Shown here: piece by piece, positions 1-64,000 of the stretch
Numbering within the stretch: position 1 is the stretch's first letter
Layout of the letters: the number at the start of each line of letters is the position of its first letter
From: Dongia sedimenti
Lineage (GTDB): Bacteria > Pseudomonadota > Alphaproteobacteria > Dongiales > Dongiaceae
Length of the DNA stretch: 64,000 nt
Assembly: GCA_030715195.1 (NCBI GenBank)
Contig: JAUYVI010000002.1
Location: 372,001-436,000, forward strand
Reading direction: 5' to 3'
The notes under the pieces: model-generated
Told to the model about the DNA's origin: nothing
What the model saw: the letters and a program-made list of their open reading frames with translations, nothing else
Database searches by the model: none
Program-made: the position numbers and the translations under genes

Positions 1-1
1 G

Positions 2-1087
2 CCGCCGGACGCCGAGTTGATCGCCGCGGTTCTGGCCGCGGTCGCGGAGGAGAGCTCGGCCTTCATCTTCAACGACCCCAACCTGAAGGCCGTTCTGAAG
101 CTCGCCGACCAGGTGGCGCCGAGCGATGCCAGCATCCTGATCACCGGTGAATCCGGCACCGGCAAGGAGGTCATGGCGCGCTACGTTCACACCCACTCCA
201 AACGCTCGTCCAAGCCCTTCATCTCGGTGAACTGCGCTGCGATCCCGGAGAACCTGCTGGAATCCGAACTGTTCGGCCATGAGAAAGGCGCCTTCACCGG
301 GGCCGTCGCCCGCCGCATCGGCAAATTCGAAGAGGCAAACGGCGGCACTTTGCTCCTGGACGAAGTCAGCGAGATGCATCCGCGCCTGCAGGCGAAGTTG
401 TTGCGTGCGCTGCAGGAGCGCGAAATCGACCGGGTCGGCGGCTCGCAGCCAGTGAAGGTCGATTTCCGCCTGATCGCCACTTCCAATCGCGACATGCAGG
501 ACGAGGTCAAGAAGGGCAACTTCCGCGAAGACCTGTTTTTCCGCCTGAACGTCATGTCCCTGGAACTGCCGCCGCTCCGCGAACGCCCCGGCGATATTCC
601 CGTTCTGGCGCGGCATTTCGCCAAGAAATACGGCGAGGCCAACGGTATCAAGATCGACGAGATCGCGCCGGAGGTGATGAAGATCCTCGGCGCCCATGAA
701 TGGCGCGGCAACGTGCGCGAGCTCGAGAACACCATGCATCGCGCGGTATTGCTCGCGACCGGGCCGATCATCGGGCCCGAGGCGATCATGCTGACCGGCG
801 GCCGCGGCCTGCCGGTCTCGCGGCCCACCGAACCGACTGCAGCCACGGACGCCGCAGCCAAGGAAGTGGATGCAAACGGCACGGCGGTGCTGGTGGGACG
901 CACCGTGGCGGCCGTCGAGCGCGATCTCATCATCGACACCCTGTCGCATTGCCTCGGCAACCGGACCCACGCCGCCAACATCCTCGGCATCTCGATCCGG
1001 ACCTTGCGCAACAAGCTGAAGCTGTACAGCGAGGAGGGAGTCATGGTCCCGCCGTCGCATGGCGACGTTGATCAAGCCTCGGCCTGA
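2..1087 (+). CDS. flbD: Sigma-54-dependent flagellar regulator FlbD (5' truncated by window edge)
   Basis: Transcription activator of class II/III flagellar genes that works with RNA polymerase-sigma54. The reading frame is open to the first bases, so the N-terminal receiver-like domain lies outside the window. Visible are the AAA+ domain, with Walker A GESGTGK at nt 146-166, the sigma54-contact GAFTGA loop, a LLLDEV Walker B and a GNVRELEN motif, and a C-terminal Fis-type helix-turn-helix ([17 protein letters not shown]). It lies 15 nt upstream of flhA on the same strand, which supports FlbD over other NtrC-family members. The internal TTG at 17 is not a credible start, because homology continues upstream of it. 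Confidence 0.9.
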
Positions 1088-1102
1088 CCGGAGTAGCACT
1101 CG

Positions 1103-3238
1103 ATGACCGAGATCAGCAACGCCGGCGCCCAGCCGTCTCCGCAAGCGGGCGGGGCTGCCGGAATTGGCGCCAACTTCATGCGCTTCACGGCGATGCTGCG
1201 ACGCGGCGAGATTCTGCTCGCTCTCGGACTGATCGCGGTCCTGACCGTCCTGATCCTGCCGATGCCGGCCTGGATGCTGGACATCGCGCTGGCCTTCTCG
1301 ATCACCGTCTCGGTCTTGATCCTGATGGTCGTGCTGTTGATCGAAAAGCCGCTGGAATTCTCGACCTTTCCGACGGTCCTGCTGATCGTCACCATGCTGC
1401 GCCTGTCCCTGAACCTTGCTTCGACGCGCCTGGTCCTGACGCACGGGCACGAGGGCACCGCCGCCGCCGGCCACGTCATCGAGGCGTTCGGCGGCTTCAT
1501 TATGGGCGGCAATTACGTCATCGGCCTGATCGTCTTCGCGATCCTGGTCCTGGTGAACTTCGTCGTCATCACCAAGGGTTCGGGCCGCATCGCCGAAGTT
1601 TCGGCGCGCTTCAGCCTGGACGCGATGCCCGGCAAGCAGATGGCGGTCGATGCCGACCTCTCGGCCGGCCTGATCGACGAGACCGAAGCCAAGCTCCGCC
1701 GCAAGACACTCGAGGACGAGAGCAATTTCTTCGGCGCCATGGACGGCGCGGCGAAGTTTGTGCGCGGCGACGCGATCGCCGGCCTGGTCATCGTCTTCAT
1801 CAACATCGTCGGCGGCATCATCATCGGCGTCGTGCAGCAAGGCCTGAGCATGGGCGAGGCTGCAAAATCCTATACCCTGCTGAGCGTCGGCGACGGTCTG
1901 GTCAGCCAGATTCCCGCACTGATCGTCTCGGTCGGTGCCGGCATGCTGGTGACCAAGGCCGGCATGGTCGGCTCCACCGACAAGGCGCTGTTCAAGCAGC
2001 TGTCCGGCTACCCGCTGGCGCTCGGCCTAGCCGCCTTCCTGATGGCCTTGATGGCGACGCTGCCCGGCATCCCCGCCATCCCGTTCCTGACCCTGGCGAT
2101 CATGGCCGGCGGCGCGGCGTTCATGCTGACGCGGCAACGCAAGCAGGCCGTGGTCGAGGAGGTCCAGCAGCAGAAGAAGAAGGAAGCGTCGGCGCCGGTT
2201 CTGGAAGAACCGATCTCGAGCGCCCTCACCATCGATGCGATCCGGCTGGAACTGGGCTACGGCCTCCTGGGGCTCATCAACACCGAGCGCGGCCATCGCC
2301 TGACCGATCAGATCAAAGCACTGCGGCGCCAGCTCGCGACCGAGATGGGCTTCATCCTGCCGGCGGTCCGGATCCAGGACAACCTGCAGATCAACGCCAA
2401 TTCCTACATCGTGCGGGTGAAGGAGATCGAAGCCGGCCGTGGCGACCTCAGGCCGAACATGATCATGGTCATGGACCCGCGCGGCGACAAGATCGGCATG
2501 GCCGGCGAAGAGACCACCGAGCCCGCCTTCAATCTCCCCGCCATGTGGGTCGACCCTTCCGCACGCGAAGAGGCGCTGTTCCGCGGCTACACCGTGGTCG
2601 ATCCCGCCACCGTGATCACCACCCACTTGACCGAGATCGTCAAGGACAACATGTCCGAACTGCTGTCTCACGCGGAGACTCAGAAGTTGTTGGACGAGTT
2701 GCCGAAGGAACAGCAGAAGCTGGTCGCCGATCTGATCCCCAGCCAGATTTCCGTCGGCGGCGTGCAGCGGGTGCTGCAGAATCTGCTCGGCGAGCGCGTT
2801 TCGATCCGCGACCTGTCGAACGTCCTCGAAGGCATCTCCGAGGCCTGCGGCTATTCCCGCAACATCACCTCGATCGTCGAACATGTGCGGGCACGCCTGG
2901 CGCGGCAGATCTCGGATTCCGCCACCGATGCCGGCGGCGTCATTCCGCTGGTCACCCTCTCGCCGGAATGGGAGCAGGCGTTCTCGGATTCGATCGCCGG
3001 CGACGGCGAGGAGCGCCACCTGGTCATGCCGCCGACCCAGCTCCAGCAGTTCATCCAGGCGGTGCGCCAGACCTTCGAGCGCTTCGCCATCATGGGTGAG
3101 ACTCCGGTCCTGTTGACCAGCCCGGGCATCCGGCCCTTCGTCCGTTCGATCGTCGAACGCTTCCGCGCAACCACCATGGTGATGTCGCAGAACGAGATCC
3201 ACGCCAAGGCCAAGATCCGCACCTTGGGCCAGATCTGA
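1103..3238 (+). CDS. flhA: Flagellar biosynthesis protein FlhA
   Basis: Core inner-membrane component of the flagellar type III export gate. The 711 residues match the usual family length. There are about eight hydrophobic segments between residues 35 and 345. The conserved FHIPEP-family stretch (FPTVLLIVTMLRLSLNLAST) is at about 89-108, followed by a linker and a large cytoplasmic domain that docks export chaperones and substrates. The ATG follows a weak GGAG 9 nt upstream and the gene is 15 nt from flbD, so the two are probably co-transcribed. It is followed by flhF after 34 nt. Nothing appears broken or unusual. Confidence 0.97.
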   Translation: MTEISNAGAQPSPQAGGAAGIGANFMRFTAMLRRGEILLALGLIAVLTVLILPMPAWMLDIALAFSITVSVLILMVVLLIEKPLEFSTFPTVLLIVTMLRLSLNLASTRLVLTHGHEGTAAAGHVIEAFGGFIMGGNYVIGLIVFAILVLVNFVVITKGSGRIAEVSARFSLDAMPGKQMAVDADLSAGLIDETEAKLRRKTLEDESNFFGAMDGAAKFVRGDAIAGLVIVFINIVGGIIIGVVQQGLSMGEAAKSYTLLSVGDGLVSQIPALIVSVGAGMLVTKAGMVGSTDKALFKQLSGYPLALGLAAFLMALMATLPGIPAIPFLTLAIMAGGAAFMLTRQRKQAVVEEVQQQKKKEASAPVLEEPISSALTIDAIRLELGYGLLGLINTERGHRLTDQIKALRRQLATEMGFILPAVRIQDNLQINANSYIVRVKEIEAGRGDLRPNMIMVMDPRGDKIGMAGEETTEPAFNLPAMWVDPSAREEALFRGYTVVDPATVITTHLTEIVKDNMSELLSHAETQKLLDELPKEQQKLVADLIPSQISVGGVQRVLQNLLGERVSIRDLSNVLEGISEACGYSRNITSIVEHVRARLARQISDSATDAGGVIPLVTLSPEWEQAFSDSIAGDGEERHLVMPPTQLQQFIQAVRQTFERFAIMGETPVLLTSPGIRPFVRSIVERFRATTMVMSQNEIHAKAKIRTLGQI

Positions 3239-3255
3239 TCGCATGCCGGGCCGCC

Positions 3256-3264
3256 TGGTATAAT
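3256..3264 (+). promoter_or_regulatory. Extended -10 (TGG-TATAAT) just upstream of flhF
   Basis: TG-N-TATAAT ends 8 nt before the flhF ATG at 3273. No Shine-Dalgarno sequence lies between them and no good -35 hexamer lies 17 bp upstream. If it is used, transcription would begin almost at the start codon and give a leaderless flhF message. The alternative is a chance AT-rich match in a GC-rich genome. Confidence 0.35.
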
Positions 3265-3272
3265 ATAAGCCC

Positions 3273-4334
3273 ATGCGACTTCGGACCTTCAGCGCAGCGA
3301 CGATGAGCGAGGCCATCCGCCTGGTGCGCGATGAGCTCGGCCCTGATGCCGTGATCCTCAGCACCGAGACCGCGGGCAAGCAGGTGAAGATCACCGCCGC
3401 CCTGGATCGCACCGCGATCCTGGAGCCTGCGCCCCTGCTCGCCGTCGAGCCGATGGATGCGATTGCCGGCGCGCTCGATTTCCACCGCGCGCCGGAGCTG
3501 CTGACCGAACGGCTGCTGACGCTGGCCGAGAATTTCCTCTTGGAGAACCCGCGCCAGGCCCTGGGTGCCGCTCTGCGCTCCCGGTTCGGCTACAGCCCGA
3601 TCCTGCAGACCCGGCCGGAGCGGCCGATCATGCTGGTCGGCCTGCCGGGCGCCGGCAAGACCGCGACCCTGGCCAAGCTCGCCGCCGGCGCGCGGGCCGC
3701 CAAATGGCCGGTCATCGCCATCACCTGCGACCTGGCCAAGGCCGGGGGCATCGACCAGCTCGCGACCTATGCCAAGGCGATCGGCATCACCGCCTACCAG
3801 GCGAAGAATGCCGGCGCCCTGAAACGCGCCGTCGGCGCCGCACCGGAGGGCGCCCTGGTGCTGATCGACACGGCCGGCATCAATCCGTTGAAGCCGGACG
3901 ATATGGCCGCTTTGTCCGATCTGGCCGCCGCCGCCAAGGCCGAGCCGGTCCTGGTCCTGGCCGCCGGGGGCGATGTCTCGGAATCCGGCGAGCAGGGCCA
4001 ATTGTTCTCGGAAATCGGCTGCCAGCGCCTGATTGCGACCCGGATCGATGCCGCCCGGCGCTATGGCGCGCTGCTTGCTTGCGCCGAGGGTGGCAAGCTG
4101 GCCTTTGCGGAATTCGGGGTATCTCCGGAAATCGCCAGCGGGCTGATGTTCTTCGGGGCCGATGCGCTGGCCCGGCTCCTGATGCCGCAAGAGATGGCGG
4201 AAGGGCCGAAACGCGCGCAAAATGAGGCCACCGCCGCACGAGTCGACGCGCGATTCGGCGGCGTGGCGGGTAAGAAGCCGGATTCCGAAGGGGCGAGCGG
4301 AAGCCGGAAGCGACCAATGGGATCAAAAACATGA
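3273..4334 (+). CDS. flhF: Flagellar SRP-family GTPase FlhF
   Basis: SRP-type GTPase that sets the position of polar flagella. The N-terminus (MRLRTFSAATMSEAIRLVR) is the typical FlhF opening. The GTPase motifs are G1 GLPGAGKT at 123-130 and DTAG at 199-202. At 353 residues it is of normal size, ending in a poorly conserved basic tail after about residue 305. Its stop overlaps the flhG-like start by 4 nt (ATGA), which points to translational coupling of the positioning GTPase and the number-control ATPase. No Shine-Dalgarno sequence is evident, and a TATAAT lies 8 nt upstream. Confidence 0.95.
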   Translation: MRLRTFSAATMSEAIRLVRDELGPDAVILSTETAGKQVKITAALDRTAILEPAPLLAVEPMDAIAGALDFHRAPELLTERLLTLAENFLLENPRQALGAALRSRFGYSPILQTRPERPIMLVGLPGAGKTATLAKLAAGARAAKWPVIAITCDLAKAGGIDQLATYAKAIGITAYQAKNAGALKRAVGAAPEGALVLIDTAGINPLKPDDMAALSDLAAAAKAEPVLVLAAGGDVSESGEQGQLFSEIGCQRLIATRIDAARRYGALLACAEGGKLAFAEFGVSPEIASGLMFFGADALARLLMPQEMAEGPKRAQNEATAARVDARFGGVAGKKPDSEGASGSRKRPMGSKT

Positions 4335-5167
4335 ATGAGTCACCCGTCCGCTCGGCGACCACGCCGTCGGATGACCCCATCGCCAATGTAATTGCCGTCG
4401 CCTCCGGCAAAGGCGGCGTCGGCAAGACTTGGCTCAGCATCTCGCTGGCCCAGGCGCTGGCCAAGCTCGGCCAGCGGGTGCTGCTGTTCGACGGCGATCT
4501 CGGCCTCGCCAATGTCGACGTGCAGCTCGGCATCCAGCCCGGCATGGATCTCGGCACCGCGCTCGAGCGCCACCTGCCCTTGAGCCGCGCCGTCATCAAC
4601 TATCCGAGCGGCGGCTTCGACCTGATCGCCGGGCGCTCCGGCTCCGGCAGCTTGGCCAGCATGCCGATCAACCGGCTGCAGGCACTGGCGCAGGGCCTTC
4701 GCGCGGTCGGCGAGTCCTACGGCCGCGTCGTGGTCGACCTCGGCGCCGGCATCGAGCGCCCGGTGCGCTATCTCGCCAGCCGCGCCGGCTTCTGCTTGGT
4801 CGTCACCACCGATGAGCCCACCGCCCTCACCGATGCCTATGCGCTGATCAAGATGGTGACGCTCGACGCCCAGGAGCAGCACAAGGACACGCCGCTCGGC
4901 GTGGTCGTGAACATGGCGGCCAGCCGCGAGATCGGCCAGCGCACCTATGAGACTCTCTCCAAGGCCTGCGAGCGATTCCTGAAGCGTCGCATCCCGCTGC
5001 TCGGCGTGATCCGCCGCGATCCCAAGGTGCGCGACGCGATCTCGACCCAGACACCGCTGTTGGTCAGGCACCCGAGCAGCCCGGCCGCGCTCGACATCGA
5101 AGCGCTGGCGCGCAAGGTGCAGGAGGTGACCGGCGGCGAGCTGACGCCGGCGAGGCGCGGCGCATGA
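4331..5167 (+). CDS. flhG: MinD/ParA-family ATPase, FlhG-like (flagellar number control)
   Basis: Membrane-associated ATPase that normally restrains FlhF and flagellar number. The deviant Walker A KGGVGKT is at residues 27-33, and the MinD-type DGDLGLANVD motif at 54-63. The 278-residue length fits FlhG/YlxH/FleN. The start overlaps the flhF stop by 4 nt, which is the strongest argument for FlhG over a plasmid ParA or MinD. The first 15 or so residues are disordered; the DQAIR-type activation motif of some FlhG proteins is not obvious. Confidence 0.92.
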   Translation: MNESPVRSATTPSDDPIANVIAVASGKGGVGKTWLSISLAQALAKLGQRVLLFDGDLGLANVDVQLGIQPGMDLGTALERHLPLSRAVINYPSGGFDLIAGRSGSGSLASMPINRLQALAQGLRAVGESYGRVVVDLGAGIERPVRYLASRAGFCLVVTTDEPTALTDAYALIKMVTLDAQEQHKDTPLGVVVNMAASREIGQRTYETLSKACERFLKRRIPLLGVIRRDPKVRDAISTQTPLLVRHPSSPAALDIEALARKVQEVTGGELTPARRGA

Positions 5168-5192
5168 CCCCCGTCGCGCGCAGCCGGGGCGC

Positions 5193-7166
5193 ATGAGCGA
5201 CCTCTTCAATCCGATCAGCCGAAATCCCGCCGGTTTCACGGGGCCGACCCTGCTGACCGGCATCGTTCCGGATCCGCCGCGCAGCCTGCTCGAATTGGCG
5301 ACCGGAACGATCCTCAAGGGGACCGTGCTCGGAAAAGGCTCGGATGGACTGACCACCGTCGCCACCGAGAGAGGTACGGTCACCCTCGCCACCAACGCCC
5401 AGCTTCCCGTCGGCAGCGCCGTGATGCTCGAAGTCCGCAATGCGGGCGACCGGCTGCAGGTCCTGATCCTCTCGGTCGAAACCTCGAGCGGACGCGGCTC
5501 GCCGGCGCATCAGTCGGCCAGCGGCCAAGCCGGCGGCCCGGCCTCGACCGGCACACCGTCAAGCGGTGCTGCGGCCGGCACCTCAGACCAGGCCGCGGCG
5601 CAGCCGAGCCCGCGCCCCGCCGCACCGCCGCCGATCGAGATCGTCGGCAGCAGCGTGAAGGCGATCGTGGTCCAGGTGCCGGCGGCAACCTCTCTTCTCC
5701 CGACGCCCGACGTCGACGTCGAGCCCTTCACCGCCCCGAGCCTGCCGGTCTCGGTCCCGGCCGACGCCGCGCAGAAGGCACAACTGCTGGCCCAGGCCAG
5801 GCTCCTCGTTCAGACGCCCAATGCGGTCGCCGCACCTGCCAGCACCGGCGTCGATCCCAACGCGCCGGCGATTGTACAGCCGCCGGGGACCGGCACGCCG
5901 CCACCGGCCACGACCACACCACCTGCCGCCACTCCCCAGCCCAATCTCGCCGCACTGATCGAATCCTCTCTGCCGCAACCCGGCGGCACCACGCTGCAGC
6001 CCGAAGTCGCCACGCGCATCGCCGCCCTGTTCGCCGCCGCCTCCGGCGAGACGGCGTCGCCCCTGCCAGGAGCGCCGACCGCAGCGATCGGCGTGCCGAC
6101 GACGACGGCCGGTCCGTTGCTGGCGCAGCTCCTCGTGGGCAATACGGCGCCGGCCGGCCCGACCCCGCCGCCGACCAACGTGCCGGCCCAGACACTCGCC
6201 AACGGCACCGAGCTTACGCTGCATGTCGTCGCCGTCCTGCCGAGCAAGGGCGGCGAGATCGAGATCGCGCCGGAAGCCGCGCGCCTGACCGGCGCGGTGG
6301 CGCCGCTGATCGGCAAGGTGCTGGGCTATACCCGTGCCGGCCATGCCGTCATCGACACGCCGAATGGCCAGTTGATGATGCAGGAGCGGACGCGTTTGCC
6401 GGTGGGCGCCCAGGTGGCGCTGGTTCTGGAGCCGGCCGTCGCCCCGCCGGCGATCGCCTTGCCGCCGATCACCAGCCCACAGCAGGCTTTGCTCTATCTA
6501 TCGAGCGGCTGGCCGACCTTGGATGACCTGCTCACCGTGCTGCGCGGTACGGGCGCCGCGCCCGGCGATCCCGCAAGCCCGGTGCCGCCCGGCATTCCGC
6601 AGACCGGACCGAAGCTTGCGGCCGGCCTGGCCACGGCGATCAACGCGCTGCGCGCCGGAGAAATCGAGAAGCTGGTCGGGGCGATGCTGGCCGCGCGGAA
6701 GCTGCCCAGCGACAAGGAAGAGATGGTGAAGCGCCTCAAGGAGGAATTCACCCAGCTCTCCGATCTCGCCAAGGACCGGCCGTCGGTCGACTGGCGCGCG
6801 CTCTTCCTGCCGGTCTATGATCCGCGGATCGGCCTCACCCAGATCAATCTCTACTATCGCCACAACAGCGGCGAGGGCAGCGACAAGGACAAGAAGGACC
6901 AGGGGACCCGCTTCCTGGTCGATGTGAACTTCGCGGCGCTCGGCGCCTTCCAGCTCGACGGCCTCATTCGCGGCAAGCGCTTCGACCTGATGATCCGCAG
7001 CCGCAGCCGCCTCTCGCGCAACCAGCGCCAGGAGATCGCCGCCATCTTCGACAATGCGCTCGAGGTCGGCGGCGGCACCGGCGCGTTGGAGTTCCGCACC
7101 GTCGAGGTGTTCCCGGTCTCGCCGCTCGACGAGCTGCGGCAGTCTCACGACCACCTGACCGCATAA
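5193..7166 (+). CDS. FliK-like flagellar hook-length control protein (divergent)
   Basis: A 657-residue protein with three parts. The N-terminal domain (about 1-95) is rich in G/T/V and contains a beta-type LATNAQLPVGSAVMLEV stretch. Residues 95-340 are a long Pro/Ala/Thr-rich linker, like the flexible ruler region of FliK. The C-terminal domain (about 510-655) has RFLVDVNFAALGAFQLDG and a late FRTVEVFPVSPL. The opening beta motif recurs at 395-410 (RTRLPVGAQVALVLEP). The position directly behind flhF-flhG supports a flagellar role. The assignment rests on architecture and context, since FliK proteins diverge strongly. It ends 3 nt before a strong hairpin. Confidence 0.7.
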   Translation: MSDLFNPISRNPAGFTGPTLLTGIVPDPPRSLLELATGTILKGTVLGKGSDGLTTVATERGTVTLATNAQLPVGSAVMLEVRNAGDRLQVLILSVETSSGRGSPAHQSASGQAGGPASTGTPSSGAAAGTSDQAAAQPSPRPAAPPPIEIVGSSVKAIVVQVPAATSLLPTPDVDVEPFTAPSLPVSVPADAAQKAQLLAQARLLVQTPNAVAAPASTGVDPNAPAIVQPPGTGTPPPATTTPPAATPQPNLAALIESSLPQPGGTTLQPEVATRIAALFAAASGETASPLPGAPTAAIGVPTTTAGPLLAQLLVGNTAPAGPTPPPTNVPAQTLANGTELTLHVVAVLPSKGGEIEIAPEAARLTGAVAPLIGKVLGYTRAGHAVIDTPNGQLMMQERTRLPVGAQVALVLEPAVAPPAIALPPITSPQQALLYLSSGWPTLDDLLTVLRGTGAAPGDPASPVPPGIPQTGPKLAAGLATAINALRAGEIEKLVGAMLAARKLPSDKEEMVKRLKEEFTQLSDLAKDRPSVDWRALFLPVYDPRIGLTQINLYYRHNSGEGSDKDKKDQGTRFLVDVNFAALGAFQLDGLIRGKRFDLMIRSRSRLSRNQRQEIAAIFDNALEVGGGTGALEFRTVEVFPVSPLDELRQSHDHLTA

Positions 7167-7168
7167 AA

Positions 7169-7198
7169 GAGGCCGGCGGAGTGAACTCCGCCGGCCTC
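7169..7198. terminator. Bidirectional hairpin terminator between fliK-like and PRC genes
   Basis: A 13-14 bp perfect GC-rich stem (GAGGCCGGCGGAG / CTCCGCCGGCCTC) with a 2-4 nt loop lies between two convergent genes ending at 7166 and 7221. There is no long U tract on either side, so it is assigned from stem strength and position. Confidence 0.8.
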
Positions 7199-7220
7199 CA
7201 ACGAGATCCTGCGTAACGGC

Positions 7221-8036
7221 CTAGCCGTTCGACGCCTTGTACTCCGGCATTTCCTTCAACGCGTTCTTGTCCATGTTGACGACCGCCTGCAGCGAGCCGT
7301 CCTTATTCGTCATCTTGATCTGGTTCCAGGCCAGCTTGACGGGGTGGGTGCCGATGCCGAGGAACCCGCCGACATCGACGACCACGCCCGAGACCTTCCC
7401 GGAATCATCCAACAGGACTTCGCTGATCTCGCCGACGGTGTCGTTGGCATTGTTGACGACGTTGACGCCCACCACCTTGCTGGCATTGATCGAGCCATCG
7501 GCGTTCAGCGCCGCCGGGCGGCTGTTGTTGGCCGCGGTGGTCGCTGCGGTTGTCGGCTCCTGCGTCCCGTCCGTCGCATAGACTTGGCCGGTTTCGTTCA
7601 GGACCTTGCCGCGATTCACGTCCTGGCTATAGGAATAGCCCGCTGCCGCCTGCGCGCTCTCCTTGGTCAGGCTGCTGTGGATGTTGCCATCCGCATCGGC
7701 CTTGAGATCCTTCCACGGCACCGAGATGCGCTTCTCGGCTTCGAGCCAGCCGCTCACATCGAGGACAACCGAGGTCACCTTGCCCTTGGTATCGACGATC
7801 ACGCTTTCGATCTCGCCGACGGTCTTGCCGTTGTTATCGACCACGTCCTCGCCGATCAGCTTGCCCGCATCGACCGCGGTGACGCCGAGATTGGTCGAGG
7901 CGTTGGTGCTGGTCGCGGCCGGCTTGGTGGCCGGCGCCGTGGTCGCGTCCTGCGCCAAAGCCGGCTGCGCGACGGCGAGTGCCGTGACCAAGCCGCCGAT
8001 CAGCAGGCCGCTGTTCATCAGGTTCATCTTGTTCAT
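7221..8036 (-). CDS. Secreted protein with two PRC-barrel domains
   Basis: A 271-residue protein starting with a signal peptide (LLIGGLVTALAVAQPALAQ). It has two PRC-barrel repeats, at about residues 50-120 and 180-255. Each carries an 'xGxxVG-EI-x-VLxD-xGKV-xxVVxDVxGxLg' pattern. An Ala/Thr/Asn-rich linker separates them. PRC-barrels are small beta barrels used in RNA processing and photosynthetic and envelope proteins; the ligand here is unknown. The start at 8036 is chosen over 8048 because GGAG sits 6 nt upstream of it. A second PRC gene lies immediately upstream, so the two probably share a function, perhaps in envelope stress. Neither is a known flagellar component. Confidence 0.85.
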   Translation of the reverse strand: MNKMNLMNSGLLIGGLVTALAVAQPALAQDATTAPATKPAATSTNASTNLGVTAVDAGKLIGEDVVDNNGKTVGEIESVIVDTKGKVTSVVLDVSGWLEAEKRISVPWKDLKADADGNIHSSLTKESAQAAAGYSYSQDVNRGKVLNETGQVYATDGTQEPTTAATTAANNSRPAALNADGSINASKVVGVNVVNNANDTVGEISEVLLDDSGKVSGVVVDVGGFLGIGTHPVKLAWNQIKMTNKDGSLQAVVNMDKNALKEMPEYKASNG

Positions 8037-8092
8037 TGTGATCTCCATAAAAGAGTCCGGCGCACCCCATCAGCGCGTCGGTAAGCCGTGGA

Positions 8093-8488
8093 TCAGATCC
8101 AATACGGCGGAACGCCGAAATGGCTGTAGACCCGCGAGTTCCAGTCCATGTCGCGGTAATGACCGTCGCCCGCCGGAATCTCGTTGGGCGCGTCCTTGAG
8201 GACGGAGTCATCGACGTTGGCGACGTAGCCGTCGAGGCTGGTGTCGTAATGCAGAACGCTCCAGGGAATGGCGCGCCGGGTTTCGCCCAGGCCGAGAAAT
8301 CCGCCAAAGGCTGCGACCGCGTAGGCGACATGGCCCGAGGTCTTGTCGATCATGATATCCTCAACCTCGCCGGCCCGTTCGCCCTTGCTGTTAAAAAGCT
8401 TCGTTCCATTGACCTTGGACGCGGCGATCAAATTGACCGTCTCGTCTTTCTTCAAGGTGTCCTGGCTGCGGGGAATCGCCTGTGCCAT
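8093..8488 (-). CDS. Cytoplasmic PRC-barrel domain protein
   Basis: A 131-residue protein with no signal peptide and a single PRC-barrel at about 15-100 (NSKGERAGEVEDIMID, then VAYAVAAFGGFLGLGETRRAIPW). The C-terminal tail is rich in aromatic residues and ends PPYWI. This is a common stand-alone alphaproteobacterial PRC protein with no assigned substrate. It lies 56 nt upstream of the secreted two-PRC protein in the same direction. A good GAGGAGAG ribosome site precedes the ATG, and its promoter region contains a CGATTAA/TTAATCG dyad. Confidence 0.85.
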   Translation of the reverse strand: MAQAIPRSQDTLKKDETVNLIAASKVNGTKLFNSKGERAGEVEDIMIDKTSGHVAYAVAAFGGFLGLGETRRAIPWSVLHYDTSLDGYVANVDDSVLKDAPNEIPAGDGHYRDMDWNSRVYSHFGVPPYWI

Positions 8489-8500
8489 ACGCTCTCTCCT

Positions 8501-8531
8501 CGATTAATCCCGTTTCACAACCGGTTAATCG
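8501..8531. promoter_or_regulatory. Inverted repeat in the promoter of the PRC gene pair
   Basis: CGATTAA (8501-8507) and TTAATCG (8525-8531) form a perfect 7-bp dyad with a 17-bp spacer. The palindrome AACCGGTT overlaps the outer arm. It sits just upstream of the PRC gene start. Both arms contain TTAA, but the spacing is 17, not the 7 of a CtrA box, so a different regulator would have to be invoked. Confidence 0.35.
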
Positions 8532-8599
8532 GTGCAGGCGCATTCAGTTCCAGCGCAGGGCAAGCGAATTTCGGAGCGGTTGTCGGGAACCAGCGACGG

Positions 8600-9025
8600 T
8601 TAGAGCGTGGTGTCCTTCTTGCGACGGTGGAGCTGCAAGCCGACCTCATCGGCACGGTTCTGCTCTCGCCGGCGCTGTGCGACGCGCTGACGTTGCGCCC
8701 GGTTGGCGATCGTCTGCTCGGTCTTCTTCAACTCGGCGAAGGATTCCATGATCTGGTCGCGGAGTTTGTCGAGCTCGGCGCTGAGGTCGGCGATCGACTT
8801 CTCGATCCGCTCCCGCCGTTCCGCCATCATCCGCTTGTAATCCGGCAGGACCCGCTGCAGCTCGAGATCGTTGCGGGCGGCTTCGACCTCGTTGGCGACC
8901 TCTTCGTCCAGCCGGCGGACATCGCCGCGCAACCGGTCGATCAGCGCCTCGAGATCGGTCGCCTGGCGCCGTTTCTCGTCCAGCGTCCATTTCTGCAGAC
9001 GCAGCATCTGCTCGAGACCGCTCAT
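8600..9025 (-). CDS. fliJ: Flagellar export protein FliJ
   Basis: Coiled-coil stalk protein that couples the FliI ATPase ring to FlhA in the flagellar export apparatus. The 141 residues are almost entirely charged heptad-type helix, with the typical N-terminal 'MSGLEQMLRLQKWTLDEKRR' pattern and a basic C-terminus. The start overlaps the end of fliI by 4 nt (ATGA), and fliI-fliJ is the normal gene order. Sequence conservation in FliJ is low, so context carries much of the weight. Confidence 0.9.
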   Translation of the reverse strand: MSGLEQMLRLQKWTLDEKRRQATDLEALIDRLRGDVRRLDEEVANEVEAARNDLELQRVLPDYKRMMAERRERIEKSIADLSAELDKLRDQIMESFAELKKTEQTIANRAQRQRVAQRRREQNRADEVGLQLHRRKKDTTL

Positions 9026-10434
9026 GTGCCGGCCTCGCCCGGGGCTTTCTGCTCGGCAGCCTCGTCATAGGGCATGTCGACGATGGCGGCGAGTTCCCGG
9101 TAACCGCTTTCGAGATCGGAACGCTCGTTCTTGCGCTGGGTGAGGAACTTTTCCAGCGCCGGGCGAAGCTCGATCGCCTTGTCCACCGTCGGGTCGGTGC
9201 CGCGGCGATAGGCGCCGAGCCGGATCAACTCCGCCATGTCGTCATAGACCGACATGTTCTGGCGGGCGACCCGGATCATGTCGTTCTGCTGGTCGCTATT
9301 GCAATTCGGCATGGTGCGCGACAGCGAGCGCAGCACATTGATCGCCGGATAGCGCCCTCTTTCGGCAATGGCGCGTTCGAGCACGATATGGCCGTCGAGG
9401 ATGCCGCGGCAGGCATCGGCCACCGGCTCGTCGTGGTCGTCGCCTTCGACCAGCACGGTGAAGAGGCCGGTGATGCTGCCCGAGCCGACCAGGCCCGGAC
9501 CGGCCCGCTCCAGGAGCCGCGGCAGGCCGGCGAAGACCGAGGGTGTGTAGCCCTTGCTGGCCGGCGGCTCGCCGGCCGAGAGGCCGATCTCGCGCAAGGC
9601 CATGGCGAAACGGGTGACCGAATCCATCATGCAGAGCACGTCGCGGCCCTGGTCGCGGAAGAATTCGGCGAGGGTCAGGGTCATCTGCGCCGCCTGGCGG
9701 CGCAGCAGCGGCGATTCGTCCGAGGTCGCGACGATGACGACACTGCGCGCGAGGCCTTCCGGACCAAGCTCGTCCTCGATGAATTCCTGGACCTCGCGGC
9801 CGCGCTCGCCGATCAAGCCGATCACGTTCACGTCCAGCGAGGTGTATTTGGCCATCATCGACATCGTCACCGACTTGCCGATGCCGGAAGCCGCGAAGAT
9901 GCCGAGGCGCTGGCCCTTGCAGACCGTCGTGAAGGTGTTGATGGCGCGGACCCCGAGGTCGATCTTGCCGCCGACCCGGGCGCGCAGATGCGCCGGCGGC
10001 GGCGCGTTGCGGATCCGGCAGGGCTTGTGGCCAAGCGGCAGCGGACCCTTGCCGTCGATCGGCTCGCCGAGCGCGTTCACCACCCGACCGAGCCAGGCAT
10101 TGGCCGGCCGGATCGCCGGTTCGTCATGGACCAGCATCGCCCGGCTGCCGAGGCCGACCCCGTCCAGCGAGCCGAAGGACATGGCGAGGGCCCGGCCGTC
10201 GCGGAAGCCCACCACCTCGCTCGGGACCCGGCTGCCCGTCCGATCGACCAGATCGACGCGCGAGCCGATGGAAAGGGACTCCTCGAGGCCGGCGATCTCG
10301 ACCAGCATGCCCAGAATCGCAGCAACCTTGCCGTAGACGGACACGTCCGGCACGCGGGCCAGTTCCCGCAGCAATGGTTGAAATGTGTCGATCAAGGTAT
10401 GCCGTAGCGCCAGCCGGGTTTCCGATGGGGCCAA
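9022..10434 (-). CDS. fliI: Flagellum-specific ATP synthase FliI
   Basis: Hexameric ATPase of the flagellar type III export apparatus, related to F1-beta. The Walker A motif AASGIGKS is near residues 181-188. Downstream are the family blocks GERGREVQEF, LCMMDSVTRFAMALREIGLS and GRYPAINVLRSLSR. The 470 residues fit FliI. The longest frame starts with a TTG at 10434 that has AAGG directly against it, too close to be ideal; an internal TTG about 13 codons on is possible, so the exact start is uncertain. It is divergent from ctrA across 195 bp containing an exact CtrA box. Confidence 0.95.
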   Translation of the reverse strand: MAPSETRLALRHTLIDTFQPLLRELARVPDVSVYGKVAAILGMLVEIAGLEESLSIGSRVDLVDRTGSRVPSEVVGFRDGRALAMSFGSLDGVGLGSRAMLVHDEPAIRPANAWLGRVVNALGEPIDGKGPLPLGHKPCRIRNAPPPAHLRARVGGKIDLGVRAINTFTTVCKGQRLGIFAASGIGKSVTMSMMAKYTSLDVNVIGLIGERGREVQEFIEDELGPEGLARSVVIVATSDESPLLRRQAAQMTLTLAEFFRDQGRDVLCMMDSVTRFAMALREIGLSAGEPPASKGYTPSVFAGLPRLLERAGPGLVGSGSITGLFTVLVEGDDHDEPVADACRGILDGHIVLERAIAERGRYPAINVLRSLSRTMPNCNSDQQNDMIRVARQNMSVYDDMAELIRLGAYRRGTDPTVDKAIELRPALEKFLTQRKNERSDLESGYRELAAIVDMPYDEAAEQKAPGEAGT

Positions 10435-10450
10435 CCTTAGACAAACGGCG

Positions 10451-10465
10451 TTAACCCTCGGTTAA
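10451..10465. promoter_or_regulatory. CtrA binding box between fliI and ctrA
   Basis: TTAA-CCCTCGG-TTAA matches the CtrA consensus TTAA-N7-TTAA exactly. It lies 17 bp upstream of the annotated fliI start and 165 bp upstream of ctrA. It could serve autoregulation of ctrA, control of fliI-fliJ, or both. If it overlaps a -35 for fliI, the true fliI start must lie further into the gene. Confidence 0.75.
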
Positions 10466-10546
10466 TGCTGGCAGGGGAGAATGTCTTAACTTTCCGGACA
10501 AATCAGCCACTTAGGAAGAAAGTCTGGTGAGACCCGGCGGGCCACG

Positions 10547-10582
10547 GAATCCTTTACATTTGGCCGCCCAAATGGTTAATAT
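10547..10582 (+). promoter_or_regulatory. Probable ctrA promoter with GANTC site and operator-like dyad
   Basis: GAATC (10547-10551), a GANTC site of the type methylated by CcrM, directly precedes a -35-like TTTACA (10553-10558). An 18-bp spacer leads to a -10-like TAATAT (10577-10582). Inside the spacer is the perfect dyad CATTTGG-N4-CCAAATG (10557-10574). The start codon is 47 nt downstream of the -10. A GANTC near the -35 is the layout known from the methylation-sensitive ctrA P1 promoter of Caulobacter. Confidence 0.6.
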
Positions 10583-10629
10583 TCACAGGGTCACACCGGT
10601 GGCAAAATAGTGCACGAAAGGGTGCAGCC

Positions 10630-11340
10630 ATGCGCGTGCTGTTAGTCGAAGACGATACCAATACCGCCAAGAGCATCGAGCTGATGCTGAAAGCGGAAGG
10701 TTACATCGTGGATTCGACGAATCTCGGCGAAGACGGGCTCGAGATCGGTAAGCTCTATGATTATGACATCATCCTGCTCGATCTCATGCTGCCCGACATC
10801 GACGGGTACGAGGTGTTGCGACGGCTCAGGAGTTCGCGCGTTAACACGCCGATCCTGATCCTCTCGGGCCTCTCGGAGCTCGACAGCAAGATCAAGGGTC
10901 TCGGCTTCGGCGCCGACGACTACCTGACCAAGCCGTTCGACCGCCGCGAACTGATTGCCCGCATCCAGGCGATCGTCCGCCGCTCCAAGGGTCATTCGGA
11001 TTCGGTCATCAAGACCGGCAAGCTGGTGGTCAATCTCGACACCCGTACCGTCGAGGTGAGCGGCTCGCCGCTCCATCTCACCGGCAAGGAGTACGGCATT
11101 CTCGAGCTCCTCAGCCTCCGCAAGGGCACCACCCTGACGAAGGAAATGTTCCTGAACCATCTCTACGGTGGGATGGACGAGCCGGAGCTGAAGATCATCG
11201 ATGTCTTCGTTTGCAAGCTCCGCAAGAAACTCTCCACTTCAACCGGCGGCGAAAACTACATCGAGACGGTCTGGGGCCGCGGCTATGTGCTGCGCGATCC
11301 CGAAACCGCCGGCCAGCCGGCCAAGGCCGAGAGCGCCTAA
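10630..11340 (+). CDS. ctrA: Cell-cycle response regulator CtrA
   Basis: OmpR-family response regulator that controls motility and cell-cycle genes in alphaproteobacteria, phosphorylated by the CckA-ChpT relay. The receiver has acidic residues EDD at 7-9, phosphoacceptor D51 in [11 protein letters not shown] and the conserved Lys in YLTKPF. The C-terminal winged helix has the near-invariant CtrA blocks [19 protein letters not shown] and [11 protein letters not shown]. The length, 236 residues, is normal. chpT and the chemotaxis genes lie about 8 kb away. The gene ends 19 nt before a strong hairpin. Confidence 0.97.
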
Positions 11341-11359
11341 GCCGAATATCTCAATTCGC

Positions 11360-11391
11360 GACAATGCCCGGGCGAGAGCCCGGGCATTGTC
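11360..11391 (+). terminator. Rho-independent-type terminator of ctrA
   Basis: A perfect 14-bp stem (GACAATGCCCGGGC / GCCCGGGCATTGTC) with a GAGA tetraloop is followed by ATTTTG. It begins 19 nt after the ctrA stop codon. A second small hairpin, CCGCCAC-GCT-GTGGCGG, lies at 11450-11466. Confidence 0.85.
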
Positions 11392-11548
11392 ATTTTGGGC
11401 TCCCGCGATCCGTCTCCTGCCGTAGTCCGGGCGCCGGATTCTGTGACGCCCGCCACGCTGTGGCGGATTTGCGCTGGCCGATATCGGTACCAACCGTAAG
11501 ACTTGGACCGCCCAGAGTCGGGGGTAGATGGCGGGATGGGTTCAGCAC

Positions 11549-12520
11549 ATGTCGATGATTGAAGCAGCGTCGGTTCGCCTGTCCACGATCTTGTGCGGCC
11601 TCGCGGTCGCCCTGCTCGCCTCTGCTCCGGCTTCGGCCGACCCTTTCTCTCCCGCCAAATCCAAAGCGACACTCACCGTCACGTATACGCTGAAAGGCGG
11701 CGGCACCGATCGGCCCGAATCCCACGAGCGGGAGGTCATCTGGTCGGTGGACGAGCACTACGAGATCACGGCGACCATGGTCGCCGAGAAACCATCGGGC
11801 TTCGGCAGCTTCCACAAGCCCGATGCCGCCGAGCAAGCCGGCATGGCGCAGCGCCAAGCCGCCGCCGAGGCCGGCGCCCAGAACATGCAGAGCATGATGG
11901 AGATGGCGCAGGCCATCATGGCGAAATGCGGCGAGGATGAAGCCTGCATCCAGCAGGAAACGATCAAGATGAGCCAGCAGATCGACCCCAACGACCCGAA
12001 ACTGAAGGCCACCAAGCAGAACATCGAGACCGCGAGCGCGATGCCAGGCGACCGCTATCAGGTGTTTTCCGCGGGCCCACAGACCGGAACCTACACGATC
12101 GCCGGCAAGGCTCACGAAGCCTATTTCGATGCCGCCTGCTCGCTCAAGAACCAGACGCCCTGCGCGTTCGACAGCACCGTGAGCGGCACAGGCAGGCTCA
12201 CCGACGGCAACGGCAACACCTCGATGATGACCGGCGCCCTCGCCGAGATCGACAGCCAGAGCGGATCGCTCGTCTTCCAGATACCGAGGCCGGGCATCGC
12301 CGCGGCAAAGCGCACCGTGACCTCCAAGAACCCCGAGGTCAAAACCGGTACCTTTGACGAGATCCGCACCTTGAAGGCCGAAAAACTCTACGGCGAGCAG
12401 ATCACCGTGTCCTGCGGCGCATGCCGCAGCGCCAGTGGCACGATCACGCGCGACGTCGAGGATGAGTTTCTCGGCCGTCCGGCGAAGCTGGTGATCGACT
12501 GGAAGTTTTCGCGGCCGTAA
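11549..12520 (+). CDS. Secreted protein of unknown function
   Basis: About 323 residues with a clear signal peptide (LCGLAVALLASAPASA). The mature part has an N-terminal beta-rich stretch (SKATLTVTYTLKGGG), a central Met/Gln/Ala-rich helical segment (about 100-150 in the precursor) and a C-terminal beta-rich domain containing paired cysteines (SCGACRSASG). No family is recognised. A start at 11528 is also open, but 11549 has GGGATGGG at reasonable spacing and leaves a cleaner signal peptide. It converges on cheR with no intergenic base. Confidence 0.65.
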   Translation: MSMIEAASVRLSTILCGLAVALLASAPASADPFSPAKSKATLTVTYTLKGGGTDRPESHEREVIWSVDEHYEITATMVAEKPSGFGSFHKPDAAEQAGMAQRQAAAEAGAQNMQSMMEMAQAIMAKCGEDEACIQQETIKMSQQIDPNDPKLKATKQNIETASAMPGDRYQVFSAGPQTGTYTIAGKAHEAYFDAACSLKNQTPCAFDSTVSGTGRLTDGNGNTSMMTGALAEIDSQSGSLVFQIPRPGIAAAKRTVTSKNPEVKTGTFDEIRTLKAEKLYGEQITVSCGACRSASGTITRDVEDEFLGRPAKLVIDWKFSRP

Positions 12521-13381
12521 TCAGGCGCGAAGCGCGCCGGGTGCGGCGGGCTTGGTCGCGGGCGCGGCCTGACCCGTGGTCAGGCCATAGACGCCGCGCT
12601 GGCCGGCGAGGAGCTGGAACTTGTCGGTGATGCCGAGCACCGTCTCGGCGCCGCCGAGGAACAGGTAGCCGTCATTCGGCATCAGCCCGGCGATGTTGTT
12701 CAGGATCTTGGCCTTGGTCGGCTGGTCGAAATAGATCAGCACGTTGCGGCAGAACACGACGTCGAACTTGCCGAGCGACCGCGGGTCGTTCAGCAGGTTG
12801 AATTCCTTGTACTGCACCATGCTGCGGATCTTCTGATTGATCTGCCAGCGATCGCCGACCTGGGTGAAGTATTTGACCAACAGGTTGATCGGCAGGCCGC
12901 GCTGCGCCTCGAACTGCGAATAGATGCCTTCGCGCGCGCGGTCGAGAATCTCGGTCGACAGATCGGTGCCGAGGATCTCGATCTTCCAGCCGCTGAGCTG
13001 GGCCGCCATCTCGGACAGGATCATCGCCAGCGAGTAGCACTCCTGGCCGCTCGAGGCCGCGGCGCTCCAGATCCGGATCTGCTTGTTGGGGCGCGCCGCC
13101 ATCAGGGTGGGGAGCACGATCTGCTTGAACTGGTCGAACGGCTTGGTGTCGCGGAAGAAGAAGGACTCGTTCGTGGTCATCGCCTCGACCACGTCCTTGA
13201 TCACGGCCTCGTCGCTCTTGACGCGGATCAGGCGGACCAGGTCCTCGAACGAGGCGAGCTTGTATTTGCGGGCGACCGGCAGCAGGCGGCTTTCGAGCAG
13301 GTAGGCCTTGTCGTTGCCGAGCACCAGGCCGGAGCGCTGCCTCAGGATTTGACAGATGAAATCGAAATCCGTCACCGTCAT
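12521..13381 (-). CDS. cheR: Chemotaxis protein methyltransferase CheR
   Basis: SAM-dependent methyltransferase that methylates glutamates of chemoreceptors, opposing CheB. The 286-residue protein has an N-terminal helical domain (DFDFICQILRQRSGLVLGNDK), the SAM-binding block IWSAAASSGQECYSLAM and the FDVVFCRNVLIYFD block. The start at 13381 overlaps the cheB stop by 4 nt (ATGA); the longer open frame to 13486 runs inside cheB and lacks family similarity. A short Ala/Pro-rich tail ends the protein. It is the last gene of the chemotaxis operon. Confidence 0.95.
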   Translation of the reverse strand: MTVTDFDFICQILRQRSGLVLGNDKAYLLESRLLPVARKYKLASFEDLVRLIRVKSDEAVIKDVVEAMTTNESFFFRDTKPFDQFKQIVLPTLMAARPNKQIRIWSAAASSGQECYSLAMILSEMAAQLSGWKIEILGTDLSTEILDRAREGIYSQFEAQRGLPINLLVKYFTQVGDRWQINQKIRSMVQYKEFNLLNDPRSLGKFDVVFCRNVLIYFDQPTKAKILNNIAGLMPNDGYLFLGGAETVLGITDKFQLLAGQRGVYGLTTGQAAPATKPAAPGALRA

Positions 13382-14523
13382 GCCGCCGACCTCATCAGGG
13401 CCTTCTTGACATAGGCCCCGATCTCGTTGAGCGGCAGCACCGCAGTGCAGAGCCCGGCCGATGCGACGGCACCCGGCATGCCCCAAACGACACTGCTGGC
13501 CTCATCCTGCGCGATGACCGTGCTTCCTGCGTTGACGAGTTCCCGTGCTCCCTTCAAGCCATCCTGCCCCATTCCGGTCAGCATGACAAACAGGGTGCGG
13601 TTGCCATAGGCCTTGGCGATCGAGCGCAGCATGGGATCGACGGCCGGGCGGCAGAAGTTCTCGGGCGGATTCTTGTTAAGCCGGACCACCAAGCCGGCAC
13701 CCTGGCCCTCCACCGTCATGTGGAAGTCGCCCGGGGCGACATAGATGCGCCCGGGAACAGCGGCCTCGCCGTCCTTGGCCTCGGCCGCCGGCATCCCGGA
13801 AGCTTGCGCAAGATGCTCGGCGAGAATGGTGGTGAAGGTCGCCGGCATGTGCTGGGTCACGAAGACCGGCATGCGCTCAACCCGGCCCAAGGCGCGGAAC
13901 ACCGCGAACAGCGCTTGCGGTCCGCCGGTCGAGGAACCGATCGCCAGGCAATCGACCTTGCCCGGCAACACGGCTTGCGGACGCAGCGTGACCGCGCCGG
14001 GATACAGTTTCTTCGGCGGCGGCGGGATGTTGCTGCCCGGCGCGGCAGCCGAACCGGGCGGCAGCCCGCGCTTGCGGCGCGCGACCAAGCCCCAGCTCTT
14101 CACCTTCTCGACCAGATCGCGCTTGAAATCGCCGGCGGTGCTGATGCCGGTCGTGGTGGTGGGCTTCGGCAGGTAGTCGGCGGCGCCCAACGACAGCGCC
14201 TTCATGCTGACCGAAGCGCCCTTCAGGGTCAGGGTCGAGGCCATGATCACCTGGACGCCGGGCCGCGCTTCCAAGAGCTTCGGCAGCGCGGTCAACCCGT
14301 CCATCACCGGCATTTCGATGTCGAGCACGATGACGTCGATATCGGTGCGCTTCAGAGCATCGACCGCGGCCTGGCCGTTGCCGACGGTCGACATCACCTT
14401 GATCTCGGCGTCGGTTTCCAGAGTCTTGGTCAGCAGGCCGCGAATAACCGCGGAGTCGTCCACCACCATAACCCGATATGGTCCGCCGCCGGTCGCGACT
14501 GCTGGTTTGGTTTCAGGTCGCAT
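13378..14523 (-). CDS. cheB: Chemoreceptor glutamate methylesterase CheB
   Basis: Response regulator-methylesterase that demethylates and deamidates chemoreceptors. The receiver domain has D68 in VLDIEMPVMDG. The C-terminal hydrolase has S198 in GSSTGG, H225 in TQHMPA and D321 in TGMGQDG, the expected catalytic triad. A Pro-rich linker (about 150-190) separates the two. Its length of 381 residues is normal. It lies between cheY and cheR, with ATGA coupling to cheR. Confidence 0.96.
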   Translation of the reverse strand: MRPETKPAVATGGGPYRVMVVDDSAVIRGLLTKTLETDAEIKVMSTVGNGQAAVDALKRTDIDVIVLDIEMPVMDGLTALPKLLEARPGVQVIMASTLTLKGASVSMKALSLGAADYLPKPTTTTGISTAGDFKRDLVEKVKSWGLVARRKRGLPPGSAAAPGSNIPPPPKKLYPGAVTLRPQAVLPGKVDCLAIGSSTGGPQALFAVFRALGRVERMPVFVTQHMPATFTTILAEHLAQASGMPAAEAKDGEAAVPGRIYVAPGDFHMTVEGQGAGLVVRLNKNPPENFCRPAVDPMLRSIAKAYGNRTLFVMLTGMGQDGLKGARELVNAGSTVIAQDEASSVVWGMPGAVASAGLCTAVLPLNEIGAYVKKALMRSAA

Positions 14524-14554
14524 CCCTGGTACCGAAGCCTTTTACTTATTAACG

Positions 14555-14920
14555 TTAAAGAAGTCCGACTTGGCTGAACTTCGACTCGATGATCTCGCTG
14601 TCGAAGGGCTTCATGATGTACTCGTTGGCGCCCGCGCTGATCGCCTCCTGGATGTGCTGGATGTCGTTCTCGGTGGTGCAGAACACCACGACCGGGGTCT
14701 GGCCGCCGGGCATCTGGCGGAGATTGCGCAGGAAGTCGATGCCGCTCATGACCGGCATGTTCCAGTCGAGCAGGATCGCGTCCGGCATCCGCTTCAGGCA
14801 CTGGTCCATGGCGGTCTGGCCGTTATCCGCTTCCTCGATCGCGAAATTGAGGCCCTCAATGATCTTGCGGGCCACCATCCGAACGACCTTGGAATCATCG
14901 ACGATCAAGCACGACTTCAT
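14555..14920 (-). CDS. cheY: Chemotaxis response regulator CheY
   Basis: Single-domain receiver of 121 residues that carries the CheA signal to the flagellar motor switch. It has the acidic pair D8/D9, phosphoacceptor D52 (ILLDWNMPVMSG), Thr in FCTTEND and K104 in IMKPFDSE. The 31-nt gap to cheB and the 96-nt gap to cheW fit an operon. The sequence is of the PatA/CheY type common in alphaproteobacterial che clusters. Confidence 0.94.
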   Translation of the reverse strand: MKSCLIVDDSKVVRMVARKIIEGLNFAIEEADNGQTAMDQCLKRMPDAILLDWNMPVMSGIDFLRNLRQMPGGQTPVVVFCTTENDIQHIQEAISAGANEYIMKPFDSEIIESKFSQVGLL

Positions 14921-15016
14921 AAGCGCAGTCTCCGTCTGCCGATCGGGCTAACCGGGGTCCTCATCTCGTCCCGTTCACCCGCAGCGTCCCCTCAAACGAC
15001 GATCACACTTGAAACG

Positions 15017-15520
15017 CTAAGCGGCGTCCGCCCGGTTGCCGAAGTTCAGGAGCGACGAAACGCTGAGGACCACGAGCAGGGAATCGTTCAGACGATATAT
15101 CCCATCCGAGAACTCGCGCAATCTCGGATTGAGGGTGGGCGGATTCCGTTGATAATCCCGGGTTTCAAGGCTCAGGACTTCGCCGACGCTGTCCACCAGC
15201 AGGCTGTAGAGCTCGCCTTCATGCTCGACCACGACCGACATCGCGGCCTTGTCGTTCTCGCGCTTCGGCAGACCCAGACGCAGCCGCACATCGACCGCGG
15301 TGACGATCCGGCCGCGCAGGTTCAGCGAACCCGCGACCTCGACCGGCGCCAGCGGCACGCGGGTGATGGTCTGCGACCCCAGCACGTCCTGAACCTTCAG
15401 GACCGGGATGCCGAACAGCTGCCCGCCGATCGACATGGTCACGTAGTCGCGGTTATCGCTGGATCCGACCTTGGCGCCGTTCGCGGCGGCTTCGGGTTCG
15501 GCTTCGACGTTCCTGCTCAT
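15017..15520 (-). CDS. cheW: Chemotaxis coupling protein CheW
   Basis: Adaptor linking chemoreceptors to CheA. The 167-residue protein has a disordered Ala/Glu-rich N-terminus of about 22 residues, then one CheW domain (YVTMSIGGQLFGIPVLKVQDVL, NLRGRIVTAVDVRLRLGLP, VDSVGEVLSL). Its start overlaps the cheA stop by 4 nt. It is a standard member of the operon. Confidence 0.95.
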   Translation of the reverse strand: MSRNVEAEPEAAANGAKVGSSDNRDYVTMSIGGQLFGIPVLKVQDVLGSQTITRVPLAPVEVAGSLNLRGRIVTAVDVRLRLGLPKRENDKAAMSVVVEHEGELYSLLVDSVGEVLSLETRDYQRNPPTLNPRLREFSDGIYRLNDSLLVVLSVSSLLNFGNRADAA

Positions 15521-18477
15521 GCGGCACCTCTCATCAGTTCGGCAAGCGCTTCGTTCATGGTGTGAACCAGACCCTCGCGGTCGTACTTGGCGACGTAGTC
15601 GTCAAAGCCGACCTGACGGCCGCGCGCGATATCCTTCGGGCTGGCATGGGACGACAGTGCAATGATGGGCGTCGTCTGCCAGCGGGCGTTCTTCTTCACC
15701 GACTCGCAGAACTCGAAGCCGTTCATGCCCGGCATCTCGATGTCGCTGATGATGAGGTCGAACTCCTCGCCCGACTCGCTCAGCGAGAGCGCCTTGTCGG
15801 CCGAGTCCATTGCGATCACCTGGAAGCCCGCGGCGGTGAGCTGCGGCGCCAAGAGGTTGCGGAAGAAGGCGCTGTCATCGACCAGCAGCACGCGGCGGCG
15901 CTTCCCGGTTTCGACGGCATCCTGCTGCTGCGAGCCGAACCAATCCTTGAAGGCCTGGCTCAGGTAGTAGCCGGCATCGACGATCTCGGTCGCCTGGCCG
16001 GCGATGATCGCCGAACCGATGCGGCCCGGCTGCTCGGCGGCCAGATCGACATTGAGCTTGGCTTCGACGATATCGACGATCTCGTCCACCATCAGGCCCA
16101 TGGCCTTCTCGCGGTCGGAGAAGACCAGCACCGGCTGGCGGCCTTCCTTCTCGCCACCCAGCTCCTGCTCGTGGTTCATCGGGATCAACGGCATCAGCTG
16201 GCCGCGATACTGCACGACCCAGCGATCGTTGGAGCGCTCGATGGTCTTGCGCTCGATCTCCTCGAGGCGCGCGACCAGCGCCAGCGGCACCGCCATCGGC
16301 ACGCCCGAACCGGTGCGGAACAGCAGCAGCGGCACGACTTCCTCGCCATGGCCGCGCGACTTGGCAGCGGCCGCGTCGGCGGCGTCGCCGGCGTCCGAGA
16401 TGCCCATCTGGCCCGAAGCTTCGGCGATCCCGTTGGGATCGAGGATCATGATGACGCTGCCGTCGCCGAGGATGGTGTTGCCCGAGAACATCGGGATGTG
16501 ACGCAGGATCGGCGCCACCGGCTTCACGACGATTTCCTCGGTGTCGAACACGCGGTCGACCATGATGCCGAAGTTGTAGGTGCCGACCTGGGTCACGACG
16601 ATGAAGGTGTCGTTCTCGATCGCCTCCTTGCCGTCGGTCAGCTCGAGCTTCTCGCGCAGCGAGACCAGCGGCAGCAGCTTATTGCGCAAGCGCAGGACCG
16701 GCGTGTCCTTGATCTTCTCGACCTTGAGCTCGCCGTTCGCGGTGGCGCGCACCAGCTCGACCACGCTGATCTGCGGGATGGCGAAACGCTCGCCGGCGCA
16801 TTCGACCACCAGGGCCGAGACGATGGCGAGGGTGAGCGGGATCTTGATCGAGAACGTCGTGCCCTTGCCCTCGATCGAGCGCAGCTCGACGGTGCCGCCG
16901 ATCTTCTCGATGTTGGTCTTGACCACGTCCATGCCGACGCCGCGTCCGGAGACGCTGGTGACGGCGGCGGCGGTGGAGAAGCCGGCCTTGAAGATGTACT
17001 GCTGGATCTGTTGATCACTCATCGTGTCCAGCTCGCTCTCGCTCGCCAGACCGTTCTTTACGATCTTCTCCTTGATCTTCGCCATCGGCAGGCCCTTGCC
17101 GTCATCGGAGATCTCGATGACGATGTGGCCGCCCTCGTGATAGGCGTTCAGCGTGATCTTGCCGGTCTCCGGCTTGCCGATGCGGCGCCGCTCTTCCGGG
17201 GTCTCGAGGCCATGGTCGCCCGAGTTCCGCACCATGTGCGTCAGCGGGTCCTTGATCATCTCGAGCACCTGGCGATCGAGCTCGGTCTCCTGACCGATCA
17301 TCACCAGGTCGATCTTCTTCTTCAATTCGTGGCTGAGGTCGCGCACCAGGCGCGGCAGCTTGGCCCAGGCATTGCCGATCGGCTGCATGCGGGTCTTCAT
17401 CACGCCTTCCTGGAGCTCGGAAGTCACGTGGTTCAGACGCTGCAGCGGGGCGGCGAACTCGCTGTCCTTCTGCTTGCGCAAGATCTGCAGGACCTGGTTG
17501 CGGGTCAGCACGAGTTCGCTGACCATGGTCATCAGGTTCTCGAGCAGCTCGACATTGACGCGGATGGTCTGGTTGGCGACCGATTCCTCGGAGCCGCCTT
17601 CCTTCTTCGCGGCGGCGGCCTTCGGCTTCGCAACCGGATCGGCGGCGACGGTCTCGCTCGCGGCGGCAACGGCGGGCGCGGCCGCACCGGCGGTCGCTTC
17701 GTCGCGGGTCGCGAAGATCATGCCCATGATCCGGGCCGACAGGGCCGCGGAAACCTCGAGCTGGTTCAGCGCCGCCTGCAGATGGCCGCAGGCCGCGTCG
17801 AACTGCGCGTCGTTCATGTTGCGATCGATCAGCACCGACTTGGCGCTGGAATCCGGGCCGCCGCAGAGCTTGGCGAGATAGTCGCGCATCTGGCCCTGCA
17901 GATGGTCGATGCTGGCGCCGTCGAATGCCTGCTTCACGCGCAGATCGCCGGTCACGCGGGCGAAGAAGACTTCGACCACCGCATCGACCGTGCCCATGCC
18001 GCCGATCTGATCGTAGATCGAGGCCGAGCTTTCCGCCGCCGCCAGAGCCGAGACCGGCGCAGGCGCCGCCGCGGGCGCCGCCGGGGCGGAGCTGGCACCG
18101 CCGGATTCGGCGAACGCATTCAGGCGCTTGATGAGATCGGTGTCGTCGCCGGCCGGCTCCGCGCCGGTGGCTTCGAGATCGGTCATCACGGTGCGGATCC
18201 GGTCGAGGCATTCGAGAATGAGCGAGACGGCTTCGGCGCCGACCTCGATCTCGCCGTCACGCACCTTGCCCAGCACGTTCTCGCCGGCATGTGCGACCGA
18301 TTCCAGCCGCGACAGGCCGAGAAATCCGCAGGTACCCTTCACCGTGTGAACGAGCCTGAAGATGTTCCCGAGCAGGTCCATGTCGTTGGGATTTTGCTCG
18401 AGCCGCACCAGCTCGACATCGAGCACGGCGAGGTTCTCCGAGGTCTCGGTCAGAAATTCTTTGAGCAGATCATCCAT
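15517..18477 (-). CDS. cheA: Chemotaxis histidine kinase CheA with truncated-globin-like insert and C-terminal receiver
   Basis: A 986-residue hybrid kinase. Domains in order: HPt 1-105 with H44 (RLVHTVKGT); an Ala/Pro linker; a truncated-globin-like region 153-258 (YDQIGG, then FFARVTGDLRV and DYLAKLCGGP); a second linker; dimerisation 300-370; HATPase 370-550 with N-box HMVRNSGDHG (414-423) and G-boxes DDGKG (458-462) and SGRGVGMD; a CheW domain 550-685; a second CheW-like domain 712-845; and a receiver 861-983 with D912 (SDIEMPG) and K964. Ordinary CheA proteins are about 650-750 residues. The globin-like part replaces the usual P2 region. The proximal His expected in truncated globins appears to be Leu here. 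The gene follows chpT and overlaps cheW by 4 nt. Confidence 0.93.
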   Translation of the reverse strand: MDDLLKEFLTETSENLAVLDVELVRLEQNPNDMDLLGNIFRLVHTVKGTCGFLGLSRLESVAHAGENVLGKVRDGEIEVGAEAVSLILECLDRIRTVMTDLEATGAEPAGDDTDLIKRLNAFAESGGASSAPAAPAAAPAPVSALAAAESSASIYDQIGGMGTVDAVVEVFFARVTGDLRVKQAFDGASIDHLQGQMRDYLAKLCGGPDSSAKSVLIDRNMNDAQFDAACGHLQAALNQLEVSAALSARIMGMIFATRDEATAGAAAPAVAAASETVAADPVAKPKAAAAKKEGGSEESVANQTIRVNVELLENLMTMVSELVLTRNQVLQILRKQKDSEFAAPLQRLNHVTSELQEGVMKTRMQPIGNAWAKLPRLVRDLSHELKKKIDLVMIGQETELDRQVLEMIKDPLTHMVRNSGDHGLETPEERRRIGKPETGKITLNAYHEGGHIVIEISDDGKGLPMAKIKEKIVKNGLASESELDTMSDQQIQQYIFKAGFSTAAAVTSVSGRGVGMDVVKTNIEKIGGTVELRSIEGKGTTFSIKIPLTLAIVSALVVECAGERFAIPQISVVELVRATANGELKVEKIKDTPVLRLRNKLLPLVSLREKLELTDGKEAIENDTFIVVTQVGTYNFGIMVDRVFDTEEIVVKPVAPILRHIPMFSGNTILGDGSVIMILDPNGIAEASGQMGISDAGDAADAAAAKSRGHGEEVVPLLLFRTGSGVPMAVPLALVARLEEIERKTIERSNDRWVVQYRGQLMPLIPMNHEQELGGEKEGRQPVLVFSDREKAMGLMVDEIVDIVEAKLNVDLAAEQPGRIGSAIIAGQATEIVDAGYYLSQAFKDWFGSQQQDAVETGKRRRVLLVDDSAFFRNLLAPQLTAAGFQVIAMDSADKALSLSESGEEFDLIISDIEMPGMNGFEFCESVKKNARWQTTPIIALSSHASPKDIARGRQVGFDDYVAKYDREGLVHTMNEALAELMRGAA

Positions 18478-18626
18478 AGCTTTCGCCCCGTTTTGAGGTA
18501 CGCGCGGACATACCGCACCGACCCTCCTCAGCGGGGCCGGATTGAGGCTCAGATTTTCATGAAACCCTTAATTTAGCGTGAACCCGACGGCTCAAAATCC
18601 CATTGCCGTTCAGCAATCGGCGCGCG

Positions 18627-19262
18627 CTAAGCGGCTGTTCGGCCCTGCAGAATCGCTATGCCGCTGGCCGGCTGCGACAATTCCAGCCGGTATTTGTGGT
18701 GCGCGGCAATCAGTCCCGTCAAATAGGGCTGTATATTATGTGCCGTCAATTCGATGCCGGTCCGGTCCAGGGCCAGGAGTCGGGCCACGTCCGGCGAGTA
18801 GCCTGCCTGCTGGCCTTCGGCCGTCAGCCCGAAGGCCGCCTTGCCGTCGGCTTCGCTGGCCGCCAGCGTCAATACGCCGCCACGGGGCATCCATTCGACC
18901 GTGGTCAGGATGGCATTGAGCAGCAGCTTGCCGAAGCCCTGCGGCCAATCCGCCACCGCCGGAAGATCCGCCCTGAGTTCGACCCGGTTGCTGTCGAGCG
19001 CTTCGCGGGCGAATTTGACCGCCTCGCCGGCGCCGAAGCTGGGCTGGTTGCCGGCATTGCCGTAGGCGCAGCGGTACATCTGCAGCAGGGCCGAGGCCCG
19101 GTGGGTGCTGCTCTCGACCAGGCGCCGCGCATCCTGCAGAAGCTCGTCGTCCCCCTCCTCGGCCATCAGCTCGAGCCCGTTGCCGACGGCACCGACCGGG
19201 CTGATCAGGTCATGGCAAAGCCGCGAGCAAACCAGTTCCAGGATCTGCAGGTCGAAGGTCAT
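18627..19262 (-). CDS. chpT: Histidine phosphotransferase ChpT
   Basis: Phosphotransferase that passes phosphate from the hybrid kinase CckA to CtrA and CpdR. The 211-residue protein opens with the ChpT signature ELVCSRLCHDLISPVGAVGNGLE, with phospho-accepting H17 in the CHDL motif. A degenerate kinase-like C-terminal domain follows (PQGFGKLLLNAILT) that lacks ATP-binding glycines, as expected for the family. It heads the che operon, 149 nt upstream of cheA. This links the CtrA phosphorelay and chemotaxis genes physically. Confidence 0.9.
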   Translation of the reverse strand: MTFDLQILELVCSRLCHDLISPVGAVGNGLELMAEEGDDELLQDARRLVESSTHRASALLQMYRCAYGNAGNQPSFGAGEAVKFAREALDSNRVELRADLPAVADWPQGFGKLLLNAILTTVEWMPRGGVLTLAASEADGKAAFGLTAEGQQAGYSPDVARLLALDRTGIELTAHNIQPYLTGLIAAHHKYRLELSQPASGIAILQGRTAA

Positions 19263-19377
19263 AGGTGGTTACTCTGGCTGTTCCCCCGGATCGCGGGCTC
19301 AGTTTAGCGGTTCGGTCCCGGTCGGCCAGCGTATACTTTGCCAGGAGTGAGGATGAGCACTATCAGGTCCGAATCTC

Positions 19378-19566
19378 ATGTCCGAATTTCTGACGCCCGG
19401 CGCCTTTGTGCGCCACCCCGACCGCCCGGACTGGGGCTTGGGCCAGATCCAGTCGGTGACCGGCCGCCGCGTGACGGTGAATTTCGAGGGCGCCGGCAAG
19501 GTCCTGATCCTGACCGACCACGTCGTGCTCATCGCCGCCGAGCCGGACCGCCCCCACTCACGCTAG
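19378..19566 (+). CDS. DUF3553 domain-containing protein
   Basis: A 62-residue protein consisting of one small beta domain: 'PGAFVRHPDRPDWGLGQIQS', then 'RVTVNFEGAGKVLI'. This is the DUF3553 pattern, resembling the SH3-like CarD/Tudor fold, and is widespread as a stand-alone protein in alphaproteobacteria. Function is unknown. It is divergent from chpT, and its stop overlaps the convergent mobA end by 9 nt. Confidence 0.8.
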   Translation: MSEFLTPGAFVRHPDRPDWGLGQIQSVTGRRVTVNFEGAGKVLILTDHVVLIAAEPDRPHSR

Positions 19567-20172
19567 CGCCTCGGCCCGCTTGAGGTCCTCGGGGGTGTTG
19601 ATGTTGAAGAAGGGATCGATCGGCGCCGCCGCAAAATCGACGACGCCCGGGACGAGCCGCGCGGTCCACTCTTCGACCTTGCGCAAGCCTTCCTCACGCA
19701 ACGCCTTCCGCAGTCCCGGCTCCAGCTCCAGCGGCCAGAGCCCGACCACCGGATGAATCCGCCCGGCACTCCGCGCGACGGCAGGCGCACCCGCCGCCGT
19801 GAGCTGCGCCGCCAGGTCGCGGGGCAGGAACGGCGTATCCGCCGGCACGGTCAGCACGGCCAGAGCCGACGGATGCGCGCGCCGTACCCAGTCCAGAGCC
19901 GCCAGAATGCCGGCCAGCGGCCCGGCGAAATCCGCGGCGTCATCCGCCACCACCGGCAGATTGAAGCGCGCGAATCGCGCCGCGTCGCCATTGGCGTTCA
20001 AGGCCAGCGCCGCGACCTGGGGACGCACTCGGTCGATCACATGGCCGAGCACCGGCCGCCCGCCCAACGGCAGCAGGCACTTGTCGCCGCCACCCATGCG
20101 ACGCGACAGGCCGCCGGCCAGGATCATGGCCGGGAGGCGGGGCGCAAATGCGGTTTCAGCGTTTTCTACCAT
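19558..20172 (-). CDS. mobA: Molybdenum cofactor guanylyltransferase MobA
   Basis: Attaches GMP to molybdopterin to make the bis-MGD cofactor. The 204-residue protein has the nucleotidyltransferase signature LAGGLSRRMGGGDKCLLPLGG near the N-terminus, followed by LGHVIDRV and VPADTPFLP. The frame stays open to 20298, but the extra 42 residues lack similarity, so the ATG at 20172 is chosen. Its 3' end overlaps the convergent DUF3553 gene. No other molybdenum genes are in the window. Confidence 0.88.
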   Translation of the reverse strand: MVENAETAFAPRLPAMILAGGLSRRMGGGDKCLLPLGGRPVLGHVIDRVRPQVAALALNANGDAARFARFNLPVVADDAADFAGPLAGILAALDWVRRAHPSALAVLTVPADTPFLPRDLAAQLTAAGAPAVARSAGRIHPVVGLWPLELEPGLRKALREEGLRKVEEWTARLVPGVVDFAAAPIDPFFNINTPEDLKRAEALA

Positions 20173-20303
20173 GAAATTCTGTGCAACCCTCGGACCCGCC
20201 CAATCGTTGTCCTCTCGTTTATCATAGTCTCGGGCGGTCGCTTGCGCCCAGGGCGCGAGACTCGGGCGACCTTGGGTCAGATGGAACAAGGAAAGCAAAA
20301 GCC

Positions 20304-21005
20304 ATGACTCGCTCTCGACGGTGCCTTCTGCGCTCCGGCCTCGCGGTGGCGGCGCTTGCCGCGACCTTCGCCGGCGCCCAGGCCCAAGACACGGTGCCCG
20401 ACGTGATCCCTCCGAAGGCCACGCTCGACATCCCGGCGATCTCGGAGTCGAAGCCCGGCTGGAGCTGGGCCGCAGTCGGCCAGATGATCATGGACTTCTA
20501 CAACGTGCCGCCGCTCTACGGCGCCGAGAACTGGCAGTGCAGCCTGGCCGATTTCCTGACCGGCGTGCAGGCCTGCGAGGCGCCGAAGCTCTCGGCGGAA
20601 GAAGCCACGCTGAAGCTGGTCCAGGGTTATTCGCCGTTCGCCTACAAGTTCTTCGGCGAGGATCCCGTCGTGATGCGCTATCAGCAGCACAAGGTGCTCT
20701 CGCCGATCGACGCGATCCACGAGATCCGCTTCGAGCGCCCGTTCGTCGCCATCGTGCAACCGCCGAAGACCGGCGCCGACGACAAGGGCGGCAAGGATGT
20801 CGTGTTGGTGATCGGCTATGAGGGCACGCCGACCGATCTCCGGCTGATCGTCAACGATCCCCGGCCATATCAGGTCGGGTCCAATCCCTATACGGATGTC
20901 GGCGCCCAGCAGCTCGATGTGAACGGCGAGTACTCGATCGGCTACAACGACTTCGTCCAGCAGATGAAATGGACCGGCACGATCAGCTGGATCAAGCCGC
21001 AGTAA
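20304..21005 (+). CDS. Secreted papain-like (C39/C70-type) protein lacking catalytic residues
   Basis: A 233-residue protein with a signal peptide (CLLRSGLAVAALAATFAGAQA). The mature part resembles papain-like 'NWCWAAVxQMIxxFY' peptidases, but the nucleophile motif reads GWSWAAVGQMIMDFY, with S54 in place of Cys. The second motif, normally G-H-x-V-V-V-x-GY, is KDVVLVIGYE, with D165 in place of His. The third motif, NDPRPY with D185, is kept. It is therefore probably a non-catalytic binding protein, or at least not a standard cysteine protease. The start has AAGGAAAG upstream; longer frames reach into the mobA promoter. Confidence 0.7.
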   Translation: MTRSRRCLLRSGLAVAALAATFAGAQAQDTVPDVIPPKATLDIPAISESKPGWSWAAVGQMIMDFYNVPPLYGAENWQCSLADFLTGVQACEAPKLSAEEATLKLVQGYSPFAYKFFGEDPVVMRYQQHKVLSPIDAIHEIRFERPFVAIVQPPKTGADDKGGKDVVLVIGYEGTPTDLRLIVNDPRPYQVGSNPYTDVGAQQLDVNGEYSIGYNDFVQQMKWTGTISWIKPQ

Positions 21006-21035
21006 ACACACGATAAACGCATATTGCTTGACATT

Positions 21036-21064
21036 GCGGGCCTCATCCCTCATATGAGGCCTGC
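21036..21064 (+). terminator. Hairpin downstream of the papain-like gene
   Basis: GCGGGCCTCAT and ATGAGGCCTGC form an 11-bp stem with one mismatch and a 7-nt loop, 31 nt after the stop. The same stretch also contains a promoter-like TTGACA (21028-21033) and CATATG (21051-21056) with a 17-bp spacer, so it could instead lie within the rhlE leader promoter. Confidence 0.55.
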
Positions 21065-21258
21065 ATTTCTCGCGACTGCGCGCTTGCGCCCCCTGCCAAA
21101 ACGCTACCGGGGCGCCCGTCCTGAGATCCATCAGAAAACCGTCATAGTTCTCGAGCAGGCGCGCCTCGGGCTCGCTCGCCGGCGTATCGCCGCGCATTCA
21201 CGCGCGCGCGCATTCCTTCGGCAGTTTTTGTGACACACGCCGAAAAGGAAAACCGGCT

Positions 21259-22833
21259 TTGAATACGCATACCCAGACCACGACCACCCCGACCGCCGAC
21301 AAGACGCCTGAGATCGTCGCCTTCGCCGATCTCGCCCTCACCGCCCCGCTGATGCAGGCGGTGCAGGAATCCGGCTACGAGCGCCCGACCCCGATCCAGG
21401 CGCGCGCCATTCCGCATCTGCTGGCCGGCCGCGATCTGCTCGGCCTCGCCCAGACCGGCACCGGCAAGACCGCCGCCTTCGTGCTGCCGATCCTGCAGCG
21501 CCTGATGGAATCCAAGAAGCGCGCGGCGCCGAAGTCGATGCGCGCGCTGATCCTCACCCCGACCCGTGAGCTCGCGGTGCAGATCCGCGACAGCCTCCGG
21601 ACCTACGGCAAGCACCTGCCGATCCGCTCGACCCAGATCTTCGGCGGCGTCGGCCAGAGCCCGCAGGTGGACGCCCTGCGCAAGGGCATCGACATCGTCG
21701 TCGCGACGCCGGGCCGGCTGATCGACCTGATCCAGCAGGGCCATGTGCGGCTCGAGAGTGCCGAAGTGTTCGTGCTCGACGAAGCCGACCGGATGCTCGA
21801 CATGGGCTTCATCCGCGATATCCGCCGCATCACCCCGCTGCTGCCGAAGCAGCGCCAGACCCTGCTGTTCTCGGCCACCATGCCGAGCGACGTCGCCGAC
21901 CTCGCGAAGGGCCTGCTGAAGGATCCGGTCCGCGTCGAGGTGGTGCCGCAATCGACCACCGCCGAGCGCATCGACCAGAAGCTCTTCTACGTCGCGCGCG
22001 GCAACAAGCGCGCGCTGCTGGCCCAGCTGCTGGGCGAACCCGAGATGCGCCGCGCCATCGTCTTCACCCGCACCAAGCACGGCGCCAACCGCCTGGCCGA
22101 GCAGCTGGAGAAAGACGGCTTCGTCACCGCCGCGATCCACGGCAACAAGAGCCAGGGTGCGCGTCAGCAGGCCTTGAACGCCTTCAAGAACGGCAAGGTG
22201 AAGGTGCTGGTCGCGACCGACATCGCCGCCCGCGGCATCGATGTCGACGACATCAGCCACATCGTGAATTACGAGCTGCCGATGGAGCCGGAAGCCTATG
22301 TGCACCGGATCGGCCGCACGGCGCGCGCCGGCGCTTCCGGCATCGCACTCAGCTTCTGCGACAGCGAGGAGCGCGGCCTGCTCCGCGACATCGAACGGAT
22401 CATCCGGGTGAAGCTGCCGGTAGTCGAGGATCATGCCTTCGTCGGCGTGGCCGAAGATCCGGCTGCGCGCGCGGCGGCGGGCGAAGGCCTGCCGGTCCGC
22501 CATCGCGGCGGCAATCGCGGCCAGCACCAGGGCCGTCCCGGCCAGGGTGCGCGGAAGGCCAATGGCGGCGGCAACCATCGCAGCGGCCGCAGCACGCAAG
22601 GCGCGGGCGCCAGCGACAGCCGCAACGGCGGTAGCGGCGACAGCCGTTCGGCGAACAGCCATCCGGGCCAGCACCGAAACGGCGAGAGCCGCCCGCAACA
22701 TGCTGGCAATCGCCAGGGCCAGAACCGCAATCACAGCGGCGGCGGCAACCATCCGGGCGGCAAGCGCCAGGATGGCAACCGCAGCGGCGGAAATCGTCAG
22801 GGCGGCAACCGTGCCGGCGGCAATCCGCGCTAG
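21259..22833 (+). CDS. rhlE: DEAD-box ATP-dependent RNA helicase, RhlE type
   Basis: RNA helicase used in ribosome assembly and mRNA decay. Motifs run in order: the Q motif [11 protein letters not shown] (42-52), Walker A AQTGTGKT (64-71), PTRELA, DEAD in [11 protein letters not shown] in FSATMP, ARGIDV and [10 protein letters not shown]. After about residue 400 comes a low-complexity tail of roughly 120 residues rich in G, N, R, Q and S. Tails of this kind bind RNA and can drive condensate formation. A TTG start at 21259 is preceded by AAAAGGAAAA. About 250 bp of gene-free leader lies upstream. Confidence 0.93.
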
Positions 22834-22836
22834 TCT

Positions 22837-24735
22837 CTATTTCTTCGCGTAACCGATGTCCTGCAACGCATCGTCGATCTCGCCCAGGATGGCGGGATCG
22901 TCGATCGTGGCAGGCATCGCGTATTCCTGCCCGTCCGCGATCTTCTGCATCGTGCCGCGCAGGATCTTGCCCGAGCGCGTCTTCGGCAGCCTGGCCACCA
23001 CGGTCGCGGTCTTGAACGCCGCCACCGGTCCGATCCGGTCGCGCACCAGCTGCACCACCTCGCTGACGATCTTCGCAGACGGGCGGTCGACGCCCGCCTT
23101 CAGCACCAGGAAGCCGACCGGCACCTGACCCTTCAGTGAGTCGTGCACGCCGATGACCGCGCATTCGGCGACGTCGGGATGGCTGGCCAGGACCTCCTCC
23201 ATGCCGCCGGTCGACAGCCGGTGCCCGGCGACATTGATGATGTCATCGGTCCGCGCCATCACATAGACATAGCCATCCTCGTCGATCAGCCCGGCATCCG
23301 AGGTCTGGTAATAGCCCGGGAAGCGCGCGAGATAGCTGTCGACGAAACGCGCATCGTCGTTCCACAAGGTCGGAAAAGTGCCGGGCGGCAATGGCAGCTT
23401 GCCGCAGAGATTGCCGATCTCGCCGGGCGCGGCCGGGTGACCGGTTTCGTCGAGCACCTGCAGGGTCCAGCCGGGCACCGGCCGGGTCGGCGAGCCGTGC
23501 TTCACCGGCAAGAGCTCGATGCCGAGACAATTCGCGGCGATCGACCAGCCGGTCTCGGTCTGCCACCAGTGATCGATCACCGGCACCTTCAGGAGCTGTT
23601 CCGCCCATTCAAGGGTCGGCGGGTCGGAGCGCTCGCCCGCCAGGAACAGCGCGCGGAACCCGGAGAGGTCGTACTTCTTCAGCAATTCTCCATTCGGATC
23701 GTCGCGCCGGATCGCGCGGAACGCGGTCGGCGCGGTGAACATCGCCGGCACCTTGTGCTCGGAGAGCACCCGCCAGAACGCGCCCGCATCCGGCGTGCCC
23801 ACCGGCTTCCCCTCATAGAGAATGGTGGTGCAGCCCTTCAGCAGTGGCGCATAGACGATATAGGAGTGGCCGACCACCCAGCCCACATCCGAGGCGGTGA
23901 ACCAGGTCTCGCCCGGCTTGATGCCGTAGATGTTCTCCATGCTCCAATGCAGCGCCACCGCATGGCCGCCATTGTCGCGCACGACGCCTTTCGGCCGCCC
24001 CGTGGTCCCCGAGGTATAGAGAATATAGAGCGGATCGGTCGCCGCGACGGGCACGCAGTCGGCCGGCTGCGCCGCCGCGACCGCGTCGTTCCAGTCGATG
24101 TCGCGGCCGGTGATCAGTTTCGCCTCCTCCATCGGCCGCTGCAGCACGATGCAGGTTTCCGGCTTGTACTCGGCCTGCTCGATCGCCGCGTCCAGCAGCG
24201 GCTTGTAGGCGATGATCCGCGAGACCTCGATGCCGCAGGAAGCGGTGACCACGACCTTCGGCTTGGCGTCGTCGATCCGCGATTTGAGTTCCTTCGGCGC
24301 GAAGCCGCCGAACACCACCGAATGGATGGCGCCCAGCCGCGCGCAGGCCAGCATGGCGATCAGCGCCTCGGGCACCATCGGCATGTAGATGATGACCCGG
24401 TCGCCCTTGCCGACGCCCTGGTTGACCAGCGCCCCGGCAAACCGGGCGACGGCGTCGCGCAAGGCGCGATAGCTGAACCGCTTCACCGTCTGGGTGACGG
24501 GCGAGTCATGGATGAGGGCGATCTGCTCGCCTCGCCCCGCCGCGACATGCCGGTCGAGGCAGTTCCAGCAGGTGTTGAGCTTGGCCCCGGAGAACCAGCG
24601 ATAGAACGGCGGGTTGCGGTCGTCGAGCACGCGCTCCCAGGGCTGGATCCAGTCGATCCCCTTGGCCGCCTCGGCCCAGAACCCGGCGGGGTCCTCGATC
24701 GACCGCCGATAGACCGCATCGAATTTCGCGGACAT
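22837..24735 (-). CDS. prpE: Propionyl-CoA/acetyl-CoA synthetase (AMP-forming), PrpE-like
   Basis: Adenylate-forming enzyme that activates propionate (or another short acid) to its CoA thioester via an acyl-AMP. The 632 residues contain the AMP-binding loop TSGTTGRPKG at 241-250, the WWQTETG motif and the C-terminal catalytic Lys590 in KTRSGKILRG, the lysine normally acetylated for control. It resembles PrpE/ACSS3 more than AcsA in length and in the ASDVGWVVGHSYIVYAPLL block. The ATG is preceded by GGGGAGGC. An SDR gene lies 92 nt upstream in the same direction. Confidence 0.9.
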   Translation of the reverse strand: MSAKFDAVYRRSIEDPAGFWAEAAKGIDWIQPWERVLDDRNPPFYRWFSGAKLNTCWNCLDRHVAAGRGEQIALIHDSPVTQTVKRFSYRALRDAVARFAGALVNQGVGKGDRVIIYMPMVPEALIAMLACARLGAIHSVVFGGFAPKELKSRIDDAKPKVVVTASCGIEVSRIIAYKPLLDAAIEQAEYKPETCIVLQRPMEEAKLITGRDIDWNDAVAAAQPADCVPVAATDPLYILYTSGTTGRPKGVVRDNGGHAVALHWSMENIYGIKPGETWFTASDVGWVVGHSYIVYAPLLKGCTTILYEGKPVGTPDAGAFWRVLSEHKVPAMFTAPTAFRAIRRDDPNGELLKKYDLSGFRALFLAGERSDPPTLEWAEQLLKVPVIDHWWQTETGWSIAANCLGIELLPVKHGSPTRPVPGWTLQVLDETGHPAAPGEIGNLCGKLPLPPGTFPTLWNDDARFVDSYLARFPGYYQTSDAGLIDEDGYVYVMARTDDIINVAGHRLSTGGMEEVLASHPDVAECAVIGVHDSLKGQVPVGFLVLKAGVDRPSAKIVSEVVQLVRDRIGPVAAFKTATVVARLPKTRSGKILRGTMQKIADGQEYAMPATIDDPAILGEIDDALQDIGYAKK

Positions 24736-24827
24736 GCACGAGCCTCCCCAAATCGAGGTTGTTCATCCTCGTTTCACGCATCTTGCGGGAAAGCTGGTGG
24801 GGACGGCAAGCGACAGGATTGCCGCAG

Positions 24828-25685
24828 TTACTTTCGCGGCGCCTTCATGAACGCGTCGAACGCGTCCTTGTAGTCCGGATGCCAGCGCGAGAGCGCGGGC
24901 CGGTTCTGGATAATGTCATTGGCGGCCCATTCCATCCGCCGTTCGTCCATCTCGCGGGTGACCGCACCGTCCGGGCAGAGAATGTAAAAATCGCCGCGTT
25001 CCAGGCTTTCCATCATGAAATCGACCGCCTGCTCGGGCGTCCAGGCATCGGCCGGCTTCTCGGTGCGGCCGCGCGCCGTCATGCCGGTGAAGACGAAGCC
25101 CGGGATCATCAGATGTGCCGTCACCCGGCAGCCGGGCTCGTTGCGCAACGCATGCGCCAGCGCCTCGGTCGTCACCTTCACCCCCGCCTTCGACACGTTG
25201 TAGGCCGTGTTGCCCGGCGGCGTCGTGATGCCCTGCTTCGAGCCGGTGTTGACGATCAGGGCTGGCTTTTGTTGCGCGATCAAGGCCGGCGCAAATTCAT
25301 GCACGCCGTTGATGACACCCCAGAGATTGACCGAGAGCACCTTCTCCCAACCGGCATAGTCGTCATAGGACCCCGCGGTGGCCTCGATGCCGGCATTGTT
25401 CATGACGAAGGCGATGTCGCCGAACGCCGCGAAAGCCGCCTCGCGCAGCTTCGCCACCTGGTCATGCCGGCAGACATCGGTCGGGACGGCACGCACGTCG
25501 GCCTTGCCGCCCTTCGCCACTTTCGCGACGCTTTCCGCCGCCGCATCGAGCGCGGCACCCGGCAGATCGGCGAGCACGACCTTCAGCCCCATCGCCGCGA
25601 GCCGCGTCGCGGTGGCGAGGCCGATTCCGCTGGCGGCGCCGGTGATGACCGCGCCGCGGCCGGGGGTCAGGGCCGGATGCGCCAC
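24828..25685 (-). CDS. SDR family NAD(P)-dependent oxidoreductase
   Basis: Classical short-chain dehydrogenase of 285 residues. It has the Rossmann glycine motif TGAASGIG at 15-22, NNAG at 96-99, catalytic S149 and the Y162-x3-K166 pair (YNVSK). The C-terminal segment is longer than usual, ending in a region rich in Trp and Arg (RRMEWAANDIIQNRPALSRW). The substrate is not predictable. It sits 4 nt downstream of gapR and upstream of prpE. Confidence 0.88.
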   Translation of the reverse strand: MAHPALTPGRGAVITGAASGIGLATATRLAAMGLKVVLADLPGAALDAAAESVAKVAKGGKADVRAVPTDVCRHDQVAKLREAAFAAFGDIAFVMNNAGIEATAGSYDDYAGWEKVLSVNLWGVINGVHEFAPALIAQQKPALIVNTGSKQGITTPPGNTAYNVSKAGVKVTTEALAHALRNEPGCRVTAHLMIPGFVFTGMTARGRTEKPADAWTPEQAVDFMMESLERGDFYILCPDGAVTREMDERRMEWAANDIIQNRPALSRWHPDYKDAFDAFMKAPRK

Positions 25686-25689
25686 GGGA

Positions 25690-25935
25690 TCAGATCATCC
25701 CGATTGCTTGCTTGTAGACGTCGAGCAACTGCTCCTGCTCGCTGCGCTCCTGCGGCTCCATTTTCCGCAGCCGCACGATCTGGCGCATGATCTTGGTCTC
25801 GAAGCCTGACGACTTGGCCTCGGAATAGACTTCCTTGATGTCGCCGGCGATCGCGGCCTTCTCTTCTTCCAGACGCTCGATGCGCTCGATGAACGACTTC
25901 AACCGGTCGGCGGCAATGCCCCCCGCGTCGGCCAT
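25690..25935 (-). CDS. gapR: GapR-type nucleoid-associated protein (DUF2312)
   Basis: An 81-residue protein that is almost wholly helical and highly charged: [35 protein letters not shown] in its first half. This is the DUF2312 signature. GapR of Caulobacter is the studied member; it clamps overtwisted DNA ahead of replication forks and transcription and stimulates topoisomerases. The upstream region, shared with a divergent EamA gene, contains two adjacent DnaA-box-like nonamers. The downstream SDR begins 4 nt after its stop. Confidence 0.9.
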
Positions 25936-26024
25936 GACTGTGACTCCATTGATAAAGAATGCGACTCGGCAAACCAGCCGGGCAATCTAACGACCAGGCC
26001 CCGGAGCGTCCATCACGGCAAGCC

Positions 26025-26042
26025 TGTGGATAAGGTGGATAA
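26025..26042 (-). promoter_or_regulatory. Two adjacent DnaA-box-like nonamers upstream of gapR
   Basis: Read on the minus strand, the stretch is TTATCCACC (26034-26042) followed immediately by TTATCCACA (26025-26033). The second is a perfect DnaA box and the first differs at the last base. They lie about 90-107 bp upstream of the gapR start and about 66-83 bp upstream of the divergent EamA gene. Confidence 0.5.
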
Positions 26043-26107
26043 CGGGTGTCGTTGCCCGGCCTTGGGATTCCGGGCAGAGTGCGGCATCTTCCGTTTGCAA
26101 GGCGACC

Positions 26108-26986
26108 ATGCCGCCCCTTCACATCCTGCTCGCCGTCCTGATCCAGGTCCTCTGGGGTCCGTGCTACACGCTGACCAAGCCGATCGTCGGCATCTTTCCG
26201 CCGCTGATGCTGGTGGCGATGGTCTATTCCATCGTGGCGCTGCTGTTCACGCCACTGGTGCCGCGTGCCAAGACGCCGCGCCGAACCCTGTTCCTGATCG
26301 GCTTCTTCGGCGGCGCGCTGCAGACCAGCATGGTCTTTCTCTCGTTGAAATATCTCCCGGCCTCGACCGCCGTGCTGGCGATGCAGATGCAGCTTCCGGT
26401 CGCGGTGGTCGCTTCCTGGTTCATGGGCCGCGACAAGCCCAATCTCAAGAACACGATCGGTTCGATCGTCTGTCTGATCGGCGTCGCCATCGTGGTCGGC
26501 AGGCCGGAGGCGACCGACGCCTGGTTCGGCCTCGCGGCGATGCTGGTCGGCGTGATCTCCTGGTCGGTCACCCAGGCGGTCATCCCGGTGGTCGCGAAGG
26601 ATCAGGGCATGACGCTCTACGCGGCGATGGCGCGCTACGCCGCGCCACAGATGATCGTCATGTCGCTGCTGTTCGAATCCGGCCAATGGCAGGTCGCGAC
26701 CAGCGCGCCGCTCGCCGCATGGGCCGCGGTGCCGGCCATCGCGCTGCTCGGTTTCGCCCTGCCCTATGCGATCTGGTACTGGCTGCTGATGCGCCACCGG
26801 GTGGATGAATTGACGCCCTTCCTGCTGCTGATGCCCGTGTTCGGCGTCGTGGTGGCCGCCACGCAGCTGGGTGAGCCGCTGCCGGCCTCTCTGCTGCTCG
26901 GCGGTGCCGTCGTCATCGCCGGACTGGCGGTCATCGTGATCCGGCGCGGCGGCCGCGGCATCGGACAAGCCACGGCGCCGAATTAA
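26108..26986 (+). CDS. EamA/DMT-family transporter
   Basis: Inner-membrane exporter-type protein of 292 residues with about ten hydrophobic helices arranged as two EamA repeats. The typical repeat ends are seen at FLIGFFGGALQTSMVFLSLKYLPAS and PFLLLMPVFGVVVAATQLGEPL. Members of this family export amino acids or metabolites, but the substrate cannot be told from sequence. It is divergent from gapR. Its stop codon overlaps a near-CtrA-box at 26983. Confidence 0.88.
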   Translation: MPPLHILLAVLIQVLWGPCYTLTKPIVGIFPPLMLVAMVYSIVALLFTPLVPRAKTPRRTLFLIGFFGGALQTSMVFLSLKYLPASTAVLAMQMQLPVAVVASWFMGRDKPNLKNTIGSIVCLIGVAIVVGRPEATDAWFGLAAMLVGVISWSVTQAVIPVVAKDQGMTLYAAMARYAAPQMIVMSLLFESGQWQVATSAPLAAWAAVPAIALLGFALPYAIWYWLLMRHRVDELTPFLLLMPVFGVVVAATQLGEPLPASLLLGGAVVIAGLAVIVIRRGGRGIGQATAPN

Positions 26987-26997
26987 CCGAACCTTTA
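26983..26997. promoter_or_regulatory. Near-consensus CtrA box upstream of the chemoreceptor pair
   Basis: TTAA-CCGAACC-TTTA matches TTAA-N7-TTAA except for one base in the second half-site. It lies about 53 bp upstream of the small secreted gene that precedes the chemoreceptor, a reasonable distance for a promoter element. A one-mismatch match is weak evidence on its own. Confidence 0.3.
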
Positions 26998-27049
26998 CGG
27001 CGAAAGCCGCAAACTCCGCCACGTCTCACCACCTGGACTGGCGTGTCAT

Positions 27050-27400
27050 TTGACAACGATCAAGCATCTTGCAGCAGCTCTTCCTGCCGCGGCGCTCGTC
27101 GCATTCGGCACGATCGGCTTGGCCGTTGCTGAGCTCTTACCCGCTCGCGAAAGCGGAAGGCCGGTGGGAATTCTGGTCTATGGCGGCGATACCGCGACGG
27201 CCGCGCGGGTCGTCGCGGCGGCCGATGGACGGCTGCTCTCGGCCGGCGGATGGGCGGAGACCGTCATCGCGGTCTCCGAGGATCCCGATTTCGTGAACAA
27301 GCTTTATCGCGCCGGGGCCAGCCTGGTCTTCCGCGCCGACGGTGCCGTCGGCTGCAGCGGCGCTCTTCCCACCGCGAGCAAGGATCAAGCGACATCATGA
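27050..27400 (+). CDS. Small secreted protein coupled to a chemoreceptor, unknown function
   Basis: A 116-residue protein with a signal-like N-terminus ([21 protein letters not shown]) and a compact mature domain: '[26 protein letters not shown]', then '[20 protein letters not shown]'. No family is recognised. The TTG start at 27050 has no strong ribosome site, so the start is uncertain. The stop overlaps the ATG of the following chemoreceptor by 4 nt (ATGA). That suggests a working pair, for example a periplasmic or membrane-anchored partner of the receptor. Confidence 0.6.
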
Positions 27401-28851
27401 ATGCCGTCGAATCACTGCGGAGCCACACCGCCCGGCTGCTCGGCATCTTCATCTGCCTGCACTTTCCGCTGATTGCGCTGATCGACTGGCTGCGCCATGG
27501 AACGCCCGGCATCGTGACGGGCATCGGCGCGGTGATCGCGCTTTCGACCGGAGCCATGACCTTTGCCATGAAAGGCCCCGCCGTCCGCTATTTCCAATCC
27601 GCCGCGATGATGTTGACGGTGGCGACCCTGGTCGCGGCCCTGGAAGGCCATCCGTGGCAGATCGACATGCACATGTATTTCTTCGCCTCGCTCGCCATGC
27701 TGGCGGCGTTCTGCGATTGGCCGGCCATCCTGATCGCCACCGCCACGGTGGCGGTGCACCACCTCGCGCTCAACTTCCTGCTGCCCGCCGCCGTCTTCCC
27801 CAATGGCGGCGACTTCTTCCGCGTCGTGCTGCATGCCGTGATCGTGCTGATCGAGGCCGGCGTGCTGATCTTCGTCGCGCGGCACATGGCGCACGCGCTG
27901 ATCGATTCCGAGAGCGCGCTCCAGAAGGCGCGGGTCGCGAGCACGGAAGCCGAAGGCCTGGCCGAGCAGATCCGCACCCGCGAAGCCTCGGCGCGCGACG
28001 ACCGCCATCGCATGCTGGCCGAGGTCGCCAGCAATTTCGAGCAGGCGGTGCGCGCGCTGATCGAGCGCGTCTCCGCCGATTCCGATCGCGCGACCACGCT
28101 CGCGACATCGATGGCGACGGCGGCGCGGGAGAATGCGCAGCGGGTCGGCGCCGCCGCCACCGCCTCCAGCGCCGCGTCCGGCGACGCCCAGTCGATCGCC
28201 GCCGCGGCGGAAGAGCTCTCGGCCTCGGTCGCCGAGATCCAGCGCCAGGTCCAGCGCTCGACCGAGATCACCGCGCGTGCCGTCACCGAAGCCGGCACCA
28301 GCAGCGCCAAGGTGCGCGAACTCACCGAAGCCGCCCAGAGAATCGGCGACATCGTGCGCCTGATCAACGAGATCGCCTCGCAGACCAATCTGCTGGCGTT
28401 GAACGCGACGATCGAGGCGGCGCGCGCCGGCGAGGCCGGCCGAGGCTTCGCCGTGGTCGCCAACGAGGTGAAGTCGCTCGCCAACCAGACCGCCAAGGCA
28501 ACCGAGGAGATCTCAGCGCAGATCACCGCAATCCAGGGCGCCACCCGCGAATCCGAGATGGCGATCCAGTCGGTCTCAAACACGATCGGCGAGGTCAGCG
28601 AGGTGGTCTCCACCATCAACGCCTCGGTCGATCAGCAGAACGCCGCCACCCGCGAGATCGCGCAGAGCGCCCAGAACGTCTCCCGCGGTACGGCGGAAAC
28701 CTCCGACGTGATCGAGAGCGTGCGCGTCTCCGCGGAGGAGACCGGCAATTCCGCGTCGCAGGTCTCCGACGCCGCGCGCGGCCTGCTCACGCTGTCGCAG
28801 CAGTTGAAGGGCGACGTCGATCGGTTCTTGAAGACGCTGCTGGCGGCTTGA
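27397..28851 (+). CDS. Methyl-accepting chemotaxis protein with six-TM His-containing sensor
   Basis: A 484-residue chemoreceptor. Residues 1-165 form about six hydrophobic helices with short loops and no large periplasmic domain. Several histidines lie in or beside helices ([26 protein letters not shown]). There is a short coiled linker without an obvious HAMP domain, then the MA signalling domain. The signalling hairpin tip ([36 protein letters not shown], about 325-360) is typical. The start at 27397 overlaps the preceding gene's stop; the longer open frame is a shadow. The C-terminus lacks a CheR-docking pentapeptide. Confidence 0.92.
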
Positions 28852-28884
28852 GCCGGCACGTCCCGCTCGCCCACGCGCAAGCGC

Positions 28885-29178
28885 TCAATGTTTGTGCGAA
28901 ACCTTCAACCCCGCCGCCTGCTCGGGTGTCGCTTCCTTCTGGTACTTGGCCTTCCATTCGTCATACGGCATGCCGTAGACGTGCTGGCGGGCCTCCGCAT
29001 CGGGCACGGGGACGCCTTGCTTCTCGCCCTCCTCGCGATACCAGCGCGACAGGCAGTTGCGGCAGAAGCCGGCGAGATTCATGAGGTCGATGTTCTGCAC
29101 GTCGGTGCGCTCGCGCAGATGCTGCACCAGGCGCCGGAACGCGGCGGCTTCCAACTCGGTTTGCGTCTTTTCGTCCAT
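28885..29178 (-). CDS. DUF1244 domain-containing protein
   Basis: A 97-residue cytoplasmic protein with the DUF1244 pattern: 'AAFRRLVQHLRERTDVQNIDLMNLAGFCRNCLSRWY' and 'YGMPYDEWKAKYQ'. It has two cysteines in FCRNC. The function is unknown; it is common in alphaproteobacteria near N-formylglutamate amidohydrolase genes, as here. A GAGAGG ribosome site precedes the ATG. It is convergent with the chemoreceptor. Confidence 0.88.
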   Translation of the reverse strand: MDEKTQTELEAAAFRRLVQHLRERTDVQNIDLMNLAGFCRNCLSRWYREEGEKQGVPVPDAEARQHVYGMPYDEWKAKYQKEATPEQAAGLKVSHKH

Positions 29179-29232
29179 GATGACCTCTCGAGACTGTCTT
29201 TGGCCGCATGATCGGCGGCCCGGACAGGGCGG

Positions 29233-30030
29233 TCAAGCGCGCGGCTGATAGACCCTCTCGTCGGCAAGGACATCCCGCAAGACGCGGATCAAAGTTTCAG
29301 CCCAGCGCGCGACACCGGCTGTGTCGCCGATCAGGTCCTGCCGCATTTCGATCAGGCCGTGCGGCAGGCCCTGGGCCTCGGCATGGGCGATCACCGAGTA
29401 GCCGTGCTCGTCCTTGCCGCTATACGGCTCGTTGTCCCCGACCACCAGCCCCGGCTCCTGCATCAGCCGCGCCATCAGCGGCACTGGCAGCCGTGGATCG
29501 CGGTTCCAGAGGATGCCGATATGCCAGGGCCGGGCGAAGCCGTTCATCCGCGGGGTGAAGCTGTGCAACGACAGGATCGCCGGATCCGGGCCTTGCTTGC
29601 GCTTGCGCGCGATCACCGCGGCGACCGCCGCGTGATAGGGCCGGAAGATCGCATCCTGGCGCGCCTTGCGCTCTTCCCCCGACAGGCCGCGATTGCCCGG
29701 CACGGGGATGCGGTCGCTCTCCTGGGCGATCGAGGTCGGATCGTCGAGCCGCCGGTTGCAGTCGATCACCAGCCGCGAATAGCCGGCCAGCACCGCCGGC
29801 GCATCCAGTGCCGCGGCGAGCTTTCGCGCCAGCTTGGCGATGCCGATATCCCAGCCGATATGCTGGTCGAGCTCGTCCTGCTTCAGTCCCAAGGTGCCGA
29901 GCCGTTGCGGGACCGCGCGGCCCGCATGATCGCTGAACAGCACCAGCCGCGCCCGGCCTTCGGGGTTGATCACTTCGAACGGTGGCGGATCGCCCGGGAG
30001 GAGCAGGCCCCCACCCGTTTCACTCTTCAT
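29233..30030 (-). CDS. N-formylglutamate amidohydrolase family protein
   Basis: Metal-dependent amidohydrolase fold of about 265 residues. Family blocks are LVLFSDHAGRAVP near the N-terminus, HIGWDIGIA, YSRLVIDCNR, LSLHSFTP and the late GLPHGLIEMRQDLI. Relatives release formate from N-formylglutamate in histidine breakdown, but many stand-alone copies, as here without hut genes, have unknown substrates. The frame is open to 30105 (25 more residues, low similarity, overlapping the divergent gene's promoter), so the start is uncertain. DUF1244 follows 54 nt downstream. Confidence 0.85.
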   Translation of the reverse strand: MKSETGGGLLLPGDPPPFEVINPEGRARLVLFSDHAGRAVPQRLGTLGLKQDELDQHIGWDIGIAKLARKLAAALDAPAVLAGYSRLVIDCNRRLDDPTSIAQESDRIPVPGNRGLSGEERKARQDAIFRPYHAAVAAVIARKRKQGPDPAILSLHSFTPRMNGFARPWHIGILWNRDPRLPVPLMARLMQEPGLVVGDNEPYSGKDEHGYSVIAHAEAQGLPHGLIEMRQDLIGDTAGVARWAETLIRVLRDVLADERVYQPRA

Positions 30031-30133
30031 TGCATGCCCGTCTTGCGCGCGCCGCGATTGACCCGGTTGGGGCCGAAGCTTAGAAGAAGCGCCAGTCTCT
30101 GTCATCCGCGCGCAGCATCACATTCCGGCAAGC

Positions 30134-31090
30134 ATGCCCGATTCCGGCGTTCCCAAGTCCGGTCGTTCGATCGAGACTACCCATCGCCCGGTCGACCATT
30201 GGGCCCTGCCGGTGCTCATCTTCGCCGCGGGCCTGATCTCCTTTTCGGGCATCTTCGTGAAACTCTCCGAGGTCGGCCCGACTTCGACCGGGTTCTACCG
30301 GATGGCGCTTGCCCTGCCGTTCTTCCTGCTGTGGATGCAGCGCGACGCCTCGAGCCGCAGCGATCCCGGCTTCATCCCGCGCGATCGCCGCGCCATGCTG
30401 TTCGCGATGCTGGCCGGCCTGGCCCTCGCCGCCGACCTGATCGCCTGGCATTGGTGCCTGCGCATGACCACGGTGGCGACGGCCACCTTGCTCGGCAACA
30501 CCACGCCGATCTGGGTGGCGCTCGGCGGTTTCCTGTTTCTGGGTGAGCGCTTCCGGCCGCTGTTCCTGATCGGCCTTGCCCTCGCCATGCTCGGCACCTG
30601 GGGCCTGATCGCCGGCGGCAGCAAGCCGGTCGACATCAAGGATGCCTACGTGCTCGGCCTCGGCCTGTTCACCGGCCTCGCCTATGCCGGCTACTTCCGC
30701 TTCGGCACCGCGGCGCGGCAGCGTGGTCTGTCGACCGCGCAGGTAATGTTCTGGGGCGCGGTCTCCGCCAGTATCGTGCTGCTGCCGGTGGCACTCGCAA
30801 CCGAGGACGCGGTGCTGCCGCAGAACCTGCACGCCTGGGCCGTCGTCCTCGGCCTCGCATTCCTCAGTCAGGTGCTCGGCCAGTCTTCGATCAACTGGGC
30901 CATGGGGCACCTGCCCGCCGCTTTCTCCTCGCTGACCCTGCTGATGAACCCGATGTTCGCCGCGATCTGCGCCTGGCCGATCCTCGGCGAGGCGCTGACG
31001 CCGCTGCAGATGCTGGCCGGCATCGCCGTCGTCGGCGGCATCCTGCTGGCACGCCGCGCCCACACCGTTACCCGTCGCCCTTCGACTTGA
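30134..31090 (+). CDS. EamA/DMT-family transporter
   Basis: A 318-residue membrane protein with a hydrophilic N-terminus of about 25 residues and ten predicted helices in two EamA repeats: 'LISFSGIFVKLSEVGPTSTGFYRMAL', then 'WAMGHLPAAFSSLTLLMNPMFAAICAWPILGEALTP'. It is a different subfamily from the transporter at 26108, with little similarity between them. The substrate is unknown. It ends 60 nt before the glycerate kinase gene, whose promoter starts within its last codons. Confidence 0.87.
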   Translation: MPDSGVPKSGRSIETTHRPVDHWALPVLIFAAGLISFSGIFVKLSEVGPTSTGFYRMALALPFFLLWMQRDASSRSDPGFIPRDRRAMLFAMLAGLALAADLIAWHWCLRMTTVATATLLGNTTPIWVALGGFLFLGERFRPLFLIGLALAMLGTWGLIAGGSKPVDIKDAYVLGLGLFTGLAYAGYFRFGTAARQRGLSTAQVMFWGAVSASIVLLPVALATEDAVLPQNLHAWAVVLGLAFLSQVLGQSSINWAMGHLPAAFSSLTLLMNPMFAAICAWPILGEALTPLQMLAGIAVVGGILLARRAHTVTRRPST

Positions 31091-31116
31091 CCCCCTTGCG
31101 AGCCGCTTCCTAGAGT
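31087..31116 (+). promoter_or_regulatory. Sigma70-type promoter of the glycerate kinase-pyk operon
   Basis: TTGACC (31087-31092) and TAGAGT (31111-31116) are separated by 18 bp, 34 nt before the glycerate kinase start. The -35 overlaps the stop of the upstream EamA gene. Confidence 0.5.
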
Positions 31117-31149
31117 GCGGCCAACGTTCATCGTCCCAGGGGAATCCAC

Positions 31150-32436
31150 TTGTCCATCGATCGCAAAGCCTTGCTGCGCCGCATGTTCGACGCCGCGATC
31201 GGGGCGGTCGATCCGCTGAAGATCGTGCCCGGGCGCCTGCCCGCGCCGCCCAAGGGCCGCACCATCGTGCTCGGCGCCGGCAAGGCCGCGGCGGCCATGG
31301 CGAAGGCGGTCGAGGACCATTGGGACGGGCCGCTCGAGGGCCTGGTGCTCACCCGCTATGGCCATGGGCTGCCGACCCGACGGATCGAGGTGGTCGAGGG
31401 CGCGCATCCGGTGCCCGATGAATCCGGCCAGCAGGCGGCACGGCGCATCCTCCAAAAGGCGGAAGGTCTCACCAAGGACGATCTCGTCCTCTGCCTGATC
31501 TCGGGCGGCGCTTCGGCGCTGCTGGCGCTGCCGGGCGGCCAACTCACCCTCGCCGACAAGCAGGCGGTCAACAAGGGCCTGCTGAAATCCGGCGCCAACA
31601 TCGCCGAGATGAATTGCGTGCGGAAGCACCTGAGCGCGATCAAGGGCGGCCGCCTCGCCGCCGCCGCGCATCCGGCGCGGGTCGTCACCTTGCTGATCTC
31701 CGACGTGCCCGGCGACGATCCGTCGGTGATCGGCTCCGGACCCACCGTGGCCGATCCGACCAGCACCGCCGATGCGATCGCCGTCTTCGAGAAATACCAG
31801 ATGCCGATGCCGGAGGCGGTGCGCCGCCATCTGGAATCGCCCGCAGCGGAGACGCCGAAGCCGGGCGATCCGCGGCTCGCCGGCGCCTCGACCGTCATGC
31901 TCGGCACGCCCCAGGCGGCGCTCGATGCCGCCGCCGCGATCGCCCGCGACGCCGGCTATCAACCTGTCATCCTCGGCGATCTCGAGGGCGAGGCCCGCGA
32001 CGTCGCCCTGGTCCATGCCGGGATCGCCCGTCAGGTCGCGCGGCACGGCCAGCCGATGCCCGCCCCCGCCGCCATCATCTCCGGCGGCGAGACCACCGTC
32101 ACCGTGCGCGGCCAGGGCCGCGGCGGTCGCAACGCGGAGTTCCTGCTGGCTTTGGCAGTGGCGCTGGACGGCCAGGCCGGCATCCATGCCATGGCCGGCG
32201 ACACCGATGGGATCGACGGCACCGAGGACAATGCCGGCGCGCTGCTGGCGCCGGACAGCATCGCGCGGGCCGCACAACTTGGCGTCGAGGCCAAGGCCCG
32301 GCTCGCCGACAATGACGGCTATGGATTCTTTTCCGCGCTTCAGGACTTGATCGTGACCGGGCCGACGCGTACCAACGTTAATGATTTCCGTGCTATCCTC
32401 GTTGACCGACCGGATTACCAATCTAAAAAAGGCTAG
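31150..32436 (+). CDS. Glycerate 2-kinase (MOFRL family; also annotated hydroxypyruvate reductase)
   Basis: Phosphorylates D-glycerate to 2-phosphoglycerate, feeding lower glycolysis. The 428 residues carry the N-terminal GckA-type blocks VLGAGKAAAAMAKAVE and LVLCLISGGASALLALP and the C-terminal MOFRL block GRGGRNAEFLLALAVAL with DTDGIDG. The TTG start has AGGGGA 8 nt upstream. pyk begins 2 nt after the stop, so the glycerate and phosphoenolpyruvate steps are co-expressed, which fits a glyoxylate/tartronate route joining glycolysis. The older TtuD/hydroxypyruvate reductase label is probably a misnomer. Confidence 0.9.
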   Translation: MSIDRKALLRRMFDAAIGAVDPLKIVPGRLPAPPKGRTIVLGAGKAAAAMAKAVEDHWDGPLEGLVLTRYGHGLPTRRIEVVEGAHPVPDESGQQAARRILQKAEGLTKDDLVLCLISGGASALLALPGGQLTLADKQAVNKGLLKSGANIAEMNCVRKHLSAIKGGRLAAAAHPARVVTLLISDVPGDDPSVIGSGPTVADPTSTADAIAVFEKYQMPMPEAVRRHLESPAAETPKPGDPRLAGASTVMLGTPQAALDAAAAIARDAGYQPVILGDLEGEARDVALVHAGIARQVARHGQPMPAPAAIISGGETTVTVRGQGRGGRNAEFLLALAVALDGQAGIHAMAGDTDGIDGTEDNAGALLAPDSIARAAQLGVEAKARLADNDGYGFFSALQDLIVTGPTRTNVNDFRAILVDRPDYQSKKG

Positions 32437-32438
32437 GG

Positions 32439-33857
32439 ATGAGACGCCAACGCAAGGCCAAGATCGTCGCGACCTTGGGGCCCGCCAGCACCACCCGCAA
32501 GCAGATCGAGGCGCTGTTCCGGGCGGGCGCCGACATCTTCCGGCTGAATCTCTCCCATGGCACGCACGAGGACCACAAGGCGCGCTACGACATCATCCGC
32601 CAGATCGAACACGATCTCGACCGCCCGATCGGCGTGCTGGTGGACCTGCAGGGCCCGAAGCTCCGCGTCGGCGCGTTCAAGGACGGCGGCACCGATCTCA
32701 AGCTCGGCCAGGCCTTCCGCCTCGATCTCGATAGCAAGAAGCTGGGTGACGACAAGCGGGTCTCGCTGCCGCACCCGGAAATCCTGGAGGCGGTCCAGGC
32801 CGGCTCCAATCTGCTGCTCGACGACGGGCGCCTGCGCCTGATGGTGACCAAGGAAGGCAAGGACTTCGTCGATTGCGAGGTGATGACCGCCGGACGCCTC
32901 ACCGACCGCAAGGGCGTCAACATCCCGGATGCGGTGCTCAACGTCTCGCCGCTGACCAAGAAGGACCGCGAGGACCTGACCTTCGGCCTCGACCTCGGTG
33001 CCGACTGGATCGCGCTCTCCTTCGTGCAGCGGCCGGAAGACATCGCCGAGGCCCGCCGGCTGATCGCCGGCCGCGCCCGCATCATCGCCAAGCTGGAGAA
33101 GCCGGCGGCGATCGAGCATCTGGATGAAATCATCGAGCTCTCCGACGCGGTGATGGTGGCGCGCGGCGATCTCGGCGTCGAGCTGCCGCCCGAAGTCGTG
33201 CCGGGCCTGCAGAAGCGCATCGTGGTCGCCAGCCGCAAGGCCGGCAAGCCGGTGGTGGTCGCGACCCAGATGCTGGAATCCATGGTCAACGCCCCGGCCC
33301 CGACCCGGGCCGAGGCCTCCGACGTCGCGACCGCGATCTATGACGGCGCCGACGCGGTGATGCTGTCGGCGGAATCCGCCTCCGGCAAGTATCCGATCGA
33401 GGCGGTCAGCATCATGAACCGCATCATCGAGCAGACCGAGCGCGATCCCTCCTACCGCCGCATCATCGACGCCCAGCATTCCGATCCCGAGGCGACCGGC
33501 AACGACGCGATCAGCGCCGCCGCCGCCCAGGTCGCGCGCACCCTCGCCGCCTCGGTGATCGTCACCTACACGACCTCCGGCTCGACCGCCTTGCGGGTCG
33601 CGCGCGAGCGTCCGGATGCGCCGATCCTCTGCCTCACCGAGGACCTCGCCACCGCGCGGCGCCTGGCCCTGCTCTGGGGCGCGCATTGCGTCCACACCGC
33701 CGACATCCGCACCTTCAGCGAGATGGTCGAGAAGGCGCGCCGGGTCGCGCTGAAGCAGGAACTCGCCAAGAAGGGCGAGCGCCTGGTGATCACCGCCGGC
33801 GTGCCGTTCGGCCGCCCCGGCTCCACCAACACCCTGCGGGTGGCCTGGATCGAGTGA
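32439..33857 (+). CDS. pyk: Pyruvate kinase
   Basis: Converts phosphoenolpyruvate and ADP to pyruvate and ATP. The 472-residue protein shows KIVATLGPAS at the N-terminus, RLNLSHGTHEDH, VDLQGPKLRVG, the metal and substrate block IIAKLEKP...MVARGDLGVELP and the ATQMLESM motif. The C-terminal allosteric domain is complete. Its ribosome site lies in the end of the glycerate kinase gene. It is followed by a hairpin starting at its last base and then a long non-coding region. Confidence 0.97.
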   Translation: MRRQRKAKIVATLGPASTTRKQIEALFRAGADIFRLNLSHGTHEDHKARYDIIRQIEHDLDRPIGVLVDLQGPKLRVGAFKDGGTDLKLGQAFRLDLDSKKLGDDKRVSLPHPEILEAVQAGSNLLLDDGRLRLMVTKEGKDFVDCEVMTAGRLTDRKGVNIPDAVLNVSPLTKKDREDLTFGLDLGADWIALSFVQRPEDIAEARRLIAGRARIIAKLEKPAAIEHLDEIIELSDAVMVARGDLGVELPPEVVPGLQKRIVVASRKAGKPVVVATQMLESMVNAPAPTRAEASDVATAIYDGADAVMLSAESASGKYPIEAVSIMNRIIEQTERDPSYRRIIDAQHSDPEATGNDAISAAAAQVARTLAASVIVTYTTSGSTALRVARERPDAPILCLTEDLATARRLALLWGAHCVHTADIRTFSEMVEKARRVALKQELAKKGERLVITAGVPFGRPGSTNTLRVAWIE

Positions 33858-33883
33858 CGCAGACGGCCCAGCCCCGTCTGCGT
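33857..33883 (+). terminator. Hairpin at the end of pyk
   Basis: ACGCAGACGG and CCGTCTGCGT form a perfect 10-bp stem with a 7-nt loop, starting on the last base of pyk. A second hairpin, TCTCAA-GTGT-TTGAGA, follows at 33885-33900, then GAGAAAAAG. The right arm of the first hairpin contains the GTCTGCGT octamer that recurs through this region. Confidence 0.6.
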
Positions 33884-34184
33884 ATCTCAAGTGTTTGAGA
33901 GTGCAGAGAAAAAGCGTCGGTCTGCGTAGATCCCGTTTTTCATTCCGTCTGCGTCCTGTCTGCGTTGCAGTGCAGTAGGCCCGGCCGCTGCAAAGCGGCA
34001 CTTAGGTTTACGGCTTCCGCCTGGCGCATGGGCGCAAAACCATGCCAAGCTGTTGACGATGATGGCCTTCTCTCGATCGAGTGGCCAAAGCGATTCTTCG
34101 CTCCGTAAACCCTGGGTAAACCTTGGCCCGCGGGTGCATCCGGGCGAACGACGCCCGGTCGGTTCTGTCTGCGTCGGTCTGCGT
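33876..34184. repeat. Cluster of six GTCTGCGT octamers in a 514-bp gene-free region
   Basis: The octamer GTCTGCGT begins at 33876, 33920, 33947, 33958, 34167 and 34177. The pairs at 33947/33958 and 34167/34177 are spaced 11 and 10 bp. Each pair continues as GTCTGCGT-N2/3-GTCTGCGTTGC-N3-GCAG, an imperfect direct repeat of about 28 bp, 220 bp apart. Between the pairs are the hairpins GCCGCT-GCAA-AGCGGC and CCGGGCG-N5-CGCCCGG (34140-34158). No convincing gene is visible from 33858 to 34371; open frames there have no family similarity or ribosome site. Confidence 0.6.
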
Positions 34185-34371
34185 TGCCGAGCAGCACGCA
34201 CGGTCTGGTTGGCGCAAATTTCGACACGGCATTTACGATGTCAAACAGCGCAGCGATCATACCACAATCGGGTGCGCGCGTCCTGCAGCGGGCGCATGAA
34301 TTCAAGAATATGCACTGAAAATTTGCGCGCAGCACGGAAGCGCCAGGAACATGGCGCATCGGGGCAGCGGA

Positions 34372-36978
34372 CTATTCGCGGCGGCGGAACAGCAGCCGCT
34401 GATAGAGGTAGCCGATCCCGATCAGGCTGAGGCCCAGCCCCAGGAATGAGGCGACCCGGTAGAGGCCGGTCAGGTCCGAGGCATCGACCAGGAACACCTT
34501 CGAGACCGTGATCAGCACCACCACCGCCGAGGCGTAGCGCAAGAGCTGGCTGCGCAGTCCGGTGCCGAGCCCCAGCAGCATCAAGCCATAGAGCGTCCAG
34601 GCCGCCGAGTAGCCGTATTGCTCGGCATCGGTGATCGCACCGCCGGAGAGGATCGGCCCCTGGGCGATCTGGCGGACGGTGAGCGTCACCCAGACGAAGC
34701 CGGTCACCAGAGCCAGCAAGCCGACGGCCCGGGCCGGGTGATCGCCGAAGCGGGTCTGCTCGACCGGCCGGCGCAGCTGGTCGGCGATCAGCAGCAGCAG
34801 CGCCGCCGGGATCGCATAGACCATCATCAGGCGGTTGAAGATCCAGGTCTCGCCGACCCGGATCTGGTCGAACAGCGGGTTGAGGATGATGAACCCGCCG
34901 AGGATCAGCGCGCCGCAGGCCAGCACGGTGAAGCCGGCGGCGGCGGTGAGATAGGCCGGGTCGCGCTCGCGCCGGTGCAGATGATGGAGGCCGAGCGCCA
35001 GCGCCGCCCAGACGATGGTGGCGATGCCGCAGCGGAGGAAGTCGACCCCGGTGTCGAAGACCAGGCGGCCGACCGCGTGATCGACCTCGAGCCCGATCAG
35101 CAGGGCCAGCAATCCGGCGCCGGCCAGTTCCAGCACCATGACCAAGAGGCGCGTCTCCTTGTCGGCGGCGGTGCGCTTCAGGATCGCGGCGGTGGCGATC
35201 AGTCCGATGCAGGGAATGCCGATGCCGTAGAGCAAGCGGTTGAAGATGATCCAATCGCCGGTCGGGAAGCCGGAGAGCAGGACCGCGGCCACGACCAGCG
35301 CGCCGCCGACCCAGATGCCGCGCTTTAGCCACGGCAGGTCGAGGCGCAGCGCCACCCAGGCCATGACCGGCAGTTCGATCGCCCAGGAGACCGCGATCCA
35401 CTCCTGCTCCAGCCGCATCGGCACGGCGAGCGCCAGGAAGCCCGACACCGCGAGGCAATGCAGGCCGAGCGCGCCGGTGTATCTCGCATCCGTATGCCGC
35501 AGGCGGTTGAGCCTCTCCGCCGCGCCCATGTGCAAGGCCGCGAGGATCACCGCCTGGATCGGCCAGGTGAGCACCAGCTCCGCCTCGTTGAGATTGAGAT
35601 AGGCGCCGCCGAACAGAAACGCCGTGCCGAGCGTCGAGAGGCCCGCCCAGCGCACCGGCTTCGCGGCGCCCAGCTCGAACCAGAAGCCGCCGGCGCCAAA
35701 AATGGCGCCCAGAACGATGCCGATCATGATGAAATCGCCGCTGCGATCCATCAGGCTTCCAAGAGTCCAGCCCGAGCCGGCAGCGAAAGGACTCCAGACG
35801 GCATAGGCGGCGATCGCGATGGCCGCACCGACCAGAGCCGGGATTTCCTCGGAAGGGAAGCGCCGCGCGGCCGCCATGTGCACCAAGGTCAGCACGATCA
35901 GGAAAGCCCAATTGTCCAGCTGATGGCCGCCGATCGAGAGCCAGAAGGCCATCAGCAGGAAAGAGGCAATGCTGGCCGCGCGCGCGGTGATCGCCATTTC
36001 GCGGCTGACCGCGACCCCACCCTTGCCATAGAGCGACCACAACTGCGTCAGATCGGTTGCCAGCAAGAACAGTGGCAGCGAGAGCGCCGCCAGCCCCACG
36101 AGCCCGCTTGCCGCCGGACCCGCCACTACCATCAGCACGACCCAGATCAATCCGCCGCCAATGCCGAGCGCCGCGAGCTGCCACCAGCCGCGCTTATGTT
36201 GCAGAACCAGCGCGCCGAGCTGGATCAGGTAGAGATAGAGAAAGAGTGGCGCCGGCTGCGGCGTGCCGGTCGAGACGATGGCCGGCGTGATGAAGCCACC
36301 GGCAATGCCGACCAACCCCACCAGGATGCCTTCGCGGAGGGAAAGCCCGATGCCGATCGCCGTCACTATGGCGAGAGCGATGAAGCCGAACAGCGGGTCG
36401 ATCAGGTGATAGAGCGAGACCGCGGCGAACAGGCTGGCGAACCAGTCCGCCACCGCCGCGGCGGCGAGCGCCTGGGCGATGATCGGCGATTCCTTGCGCA
36501 GCCACTGCCCACCCGCCAGCAGGGCGACACCCATCAGCAGGCCGAGGAACACCCGCACCGCCGGTGAGAGCAGGCCGACATCGATCGAGTACTTGACCAG
36601 GAAGGCGCCGGCCAGCGCCAGCATCACCGCGCCGATCCAGACGAAGATCCGCCCACCCAGCTTCTCCTCGAAGCCGGGCTTCGGTTGCTTCACCGGCACC
36701 GGCGGCAAAGGCGCTGCTTCTTCGGCAACTGGCTCAGGCGGAAGCGCTTCGACGATCGGTGCCGGCGCTTCGACCGTTGGCGCGGCTTCGACCGCGGGTG
36801 CTTCGGCAATCGGCGCTGCGCTCGGCGTCGGCTGGGGCGCGGCCTTCTGGGCCGCGAGTGCGCCGCGGAGCTGGACGATCTCGCGTTCCAGCGCGCCGAG
36901 CTTCAGGTTGGCGCGGATCGCGAGGACCGGAACCACCAGGAGGAAAAACAGGCCGGCGAGGATAAAGAGCGCTTCCAT
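34372..36978 (-). CDS. DUF2339 family polytopic membrane protein
   Basis: A very hydrophobic 868-residue protein. It has an N-terminal membrane helix with a short coiled segment (LGALEREIVQLRGALAAQ), a Pro/Ala-rich linker (about 45-100), then the start of the DUF2339 domain (FEEKLGGRIFVWIGAVMLALAGAFLVKYSIDVGLLSP) and more than twenty membrane helices to the C-terminus. The family is widespread and uncharacterised. It is the last gene of a minus-strand run that includes a Sel1-like protein and an L,D-transpeptidase, so a role in the cell envelope is possible. Confidence 0.88.
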   Translation of the reverse strand: MEALFILAGLFFLLVVPVLAIRANLKLGALEREIVQLRGALAAQKAAPQPTPSAAPIAEAPAVEAAPTVEAPAPIVEALPPEPVAEEAAPLPPVPVKQPKPGFEEKLGGRIFVWIGAVMLALAGAFLVKYSIDVGLLSPAVRVFLGLLMGVALLAGGQWLRKESPIIAQALAAAAVADWFASLFAAVSLYHLIDPLFGFIALAIVTAIGIGLSLREGILVGLVGIAGGFITPAIVSTGTPQPAPLFLYLYLIQLGALVLQHKRGWWQLAALGIGGGLIWVVLMVVAGPAASGLVGLAALSLPLFLLATDLTQLWSLYGKGGVAVSREMAITARAASIASFLLMAFWLSIGGHQLDNWAFLIVLTLVHMAAARRFPSEEIPALVGAAIAIAAYAVWSPFAAGSGWTLGSLMDRSGDFIMIGIVLGAIFGAGGFWFELGAAKPVRWAGLSTLGTAFLFGGAYLNLNEAELVLTWPIQAVILAALHMGAAERLNRLRHTDARYTGALGLHCLAVSGFLALAVPMRLEQEWIAVSWAIELPVMAWVALRLDLPWLKRGIWVGGALVVAAVLLSGFPTGDWIIFNRLLYGIGIPCIGLIATAAILKRTAADKETRLLVMVLELAGAGLLALLIGLEVDHAVGRLVFDTGVDFLRCGIATIVWAALALGLHHLHRRERDPAYLTAAAGFTVLACGALILGGFIILNPLFDQIRVGETWIFNRLMMVYAIPAALLLLIADQLRRPVEQTRFGDHPARAVGLLALVTGFVWVTLTVRQIAQGPILSGGAITDAEQYGYSAAWTLYGLMLLGLGTGLRSQLLRYASAVVVLITVSKVFLVDASDLTGLYRVASFLGLGLSLIGIGYLYQRLLFRRRE

Positions 36979-37023
36979 CGTGCGGCCAGGATAGCGGAAA
37001 GCCTCGGGCGGTGCCCGGGCCCG

Positions 37024-37644
37024 CTATTGGACGTTGGGATCCTGGATGTCCGGCAGGACCGGTTTCCAGGCGCGGACCGCGGCCTCGCCCTTGGCGACGT
37101 CTTCCGGCTTCATGTCCTGGCTGAGCAGCGTGAGGATGCTGCGGCCGTCCTCGCTGCCCGCCTGGGCCGCGAGATTGGCGTAAAGATAGGCCTGCACCAG
37201 ATCCTTCGGCACGCCGACGCCCTGGTAGTAGAAGGCGCAGGTATCGACCTGGGCCTCGACGAGGCCCTGGTCGGCGGCCGCCTTGGTGAGCGCCGCCGCC
37301 TTCACCGGATCGGGCGACGCGACGCCTTCGCCGGAGAGGTAGAGCTTGCCGAGCAGGAACTGGGCGCGGGCGATGCCCTTGCTCGCCGCCGGCTCCAGCC
37401 AGCGTGCCGCTTCCTTCATGTCGGGCTTCACACCCTTGCCTTCGAAGTACATCTGGCCGACCGCGGCCTCGGCCGAAGCCTGGCCGGATTCGGCCAAGGG
37501 CATGAACTCCTTCAGCGCCGTCGCGTAGTCGCCCTTCTCGTAGGCTTCGAAGCCCGCCACGCCATCCGCCGCGGCAATCGAGGAGGTCAGAAGGAGACCG
37601 GACATTCCGATCGCGGCGGCGGAGAGGCGGAAGGCTTTGATCAT
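37024..37644 (-). CDS. Secreted Sel1/TPR-repeat protein
   Basis: A 206-residue protein with a signal peptide (LSAAAIGMSGLLLTSSIAAA). Four to five Sel1-type helical repeats follow: ALKEFMPLAESGQASAEAAVGQMYFEGKGVKPDMKEAARWLEPAASKGIARAQ is spread over about residues 45-95. Such repeats act as protein-binding scaffolds in the periplasm. It begins 2 nt after the L,D-transpeptidase gene, so the two are co-transcribed and may act together on peptidoglycan. Confidence 0.85.
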   Translation of the reverse strand: MIKAFRLSAAAIGMSGLLLTSSIAAADGVAGFEAYEKGDYATALKEFMPLAESGQASAEAAVGQMYFEGKGVKPDMKEAARWLEPAASKGIARAQFLLGKLYLSGEGVASPDPVKAAALTKAAADQGLVEAQVDTCAFYYQGVGVPKDLVQAYLYANLAAQAGSEDGRSILTLLSQDMKPEDVAKGEAAVRAWKPVLPDIQDPNVQ

Positions 37645-37646
37645 CG

Positions 37647-39347
37647 TTATTTCGACTCGGTCTTTGCAGGTTTCGCGGGCTCCGCAGCTTCCGCGATCAG
37701 ATTCGCGCCCGGCTGCAGGTCTTTCGGAATATCAGCATAACGATCGTAACGATACATGTCCTTGCGGAATTGCAGCACGCCGTCCTCGTCCGTCCAGGCC
37801 GTCATATAGACGACATGAACCGGCATCGGGGTGCGCAGCGGCACCAGCACGGTCTTGCCGCTTTCGACGATCTGGTCGATCCGCGGCCGCTGGTAGTCCG
37901 GATCGTCCGCCAGCAGGAAGGCCGCCATGTCGATCGGCTGCTGCATGCGCATGCAGCCCGAGGAGAAGTAGCGGTCCTGCTTGGCGAACAGCTGCTTCTG
38001 GTTGGTGCCGTGCAGGTAGACCGCGTCCTTGTTCGGGAAGTCGAGCTTCACCGGACCCAGCGCGTTCTCCGGCCCCGGCGCCTGCACCAGGCGATAGGGG
38101 AAGTTGCCCGGACCGACCGAATGCCAGTCGATCGCGCTCGGATCGACTTCCATGCCGTTGCCGTCATAGACGGTGAAGCCATGCGATTCGAGGAAGCTCG
38201 GATCGGCGCGCATCCGGCGCACCTCGTCGTTCGAAGCGATCTTGTGCGGCGCGTTCCATTCCGGATTGAACTTCGCGACCTTGATCACGCTGTCGAGAGT
38301 CGGCGTCTTGCGATCGATCTTGCCGACGATCGCCTTGGTCATGAACTGGACCTTGCCGTCCTCGACCACCTTCACTTCCTGGCTCGGGATGTTGACGATC
38401 AGGTGGCGCGGCTCGAACTTGCCGCCCTGCTCGCGCATGCGGTCGAGGTTCAGCACGATCATCTGCAGCCGCTTCTCGGCCGAGACGTTCATCTCTTCCA
38501 GCGTGCGACCGCCGATCACGCCGTCATCGTTGAGGCCATGGGTGCGCTGGAACAAGGCCACCGCCGCCTGAAGCTCGGTGTCGTAGACCTCGTCGGTATG
38601 GGTCGGGGCCAGGAGCTCACCCGTGTATTGCAGGCGCGCGCGCACCGCGGGGATGACGCTGCTCGATTGCCCGGGCTCGACCTTGTCGACCTTGGGCACG
38701 CTCGGCCAGCCGCCGGCCTGGTAATAGCCGACATAGGTCGGCAGCTTGGCGTAGAGGCTCCAGAAGCGGTAATAGGCCGGCCATTGCTGGCCGATCGCGT
38801 CGCCCGGATCCTTCGCCGCCGCGACCTTGTCGAGCACCGCGGGGCCGCGCAGCTTGGCGCTGCCCAGCGGCCCGACCGCATCGACCGCGGAGGCGACGAA
38901 CACCGCCGACATCAGCGCCTCGTTGCGGGTCTGCGATGCGGAATCGACCGGCGGCGTCATGCCGGCGATCTTGAACAGGGTCTGCTCGGCCATCGGCATG
39001 CCGGCCCGCACCGCGCGCGGCACCTGCACGATCCAGGCCTGGCCGAGCAAGGTGTAGCCGTTCGACGTGGTCCAGAGCGCGTTGTTGCCATGCGCCGCGT
39101 AGTAGAACTTGAGCGCGCTCCAATCGACCTTCAGCCCGGCGGTCGCGGGATCGGTCTGCAGCGCATCGAAGGCGGCGGCGATCTCCGGCACCGCCGCCGG
39201 CACGGCGGCCGGCAATTCCGGCACCGCGGTCTCGACCGGCTTCTCCTGCGGGAAACGGTCGGCGGAATCGGCCCAGGCATGGGCGGCCGCAGCCAGAAAA
39301 AAGGCGCCCGAAATCAGGGCGGCGTTTCGGTAAGTAGCGCGTCGCAT
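37647..39347 (-). CDS. L,D-transpeptidase, YcbB-like, with peptidoglycan-binding domain
   Basis: Periplasmic enzyme making 3-3 peptidoglycan crosslinks or related bonds. The 566 residues contain a signal peptide (ALISGAFFLAAAAHAWA), an N-terminal helical scaffold domain, a peptidoglycan-binding fold at about 253-290 (ELQAAVALFQRTHGLNDDGVIG) and a YkuD catalytic domain at about 312-500. Catalytic residues are visible as H446 (LHGTN) and C465/R467 in SSGCMRMQ. The architecture matches the E. coli YcbB (LdtD) family. A Sel1-like gene follows after 2 nt. Confidence 0.93.
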   Translation of the reverse strand: MRRATYRNAALISGAFFLAAAAHAWADSADRFPQEKPVETAVPELPAAVPAAVPEIAAAFDALQTDPATAGLKVDWSALKFYYAAHGNNALWTTSNGYTLLGQAWIVQVPRAVRAGMPMAEQTLFKIAGMTPPVDSASQTRNEALMSAVFVASAVDAVGPLGSAKLRGPAVLDKVAAAKDPGDAIGQQWPAYYRFWSLYAKLPTYVGYYQAGGWPSVPKVDKVEPGQSSSVIPAVRARLQYTGELLAPTHTDEVYDTELQAAVALFQRTHGLNDDGVIGGRTLEEMNVSAEKRLQMIVLNLDRMREQGGKFEPRHLIVNIPSQEVKVVEDGKVQFMTKAIVGKIDRKTPTLDSVIKVAKFNPEWNAPHKIASNDEVRRMRADPSFLESHGFTVYDGNGMEVDPSAIDWHSVGPGNFPYRLVQAPGPENALGPVKLDFPNKDAVYLHGTNQKQLFAKQDRYFSSGCMRMQQPIDMAAFLLADDPDYQRPRIDQIVESGKTVLVPLRTPMPVHVVYMTAWTDEDGVLQFRKDMYRYDRYADIPKDLQPGANLIAEAAEPAKPAKTESK

Positions 39348-39469
39348 GGTTCACCAATTCGGTCTGGAGCGGCGGCCGGACATTACCAAACCGGCCGCGC
39401 ACTGTCATGGGTGGAGCGTGTGATGCCGCTCTCAGATCGGGCAGACGGCCCCGTTAAATCGTGGGGGGT

Positions 39470-41491
39470 TTACGCCGTCGCCAGAGCCGGTCGGCCGAAC
39501 GCCGTTGCGGCGATGTTGGATTCCATGAAGATCTTCATCCCGCCCGGTTGTTCGAAGATCTTGTCGTCGCGCTCGTGGAAAAGTTCAATCTCCGCCGCCC
39601 CCGCCGCCTTGGCGAGCTCGGTTGCGGTCGCCGTGGCCCATTCCCGGACGTGTTCACAGGCCGCCTCGAGTTCATGGAAGTCCTTGTTCCCGCTGGCAAG
39701 ATGGGCGCGAAACAGCCCTTCCGCCGGAGAGGTGATGACGGCCGTCACACGTTGCATGATTCCGCCGGCGACCGCACCCACGGCATTCGAGACCTCGGCG
39801 AATTTCGGGATCACCAACCGGGTGTTCAGCCGCTTCGCGATCTCCGGATAGTAGCTGCCGACCGGCGCGCCGATCGCCAGCAGCGGATGCTTCAGGGAAA
39901 GCACGGCGTCGAACAGATCGTCCGCGGGAGCGGTGTCTTTCGGCGATAGCGAATGCTGCACCAGATAGCGGCCGAGCAGACCCCAATGGTGGTCGTCGAT
40001 TCGCGCCTGGGTGTTGATCACCGCGTCGAGGATGGCGCGGCCGGATTGCAGCACCACCCGCTCGACCACGTCTCGGCAGAGCGTCTCCGCGTCCTTCGGC
40101 GGATGCCAGCCGGCTTGCGGCGTGCGCTTGAGGAACAGGCGCGCGGCGAGCTCGGCCGCCGCGCGGTTCCAGCCGGTCTGCAAGTCCAGCACATGGGCGG
40201 CATCGCTCGGCGTGAGACTGGAGATCACCACCAGGCCGCGATCGACCAGCCTTTGAAGGTTTCGGGCGATCGCCGGACCGACGATCATGTCGGAGAGCGC
40301 CACCGGTCCGTCGGCGAGGCGGTCCCAGACCTGCTGCTGCCCGGCACTCAGGCCGGATGCGCCGGTGTCGAGCGGCCGCTGGCGCAGGGCGAACTGGCCG
40401 CGATACTGCACCATCTCGTCGCTCTCGGCCTGCTGGCGCATGATGTCGAGCACAGCGGGATACTGCATCGCCAGCAGGCTCAGCGGCACCACGCGCCGCG
40501 GCCCGAGGGTGAAGCCGTGATGCTCGTCGATCCGCGCCTCGCTGTCGCCGCCGAGGCCATAGGTGTGGACGGCGACCGCCTCCACCATGGTCTTCCAGCC
40601 GCCGACCGTGGCGCCTTCCTTGTTCAGGACCGGCCGGCCGTTCTTCAGCATGGCGATGTCGGTGGTGGTGCCGCCCATGTCGGAGACGATCACCGTGTCC
40701 TCGCCGGAGAGATGCTTGGCGCCGACCAGGCTGGCGGCCGGGCCGGAGAGGATCGTCTCCACCGGACAGGCCAGCGCCATCGCGGAATCCATCAGCGAGC
40801 CGTCACCCTTCACCACCATCAAAGGCGCGTCGATCCCCTTCTCCTGCATCAGGCCCGCCACCGAGCGGATCAACTGCTGGAGCTGCGGGATCAGCCGCGC
40901 GTTCAAGGCGCAGGTCAGCGCGCGCCGCGGCGCGTCGAGTTTCGAGGTGAGCTCATGGCCGCAGGAGACCGGCCGGTCGCTGAGATCGCGGATGAGATCG
41001 CGCAAGGCGAGCTCATGGGCCGGATTGCGGACCGAGAAGTAGCCGCTGACCGCGAAGGCGGCGACCTTTGGCGCGTGCTCCAGGATCGCGGCGCGGGCGG
41101 CCTCGAGATCGAGCGGCGCCTGCTCGTCGCCGCTGGGCTTGTGGCCGCCGGCGATGAAGACGACGGGATCACTGCCGAGAGCCTGCTTCAGGTTGGCGCG
41201 CTCGAGAGCTTTTGAATCATAGCCGGCGAGGATCAGGCAGATCGGCGCGCCATGCGCCTCGACGATCGCGTTGGTCGCCAGCGTGGTCGACATCGAGACC
41301 AGGGCGATCTCCGCCGGCCGGATGCCGGCGGGCAGATGCGGCAGCACCTTCTCGATGGCCCCCTTCAACCCGATCGAGAGATTGTGCTTGGTGGTGAGCG
41401 CCTTGGCCGAGGCGAGGACCCCTTGATCGGGATCAAACAGCACGGCGTCGGTATAGGTGCCGCCGGTATCCAGGCCGAGCAGAATCGGCAC
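39470..41491 (-). CDS. Hydantoinase/oxoprolinase family protein (HyuA-type subunit)
   Basis: ATP-dependent hydrolase subunit acting on 5-oxoproline- or hydantoin-like rings. The 673-residue protein has the actin-type phosphate motif GLDTGGTYTDAVLF at its N-terminus, and the second nucleotide-binding block VSDMGGTTTDIAML in the middle. It covers the HyuA half only; the HyuB partner that usually follows is not in the window. A gamma-glutamyltransferase-like gene lies about 1 kb away, which would fit glutathione or gamma-glutamyl breakdown, but that is inference. Confidence 0.87.
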   Translation of the reverse strand: MPILLGLDTGGTYTDAVLFDPDQGVLASAKALTTKHNLSIGLKGAIEKVLPHLPAGIRPAEIALVSMSTTLATNAIVEAHGAPICLILAGYDSKALERANLKQALGSDPVVFIAGGHKPSGDEQAPLDLEAARAAILEHAPKVAAFAVSGYFSVRNPAHELALRDLIRDLSDRPVSCGHELTSKLDAPRRALTCALNARLIPQLQQLIRSVAGLMQEKGIDAPLMVVKGDGSLMDSAMALACPVETILSGPAASLVGAKHLSGEDTVIVSDMGGTTTDIAMLKNGRPVLNKEGATVGGWKTMVEAVAVHTYGLGGDSEARIDEHHGFTLGPRRVVPLSLLAMQYPAVLDIMRQQAESDEMVQYRGQFALRQRPLDTGASGLSAGQQQVWDRLADGPVALSDMIVGPAIARNLQRLVDRGLVVISSLTPSDAAHVLDLQTGWNRAAAELAARLFLKRTPQAGWHPPKDAETLCRDVVERVVLQSGRAILDAVINTQARIDDHHWGLLGRYLVQHSLSPKDTAPADDLFDAVLSLKHPLLAIGAPVGSYYPEIAKRLNTRLVIPKFAEVSNAVGAVAGGIMQRVTAVITSPAEGLFRAHLASGNKDFHELEAACEHVREWATATATELAKAAGAAEIELFHERDDKIFEQPGGMKIFMESNIAATAFGRPALATA

Positions 41492-41703
41492 GTCGGGGTC
41501 CTCGAAGGATCAGGAAAATGTGACGCGGGATTTGCCGCGAATCAGAGGGGCGGGTCAAGTCCCTGTCCGACAAGGCATTTCGGCAACTCTCACGCCGGTG
41601 GGAGCATTTGTCTAAAATGCCCTGTCAAGGGGAATTTAACTTTGCCATGCAAAGACATCTGTGCAAGCTTTCGCCCACAACTTCAATTGCACGAAAGAGA
41701 CCG

Positions 41704-42300
41704 ATGGCATCGCAAGGGCCGTTCGCGGCGACCCAATCCGAAAACACCACCGTTTCCTCTTCCCTGCTCGGCCGTCGCCGTCTGCTGGGTGCTGGCCTCG
41801 CCGCTGCGGCGGCCAGCCTGATCTCACCTGCCGCCTTCGCGTCGCAGGGGCCTTCCGGCGAGCGGACCCTCGCCTTCTACAACACCCATACCGATGAGAA
41901 GCTGAAGGCCACCTACGCGCGCGGCAACGCGTTCGACAAGGGCGCGCTGAAGGACATCAACCACATCCTGCGCGACTTCCGCACCGGCGACGTGCATCCG
42001 ATCGACCTGCAGCTCCTGGACCTGCTGGCCGAGCTCCATCGCAAGACCGGCAGCAAGCAGCCGTTCCAGATCATCTCCGGCTATCGCAGCCCGAAGACCA
42101 ATTCGATGCTCAATTCCGAGAGCAGCGGCGTCGCCAAGCGCAGCATGCATCTCGACGGCAAGGCGATCGACATCCGCCTGGCCGACGTGAAGCTCAGGAC
42201 GCTGCACGAGACTGCGGTCTCGCTGAAGCGCGGCGGCGTCGGCATGTACACGGCGTCGAACTTCGTTCACGTCGATACCGGCCGCGTCCGCTACTGGTAG
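41704..42300 (+). CDS. Tat-exported DUF882 / M15-like peptidase (YcbK family)
   Basis: A 198-residue protein with a twin-arginine signal (GRRRLLGAGLAAAAASLISPAAFA, about 23-46) and a DUF882 domain. Zinc-peptidase residues are visible as SGYRSPKTN, SMHLDGKAIDI and FVHVDTG, the M15-type His/Asp/His set. It is thought to trim or crosslink peptidoglycan peptides. The ATG at 41704 is chosen because GAAAGAGA sits close upstream; frames from 41608 or 41647 are open but less convincing. It is divergent from the hydantoinase gene. Confidence 0.85.
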   Translation: MASQGPFAATQSENTTVSSSLLGRRRLLGAGLAAAAASLISPAAFASQGPSGERTLAFYNTHTDEKLKATYARGNAFDKGALKDINHILRDFRTGDVHPIDLQLLDLLAELHRKTGSKQPFQIISGYRSPKTNSMLNSESSGVAKRSMHLDGKAIDIRLADVKLRTLHETAVSLKRGGVGMYTASNFVHVDTGRVRYW

Positions 42301-42303
42301 TCG

Positions 42304-42323
42304 GTCGGCTGTTCCCAGCCGAC
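42304..42323 (+). terminator. Hairpin after the DUF882 gene
   Basis: GTCGGCTG and CAGCCGAC form a perfect 8-bp stem with a TTCC loop, starting 3 nt after the DUF882 stop. No U tract follows. Confidence 0.5.
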
Positions 42324-42450
42324 GGTTCAATACTTAGCGCAGTTCCGTCCGGAGCGCAGTGACCGGGCTCACTCGGTCGCTCGCCCGCCGTCACCCCGCC
42401 ATGCAAGCTTGTCGCTTGCCACTGGCCCGTCGTCCCGTTAAGCGAGACCT

Positions 42451-44049
42451 ATGAGCGGGGGGCGGGATTTTCAGGCGGCGGGACGTTCCGTGGTGGTGGC
42501 CGGCGAGGCCGCCGCGGCGACCGCGCATCCCCTGGCCACCCTGACCGCGATCGAGATGCTGCTGGACGGCGGCACCGCGATGGATGCCGCCATCGCCGCC
42601 GCCGCGGTCTTGGGCGTGGTCGAGCCGGCGATGACCGGCATCGGCGGCGACTGCTTCGTCCTGATGTCGGTCGGCGGCACCGATCGCGTGCTGGCCTATA
42701 ACGGCGCCGGCCGCGCCGCCAAGGCGGCGCATCCCGACTGGTTCCGCGAACGCGGCATTGCGAAGATCGACGCCGACAGCATCCACGCCGTCACCGTGCC
42801 CGGCGCCGTCGAGGCCTGGTGCCGGCTGGCCAAGGACCATGGCAAGCTCGGGCTGGACCAGCTGCTGCGTCCGGCGATCCACTATGCCGAGGACGGCTTC
42901 CCGGTGGCGCCCCGGGTCGCGCGCGACTGGGCCGAGGACGCGCCCCGCCTCGCCCGCAATCCGGCGGCCGCGAAACAGTACCTGCCGGGCGGCAAGGCGC
43001 CGCAGACCGGCGACCGGGTGACGCTGCCACTGCTGGCCAAGACGTTGCGCGAAATCGTCTTGAAGGGCAGCGCGGGCTTCTACGAAGGCTGGGTCGCCGA
43101 TGACATCGCCAGCACGGTCACGGCCGAAGGCGGGCTGCTCCGGATCAGCGACCTGGCGGCGCATCGCGGCGGCTACACCTTGCCGATCAAGACCAATTAC
43201 CGCGGGCTCGATGTCTGGGAATGCCCGCCGCCCGGCCAGGGCCTGACCGCCCTGCTGATGCTGAACATCCTCGCGCAGTTCCCGTCGATCGGATCGGGTC
43301 CGCTCTCGCCCGGCCGCCTGCATCTCGAGATCGAAGCGGCCAAGCTCGCCTATCTCGAGCGCGACCGGCATATCGCCGATCCCGATCACGCACATATCCC
43401 GGTCGACGACCTGCTGTCGGAGAAGCATGCGCGCCGGCTGGCGGCCCGCATCGATCCCAACCACGCGCTCGACCTCCATCAGGCGAAGTTCCTGCAGCCG
43501 CATCCGGACACGACCTATCTCACGGTGGTCGATCGCGACCGCAATGCGGTGAGCTTCATCAACTCGATCTATTACGGCTTCGGCAGCGCGCGGGCGACCG
43601 AGCGGTCCGGCATCCTGCTGCAGAATCGCGGCGCCTGCTTCTCGCTCGACCCGGCGCATCCGAATTGCATCGGTCCCGGCAAGCGCTCGATGCACACGAT
43701 CATTCCGGCGATGGTCACCAGCGAGGGGCGCCCGGTCCTCTCCTTCGGCGTGATGGGCGGCGACTACCAGCCGATGGGCCAGGTCCACGCCCTGACCAAC
43801 ATGGTCGATTTCGGCATGGATCCGCAGGCGGCGCTCGACTGCCCGCGGGTCCACCACGAGGACGGCGTGCTGGGCGCCGAGACCGGCCTGCCCGAGGACG
43901 TGTTCCTCGGCCTGGCCGATCGCGGCCACAAGGCGCTGCGCCTGACCGCACCTCTGGGCGGCGGACAGGCGATCTTCATCGACTGGCAGCGCGGCGTCCT
44001 GCTGGCCGGTTCGGACCCGCGCAAGGACGGCTGCGCGCTGGGGTATTAG
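42451..44049 (+). CDS. Gamma-glutamyltransferase family Ntn-hydrolase (cytoplasmic type)
   Basis: Self-cleaving Ntn-hydrolase of 532 residues. The large-subunit blocks are VAGEAAAATAHPLATLTAIEMLLDGGTAMDAAIAAA in the first 55 residues and IGGDCFVL. The autoprocessing nucleophile is T354 in HPDTTYLTVVD, so cleavage would give subunits of about 353 and 179 residues. Unlike classical periplasmic GGT there is no signal peptide. The small subunit reads GFGSARATERSGILLQNRG rather than the classical GGT sequence, closer to the YwrD/HpxW side of the family, so glutathione may not be the substrate. Confidence 0.88.
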   Translation: MSGGRDFQAAGRSVVVAGEAAAATAHPLATLTAIEMLLDGGTAMDAAIAAAAVLGVVEPAMTGIGGDCFVLMSVGGTDRVLAYNGAGRAAKAAHPDWFRERGIAKIDADSIHAVTVPGAVEAWCRLAKDHGKLGLDQLLRPAIHYAEDGFPVAPRVARDWAEDAPRLARNPAAAKQYLPGGKAPQTGDRVTLPLLAKTLREIVLKGSAGFYEGWVADDIASTVTAEGGLLRISDLAAHRGGYTLPIKTNYRGLDVWECPPPGQGLTALLMLNILAQFPSIGSGPLSPGRLHLEIEAAKLAYLERDRHIADPDHAHIPVDDLLSEKHARRLAARIDPNHALDLHQAKFLQPHPDTTYLTVVDRDRNAVSFINSIYYGFGSARATERSGILLQNRGACFSLDPAHPNCIGPGKRSMHTIIPAMVTSEGRPVLSFGVMGGDYQPMGQVHALTNMVDFGMDPQAALDCPRVHHEDGVLGAETGLPEDVFLGLADRGHKALRLTAPLGGGQAIFIDWQRGVLLAGSDPRKDGCALGY

Positions 44050-44113
44050 GCCCGGATCGGCTTGACTCCTTGGCGCCCTGGTTCCAGCCTGATGAGTGGC
44101 TTGGCGGCCGGTC

Positions 44114-44128
44114 TTAACGCGGAATTAA
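44114..44128 (+). promoter_or_regulatory. CtrA binding box upstream of the coiled-coil gene
   Basis: TTAA-CGCGGAA-TTAA is an exact TTAA-N7-TTAA match, 56 bp before the ATG at 44184. This is the normal position for a CtrA box over a -35 element, with transcription starting around 44160. Confidence 0.75.
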
Positions 44129-44183
44129 CCAACACGCGCCAAGCTGAACATGGCGTTCCTATGCGGCGCCGGATGAGGATGCG

Positions 44184-44909
44184 ATGGACGATCTGGCACA
44201 ATTGCAGTCGAGGGTCGAAGCCGCTCGCGAGCGTCTGGGCGGCGTCGAAGCCGACCAGCGCAAGTACGGTCTGCGGCTCGACGATCTGGTGCGCATCGTC
44301 GAAGGCGCCCTCTCCCGCCAGAGCGAAGACCTGAAGGCCGCGCGCATCCGATCGGCCTCGCTGGAGACCGAGCTCGACGACGCGCGCAACGCGATCTCGC
44401 GCCAGGAAGTCGAGCTGGCCGGCAAGGAAACCGATATCGCGCGGCTGGAATCCCAGAACGAGCAGCTTCGCACCATGGTGAAGACGCTGCTGGACCTGGT
44501 CGAGGGTCGCAACACGACGCCGCTGCGCGAGGCGATGATCCGGCTCGAGCGCGGCGTGCGCCACCTGCTGACCGAGACTGGATCGCCCGGCGCGAAGCCG
44601 CTCATCAATGCCGCGCCGGAAACGCCGGCGGCCACGCCGCCCGCCCGCCCGGTCCTGGTGCAACCGCCGCAGGCCGTGCAGGGTCGGGTGCAGACGCCGC
44701 GCGCCGCGATCAAGCCCGCCGAGCCGGAGCCCGCGGCGGATCGCGATGCCGCCGACGCCGGTGACGCGCTGGTCGAGCTGACCAGCCTCGGTCGCGGCGA
44801 TCCGGAGGGCATCGTCAAGGAGCCGCCGGAGATCTCCGCCCCGGTCGCGCAGATCATCCGGCGCCTGACCGATTCTGCAGCCACGGGCGCATTGGCCTCC
44901 GACGCCTGA
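44184..44909 (+). CDS. Coiled-coil protein of unknown function, predicted CtrA target
   Basis: A 241-residue cytoplasmic protein. Residues 1-110 are continuous charged heptad helix (LQSRVEAARERLGGVEADQRK onward through IARLESQNEQLRTMVKTLLDLVE). A short helical block follows (REAMIRLERGVRHLLTE), then a Pro/Ala-rich linker (about 140-185) and a C-terminal acidic segment. No family is recognised. The ATG is preceded by GAGGA. An exact CtrA box upstream suggests cell-cycle or motility control. The gene stands alone between a GGT-like gene and a convergent transporter operon and ends at a hairpin. Confidence 0.7.
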   Translation: MDDLAQLQSRVEAARERLGGVEADQRKYGLRLDDLVRIVEGALSRQSEDLKAARIRSASLETELDDARNAISRQEVELAGKETDIARLESQNEQLRTMVKTLLDLVEGRNTTPLREAMIRLERGVRHLLTETGSPGAKPLINAAPETPAATPPARPVLVQPPQAVQGRVQTPRAAIKPAEPEPAADRDAADAGDALVELTSLGRGDPEGIVKEPPEISAPVAQIIRRLTDSAATGALASDA

Positions 44910-44921
44910 CGTCTTCGCGGC

Positions 44922-44948
44922 GCCCGCCTGAAACGGCTTCAGGCGGGC
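44922..44948. terminator. Bidirectional hairpin between coiled-coil gene and BMP operon
   Basis: GCCCGCCTGAA and TTCAGGCGGGC form a perfect 11-bp stem with a 5-nt loop, between convergent stops at 44909 and 44959. Confidence 0.8.
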
Positions 44949-44958
44949 CACCACATCC

Positions 44959-46050
44959 TTACTTCGGCAGCTGACCTTCGACGCCTTCGGCCAACCAGTC
45001 CATCTTGGCAATGGCGCCATCATCCAGCATCTGGCCTTCGGCGATCTTCACCGTGCCGTCCTGGGCCTTCATCGGGCCTATGAAGATCATGATCTCGCCG
45101 CTCTTGATGCCGGCCTCGGTCTTCTCGGCCAGCGCCTTCACGTCGTCCGGCATGTTGGTGTAGGGCGCCATCTTCAGCATGCCCGACTTCAAGCCGTCCC
45201 AGACGTCGCCGCTCTTCCAACTGCCGTCCATCGCCGCCTTGACCCGGGTGACGTAATAGTCGTCCCAGTGATCGATCGACGAGGTGAGCTGGGAATCCGG
45301 CGCGAACTTGATCATGTCCGAGGCCTGGCCGAAGCCTTTGATGCCGCGGTCATGGGCGGTCTGCAGCGGCGCCGGAGAGTCGGTGTGCTGGGCGACGATG
45401 TCGGCGCCCTGGTCGATCAGCGCCTTGGCGGCATCGGCTTCCTTGCCGGGATCGTACCAGGCGTTGATCATCACCATCTTGATCTTGGCGTCGGGCCGGA
45501 TCGTGCGCATGCCCGCGAGGAACGCGTTCATGCCCATGATCACTTCCGGGATCGGCACCGAGCCGATATAGCCGACGATGCCCGACTTCGACATCTTGCC
45601 GGCGATGACGCCCTGGATGTAGCGGCCTTCGTAGAAGCGGATGTTGTAGGTGGCGAGATTGTCGGCGCGCTTGTAGCCGGTCGCGTGCTCGAATTTCACG
45701 TCGGGGAACTGCTTCGCCACTTTCAGCGCCGGCTGCCAGAAGCCGAACGAGGTCGCGAAGATGATCTTGTTGCCGGCGGTGGCGAGGTCGCGCAGCACGC
45801 GCTCGGCATCCGCACCTTCCGGCACGCTCTCGACATAGGTGGTCTTCACCTGGTCGCCGAGCGCCGCCTCGACCGCCTTGCGGCCGACGTCGTGCTGATA
45901 GCTCCAGCCGAAATCGCCGACCGGGCCGACATAGATCCAGGCCGCCTTGAACGGATCGGCGGCGCGGGCGCTGGTGATCAGGCGCGGCGCGGCGACCAGG
46001 CCGGCACCGGCCATCAGGCCCTTGGCGAAGGTTCTGCGTTTCATCTGCAT
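44959..46050 (-). CDS. BMP-family ABC transporter substrate-binding protein
   Basis: Periplasmic binding protein of a nucleoside-type (BMP/Med-like) importer, 363 residues. A twin-arginine-like signal (KRRTFAKGLMAGAGLVAAPRLITSARA) opens the protein. Family blocks are YVGPVGDFGWSYQHDVGRKAVE, IFATSFGFWQPALKVAKQFPDVKFEHATGYK and IGSVPIPEVIMGMNAFLAG. The start at 46050 has AGGAGG 7 nt upstream; the longer open frame to 47019 is a shadow of the permease gene. It is the last gene of a complete operon ATPase-permease-permease-binding protein. Confidence 0.92.
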   Translation of the reverse strand: MQMKRRTFAKGLMAGAGLVAAPRLITSARAADPFKAAWIYVGPVGDFGWSYQHDVGRKAVEAALGDQVKTTYVESVPEGADAERVLRDLATAGNKIIFATSFGFWQPALKVAKQFPDVKFEHATGYKRADNLATYNIRFYEGRYIQGVIAGKMSKSGIVGYIGSVPIPEVIMGMNAFLAGMRTIRPDAKIKMVMINAWYDPGKEADAAKALIDQGADIVAQHTDSPAPLQTAHDRGIKGFGQASDMIKFAPDSQLTSSIDHWDDYYVTRVKAAMDGSWKSGDVWDGLKSGMLKMAPYTNMPDDVKALAEKTEAGIKSGEIMIFIGPMKAQDGTVKIAEGQMLDDGAIAKMDWLAEGVEGQLPK

Positions 46051-46082
46051 CTCAAAGCCTCCTTGGATGATGTTCTTCAAAA

Positions 46083-47012
46083 CTAACCTGCGGCGTTGAA
46101 GGCGCGGCCGAGACAGGCGGGCGTGTTGAGGCGCACGCGGGTTCGGTCGCTGGAAATCGCCACCAGCACGACGATGGTGGCAAGGTAAGGCAGCATCGAC
46201 ACGAATTGCGAGGGCACCGGGATGCCGAAGCCCTGGATATGCAGCTGCAGGATGGTGATCCCGCCGAACAGATAGGCGCCCAAGAGCAGCCGCGCCGGCC
46301 GCCAGGTGGCGAACACCACCAGCGCCAGCGCGATCCAGCCGCGGCCGGAGGTCATGTTCTCCGCCCACATCGGCGTATAGGCGAGCGAGAAGTAAGCGCC
46401 GGCGATGCCGCACATGGCGCCGCCGAACAGAGTCGCCAGATAGCGCACCTTGATGACGCCGTAGCCGATCGCATGGGCGGCATCGTGGGAATCGCCGACC
46501 GCGCGCAGGATCAGGCCGGCATGGGAGCGGCGCAGGAACCAGGAGACGGCGATCAGCGCCGCGAAGGAAAGATAGACCAGCGCATCCTGGCCGAACAGGA
46601 TCGGGCCGACCACCGGCAGGGTGGAAAGGCCGGGAACGGCGAGCTTGGGCAGCGGCTGCAGCGGCTGGCCGACATAGCCGGAGCCGATCAGCGCCGAGAG
46701 GCCGATGCCGAAGATGGTCAGCGCCAATCCGGTCGCGACCTGGTTGGCCAGCAGGGTCAGGGTCAGCACCGCGAAGACCAGCGCCATCGCCGCGCCCGCG
46801 AGCGCCGCCGCGCAGACGCCGAGCACGGCGCTGCCGGTGCCGAGCGTCACCGCGAAGCCGACGATCGCCCCGACCAGCATCATGCCCTCGACGCCGAGGT
46901 TGAGCACGCCGGATTTCTCGGTGACGAGTTCGCCGGTCGCGGCCAGCAGCAGCGGCGTCGAGGCGGAGATCACCGACAGCGCCACCGAGGTGATCAGCGC
47001 GAACTCGTTCAC
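46083..47012 (-). CDS. ABC transporter permease (BMP/nucleoside type), second subunit
   Basis: A 309-residue inner-membrane permease of the BPD_transp_2 family with about eight helices. Typical blocks are LLLAATGELVTEKSGVLNLGVEGMMLVGA near the N-terminus and ATLFGGAMCGIAGAYFSLAYTPMWAENMTSGRGWIALALVVF. The GTG start at 47012 overlaps the stop of the first permease (GTGA). Partner of the permease at 47009-48091; the pair forms the translocation channel. Confidence 0.9.
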   Translation of the reverse strand: MNEFALITSVALSVISASTPLLLAATGELVTEKSGVLNLGVEGMMLVGAIVGFAVTLGTGSAVLGVCAAALAGAAMALVFAVLTLTLLANQVATGLALTIFGIGLSALIGSGYVGQPLQPLPKLAVPGLSTLPVVGPILFGQDALVYLSFAALIAVSWFLRRSHAGLILRAVGDSHDAAHAIGYGVIKVRYLATLFGGAMCGIAGAYFSLAYTPMWAENMTSGRGWIALALVVFATWRPARLLLGAYLFGGITILQLHIQGFGIPVPSQFVSMLPYLATIVVLVAISSDRTRVRLNTPACLGRAFNAAG

Positions 47013-48091
47013 GCCGCACCGCCCGCGGGCACGCGCTTCACCAGGCGGATGCGATAGCCGACCAGGAGGTCGGCGGCGAGCAGGAAGAACAGCAGCACGC
47101 CCTGGTAGATGCCGGTGATCGCCTTGGGCAGGCCGAGCGCGATCTGCGCCTGTTCGCCGCCGAGATAGGAGAGCGCCAGCACGATGCCGCCCAGAAGCAC
47201 GCCGACCGGATTCAAACGCCCGAGGAAGGCAACGATGATCGCGGTGAAACCGTAGCCCGGCGAGATCGAGGGGGTGAGCTGGCCGATCGGCCCGGCCGCC
47301 TCGAAAATGCCGGCGAGACCCGCCAACGCGCCGCCCAGCAGCAGCGCAAACCAGGTGAGGCCCGCGCCGCTGAAGCCGGCATAGGCCGCCGCGCGCGGCG
47401 CCTGGCCCAGCACGCGGAGCTGGAAGCCGAGCAAGGTCTTGGCATGCAGCAGCCAGCCGAGCGCCACCGCGATCAAGGCGGCGAGGACACCGAGATGCAC
47501 GCGGGTGCCGGAGATCAGGATCGGCATGGTCGCCGCGTCGCCGAACAGCCGCGTCTGCGGGAAGCCGTAGCCTTCGGGATCCTTCCAGGGGCCGACCACC
47601 AGATAGATCAGCAGCAGCTGCGCCACATAGTTCAGCATCAGGCTGGTCAGGATCTCGCTGGCGTTGAAGTGGGTCTTCAGCAAAGCCGGGATCGCCGCCC
47701 AGAGCGCGCCGCCGACGGCGCCGCCGAGGATCATCGCCGGCAGGATCCAGAAACCTTCGCGATCGCCGGCGGCAAGGCCGATCCCGCCGCCGACGATGGC
47801 GCCAAGGATAAGCTGGCCTTCGGCGCCGATGTTCCAAACATTGGCGCGGAAACCGATCGCGAGACCGACGCCGATCAGCACCAGGGGCGCCGCCTTGACG
47901 CCGAGCTCGGCGAGGCCGTTGAGGCTGGAAGCCGGCGCCACGACGAAAGTGTAGAGCGCGTCGCCCGCCGGCTTGCCCATGGCGGCGAAGAGTGCGGTCG
48001 AGACGATCAGCGTCGCCAAGATCGCGATGACCGGCGAGAGCCAGGACCAGAGCACCGAGTTTTGGCCGCGCGCCTCAAGCCGGAACGGCAT
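47009..48091 (-). CDS. ABC transporter permease (BMP/nucleoside type), first subunit
   Basis: A 360-residue membrane protein of the BPD_transp_2 family with nine to ten helices. Conserved block: IGVGLAIGFRANVWNIGAEGQLILGAI, then HFNASEILTSLMLNYVAQLLL, as in YufP/BmpC-type permeases. The ATG at 48091 has AAGAGAGG upstream and overlaps the ATPase gene end by 17 nt. It ends with GTGA overlap to the next permease, so the operon is tightly coupled. Confidence 0.9.
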   Translation of the reverse strand: MPFRLEARGQNSVLWSWLSPVIAILATLIVSTALFAAMGKPAGDALYTFVVAPASSLNGLAELGVKAAPLVLIGVGLAIGFRANVWNIGAEGQLILGAIVGGGIGLAAGDREGFWILPAMILGGAVGGALWAAIPALLKTHFNASEILTSLMLNYVAQLLLIYLVVGPWKDPEGYGFPQTRLFGDAATMPILISGTRVHLGVLAALIAVALGWLLHAKTLLGFQLRVLGQAPRAAAYAGFSGAGLTWFALLLGGALAGLAGIFEAAGPIGQLTPSISPGYGFTAIIVAFLGRLNPVGVLLGGIVLALSYLGGEQAQIALGLPKAITGIYQGVLLFFLLAADLLVGYRIRLVKRVPAGGAA

Positions 48092-49676
48092 TGCGCCTCT
48101 CTTGCGGCAAGGGCGCGGCCACACCGCCCATCAGCAGGCCGAGCTCCTCGATCGTGACCTCGGCCACCGGCCGCGGCGGCGAGAGGCGGCCGTTGGCGAT
48201 GACGGCGATCTGGTCCGCCATCTCGATCAGCTCGTCGAGGTCCTGGGAGATCACCACGACCGCGGCGCCCTTGTCGGCCAGATCGAGCAGCGCCTGGCGG
48301 ATCGCGGCGGCGGCGCCGGCATCGAGACCCCAGGTCGGCTGCGCCACGACCAGGATGCCCGGCTGCTGCAGGATCTCGCGGCCGACGATGAAGCGCTGCA
48401 GGTTGCCGCCGGACAGCGAGCGTGCTTCGGCGGCCGGGCCGTCGCTCCGGACGGCGAAGCCCTTGATGATCTCGGCGGCGAAACGGATGGTGCTGCCCAT
48501 GTTGATCAAGCCGCCGGGCGCCAATCCCTTGGTGCGATAGGCGGAGAGCAAGGCATTCTCGCTCAAGGTCATGTCCTTGACCGCGCCATGGCCGTGGCGC
48601 TCTTCGGGCACGAAGCAGGCGCCCCGCTCGCGCCGCTCGGCCGGGCCGAGCGTCCCGGCGGGCTTGCCGTCGATCACGATGGTCTCCGCCCGATCGGCCG
48701 CGGTTTCGCCGGAAAGTGCCGCCATCAGCTCGTTCTGGCCGTTGCCGGCAATGCCGGCGATGCCCAGCACCTCGCCCGCAGCGACCGAGAAGGAAATGCC
48801 GTCGAGATCGACGCCGAAGGCGCGGTCGCTCTTGACCGACAGCCGGTCCACCACCAATCGCGCCGGCGCGGTCTCCGCGGATTCTTCCTGCAGATGGTAA
48901 GGCGGACGGAGCGCGGTGCCGATCATCAGCTCGGCCAGGTGCTTCGCCGTCTCCTGGCGCGGATCGCATTCGGCGACCACCTTGCCCTGGCGCAGGATGG
49001 TGGCGCGTTCGCACAAGCTCCGGATCTCTTCCAGCTTGTGGCTGATATAGAGGATGGCGCAGCCTTCGGATGCGAGCCGGCGCAGGGTGGCGAACAGGCG
49101 CTCGATCTCCTGCGGCGTCAGCACCGAGGTCGGCTCGTCCATGATGAGGAGCTTCGGGTTCTGCAGCAGGCAGCGCACGATCTCGACGCGCTGCCGCTCG
49201 CCGACCGAAAGGTGCAGCACCGTGGCATCGGGGTCGAGCTTCAATCCGTAGTCTTCGGAAATCTTGGCGATGCGGTCGCGCAAGCCTTTTCGCTGTTGCG
49301 GGTCATTGAGCCCAAGCGCGACGTTCTCGGCGACGGTCAAAGCCTCGAACACCGAGAAGTGCTGGAACACCATGCCGATGCCGAGGGCGCGGGCCGCGGC
49401 CGGGTTGAGGATCGAGACCCGTTCGCCGTTCCAGCGAATCTCGCCGGCATCGGGATGCAGCACGCCGTAAATGATCTTCACCAGGGTGGACTTGCCGGCG
49501 CCGTTCTCGCCGAGCAAGGCGTGGATCTCGCCGGGCCTGATGCTCAAGCTCACGCCGTCATTGGCGACGGTCATCGGGAAGCGTTTGACGATGCTGTCCA
49601 GTTCCAACAGAGGGGCGGCCGGCAGCGGGGTCTGCCCGCGCGCGCCCGGCTCCGCCGCTTCACTGTCTTGCCTCAT
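48075..49676 (-). CDS. ABC transporter ATP-binding protein with two ATPase domains (BMP/nucleoside type)
   Basis: A 533-residue energy-coupling subunit with two fused ATPase domains. The first has Walker A GENGAGKS, signature LSVGERQRVEI and Walker B LLIMDEP. The second has GIAGIAGNGQNEL in place of a perfect Walker A, LSGGNLQRF and VAQPTWGLD. A degenerate second domain is normal for sugar and nucleoside importers (RbsA/YufO type). It is the first gene of the operon. A sigma70-like promoter was not recognised directly upstream. Confidence 0.92.
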   Translation of the reverse strand: MRQDSEAAEPGARGQTPLPAAPLLELDSIVKRFPMTVANDGVSLSIRPGEIHALLGENGAGKSTLVKIIYGVLHPDAGEIRWNGERVSILNPAAARALGIGMVFQHFSVFEALTVAENVALGLNDPQQRKGLRDRIAKISEDYGLKLDPDATVLHLSVGERQRVEIVRCLLQNPKLLIMDEPTSVLTPQEIERLFATLRRLASEGCAILYISHKLEEIRSLCERATILRQGKVVAECDPRQETAKHLAELMIGTALRPPYHLQEESAETAPARLVVDRLSVKSDRAFGVDLDGISFSVAAGEVLGIAGIAGNGQNELMAALSGETAADRAETIVIDGKPAGTLGPAERRERGACFVPEERHGHGAVKDMTLSENALLSAYRTKGLAPGGLINMGSTIRFAAEIIKGFAVRSDGPAAEARSLSGGNLQRFIVGREILQQPGILVVAQPTWGLDAGAAAAIRQALLDLADKGAAVVVISQDLDELIEMADQIAVIANGRLSPPRPVAEVTIEELGLLMGGVAAPLPQERRNAVPA

Positions 49677-49792
49677 CCCGTCGCCCGACTCGTTCCGGCC
49701 GTTTGCCGGCCTTTTGGACAGGCGATCTCTTTAGGCGATTTCCCGCCGCGGTGCAGCAGGATTCCCCGGCGCGAACGGCTTCGCGCGCGGAT

Positions 49793-49821
49793 TTGACAAG
49801 GGATGTGGCCCCGCATAGGCT
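49793..49821 (+). promoter_or_regulatory. Sigma70-type promoter upstream of the ACT-domain gene
   Basis: TTGACA (49793-49798) and TAGGCT (49816-49821) with a 17-bp spacer. Transcription would start near 49828. A perfect DnaA box lies just downstream at 49833-49841. Confidence 0.5.
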
Positions 49822-49832
49822 CACCCTATGAC

Positions 49833-49841
49833 TTATCCACA
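49833..49841 (+). promoter_or_regulatory. Perfect DnaA box (TTATCCACA) near the ACT-gene start site
   Basis: The nonamer TTATCCACA lies a few bases downstream of the predicted transcription start. A single box may be chance; it is noted because another perfect box occurs upstream of gapR. Confidence 0.3.
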
Positions 49842-49942
49842 GCCGAAACTCGGGATTGGACGAATTACCGGCCGGGCGCTCTGAACAGCGCCCGGGCACG
49901 TCCGGTTTTCCCAGTCACCTTGAGTTTCGGAGTTCCTTGAAA

Positions 49943-50242
49943 ATGAGTACCCCTGAGAGCCAGCCGCGCCACAGTGCCGGCCGGAATCCCGTTCCGACCT
50001 TCTGCCTGACCGTACGCACGGACGCCGATCCGGGCAGCCTGCCCCGCGTGCTCGAAGTCTTCGCCAAGCGCGGCATGGTGCCGTCGAAGCTGTTCAGCGT
50101 CGCGACCGGTGCCGACGAGCTGACCGTCGACCTGCAGGTCACCGGCATCGACGAGGATCTCGGCTCGGTGATCGCCAACCAACTCCGCAGCCAGGTCGGC
50201 ATCGAGACGGTGCTGACCAGCGTGAAGACGGAAGCGGATTGA
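49943..50242 (+). CDS. Small ACT-domain-like protein
   Basis: A 99-residue cytoplasmic protein. After a disordered N-terminus of about 20 residues comes one ACT-like domain: 'PTFCLTVRTDADPGSLPRVLEVFAKRGMVPSKLFSV', then 'ELTVDLQVTGIDEDLGSVIANQLRSQVGIETVL'. The beta-alpha-beta layout resembles small subunits of acetolactate synthase and other amino-acid-sensing domains. A stand-alone ACT protein may bind an amino acid and regulate a partner enzyme. The start at 49943 is chosen; an open frame to 49856 adds non-conserved sequence over the promoter leader. Confidence 0.72.
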   Translation: MSTPESQPRHSAGRNPVPTFCLTVRTDADPGSLPRVLEVFAKRGMVPSKLFSVATGADELTVDLQVTGIDEDLGSVIANQLRSQVGIETVLTSVKTEAD

Positions 50243-50265
50243 AGACGGCCGGCAATCGCCGAGCG

Positions 50266-50422
50266 ACCCCTCACCCAACTCCGGGTAAGCTCGGCCTTCG
50301 GCCTCGCCAACCCTTCGTAACCCTCTCCCTCAAGGGGAGAGGGAAGTGCAGCGTGTCCCGCGCGCGTCAGCGCGCATCAAAGGCCCCCTCTCCCCTTGAG
50401 GGAGAGGGCTGGGGTGAGGGGT
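50266..50422. repeat. 157-bp composite palindromic repeat element
   Basis: Outer arms ACCCCTCACCC (50266-50276) and GGGTGAGGGGT (50412-50422) enclose two hairpins: CCCTCTCCC-TCAAG-GGGAGAGGG (50321-50343) and CCCTCTCCC-CTTGA-GGGAGAGGG (50386-50408), which are mirror copies of each other. The element sits between convergent genes ending at 50242 and 50445. It resembles the dispersed CCCTCTCCC palindromes seen in many GC-rich genomes and could also act as a terminator. Confidence 0.7.
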
Positions 50423-50444
50423 CGAAGGCTCTCGCCAGTTTTTC

Positions 50445-53438
50445 TCAGCCGAGCCGCGTCATCACTTCATCGAGTTTCTCGAGGAAGAAATCGCAATCCT
50501 CCCTCGTGATCACCAGGGGCGGCTTGATCTTCAGCACGTTGTGGTGCGGGCCTTCGGTGCTGAGCAGGACGCCCGCTTCCTTCATCGCTTCGACGATCGC
50601 ATGGAGTTCGCCGGCAGCGGGTTCGAGCGTCTCGCGGTCGCGCACCAGCTCCACGCCGATGAAGAGGCCGAGGCCGCGGATATCGCCGATCAAGGCATGG
50701 CGTTCGGCGAGCGCCTTGAAGCCGTCGCGCAGGTAGGCACCCAGCGCGTCCGCGTTGTGCATCAGGCGCTCGTCGCGGATGATGTCGAGCACGGTCAAGC
50801 CCGCCGCGGCGGAGACCGGATTGCCGCCGAAGGTGTTGAAGTATTCCATGCCGTTGGCGAAGGCGGCCGCGATCTCCGGTCGGCAGGCGACCGCGCCCAT
50901 CGGATGGCCGTTGCCGATCGGCTTGCCCATGGTGACGATGTCGGGGACGACGCCCTGGGTCTCGAAGGCCCAGAAGTCGGAGCCCACGCGGCCGAAACCG
51001 ATCTGCACCTCGTCGGCGATGCACACGCCGCCGGCGGCGCGGATCTCCGCGAAGGCCGCGGCGAGATAGCCCCCCGGCAGCACCAATTGTCCGCCGCAGC
51101 CCAGCGCCGCCTCGACGAAGAAGGCGGCGATGCGCCGGCTGATGCCGTTCATGTCGCGCAGGAGCGTGGTGATCTTTTCGGCATAGCGCGGGCCGGCATC
51201 CGCGTCGCCGTATCGGAAGCGGCCGCGATAGAGGTCCGGCATCTCGGTGACCCAGACATGGCGCCGACGCCCCGCCCCGCCCTTGCCGTCGAACTTGTAG
51301 GGGCTGATGTCGATCAGCGAGGAGAGATTGCCGTGATAGGCATGGTCGAGCACCATGACATCGGTGCCGCCGGTATAGGCCCGGGCGAGGCGCAGCGCGA
51401 GATCGTTGGCCTCGCTGCCGGAGTTCACGAGAAAGACGGTGGAAAGCTCCGACGGCAGCAGCCTTGCCAGGCGCTGCGTGTACTCGATCAGGTTGTCGTG
51501 GAGATAACGCGTGTTGGTGTTGAGCCGCGCAGCCTGGCGCGTGATCGCCTCCACGACGCGCGGGTGGCAATGGCCGACATGGCAGACATTGTTGACCATG
51601 TCGAGATAGCGCCGGCCGTCCGCCGCGATGAGATACGCGCCCTCGCCCGCCACGATCTTCAACGGGCGCTCATAGGAGAGGCTGAGCGCCGGGCTGATCG
51701 TCCGGTCGCGCAGACGCCGCACCGCGTCGGCATCGCGCGCGACGACCGCACCGGTCTCGACGGCCAAGCCGAGGATCCCGTTCGGGCTGGGAAAGAGGCT
51801 CTCCCAGAGATCCCATTGGCTCCGCAACGAGAGGCCGATGATCGCTTCGGCCCGATCGAAGCAGAGCGCCGTCATCAGCTGAATGTGGAGATGCGGCGGC
51901 CAATTGCCGTTCTCATCCGGCACGCCGAGAACAGCGAGTTTGGCGCCCTGCGCCACCGCCGCGCCGACGGCCTTGTCGGCGAGGCTCGCCGGCGCCAGAT
52001 GGCCGTAGAAGGTCCAGAAGCGATGCGCGGCGCCGCTTTCATGTTCGAGCACCAGGATGCCGCCGAAACCGTCGACACTGGTGTCGTTGCCGATCATGGC
52101 GATCCGGCCGGGCAAGGGCGCCAGGACCGGCGTGCCGGCCGGGGCATAGAGATCGATCGCATGATGGATCGCGCGCTCGCCGGTGTCTCGGTAGATCGAC
52201 CGGTCCTCGCCATAGCGGCCGACCGCGACGTTCTTGATATCGGCCAGCGCGGCGTGCAGGCATTCCCGGAAACTCCGGCCGGCGGCCTGGTCGCGGTCGG
52301 CGCCCAGCGGCAACAGGGTCAGGCTCCGGCGATCCAATGAGACCGGCAGGACCGGGCCGAACCTATGGCCGTTCCGCATGATCCAGTGCTCGATCGCGCG
52401 GCGCGCCGCGACCGGCTCATGGCCGGCGGCCCGGCGCAGGCGCGCGATCGCGAGCGGCCGGTTCTGCGCCAGCATCGTCGTCAGCGCCGTCCAGACATCG
52501 TCCTGGCTGATCCGGAGATAGGTGTTCTGCGGCTGCTCGCGGGACTGCCGCGCGGCCATCGCCATGCTGACGGCATAGCGCGTGAGGATGAGGTCGAAGA
52601 GCACGTCCGCCTCGACCGCGCCGATCGGGTTCTCGGCGCAATAGGCCTCGACCAGCGGCAGGATCGCGGCGATCGGGTCCGCCGCGCCGATCGCCACATA
52701 GGCCGCGGCGACCGCGAGCTCGTTCACGCGCCAGGTCTCGACCATGTCGCCGAAGTCGATCAGGCCGGAGACTGCGCCCTCGGCATCGAGCAGTATGTTG
52801 CGGTCGTTGGCGTCGCCGTGGATCACCTGCTTCGGCAGACCGCTCAAGCGGAGTGCGATCTCGACCACGAAGCGATGCAGGATCGATTCGGCCGCGCGAC
52901 GGCGTTCCGGTTCGGCGATCAGCGCCGCGTCGTCGCGCCGCGCGGCGGCATTCGCCAGGTCCCAGGCATAGGGCTGCGTCGCCGCCGGATGATGGAACGC
53001 GGCGAGACTGCGGTCGAGGCGCGCCAGCAGGCGGCCGAGCGACGCCGCGGATCCGGCCCCGCGCCGCGGCGCCTCGACCCAGACGGTGCCGTCCAGCCAG
53101 GTGGTGAGGCGCAGCCGCCGCGCGCGGCCTTCGCCGTCCGGGACGGTGGCCAGCGGCCGGCCATCGCGGCCGAGGAACAGCCGTGGCAGCGGAAGCTCCG
53201 GCGCGTCCTGCTCCAGATGCCGCAGCACGGCCGCTTGAAGCTCGGTCCGGGCGTCGTCCGGCACGGCCGGGTGAAGCTTGAAGAGATAGCGGCTGCCGTC
53301 GGACGCGGTGACCTTGAAGTTGCAGTCATGCTCGCCGGGAAGCGGCTCCAGTCTGCCGTGCAGCGCGAACTGCTCGGCAAGCCAGCGCTCAGCTTCCTGG
53401 AGATTGTCTTTCGCGATCGGTGCGTCGGTCTGCAGCAT
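50445..53438 (-). CDS. Three-part fusion: APH-type kinase, M23/LytM domain, class III aminotransferase
   Basis: A 997-residue protein. Residues 1-330 are an aminoglycoside-phosphotransferase/homoserine-kinase-like kinase with [10 protein letters not shown] (H207, D209) and IDFGD (D228). Residues 390-530 resemble an M23 peptidase, with HHAID (H425, D429) and PHLHIQL (H516, H518), the zinc-ligand set. Residues 590-997 are a class III PLP aminotransferase with [24 protein letters not shown] and PLP-binding K839 (TMGKPIGNG). In animals the kinase and aminotransferase folds correspond to hydroxylysine kinase and phospho-hydroxylysine or phosphoethanolamine phospho-lyase, so one chain could phosphorylate an amino alcohol or hydroxy-amino acid and then eliminate phosphate. 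The M23 part lacks a signal peptide. A TTG or ATG at 53489/53465 is also possible. Confidence 0.88.
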
Positions 53439-53663
53439 CTTGGCAACCAGATTACAAGCACGCATGCGCCGGCACAATTCGGGTAACAAAGGGTAACCCG
53501 GAGCGCGCCGGGTTGCCGAAGGTTACCAAAGTCGGCCGCACCGCCCTTCATGCTGCGCCTGCTCAACCCACGTATCCGGTATCGGGCCGCGCGATGGTGC
53601 GCAACCCGGTAGCGCACGAAACCCGTGCACCCTCATTTTGGGGATCAGAAAAGGAAGCTTATC

Positions 53664-53969
53664 ATGAAGATGCGTACCGTCCTGATGGCGCTCGTCGCCA
53701 CCTCCGCCCTCTCCACCGCCGCCTTCGCCGCGACCAACGCGCATGACACCAATCATCCGAGCTCGCGCGAGCAGATGTCCGATCGCTGCTCGGCGCTGGA
53801 GACCCAGTACAACGGCATCATCGAAGGCAAGATGAATGCGCCGAAGGCCGACAAGGCCGAGGGTCTGCATGCGCAGGGCGTCAATGCCTGCGAGAGCAAC
53901 AACAGCGATATCGGCGCGCAGAAGCTGGAGCGGGCCGTGCGCCTGCTCGGCGAGAAGCCGGCGGCCTGA
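53664..53969 (+). CDS. Small periplasmic two-Cys protein, first of a tandem pair
   Basis: A 101-residue protein with a signal peptide (MRTVLMALVATSALSTAAFA) and a mature helical part of about 80 residues containing DRCSALETQYN and a second cysteine in GVNACESNN. No family is recognised. The start is set by AAAGGAAG before the ATG at 53664. The protein at 54209 shares DRCSALETQ, one downstream Cys and an L-x2-LG-x-KP-x-A ending, so they are paralogues. The upstream region has repeated GGTAAC motifs (53482, 53492; GGTTACC at 53521). Confidence 0.75.
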   Translation: MKMRTVLMALVATSALSTAAFAATNAHDTNHPSSREQMSDRCSALETQYNGIIEGKMNAPKADKAEGLHAQGVNACESNNSDIGAQKLERAVRLLGEKPAA

Positions 53970-53990
53970 ACCGCCATTCTCATCTCGTCC

Positions 53991-54034
53991 TGGGATGCGG
54001 GCCGGCCGGCCGTTCGGGCCGACCCGCGATCCCA
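53991..54034 (+). terminator. Hairpin between the tandem paralogues
   Basis: TGGGAT-GCGGGCCGGCC (53991-54007) pairs with GGCCGACCCGC and ATCCCA (54017-54034), with one wobble pair and a one-base bulge, 21 nt after the first paralogue. It probably separates the two genes into independent transcripts. Confidence 0.55.
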
Positions 54035-54208
54035 ACCCGCCGTCACGAATAGAAGAGCAAAGAGTAACGCCGCGTAACAGGTGCGCGCCGCCGTCAACAT
54101 CGGTTGCAATTCGCACGCATCCTGACATCCCGTCGTTACGCCGCTGTGGTTCCCTTGCGCATCCGACCGAGCACGCGGTCGGACTGACAGCAACTTGAGG
54201 AGCACAGA

Positions 54209-54526
54209 ATGCTTACACGCACCAGCATCGTCACCGGATTGGCCGTCCTTCTTCTCTCCACGGCGGCTTTCGCCGATTCCACGCCCGCCACCTCGACCGT
54301 GAAGCCGAAGCCGACCCAGAACACCCAGAAGATGGCCGATCGCTGCTCGGCCCTGGAGACCCAGTTCGACCAGGCGATCACGACCCATGGCAACGCCGCC
54401 AAGGCCGCGGCCGCGAAGCAGCTCCGCACCAAGGGCGGCACGCTCTGCAGCACGAACAAGCAGGCCAGCGGGATCCGGAATCTGCAGCAGGCGCTGAAGG
54501 ACCTGGGCGTGAAGCCCAACGCCTGA
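54209..54526 (+). CDS. Small periplasmic two-Cys protein, second of a tandem pair
   Basis: A 105-residue protein with a signal peptide (IVTGLAVLLLSTAAFA), a Thr/Pro/Lys-rich segment and a helical domain with DRCSALETQFD and a second Cys in GGTLCSTN. It ends LGVKPNA, like the LGEKPAA end of the gene before it. The ribosome site TTGAGGAG is strong. The two conserved cysteines may form a disulphide in the periplasm. Unknown function; related proteins would be needed to name the family. Confidence 0.75.
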   Translation: MLTRTSIVTGLAVLLLSTAAFADSTPATSTVKPKPTQNTQKMADRCSALETQFDQAITTHGNAAKAAAAKQLRTKGGTLCSTNKQASGIRNLQQALKDLGVKPNA

Positions 54527-54593
54527 GCCCCGCGCATGATGGACGTGCCGGGCGCTCCCTCCCCGGTCCGGCACGTCCGCTTCGCCCAGAAGC

Positions 54594-57134
54594 CTAGCGC
54601 CCGGTGCGGAGCGGCTTCAAGAGCTCGAACCAGGCCACCGACCCGGCGCCGATCCCGAGCGCCAGCGCGAATAGGCCCGGACCCGGCGCATCGAACTGGA
54701 ACAGACGCTCCAGCACCGGCACATAGAGAACCAGGCTGAGCGCCGCCGCCGCCGATACGACGACGATGACCAGGGCGCGGTTCGGCCGCAGGAATCCGCG
54801 GAACGGCGCGCTGCCCCAGGCGCGATTGACGAGCACCAGGAAGACGTTCGCCGCGATCAACGCGGTGAAGGCCAGCCCGCGCGCCTCATCCTGGGACATG
54901 CCCTCCCGCAGCGACCAGCCATAGAGCAGCAAGATGGCGATCAGCGCGGTCAAGCCCTGTGCCAAGCCGAAGAGCAGGCTGCGCCGGCTGAGGATCGGTT
55001 CGTCGCGACGGCGCGGCGGACGCCGCATCGCATCGCGCTCGGCCGGCTCCGCCTCCAGCACGATCGAGCAGATCGGGTCGATCAGCATCTCCAGGAACAC
55101 CACATGGGCCGGGAACAGCAGCAGCGGCCAGCCGAAGGCCAGCGGCAGCAGCGCCAGGCCCGCAATCGGCACGTGGACCGCGACGATGAAGACCATCGCC
55201 TTGCGGAGATTGTCGAAGATCCGCCGGCCTTGCGCGACCGCCGCGACCAAGGCCGCGAAATTGTCGTCGAGCAAGACCACCGATGCGGCCTCGCGCGCGA
55301 CATCGGAGCCGCGGCCGCCCATGGCGACGCCGATATGCGCGGCTTTGAGCGCCGGCGCGTCATTGACCCCGTCGCCGGTCATGGCGACCACGTCGCCGCG
55401 CGCCTTGAAGGCCTGAACCAGGCGCAGCTTCTGCTCCGGCACGATGCGGGCGAAGATCCGCGTCCCGGCAATCCGCTGCGCCAGCGCGGCGTCGTCGAGC
55501 TTGGCCAGTTCCGGTCCGGCAAGGACATTGTCCGGCCGCTCCAGGCCGGCCTGCCGACCGATCGCGGTGGCCGTCGCCGCGTAGTCGCCGGTGATCATGG
55601 CGACGCCGATGCCGGCCTGGCGGCATTCGGCGATCGCCGCCGCAGCTTCGGGCCGCAGCGGATCGGCCAAGCCGACCAAACCGACGAAAGTGAAGTCGAG
55701 ATCGTGCTGCAGGCTCGGCAGCGTCTCCTGCATGGTGTGGCCGCGCGCGACCGCGATCACGCGGAGGCCGCGGCCCGCCATGGTTCGAACCGCCTCGTCG
55801 ATCGTCAAGCGCTCCGCTTCGGGCAGGTGGCAGAGATCGACGATCGCTTCCGGCGCACCCTTGGCGGCGAGGACATAGCCGTCATCGGGGTCCACCGGGT
55901 CGGCGTCCCAGACCCGGGTCATCGCGAGGAAGCCCGGCTGCAGCTCGTATTCCCGCACCATCGACCACGCCGGGTGGAGATGCTCGGTGCCGGCGAGCGT
56001 GCCTTGCCCCAGGCGCTGCATGGCAAGCTCCATCGGGTCGAAGGGACGGCGCTTGCTGGCCAGGATGGCGAACTCCGCCACGGCATGGAACGGCTCCGGC
56101 AGTTCGGTGTCCTGCGCCGCGACGTCGTGAAACCCACCGTCGGCGTAGAGACAGGCGATGGTCATCCGGTTCTCGGTCAGCGTGCCGGTCTTGTCGACAC
56201 AGAGAATGGATGCGGCACCCAGACTCTCGATCGCCGCCGACCGGCGGGTCAGCACCTTCTGCCGCGACAGGCGCAGCGCGCCCAGCGCCAGAAAGACGGT
56301 GAGCACCATCGGAAACTCTTCCGGCAGCATCGACATCGCGACGGTGAGGCCGGCCAGGATCCCTTCCAGCCAGCCGCCGCGCAGGATTCCATAGAGGAGA
56401 AAGACCAGGAGGCTGACGCCGATGCCGAACACGGCGAAGCGCTGCACCAGACGCGCGGTCGCCTTCTGGATCAAGGTCGGTTCCGGTTCCAGCGTCGCCA
56501 GCCGCGCGCCGATCTTGCCGATCTCCGATCCCGCGCCGGTGGCATGGATTTCGGCCAGGCCCTCGCCCTTCACGACCAGCGTGCCGGAATAGACGAAGGG
56601 CAGATCGTCGCCGCCCGGCGGCATGGCTTCGGCGCCGGGCGCGCCGGCTTGCTTGCGGACCGGCACGGATTCGCCGGTCAACAGGGATTCGTCGATCTGC
56701 AGGTCGCGGCAGGCGATCAAGCGTCCGTCGGCGGGCACGCGGTCGCCCTCGACGAGAATGACGAGGTCGCCCGGTACGACATCGCGGCCGGCAATCCGCT
56801 GCTCGCGTCCGTCGCGGATCACCAGGGCGCGCGGGCTCGACAGGTCGCGCAGCGATTCCAGCACGCGCTCGGTGCGCCATTCCTGTCCGGCGACCAGGCC
56901 GAGATTGATGATGGCGAAACCGCCGAGCAGCAGGCCTTCGCCGAGATCGCCCAGCAGCAGATAGAGCCCGGCCGCGACGACCAGCATCAGGAACATCGGC
57001 TCGCGCAGCACTTCCACGACCAGCCGTGCCAGGTTGCGATGGTCGGGGTCGGCGAGCGCGTTGGGGCCGAAGCGGCGCAGCCGCGCCGCGGCCTCGGCGG
57101 CGGTCAGACCCGTGCGGGTGTCCTCGATCGCCAT
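54594..57134 (-). CDS. Cation-translocating P-type ATPase (type II-like)
   Basis: An 846-residue ion pump. The actuator domain carries TGES at 153-156, helix M4 has PEEFP at 271-275, phosphorylated D314 lies in CVDKTGTLT, and the hinge is MTGDGVNDAPALKAAHIGVAMG. About ten membrane helices are present. PEEFP in place of the PEGLP of Ca2+ pumps, together with the absence of a metal-binding N-terminal domain, makes the ion uncertain (Ca2+, Mn2+ or Mg2+ are possible). The ATG at 57134 overlaps the SDR stop by 1 nt (TGATG). The open frame runs on to 58061, but that part is a shadow of the SDR. Confidence 0.9.
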   Translation of the reverse strand: MAIEDTRTGLTAAEAAARLRRFGPNALADPDHRNLARLVVEVLREPMFLMLVVAAGLYLLLGDLGEGLLLGGFAIINLGLVAGQEWRTERVLESLRDLSSPRALVIRDGREQRIAGRDVVPGDLVILVEGDRVPADGRLIACRDLQIDESLLTGESVPVRKQAGAPGAEAMPPGGDDLPFVYSGTLVVKGEGLAEIHATGAGSEIGKIGARLATLEPEPTLIQKATARLVQRFAVFGIGVSLLVFLLYGILRGGWLEGILAGLTVAMSMLPEEFPMVLTVFLALGALRLSRQKVLTRRSAAIESLGAASILCVDKTGTLTENRMTIACLYADGGFHDVAAQDTELPEPFHAVAEFAILASKRRPFDPMELAMQRLGQGTLAGTEHLHPAWSMVREYELQPGFLAMTRVWDADPVDPDDGYVLAAKGAPEAIVDLCHLPEAERLTIDEAVRTMAGRGLRVIAVARGHTMQETLPSLQHDLDFTFVGLVGLADPLRPEAAAAIAECRQAGIGVAMITGDYAATATAIGRQAGLERPDNVLAGPELAKLDDAALAQRIAGTRIFARIVPEQKLRLVQAFKARGDVVAMTGDGVNDAPALKAAHIGVAMGGRGSDVAREAASVVLLDDNFAALVAAVAQGRRIFDNLRKAMVFIVAVHVPIAGLALLPLAFGWPLLLFPAHVVFLEMLIDPICSIVLEAEPAERDAMRRPPRRRDEPILSRRSLLFGLAQGLTALIAILLLYGWSLREGMSQDEARGLAFTALIAANVFLVLVNRAWGSAPFRGFLRPNRALVIVVVSAAAALSLVLYVPVLERLFQFDAPGPGLFALALGIGAGSVAWFELLKPLRTGR

Positions 57135-57895
57135 CAATCCTTCTTCGGCAGGCGTGCCAGCAAGGGATCGATCAGCGCCGGCGAGAGAATGCCGATGAAC
57201 CAGGCGAGGCAGGCCATCGGCCAGGGGAAGGCGATGCGCGGCCGGTTCCGCTCCAGGCCGCGGCGGACGATCCGGGCGGCGCGATCGGCCTCCATCAGGA
57301 ACGGCATCGGAAACTTGTTGGAGGCGGTCATCTGGCTCTTGATGAAGCCGGGCATGATGACGCTGACGCCGACGCCCTTCGACGAGAGATTGCCGCGCAG
57401 CGATTCGCCCCAGACCCGGACCGCCGCCTTGGAAGCGCCATAGGCTGGCGCGCCCGGCAATCCGCGATAGGCCGCGAGCGAGGCCATGAGGCCGATCTGG
57501 CCACGCCGCCGCGACCGCATGCCCGGCAGCGCCGGAAAGACGGTGTTCAGCACGCCGTCCAGATTGGTCTCGAAGATCAATCGGGTCTTCTCGTATTTCT
57601 CCATGCCCTTGAGCGTGCCGCCCGAGACCCCGGCATTGGCGATCACCAGGTCCAGCGGCGCCTTCTGGTCCGCCGCGGTGATCCATTCCTCCATCTGCGC
57701 GCGGTTGACGACATCGACGGCGGTCGCCTCGACCGTCGCCCCGCGCTTGCGGCACGCTTCCGACACGCCGGCCAGGCGCTCGATCGAGCGGCCGCCGAGG
57801 AACAAGGTGACACCCGGCGCGGCGAACTCCTCCGCCAACGCGGCGCCGATGCCGGAACTCGCGCCGGTGATCAGGATCGATTGGAATTGCTTCAC
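57134..57895 (-). CDS. SDR family oxidoreductase
   Basis: A 253-residue short-chain dehydrogenase with TGASSGIGAALAEEF (11-25), NAGVSGG, the YGASKAAV active-site block and a C-terminal hydrophobic stretch (WPMACLAWFIGILSPALIDPLL) that looks membrane-associated. It resembles the DltE/YqjQ-type membrane-linked SDRs. Its stop overlaps the start of the P-type ATPase by 1 nt, so the two are translated together, an unusual pairing with no obvious biochemical link. Confidence 0.87.
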   Translation of the reverse strand: MKQFQSILITGASSGIGAALAEEFAAPGVTLFLGGRSIERLAGVSEACRKRGATVEATAVDVVNRAQMEEWITAADQKAPLDLVIANAGVSGGTLKGMEKYEKTRLIFETNLDGVLNTVFPALPGMRSRRRGQIGLMASLAAYRGLPGAPAYGASKAAVRVWGESLRGNLSSKGVGVSVIMPGFIKSQMTASNKFPMPFLMEADRAARIVRRGLERNRPRIAFPWPMACLAWFIGILSPALIDPLLARLPKKD

Positions 57896-57966
57896 GGGAG
57901 CCCTCGCTTGCCTTAAACAGCCGCATTGGCGAAGATAGCCGCTGCACGGGTAAGGGGGAACGTCGT

Positions 57967-58854
57967 TTGTCGATCGCCAGCATGACCGGCTTCGCCCGCG
58001 CCGAGGGCGCGGTGGGCGATTTCGGCTGGACCTGGGAATTGAAGAGCGTCAATGGCCGCAATCTCGACGTGCGCTGCCGCTTTCCCTCCGGCTATGAACA
58101 TCTCGATGCCTTCATCCGCAGCCGGACCGCGGAGACGGTGAAGCGCGGCAATCTCGCCGTGACCCTGAGCGTGGACGATGCCGCCTCGCAAGGGCGCCTC
58201 ACCGTCAATCGCGTGGCGCTGCAGCAAATCCTCGACGTGATCGCGGAGTTCGGCGGCAGGATCTCCGCCGAGCCGCCGCGGCTGGACGGGATTCTCGCTC
58301 TGAAGGGCGTGCTCGACGTGGAACTGCCGCAGATCGACGAAGCGGAAGCGGCGAAGCGCACGGAGGCGCTGCAGCGCGGCTTCGGCCAGGCGATCGACGG
58401 CCTGTCCGAGATGCGCAAGGTCGAGGGCAAGCGGCTGGCCGACCTGATCGGAGCACACCTCGATGAAATCGAGCGCCTGTGCCAGGCGGCGGCGACGAGC
58501 GCCGGCGCCCAGCCGCTGGCGATCCGGCAGAAGGTCGAAAAGCAGTTCGCCGAATTGCTGCAGGGCCTCGCCCCCCTCAGCGAGGATCGGCTGGCGCAGG
58601 AGGCCGCGATGCTGGCCGGCAAGGCCGATGTCCGCGAGGAGCTGGACCGGCTGACCGCCCATATCGCGGCGGCGCGCGACCTGATGGCCAAGGGGGGCGC
58701 GGTCGGCCGCAAGCTCGACTTCCTCTGCCAGGAGTTCAACCGCGAGGCCAACACGCTCTGCTCCAAGAGCGCGGATATCGGCCTCACCAGTATCGGCATC
58801 GCGCTCAAGGCGGCGATCGAGCAGCTGCGCGAGCAGATCCAGAACATCGAGTGA
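57967..58854 (+). CDS. yicC: YicC/YloC-family endoribonuclease
   Basis: Endoribonuclease family linked to mRNA and small-RNA decay. The 295-residue protein opens SIASMTGFARAEG, as in YicC, then KSVNGRNLDVRCRFPSGYEHLD. The C-terminal DUF1732 block reads GRKLDFLCQEFNREANTLCSKS. A TTG start at 57967 has AAGGGGG at good spacing; an ATG at 57982 would drop the conserved opening. gmk follows after 10 nt, the usual yicC-gmk arrangement. Confidence 0.93.
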   Translation: MSIASMTGFARAEGAVGDFGWTWELKSVNGRNLDVRCRFPSGYEHLDAFIRSRTAETVKRGNLAVTLSVDDAASQGRLTVNRVALQQILDVIAEFGGRISAEPPRLDGILALKGVLDVELPQIDEAEAAKRTEALQRGFGQAIDGLSEMRKVEGKRLADLIGAHLDEIERLCQAAATSAGAQPLAIRQKVEKQFAELLQGLAPLSEDRLAQEAAMLAGKADVREELDRLTAHIAAARDLMAKGGAVGRKLDFLCQEFNREANTLCSKSADIGLTSIGIALKAAIEQLREQIQNIE

Positions 58855-58864
58855 CGGGGAATCT

Positions 58865-59524
58865 ATGACTGCGTCCGCCGGATCGTCCGGTTTCATCGAG
58901 GTCAAGCGCCGCGGGCTGATGCTGGTCCTGTCCTCGCCTTCGGGTGCCGGGAAGACCACGATCTCGCGCAAGCTGCTGGGGCTGGAGCCGAACCTGACCA
59001 TGTCGGTCTCGGCGACGACGCGGCCGAAGCGCCCGGGCGAGACCGCCGGCACCGACTATCACTTCGTCGATCCGACCGAGTTCGGGCTGATGATCAACCG
59101 CAATGAGTTCCTGGAGCACGCCAAGGTCTTCGACAATTACTACGGCACGCCCAAGGCGCCGGTGTTCGAGGCGCTGCGCGGCGGTCGCGACGTGCTGTTC
59201 GACATCGACTGGCAGGGCACCCAGCAGGTCGCGCAGAACGCGCGCGACGACCTGGTCAGCGTGTTCATCCTGCCGCCCTCGACCCGCGAGCTGGAGCAGC
59301 GGCTGAAATCCCGCGCCCAGGACAGCGCCGAGGTGGTCGCCGGCCGCATGGCCAAGGCCGCCGACGAGATGAGCCATTGGGCGGAATACGACTACATCGT
59401 GGTCAACCACAACATCGAGGAAAGCGTCACCCAGGTGCGCGCGATCCTCACCGCGGAACGGTTGAAGCGCCAGCGCCAGGTCGGGTTGCCGGAGTTCGTA
59501 AAGGGTTTGCGCGAGGGCCAGTGA
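58865..59524 (+). CDS. gmk: Guanylate kinase
   Basis: Phosphorylates GMP to GDP. The 219-residue protein has the P-loop SSPSGAGKTTIS near residue 24, the GMP-binding SVSATTRPKRPGE and DYHFVD blocks, and the IDWQGTQQV motif. Length is normal, with a short N-terminal extension of about 15 residues. It is co-transcribed with yicC and ends 3 nt before the convergent DUF2125 gene. Confidence 0.96.
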   Translation: MTASAGSSGFIEVKRRGLMLVLSSPSGAGKTTISRKLLGLEPNLTMSVSATTRPKRPGETAGTDYHFVDPTEFGLMINRNEFLEHAKVFDNYYGTPKAPVFEALRGGRDVLFDIDWQGTQQVAQNARDDLVSVFILPPSTRELEQRLKSRAQDSAEVVAGRMAKAADEMSHWAEYDYIVVNHNIEESVTQVRAILTAERLKRQRQVGLPEFVKGLREGQ

Positions 59525-59527
59525 GCG

Positions 59528-60553
59528 TCACGGCCACCGGATCGGCGGCACCCGGGCGATCTTGAACGGCCCCCAGAAGAGATAGCCGCCCTGGATGGTG
59601 AGGCCGGTCGCGACCTCTTTGTATCCGCCCGGCGCGTCGCGCTCCGCGCCCTTGACGAAGAGCTTCATCTTCAGCGCGTCTTCCGGATGGAGGCGGCGCT
59701 GGCTGGCCAGCAGGTCGATCGTCTGTGACAGACCGCGGGCCTTCAGATTGGCGGCGACGATCGGCTGCAGGGTCTCATCGAGCGCCACCGTCGCGGAGCC
59801 CGCAACCGACAGGGTGGCCTGGGCCAGCGCGAAGTCCGTCACCTCGATCGTGCCGCCGGCATCGCGCCACGACGCCAAGGCCTGGCGCAACGGCGCCATC
59901 GGCATCGGGCCTTTGACCGTGCCGGCGAGCGCGACCTCGCCCAGGGGGTCGGCCGTGAGCAGGACTGTTCCTTCGGGCAGCCTGAGATCCTTGGCCGTGG
60001 CGGAGAATTGCAGCAGCGGATCGGCCTCGGATTTCGGCGGCGTGGCAGCGGCGTCGAGCGAGGCCTCGCCGGAAGCGGCAGCCAAGCTCCGGCCGTCCGG
60101 CAAGGCCGCCTGCGCGCCGGAGAATTTCACCGCAAGAGATGACAGTTGTCCGAAACCATCGAGGCGAACCCGCGCCGAGAGATCGGCCACATCCACCACC
60201 GCCGGTCCCTGACCGAGATCGATCACATGATGACCGGGACCGGAGAAAGTCATGGCATGCAGATCGAGCGGTGAAAGCTTGGCTTCGACATCCGGCCCGT
60301 GCCAGTCGAAGGCTTGTCCGCCAATGGTCCCGGCCATATGCGGCCGGCCGAAGGTGGTGCGGAAGTCGAACGGGAAGCCGCTGACCGAGGTGCGCTCGAA
60401 ATCGACCGTCATGCCCGCTTGACGCTGCAAGGCGACCCAGTCGTCGACGCCCTTCTCAAGCTGAGCGGCGACAGTGAACCAGTAGCCCGCGTATCCGCCC
60501 AGCAGGACGAGACCGGCCGCGATCGCTGCAATGATCCTGGTCCGTGCCTTCAT
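59528..60553 (-). CDS. DUF2125 domain-containing protein
   Basis: A 341-residue envelope protein with an N-terminal membrane anchor (IIAAIAAGLVLLGGYAGYWFTVA) and a long beta-rich body containing the DUF2125 pattern (ERTSVSGFPFDFRTTFGRPHM). It resembles AsmA/YdgA-like periplasmic proteins in having repeated VALAGTV-type strands. Function is unknown. It begins 14 nt after the permease gene of the amino-acid transporter, so it is probably read from that operon. Confidence 0.85.
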   Translation of the reverse strand: MKARTRIIAAIAAGLVLLGGYAGYWFTVAAQLEKGVDDWVALQRQAGMTVDFERTSVSGFPFDFRTTFGRPHMAGTIGGQAFDWHGPDVEAKLSPLDLHAMTFSGPGHHVIDLGQGPAVVDVADLSARVRLDGFGQLSSLAVKFSGAQAALPDGRSLAAASGEASLDAAATPPKSEADPLLQFSATAKDLRLPEGTVLLTADPLGEVALAGTVKGPMPMAPLRQALASWRDAGGTIEVTDFALAQATLSVAGSATVALDETLQPIVAANLKARGLSQTIDLLASQRRLHPEDALKMKLFVKGAERDAPGGYKEVATGLTIQGGYLFWGPFKIARVPPIRWP

Positions 60554-60567
60554 TCGCAGTTGAATGT

Positions 60568-61293
60568 TCAGGCAGCCGCCGGTTTCGGCGCGCTGGTCGA
60601 AATCGGCATCCGGTCCCGGTTGAGACGCTGCTCAAGCCAGTTCAGCACGCGGGTCAGGCCGAAGACGAGGATGAAATACACGATGCCCGCGCCGATCAGC
60701 GTGTCGTAGACGCGGAACGTATCGACCCGAATGGTGGTTGCCGTGCCCATGACCTCGTAGACGGTGACCAGCGAGGCCAGCGAGGTCGCCTTCAGCAGCA
60801 GGATTGTTTCCGAGCTCATCGCCGGCAGGCAGATCCGCACGGCGCGCGGCAGCGTCACCCGCCGGAACACCTGCCAGCGGCTCATGCCGAAGGCACGGGC
60901 GGCTTCGATCTCGCCATGGGGCACCGCCAGGATGGCGCCGCGCAGGATCTCGCCGGTATAGCCCGCCGTGTTGATGCTGAAGGCGAAGAGCGCATACCAG
61001 AGACCGTCGCGCAGGAAGGGAAATCCACGCATCATCCAGCCGGGAATGAGCTGGCCGAGGCCGTAATAGACGAAATAGAGCTGAATGAGCAGCGGCGTGC
61101 CGCGCATGGTGAAGATGAACAGCCGCGCCGGCAGGGACAGCAAGGGATTAGGCGAAATCCGGGCCAGCGCGACCGGAACGGCCAACATGTTGCCGATAAA
61201 GGAGGACCCGAAAGTCAGGAACAACGTCAGCGGCACCGCCCAGAGCAGCTGCGGCATGACGATCGTGAACATGTAGACGGGATCGAATTTCAT
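60568..61293 (-). CDS. Polar amino-acid ABC transporter permease (HisM-like)
   Basis: A 241-residue inner-membrane permease with about five helices. The N-terminal block is LTLFLTFGSSFIGNMLAVPVALAR, and the EAA loop is EAARAFGMSRWQVFRRVTLPRA. The ATG at 61293 has GGGAG upstream; the open frame to 61404 overlaps the other permease and is a shadow. It pairs with the HisQ-like permease at 61307-62038. The gene for the ATP-binding subunit is not present nearby. Confidence 0.9.
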   Translation of the reverse strand: MKFDPVYMFTIVMPQLLWAVPLTLFLTFGSSFIGNMLAVPVALARISPNPLLSLPARLFIFTMRGTPLLIQLYFVYYGLGQLIPGWMMRGFPFLRDGLWYALFAFSINTAGYTGEILRGAILAVPHGEIEAARAFGMSRWQVFRRVTLPRAVRICLPAMSSETILLLKATSLASLVTVYEVMGTATTIRVDTFRVYDTLIGAGIVYFILVFGLTRVLNWLEQRLNRDRMPISTSAPKPAAA

Positions 61294-61306
61294 TGCGCCG
61301 CTCCCG

Positions 61307-62038
61307 TCACGCGCGCCGGACGCCGCGATTGGCGCGCTTCTCGAGCCGGCTGAAGACGACCATGGAGACGGCCGAAACCACCATGAACACGGCGGCGGTC
61401 GCACTCAGATAGAAGATGAAGTGCTTGGTTGAGTTCGCGGCGCTGCGCCCGACCGACATGATGTCGTTGACCTGCGCCACGACGCTGACCAGCGCGCTGT
61501 CCTTGGTGATGTTGAGCCACTGATTGCCCAGACCGGGAACGGCGAAGCGGATCATCTGCGGAAAGATGATGCGCGTGAAGCGCCGGGTTCCATGCATCCC
61601 GAAGGCCTTGGCCGCCTCGATCTGGCCCTTGGGCACGGCCTGGATGCCGCCCCGGAGCACGTCGGTGAGGTAGGCGCCGTAGATCAGGCCGAGTGCCGCG
61701 ATGACCGCGAAGAACGGGTTGATCTGCAGGCCCTCATCGGCGAGGTGCAACAGGATCAGCAGGCGGGCGAGCGCCGGAGTTCCGAGATAGAAGATGAGGA
61801 AGATGAGCAGCAGTTCCGGCAGCGAACGAACGACCGTGGTGTAGACCTCGCCGGCGCGGTTCAGCGACCTGACGGGACAGAGCTTGGCCCAGGCCCCGAG
61901 CATGCCGATCGACGCGCCGATCGCGTAGCTGCTGAAGGAAATGAACAGCGTGGTGGCAACGCCTTTGACGAACTCGTCGCCATATCCTTGATCCCCCCAG
62001 GCCAAGGTGGCCCATAAGGAATGTGCATCAGCGGCCAA
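61307..62038 (-). CDS. Polar amino-acid ABC transporter permease (HisQ-like)
   Basis: A 243-residue permease with five predicted helices and the EAA loop EAAKAFGMHGTRRFTRIIFPQM. It belongs to the HisQ/ArtQ side of the family (ELLLIFLIFYLGTPALARLL). It follows the binding-protein gene at 62150 across a strong hairpin and precedes the HisM-like gene by 13 nt. Together they form the channel of an importer for basic or polar amino acids. Confidence 0.9.
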   Translation of the reverse strand: MAADAHSLWATLAWGDQGYGDEFVKGVATTLFISFSSYAIGASIGMLGAWAKLCPVRSLNRAGEVYTTVVRSLPELLLIFLIFYLGTPALARLLILLHLADEGLQINPFFAVIAALGLIYGAYLTDVLRGGIQAVPKGQIEAAKAFGMHGTRRFTRIIFPQMIRFAVPGLGNQWLNITKDSALVSVVAQVNDIMSVGRSAANSTKHFIFYLSATAAVFMVVSAVSMVVFSRLEKRANRGVRRA

Positions 62039-62095
62039 AGACAGTCCCCCTGTCGCGTCGCAATCTGCTTAGAGGCGGAGCCTCAAACGGCAAAC

Positions 62096-62126
62096 CCCGC
62101 CCGGACCTCAGCAAGGACCGGGCGGG
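62096..62126 (-). terminator. Hairpin between the binding-protein gene and the permeases
   Basis: CCCGCCCGG and CCGGGCGGG form a perfect 9-bp stem, with an inner CCT/AGG pairing, 24 nt downstream of the binding-protein stop. It may protect or attenuate the message, so that the binding protein is made in excess over the permeases. Confidence 0.65.
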
Positions 62127-62149
62127 AATCACCGGATTGGAACGGCCGC

Positions 62150-62953
62150 TTAGTAGGTCGGCTTCACCAGCATCCCGTTGAGCTCGGGATACTTCGCGGT
62201 GATCTTGTCATAGGTGCCGTCGGTCGCGACCTGCTTGATCGCGGCATTGAGCTTGTCGAGCGTGTCCTTGTCGTCCTTGCGGACGGCGGCACCGACGCCC
62301 TCGCCCATGATCGGATCGCCCTTCGGCACCTCGGCCTTTTCCTCGAAATCCTTGCCCGCGTCGGTCGCCAGGAACGGCGCGATGGTCGAGCGGCCTTCCT
62401 GCACGTAGTCCACGCGGCCGGCGGCCAAGTCGGCCAGGGCGGTGTCGAGACCGTCATAGGTCTTGATCTCCGCCGTCTTGCTGAAACGGCTCTGCAGGAA
62501 CTTCGAGTGGATGGTCGCGTTCTGCGCGCCGAACACCTTGCCCTTCACCGAGTCCGGGTTGTCGAAGTCGATCTTGGTCGTGTCCGACTTCTGGCCGACG
62601 ATGATGGTGACCGAATCATAGTAGAAGTGCGTGAAGTTGACCTGCTGTTTGCGGTCGTCGTTGATCGTCATCGAGGCGAAGATGAAGTCGATCTTGCCCT
62701 CTTGCAGCGCCGGGATGATGCCGTCCCAGGCGGTGGGGAACAGTTCGCACTTGATCTTGGCGGCTTCGCACACCGCCATCGCCATATCGACTTCCCAGCC
62801 GGTCCACTTGCCGCTGGTGTCCTTGGTGGCGAAGGGCGGGTAGTCGGTCTGGTCCATGCCGACCTTGTAAACCTTGTCCTGGGCCTGCGCCGAGAATGCA
62901 GTGAGCGCCAGCAAGGCGCCTGCAAGCAGGCTCCCAACGATGGTCTTCTTCAT
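62150..62953 (-). CDS. Amino-acid ABC transporter substrate-binding protein
   Basis: Periplasmic SBP_bac_3-family binding protein, 267 residues. It has a signal peptide (IVGSLLAGALLALTAFSAQA) and the family blocks DYPPFATKDTSGKWTGWEVDMAMAVCEAAK, AWDGIIPALQEGKIDFIFASMTINDDRKQQVNFTHFYYDS and DGLDTALADLAAGRVDYV. The two cysteines (about 67 and 74) match the disulphide of the LAO/histidine-binding family. First gene of the importer operon. The ligand is probably basic or polar. Confidence 0.92.
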   Translation of the reverse strand: MKKTIVGSLLAGALLALTAFSAQAQDKVYKVGMDQTDYPPFATKDTSGKWTGWEVDMAMAVCEAAKIKCELFPTAWDGIIPALQEGKIDFIFASMTINDDRKQQVNFTHFYYDSVTIIVGQKSDTTKIDFDNPDSVKGKVFGAQNATIHSKFLQSRFSKTAEIKTYDGLDTALADLAAGRVDYVQEGRSTIAPFLATDAGKDFEEKAEVPKGDPIMGEGVGAAVRKDDKDTLDKLNAAIKQVATDGTYDKITAKYPELNGMLVKPTY

Positions 62954-63157
62954 GTCTGTCCCTCTTCGTATTTCGGCCGATGAGCGGCCAAGCTCCCTGT
63001 GCCGCCTGCGGCCGGACTTTGAACGTCCAGCCTTTCGGGTCAGCCAGACGGCCAGACTAGCATAGCGATTTCCGGCTTGGGTAGCCGGGAGTGCCAGCCG
63101 ACCGCCGCTTATCGATTTCGTGAAAGGTCGGAACGGGCCGGAATCGGCCTTATCCGG

Positions 63158-64000
63158 TCACCGGTCGGACAGGAACTTGGCCAACCGGTCCATGGCCAGG
63201 CCGATTCGCTCGGGGCTCTGGGCGTAGCAGAGGCGCACGTATTGCTCGCCGCCGGCGCCGAAGGCGGTGCCCGGCGCCAATCCGACCCTGCCCTCCACCA
63301 CCAGTCGTTTGCAGAACTGGGTGGCGTCGCCCATGTCTTCGACCCGCAGCATGAGATAGAAGGCCGCCTCGGCCGGGATGACCTGGATCCGGTTCATCTG
63401 CGCGACCCGGCTCATCACCACGTCGCGGCTCTGGCGGCAGCGCGCGACCATCCACTTGACCCACTCCTCGCCCTCGTTGAGGGCGGCGACGCAGGCGCGC
63501 TGGGTGAAGGTCTGGCCGCCCGACGTGTTGTACTCGATCAGCATCTCGAGCTTGTGCACGATCGCCGGCGGCGCGACGATCCAGCCCACCCGCCAGCCGG
63601 TCATCGCCCAGGTCTTGGAGAAGCTGTTGACCACGAAGAGCGGATCGTCCGGCGCGGCGATCTCGAGGAAGGACGGCGCCACCGTCCGGTCATAGACCAG
63701 TCGGCCATAGACCTCGTCGGCGATGATGGCGATCCGCTTCTTCCGCGCGAAGTCGAGCAAGGCGCGGCGCTGCTCCTCCGGCATCATCCACCCGGTCGGA
63801 TTGCCCGGCGAGGCGAGGTAAATCGCCTTGGTCCGCGCGTCACAGGCGGCGAACAGCTTCTCGAGGTCGAGATGCCAGCCTTTCTCGTCGCCGGTCAGCG
63901 CCACCTGCCGCGGCTCCGCACCCATGACCTGGATCGCGGCGAAGATGTTCGGCCAGGACGGCGTCACGCAGACCGCGTTGTCGCCGGCGCCGCACAGCGT
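63158..64000 (-). CDS. PLP-dependent aminotransferase, class I/II (5' truncated by window edge)
   Basis: Aspartate-type aminotransferase; the frame is open to the last base of the window, so the N-terminus is missing. Visible are SPGNPTGWMMP, IIADEVYGRLVYD, the PLP lysine in NSFSKTWAMTGWRVGW and the late EQYVRLCYAQSPERIGLAMDRL. The apparent start at 63967 is a Val codon within conserved sequence, not a real start. The substrate is not predictable. It is in the same direction as the amino-acid transporter, 204 nt upstream. Confidence 0.9.
   Translation of the reverse strand, partial: TLCGAGDNAVCVTPSWPNIFAAIQVMGAEPRQVALTGDEKGWHLDLEKLFAACDARTKAIYLASPGNPTGWMMPEEQRRALLDFARKKRIAIIADEVYGRLVYDRTVAPSFLEIAAPDDPLFVVNSFSKTWAMTGWRVGWIVAPPAIVHKLEMLIEYNTSGGQTFTQRACVAALNEGEEWVKWMVARCRQSRDVVMSRVAQMNRIQVIPAEAAFYLMLRVEDMGDATQFCKRLVVEGRVGLAPGTAFGAGGEQYVRLCYAQSPERIGLAMDRLAKFLSDR

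Follow-up and report, generated by a model that had tools for sequence, protein, structure and literature searches.

The chemotaxis kinase and its gene cluster

The window, by which is meant the whole 64,000-nucleotide stretch of the Dongia sedimenti genome that was analysed, carries a chemotaxis cluster in which the genes run in the order cheA-cheW-cheY-cheB-cheR, with cheA at the head. Upstream of cheA there is a gene for a ChpT-like histidine phosphotransferase (Table 1). The cheA product can be identified as such from its Hpt, H-kinase_dim, HATPase_c and CheW core, all of which score above the Pfam cut-offs, and the extents given by the profiles are Hpt 3-95, Bac_globin 153-261, H-kinase_dim 302-362, HATPase_c 410-549 and receiver 863-971, together with two CheW stretches, the better of which covers 555-686. 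Within the Hpt region His44 is presumably the phospho-histidine, a role assigned from knowledge of the family. The same genome encodes a second CheA, of another type and globin-free, about 16 kb before the window (L147; G000:C12:353500-359500).

The preliminary description of this DNA, made from the letters alone, held that the usual P2 domain is absent from the place between the Hpt domain and the kinase core, and in agreement with this hmmscan against Pfam gave no match to a P2/CheY-binding domain, which is an optional component of CheA, up to E 1 in the window protein. Pfam profiles overlook many P2 domains, and P2 is missing from more than half of the CheAs surveyed, according to accessible passages of a survey of CheA domains (PMC10782961, the latter in section 11).

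Table 1. Features of the cheA gene, its product and its neighbours in the window
Feature	Positions	Strand	Basis
cheA, 986 aa: Hpt-globin-H-kinase_dim-HATPase_c-CheW-CheW-receiver	15517..18477	-	ORF and Pfam
Hpt region, residues 1-110, including putative phospho-histidine His44	18148..18477	-	Pfam Hpt, 57.1 bits
Group 1 truncated-globin domain (predicted), residues 153-261	17695..18021	-	PF01152, PDB sequence matches, AlphaFold and Foldseek
Distal side: Phe172 (B10), Phe185 (CD1), Leu193 (E7), Gln196 (E10), Met197 (E11)	17887..17964	-	alignment
Lys213, column of the proximal haem histidine F8	17839..17841	-	alignment with free globins of the class
Ala/Lys-rich linker, residues 262-301	17575..17694	-	sequence
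Dimerisation and ATPase domains with the stretch between, residues 302-549	16831..17574	-	Pfam
First CheW domain, residues 555-686	16420..16815	-	Pfam
C-terminal receiver domain, residues 863-971	15565..15891	-	Pfam
cheW	15017..15520	-	profile scan
Single-domain receiver, cheY-like	14555..14920	-	profile scan
cheB	13378..14523	-	profile scan
cheR	12521..13486 (mechanical frame; scanned from 13378)	-	profile scan
Histidine phosphotransferase (HPTransfase, PF10090, ChpT-like), upstream of cheA	18627..19262	-	profile scan

The truncated-globin domain and its haem site

What, then, occupies the place between the phosphotransfer domain and the kinase core? The preliminary description had proposed a domain like the group 1 truncated haemoglobins at residues 153-258 (18021-17704 by coordinate computation), and this assignment is confirmed by profile and by predicted structure. 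In the whole CheA the PF01152 (Bac_globin) profile gives 42.2 bits (E 1.1e-10) at residues 153-261 against a cut-off of 21, and on the domain alone it gives 48.7 bits (E 1.1e-12; hmmscan, same cut-off); at a threshold of E 0.001 this is the sole PF01152 match of the genome. The nearest PDB sequences found with the domain by phmmer are group 1 truncated haemoglobins (best E 5.6e-13), and the same PF01152 model also recognises all 22 members of a diverse set of related domains, 21 of them from CheA and one from CheW. The protoglobin profile PF11563 reaches 12 bits in the whole CheA, below its cut-off of 25, and the domain is internal rather than N-terminal, such that the protein does not classify as a globin-coupled sensor. 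A diverged P2 was considered as the identity of the domain and was ruled out by the PF01152 profile and the predicted fold.

An AlphaFold model was obtained from an alignment of three rows, namely the window, Dongia deserti (L002, from G008) and a member of the Kordiimonadales (L009), the alignment being thin and its last row aligning poorly, with a pLDDT of 81.8 and a pTM of 0.77. The helices of the model span 5-8, 12-28, 30-36, 41-55, 66-69, 74-90 and 95-116, and their predicted order, A-B-C-E-(short F)-G-H, is that of a 2-on-2 globin in which the F helix is only 4 residues long. Foldseek against the PDB returned 170 matches up to E 10, 22 of these up to 0.001; every one of the best 50 of the 170 is a haemoglobin, with titles that mostly specify the truncated kind, and the trHbN entries superpose on the predicted model with a TM by query of 0.76-0.83 and an rmsd of 2.1-2.3. 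The AlphaFold comparison that had been suggested as a check thus came out in favour of the 2-on-2 fold. Prediction from the single sequence reached a pLDDT of only 56.5, and the first 26 PDB matches of that model are truncated globins or haemoglobins, the best at E 3.6e-3 with a TM below 0.4.

Haem positions were read against the free globin L017, whose histidine aligns onto the histidine of cyanoglobins with solved structure, which we take to be F8. By this ruler the F8 column holds Lys213. The preliminary description had placed F8 at Leu216, which is where the alignment with trHbN puts it, whereas free globins of the domain's own subfamily put it at Lys213; the discrepancy arises because trHbN has three fewer residues between His F8 and helix G. 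Although the numbering has to be moved, the claim behind it, that the proximal histidine is lacking and haem in the window copy doubtful, survives, given that neither alignment places a histidine in the column. The Tyr B10 and Gln E11 of group 1 truncated haemoglobins are replaced by Phe172 and Met197, the EF/F region is shortened by about seven residues in the window and its genus, and the only histidines of the domain, His192 and His232, both lie outside the F8 region. The lysine at F8, the Phe/Leu/Met distal side and the missing EF/F residues together suggest that the window copy is probably haem-free. The domain therefore resembles the group 1 truncated haemoglobins (trHbN, cyanoglobin) in its profile, its GG and GGP glycine motifs, its CD1 Phe and its predicted fold, and differs from them in lying inside a kinase, in its want of His F8, Tyr B10 and Gln E11, and in its shortened EF/F.

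The free globins of the class look different at these positions: all 16 of those sampled have His F8 and Tyr B10, and 15 have Gln E11. They were taken as best matches, with four distant ones left out, so that the sample leans to the canonical type. Of the 39 copies found in CheA linkers, 19 have His in the F8 column; among the others Phe stands there in 7, Pro in 6, Lys in 4, and Leu, Arg and Gln once each. The full Tyr B10/Gln E11/His F8 set is present in eight. For degenerate or cut copies, which do not align well and in two cases show a gap at B10, the residue letters are rough. Closer to the window, Pro occupies the F8 column in the five other unbroken members of its genus, and the next residue is His in four of them and Asn in the fifth; the order members L022 and L024 share the lysine; the genera represented by L030 and L036, also of the window's order, keep the full set but have Val at CD1; and in Dongia deserti (L002) and its kin His F8 is retained and the distal side is Phe/Met, while the window's genus keeps neither His F8 nor Tyr/Gln.

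Could the window domain nevertheless bind haem, through Lys213 or some other residue, and so sense O2, NO or CO and act directly on CheA? The lysine does fall in the F8 column, as it does in L022 and L024, CD1 Phe is kept, nearly half of the linker copies have their proximal histidine, and the histidine that adjoins the column in four of the five genus relatives would make a shifted ligand possible there. In the window, however, there is neither the Pro nor the following His/Asn of those relatives, the two histidines of the domain lie outside the F8 region, about seven EF/F residues are missing along with Tyr B10 and Gln E11, and the F helix is reduced to four residues in the model, such that haem binding by this copy appears improbable.

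Distribution, history and selection

The globin-bearing CheA is not a local oddity, since it is conserved in the window's order and recurs across the Alphaproteobacteria. Counting the CheA homologues with the insert, as the preliminary description had proposed, gives 16 of the 17 genomes of the order sample, all of which belong to the window's family, and at least 19 of the 385 genomes of the class sample, 169 of which have a CheA by PF02895. In 15 of the order genomes PF01152 matches inside an open frame of 995-1077 codons, and in the sixteenth (G003, L027) two in-frame stops interrupt the cheA frame that contains the globin. The seventeenth (G001, L149) has a CheA without globin, the short frame of which (561 aa) extends no further than the first CheW domain. 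In another genome (G390, L104) the cheA frame is broken by one stop near the CheW1 loop; the broken frames of G003 and G390 represent either draft errors or decay.

The 19 class genomes, which comprise five of the window's genus and 14 others and fall into 10 families in all, are a lower bound because no more than 11 candidates were scored for each genome, and L123, a weak copy with 21.5 bits, surfaced only afterwards. One carrier (G241), with two globin-CheAs, is marked as 10% contaminated. From the class list L093 was discarded as a free globin and L107 as a chance match within an unrelated protein. The phylum sample of 398 genomes contained seven long-frame matches outside the window's genus among the matches listed, of which L154-L156 are degenerate globins in CheA, all of the window's class, and L150-L153, from other classes, were judged to be free globins located where long open frames end, rather than fusions. 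In two small orders around other globin-CheA carriers a globin match was found in 2/2 and 1/5 genomes, and in a third in 10/22, where three long frames were examined. Conversely, 44 CheAs of the same kind, hand-picked from the class CheA list, gave no globin match above 5 bits with filters off and were labelled globin-free on that account. A scan of viral contigs with the CheA-globin profile produced pattern matches in 60 stretches and no relatives, and a plasmid search produced 15 records, all below 60% identity, of which 13 bear the annotation group 1 truncated hemoglobin.

Globins are also found at other places in the chemosensory proteins. In L092 (6474-6830) and L096 (293-655) a second globin, carrying Tyr B10, Gln E11 and His F8, lies within the first CheW domain of CheA, in a loop near window residue 617, and the same loop holds other inserts of varied length in several relatives. 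One locus (L103, 5479-6684) encodes a CheW with a C-terminal truncated globin, which has Ser in the F8 column. Another (L098, 4464-7328) encodes a methyl-accepting chemotaxis protein (MCP) in which a truncated globin stands at the N-terminus and a PAS stretch is also present, and L108 starts in the same way on a contig that ends before any MCP domain; in both of these N-terminal copies Tyr B10, Gln E11 and His F8 are all present.

On a globin tree of 53 rows, from which duplicate fetches and the distant free globins L016, L019, L033 and L034 were left out, 26 CheA copies group together, to the exclusion of every free globin, in a clade supported at 98/95 (bootstrap not settled). The position of the CheA copies outside this clade is not resolved, a single clade for all 32 linker copies on the tree not being rejected (p-AU 0.244), and the F8 column needs at least 4 changes among these 32; the later or weak copies L123, L154-L156 and L160-L162 are counted among the 39 linker copies and lie outside the tree. 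The kinase and CheW core was likewise placed on a quick tree of 76 rows, on which the 30 globin-bearing CheAs require 9 changes and many forks are weak. The window's order is represented there by 15 rows, G001 and G003 being absent, and these make up a single clade (97). This core tree has L014 and L147 as outgroup, includes no loci from L149 on, and leaves out L007 (broken frame), L013 and L015 (archaeal), L027 (stops), L090 and L097 (partial) and L128 (a copy of L105). Any count of capture, transfer and loss events from these trees is accordingly approximate.

The globin domain is under purifying selection and is less constrained in comparisons that involve the window. Within the window's genus, four pairs of other members give it a dN/dS of 0.03-0.16 and four window pairs one of 0.27-0.40, compared with 0.03-0.09 and 0.10-0.16, respectively, for the dimerisation and kinase stretch, all of these figures being rough since many dS values are near or above 1. 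Elsewhere the globin gives 0.17-0.26 (L002, L020, L021; L022, L024) and 0.51 (L100, L102), with L104-L105 saturated. The linker before the globin has a higher dN/dS than the globin in 7 of the 8 genus pairs, as does the linker after it in the three other-member pairs that give a value; in the three window pairs that give one, the latter linker lies at 0.16-0.20, below the globin, with dS above 2 and hence saturated. The weaker constraint of the window copy and the lower dN/dS of the linker that follows it would fit decay as well.

These observations bear upon the notion of the insert as a passenger, in which case it would be a folded spacer accommodated by an insertion-tolerant linker. Such a spacer would account for the scatter of globin-bearing among globin-free CheAs on the 76-row core tree, for the varied inserts of the CheW1 loop, for the short globin-free CheA of one order member and for a downstream linker no less constrained than the globin in the window pairs. 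It would sit badly with a domain present in all but one of the order genomes, with globin dN/dS values of 0.03-0.40 across the eight genus pairs and with a Tyr/Gln/His set retained in eight linker copies, and on balance it seems quite unlikely.

Possible roles and relation to known systems

The reading we prefer, to which we would give about an even chance as a whole, is that of a captured haem globin that now serves, in the window's genus, for docking or positioning and does so without haem. An alphaproteobacterial CheA would have acquired a group 1 truncated haemoglobin in its Hpt-kinase linker, and this domain would at first have been able to bind haem and thereby to let a gas or redox signal act on the kinase from within; we infer ancestral haem binding because 19 of the 39 linker copies keep His F8 and eight keep the full set. 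In the window's genus the haem site would then have been lost, as the Lys or Pro in the F8 column, the shortened EF/F and the want of Tyr B10 and Gln E11 suggest, with the globin shell being retained by selection as a haem-less domain. Its present job would most likely be mechanical, given its location between the phosphotransfer domain and the kinase core, in the place of P2 in E. coli CheA: it might dock a partner, CheY or CheB, or set the ease with which Hpt gains access to the ATPase and its receivers. Against the captured-globin reading stand the order member that dispenses with the domain (G001) and the weaker constraint on the window copy, and against a docking role in particular the large share of surveyed CheAs, more than half, that lack P2. 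For the relatives that keep His F8, as opposed to the window copy, CheA may well sense gas by itself.

Sensing of small ligands has been proposed for some non-haem globins of stress and sporulation control, and the window domain could likewise sense, without haem, some other small ligand of a hydrophobic or anionic kind. The pocket in the genus is mostly hydrophobic (B10 Phe, CD1 Phe, E7 Leu/Ile/Val, E11 mostly Met) and the globin is under purifying selection, yet a filled hydrophobic core would leave the same pattern; this possibility seems rather unlikely.

Precedent for non-haem globins in signalling comes from RsbR, the domain of which is a non-haem globin. In the stressosome RsbR likewise keeps a haem-less globin within a signalling complex, and the likeness is one of analogy only, since both the globin family and the output differ from those of the window CheA. 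A globin joined to a signalling output is also what characterises the globin-coupled sensors such as HemAT. These, however, have an N-terminal haem-binding sensor globin, as described in passages of PMC13401364, and the sensor domain of HemAT is a protoglobin according to passages of PMC6194562, whereas the window has an internal truncated globin without His F8. Closer in kind is the Bac_globin-PAS chemoreceptor of Corallococcus coralloides, a chemosensory protein with a domain of the truncated-globin family, although there, again in passages of PMC6194562, the globin is in a receptor and O2 sensing is proposed, while in the window it is in the kinase. For DgcO, a globin-coupled cyclase, an interaction with CheA and CheW is reported in PMC10360401.

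With respect to the kinase itself, the window CheA resembles CheAs with two CheW domains and a receiver, such as those of Azospirillum and Azorhizobium (PMC10782961), in its Hpt, H-kinase_dim, HATPase_c, two CheW stretches and C-terminal receiver, and differs from them in the globin between Hpt and H-kinase_dim. The auxiliary domains named in the relevant section of that survey are P2, receiver and CheC/CheX, and its main text has 0 occurrences of the word globin. The preliminary description knew of no described example of a globin in CheA, and consistent with this none appears among the matches listed in a search of open-licence full text, or in the passages of PMC9665402, PMC8396549, PMC10851874, PMC10360401 and PMC3770913. 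The same open-licence full text yielded no paper on Dongia. The Hpt-globin-kinase combination may already be present in a domain-architecture database.

The wider relevance of these proteins lies in the description of CheA, in passages of PMC10782961, as a histidine kinase without a sensor (input) domain, for a kinase so described may have, or may once have had, a sensor of its own. A pocket that looks ready for haem in some lineages and lost in others would offer a direct test of autonomous sensing by a chemotaxis kinase, and the globin-CheAs may represent a natural series in which a haem sensor turns into a haem-less signalling part. More broadly, and as a tentative reading that falls somewhat short of an even chance, truncated globins could be a recurrent plug-in of the alphaproteobacterial chemosensory array, occurring in a receptor, in CheW and in CheA, which sometimes has two of them; the full-pocket CheAs would then be kinases with their own haem gas sensor, able to bring about a change in swimming without a receptor, and the window's genus would show the module after the loss of haem, in a new job.

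A separate feature of these linkers is a short helix-like motif near GEVSLDELEAAF, which is common to the CheA linkers of L004, L005, L006, L009 and L010 and is perhaps a docking motif. The linkers of L004, L005, L006 and L010 are without a globin, and that of L009 contains a degenerate one.
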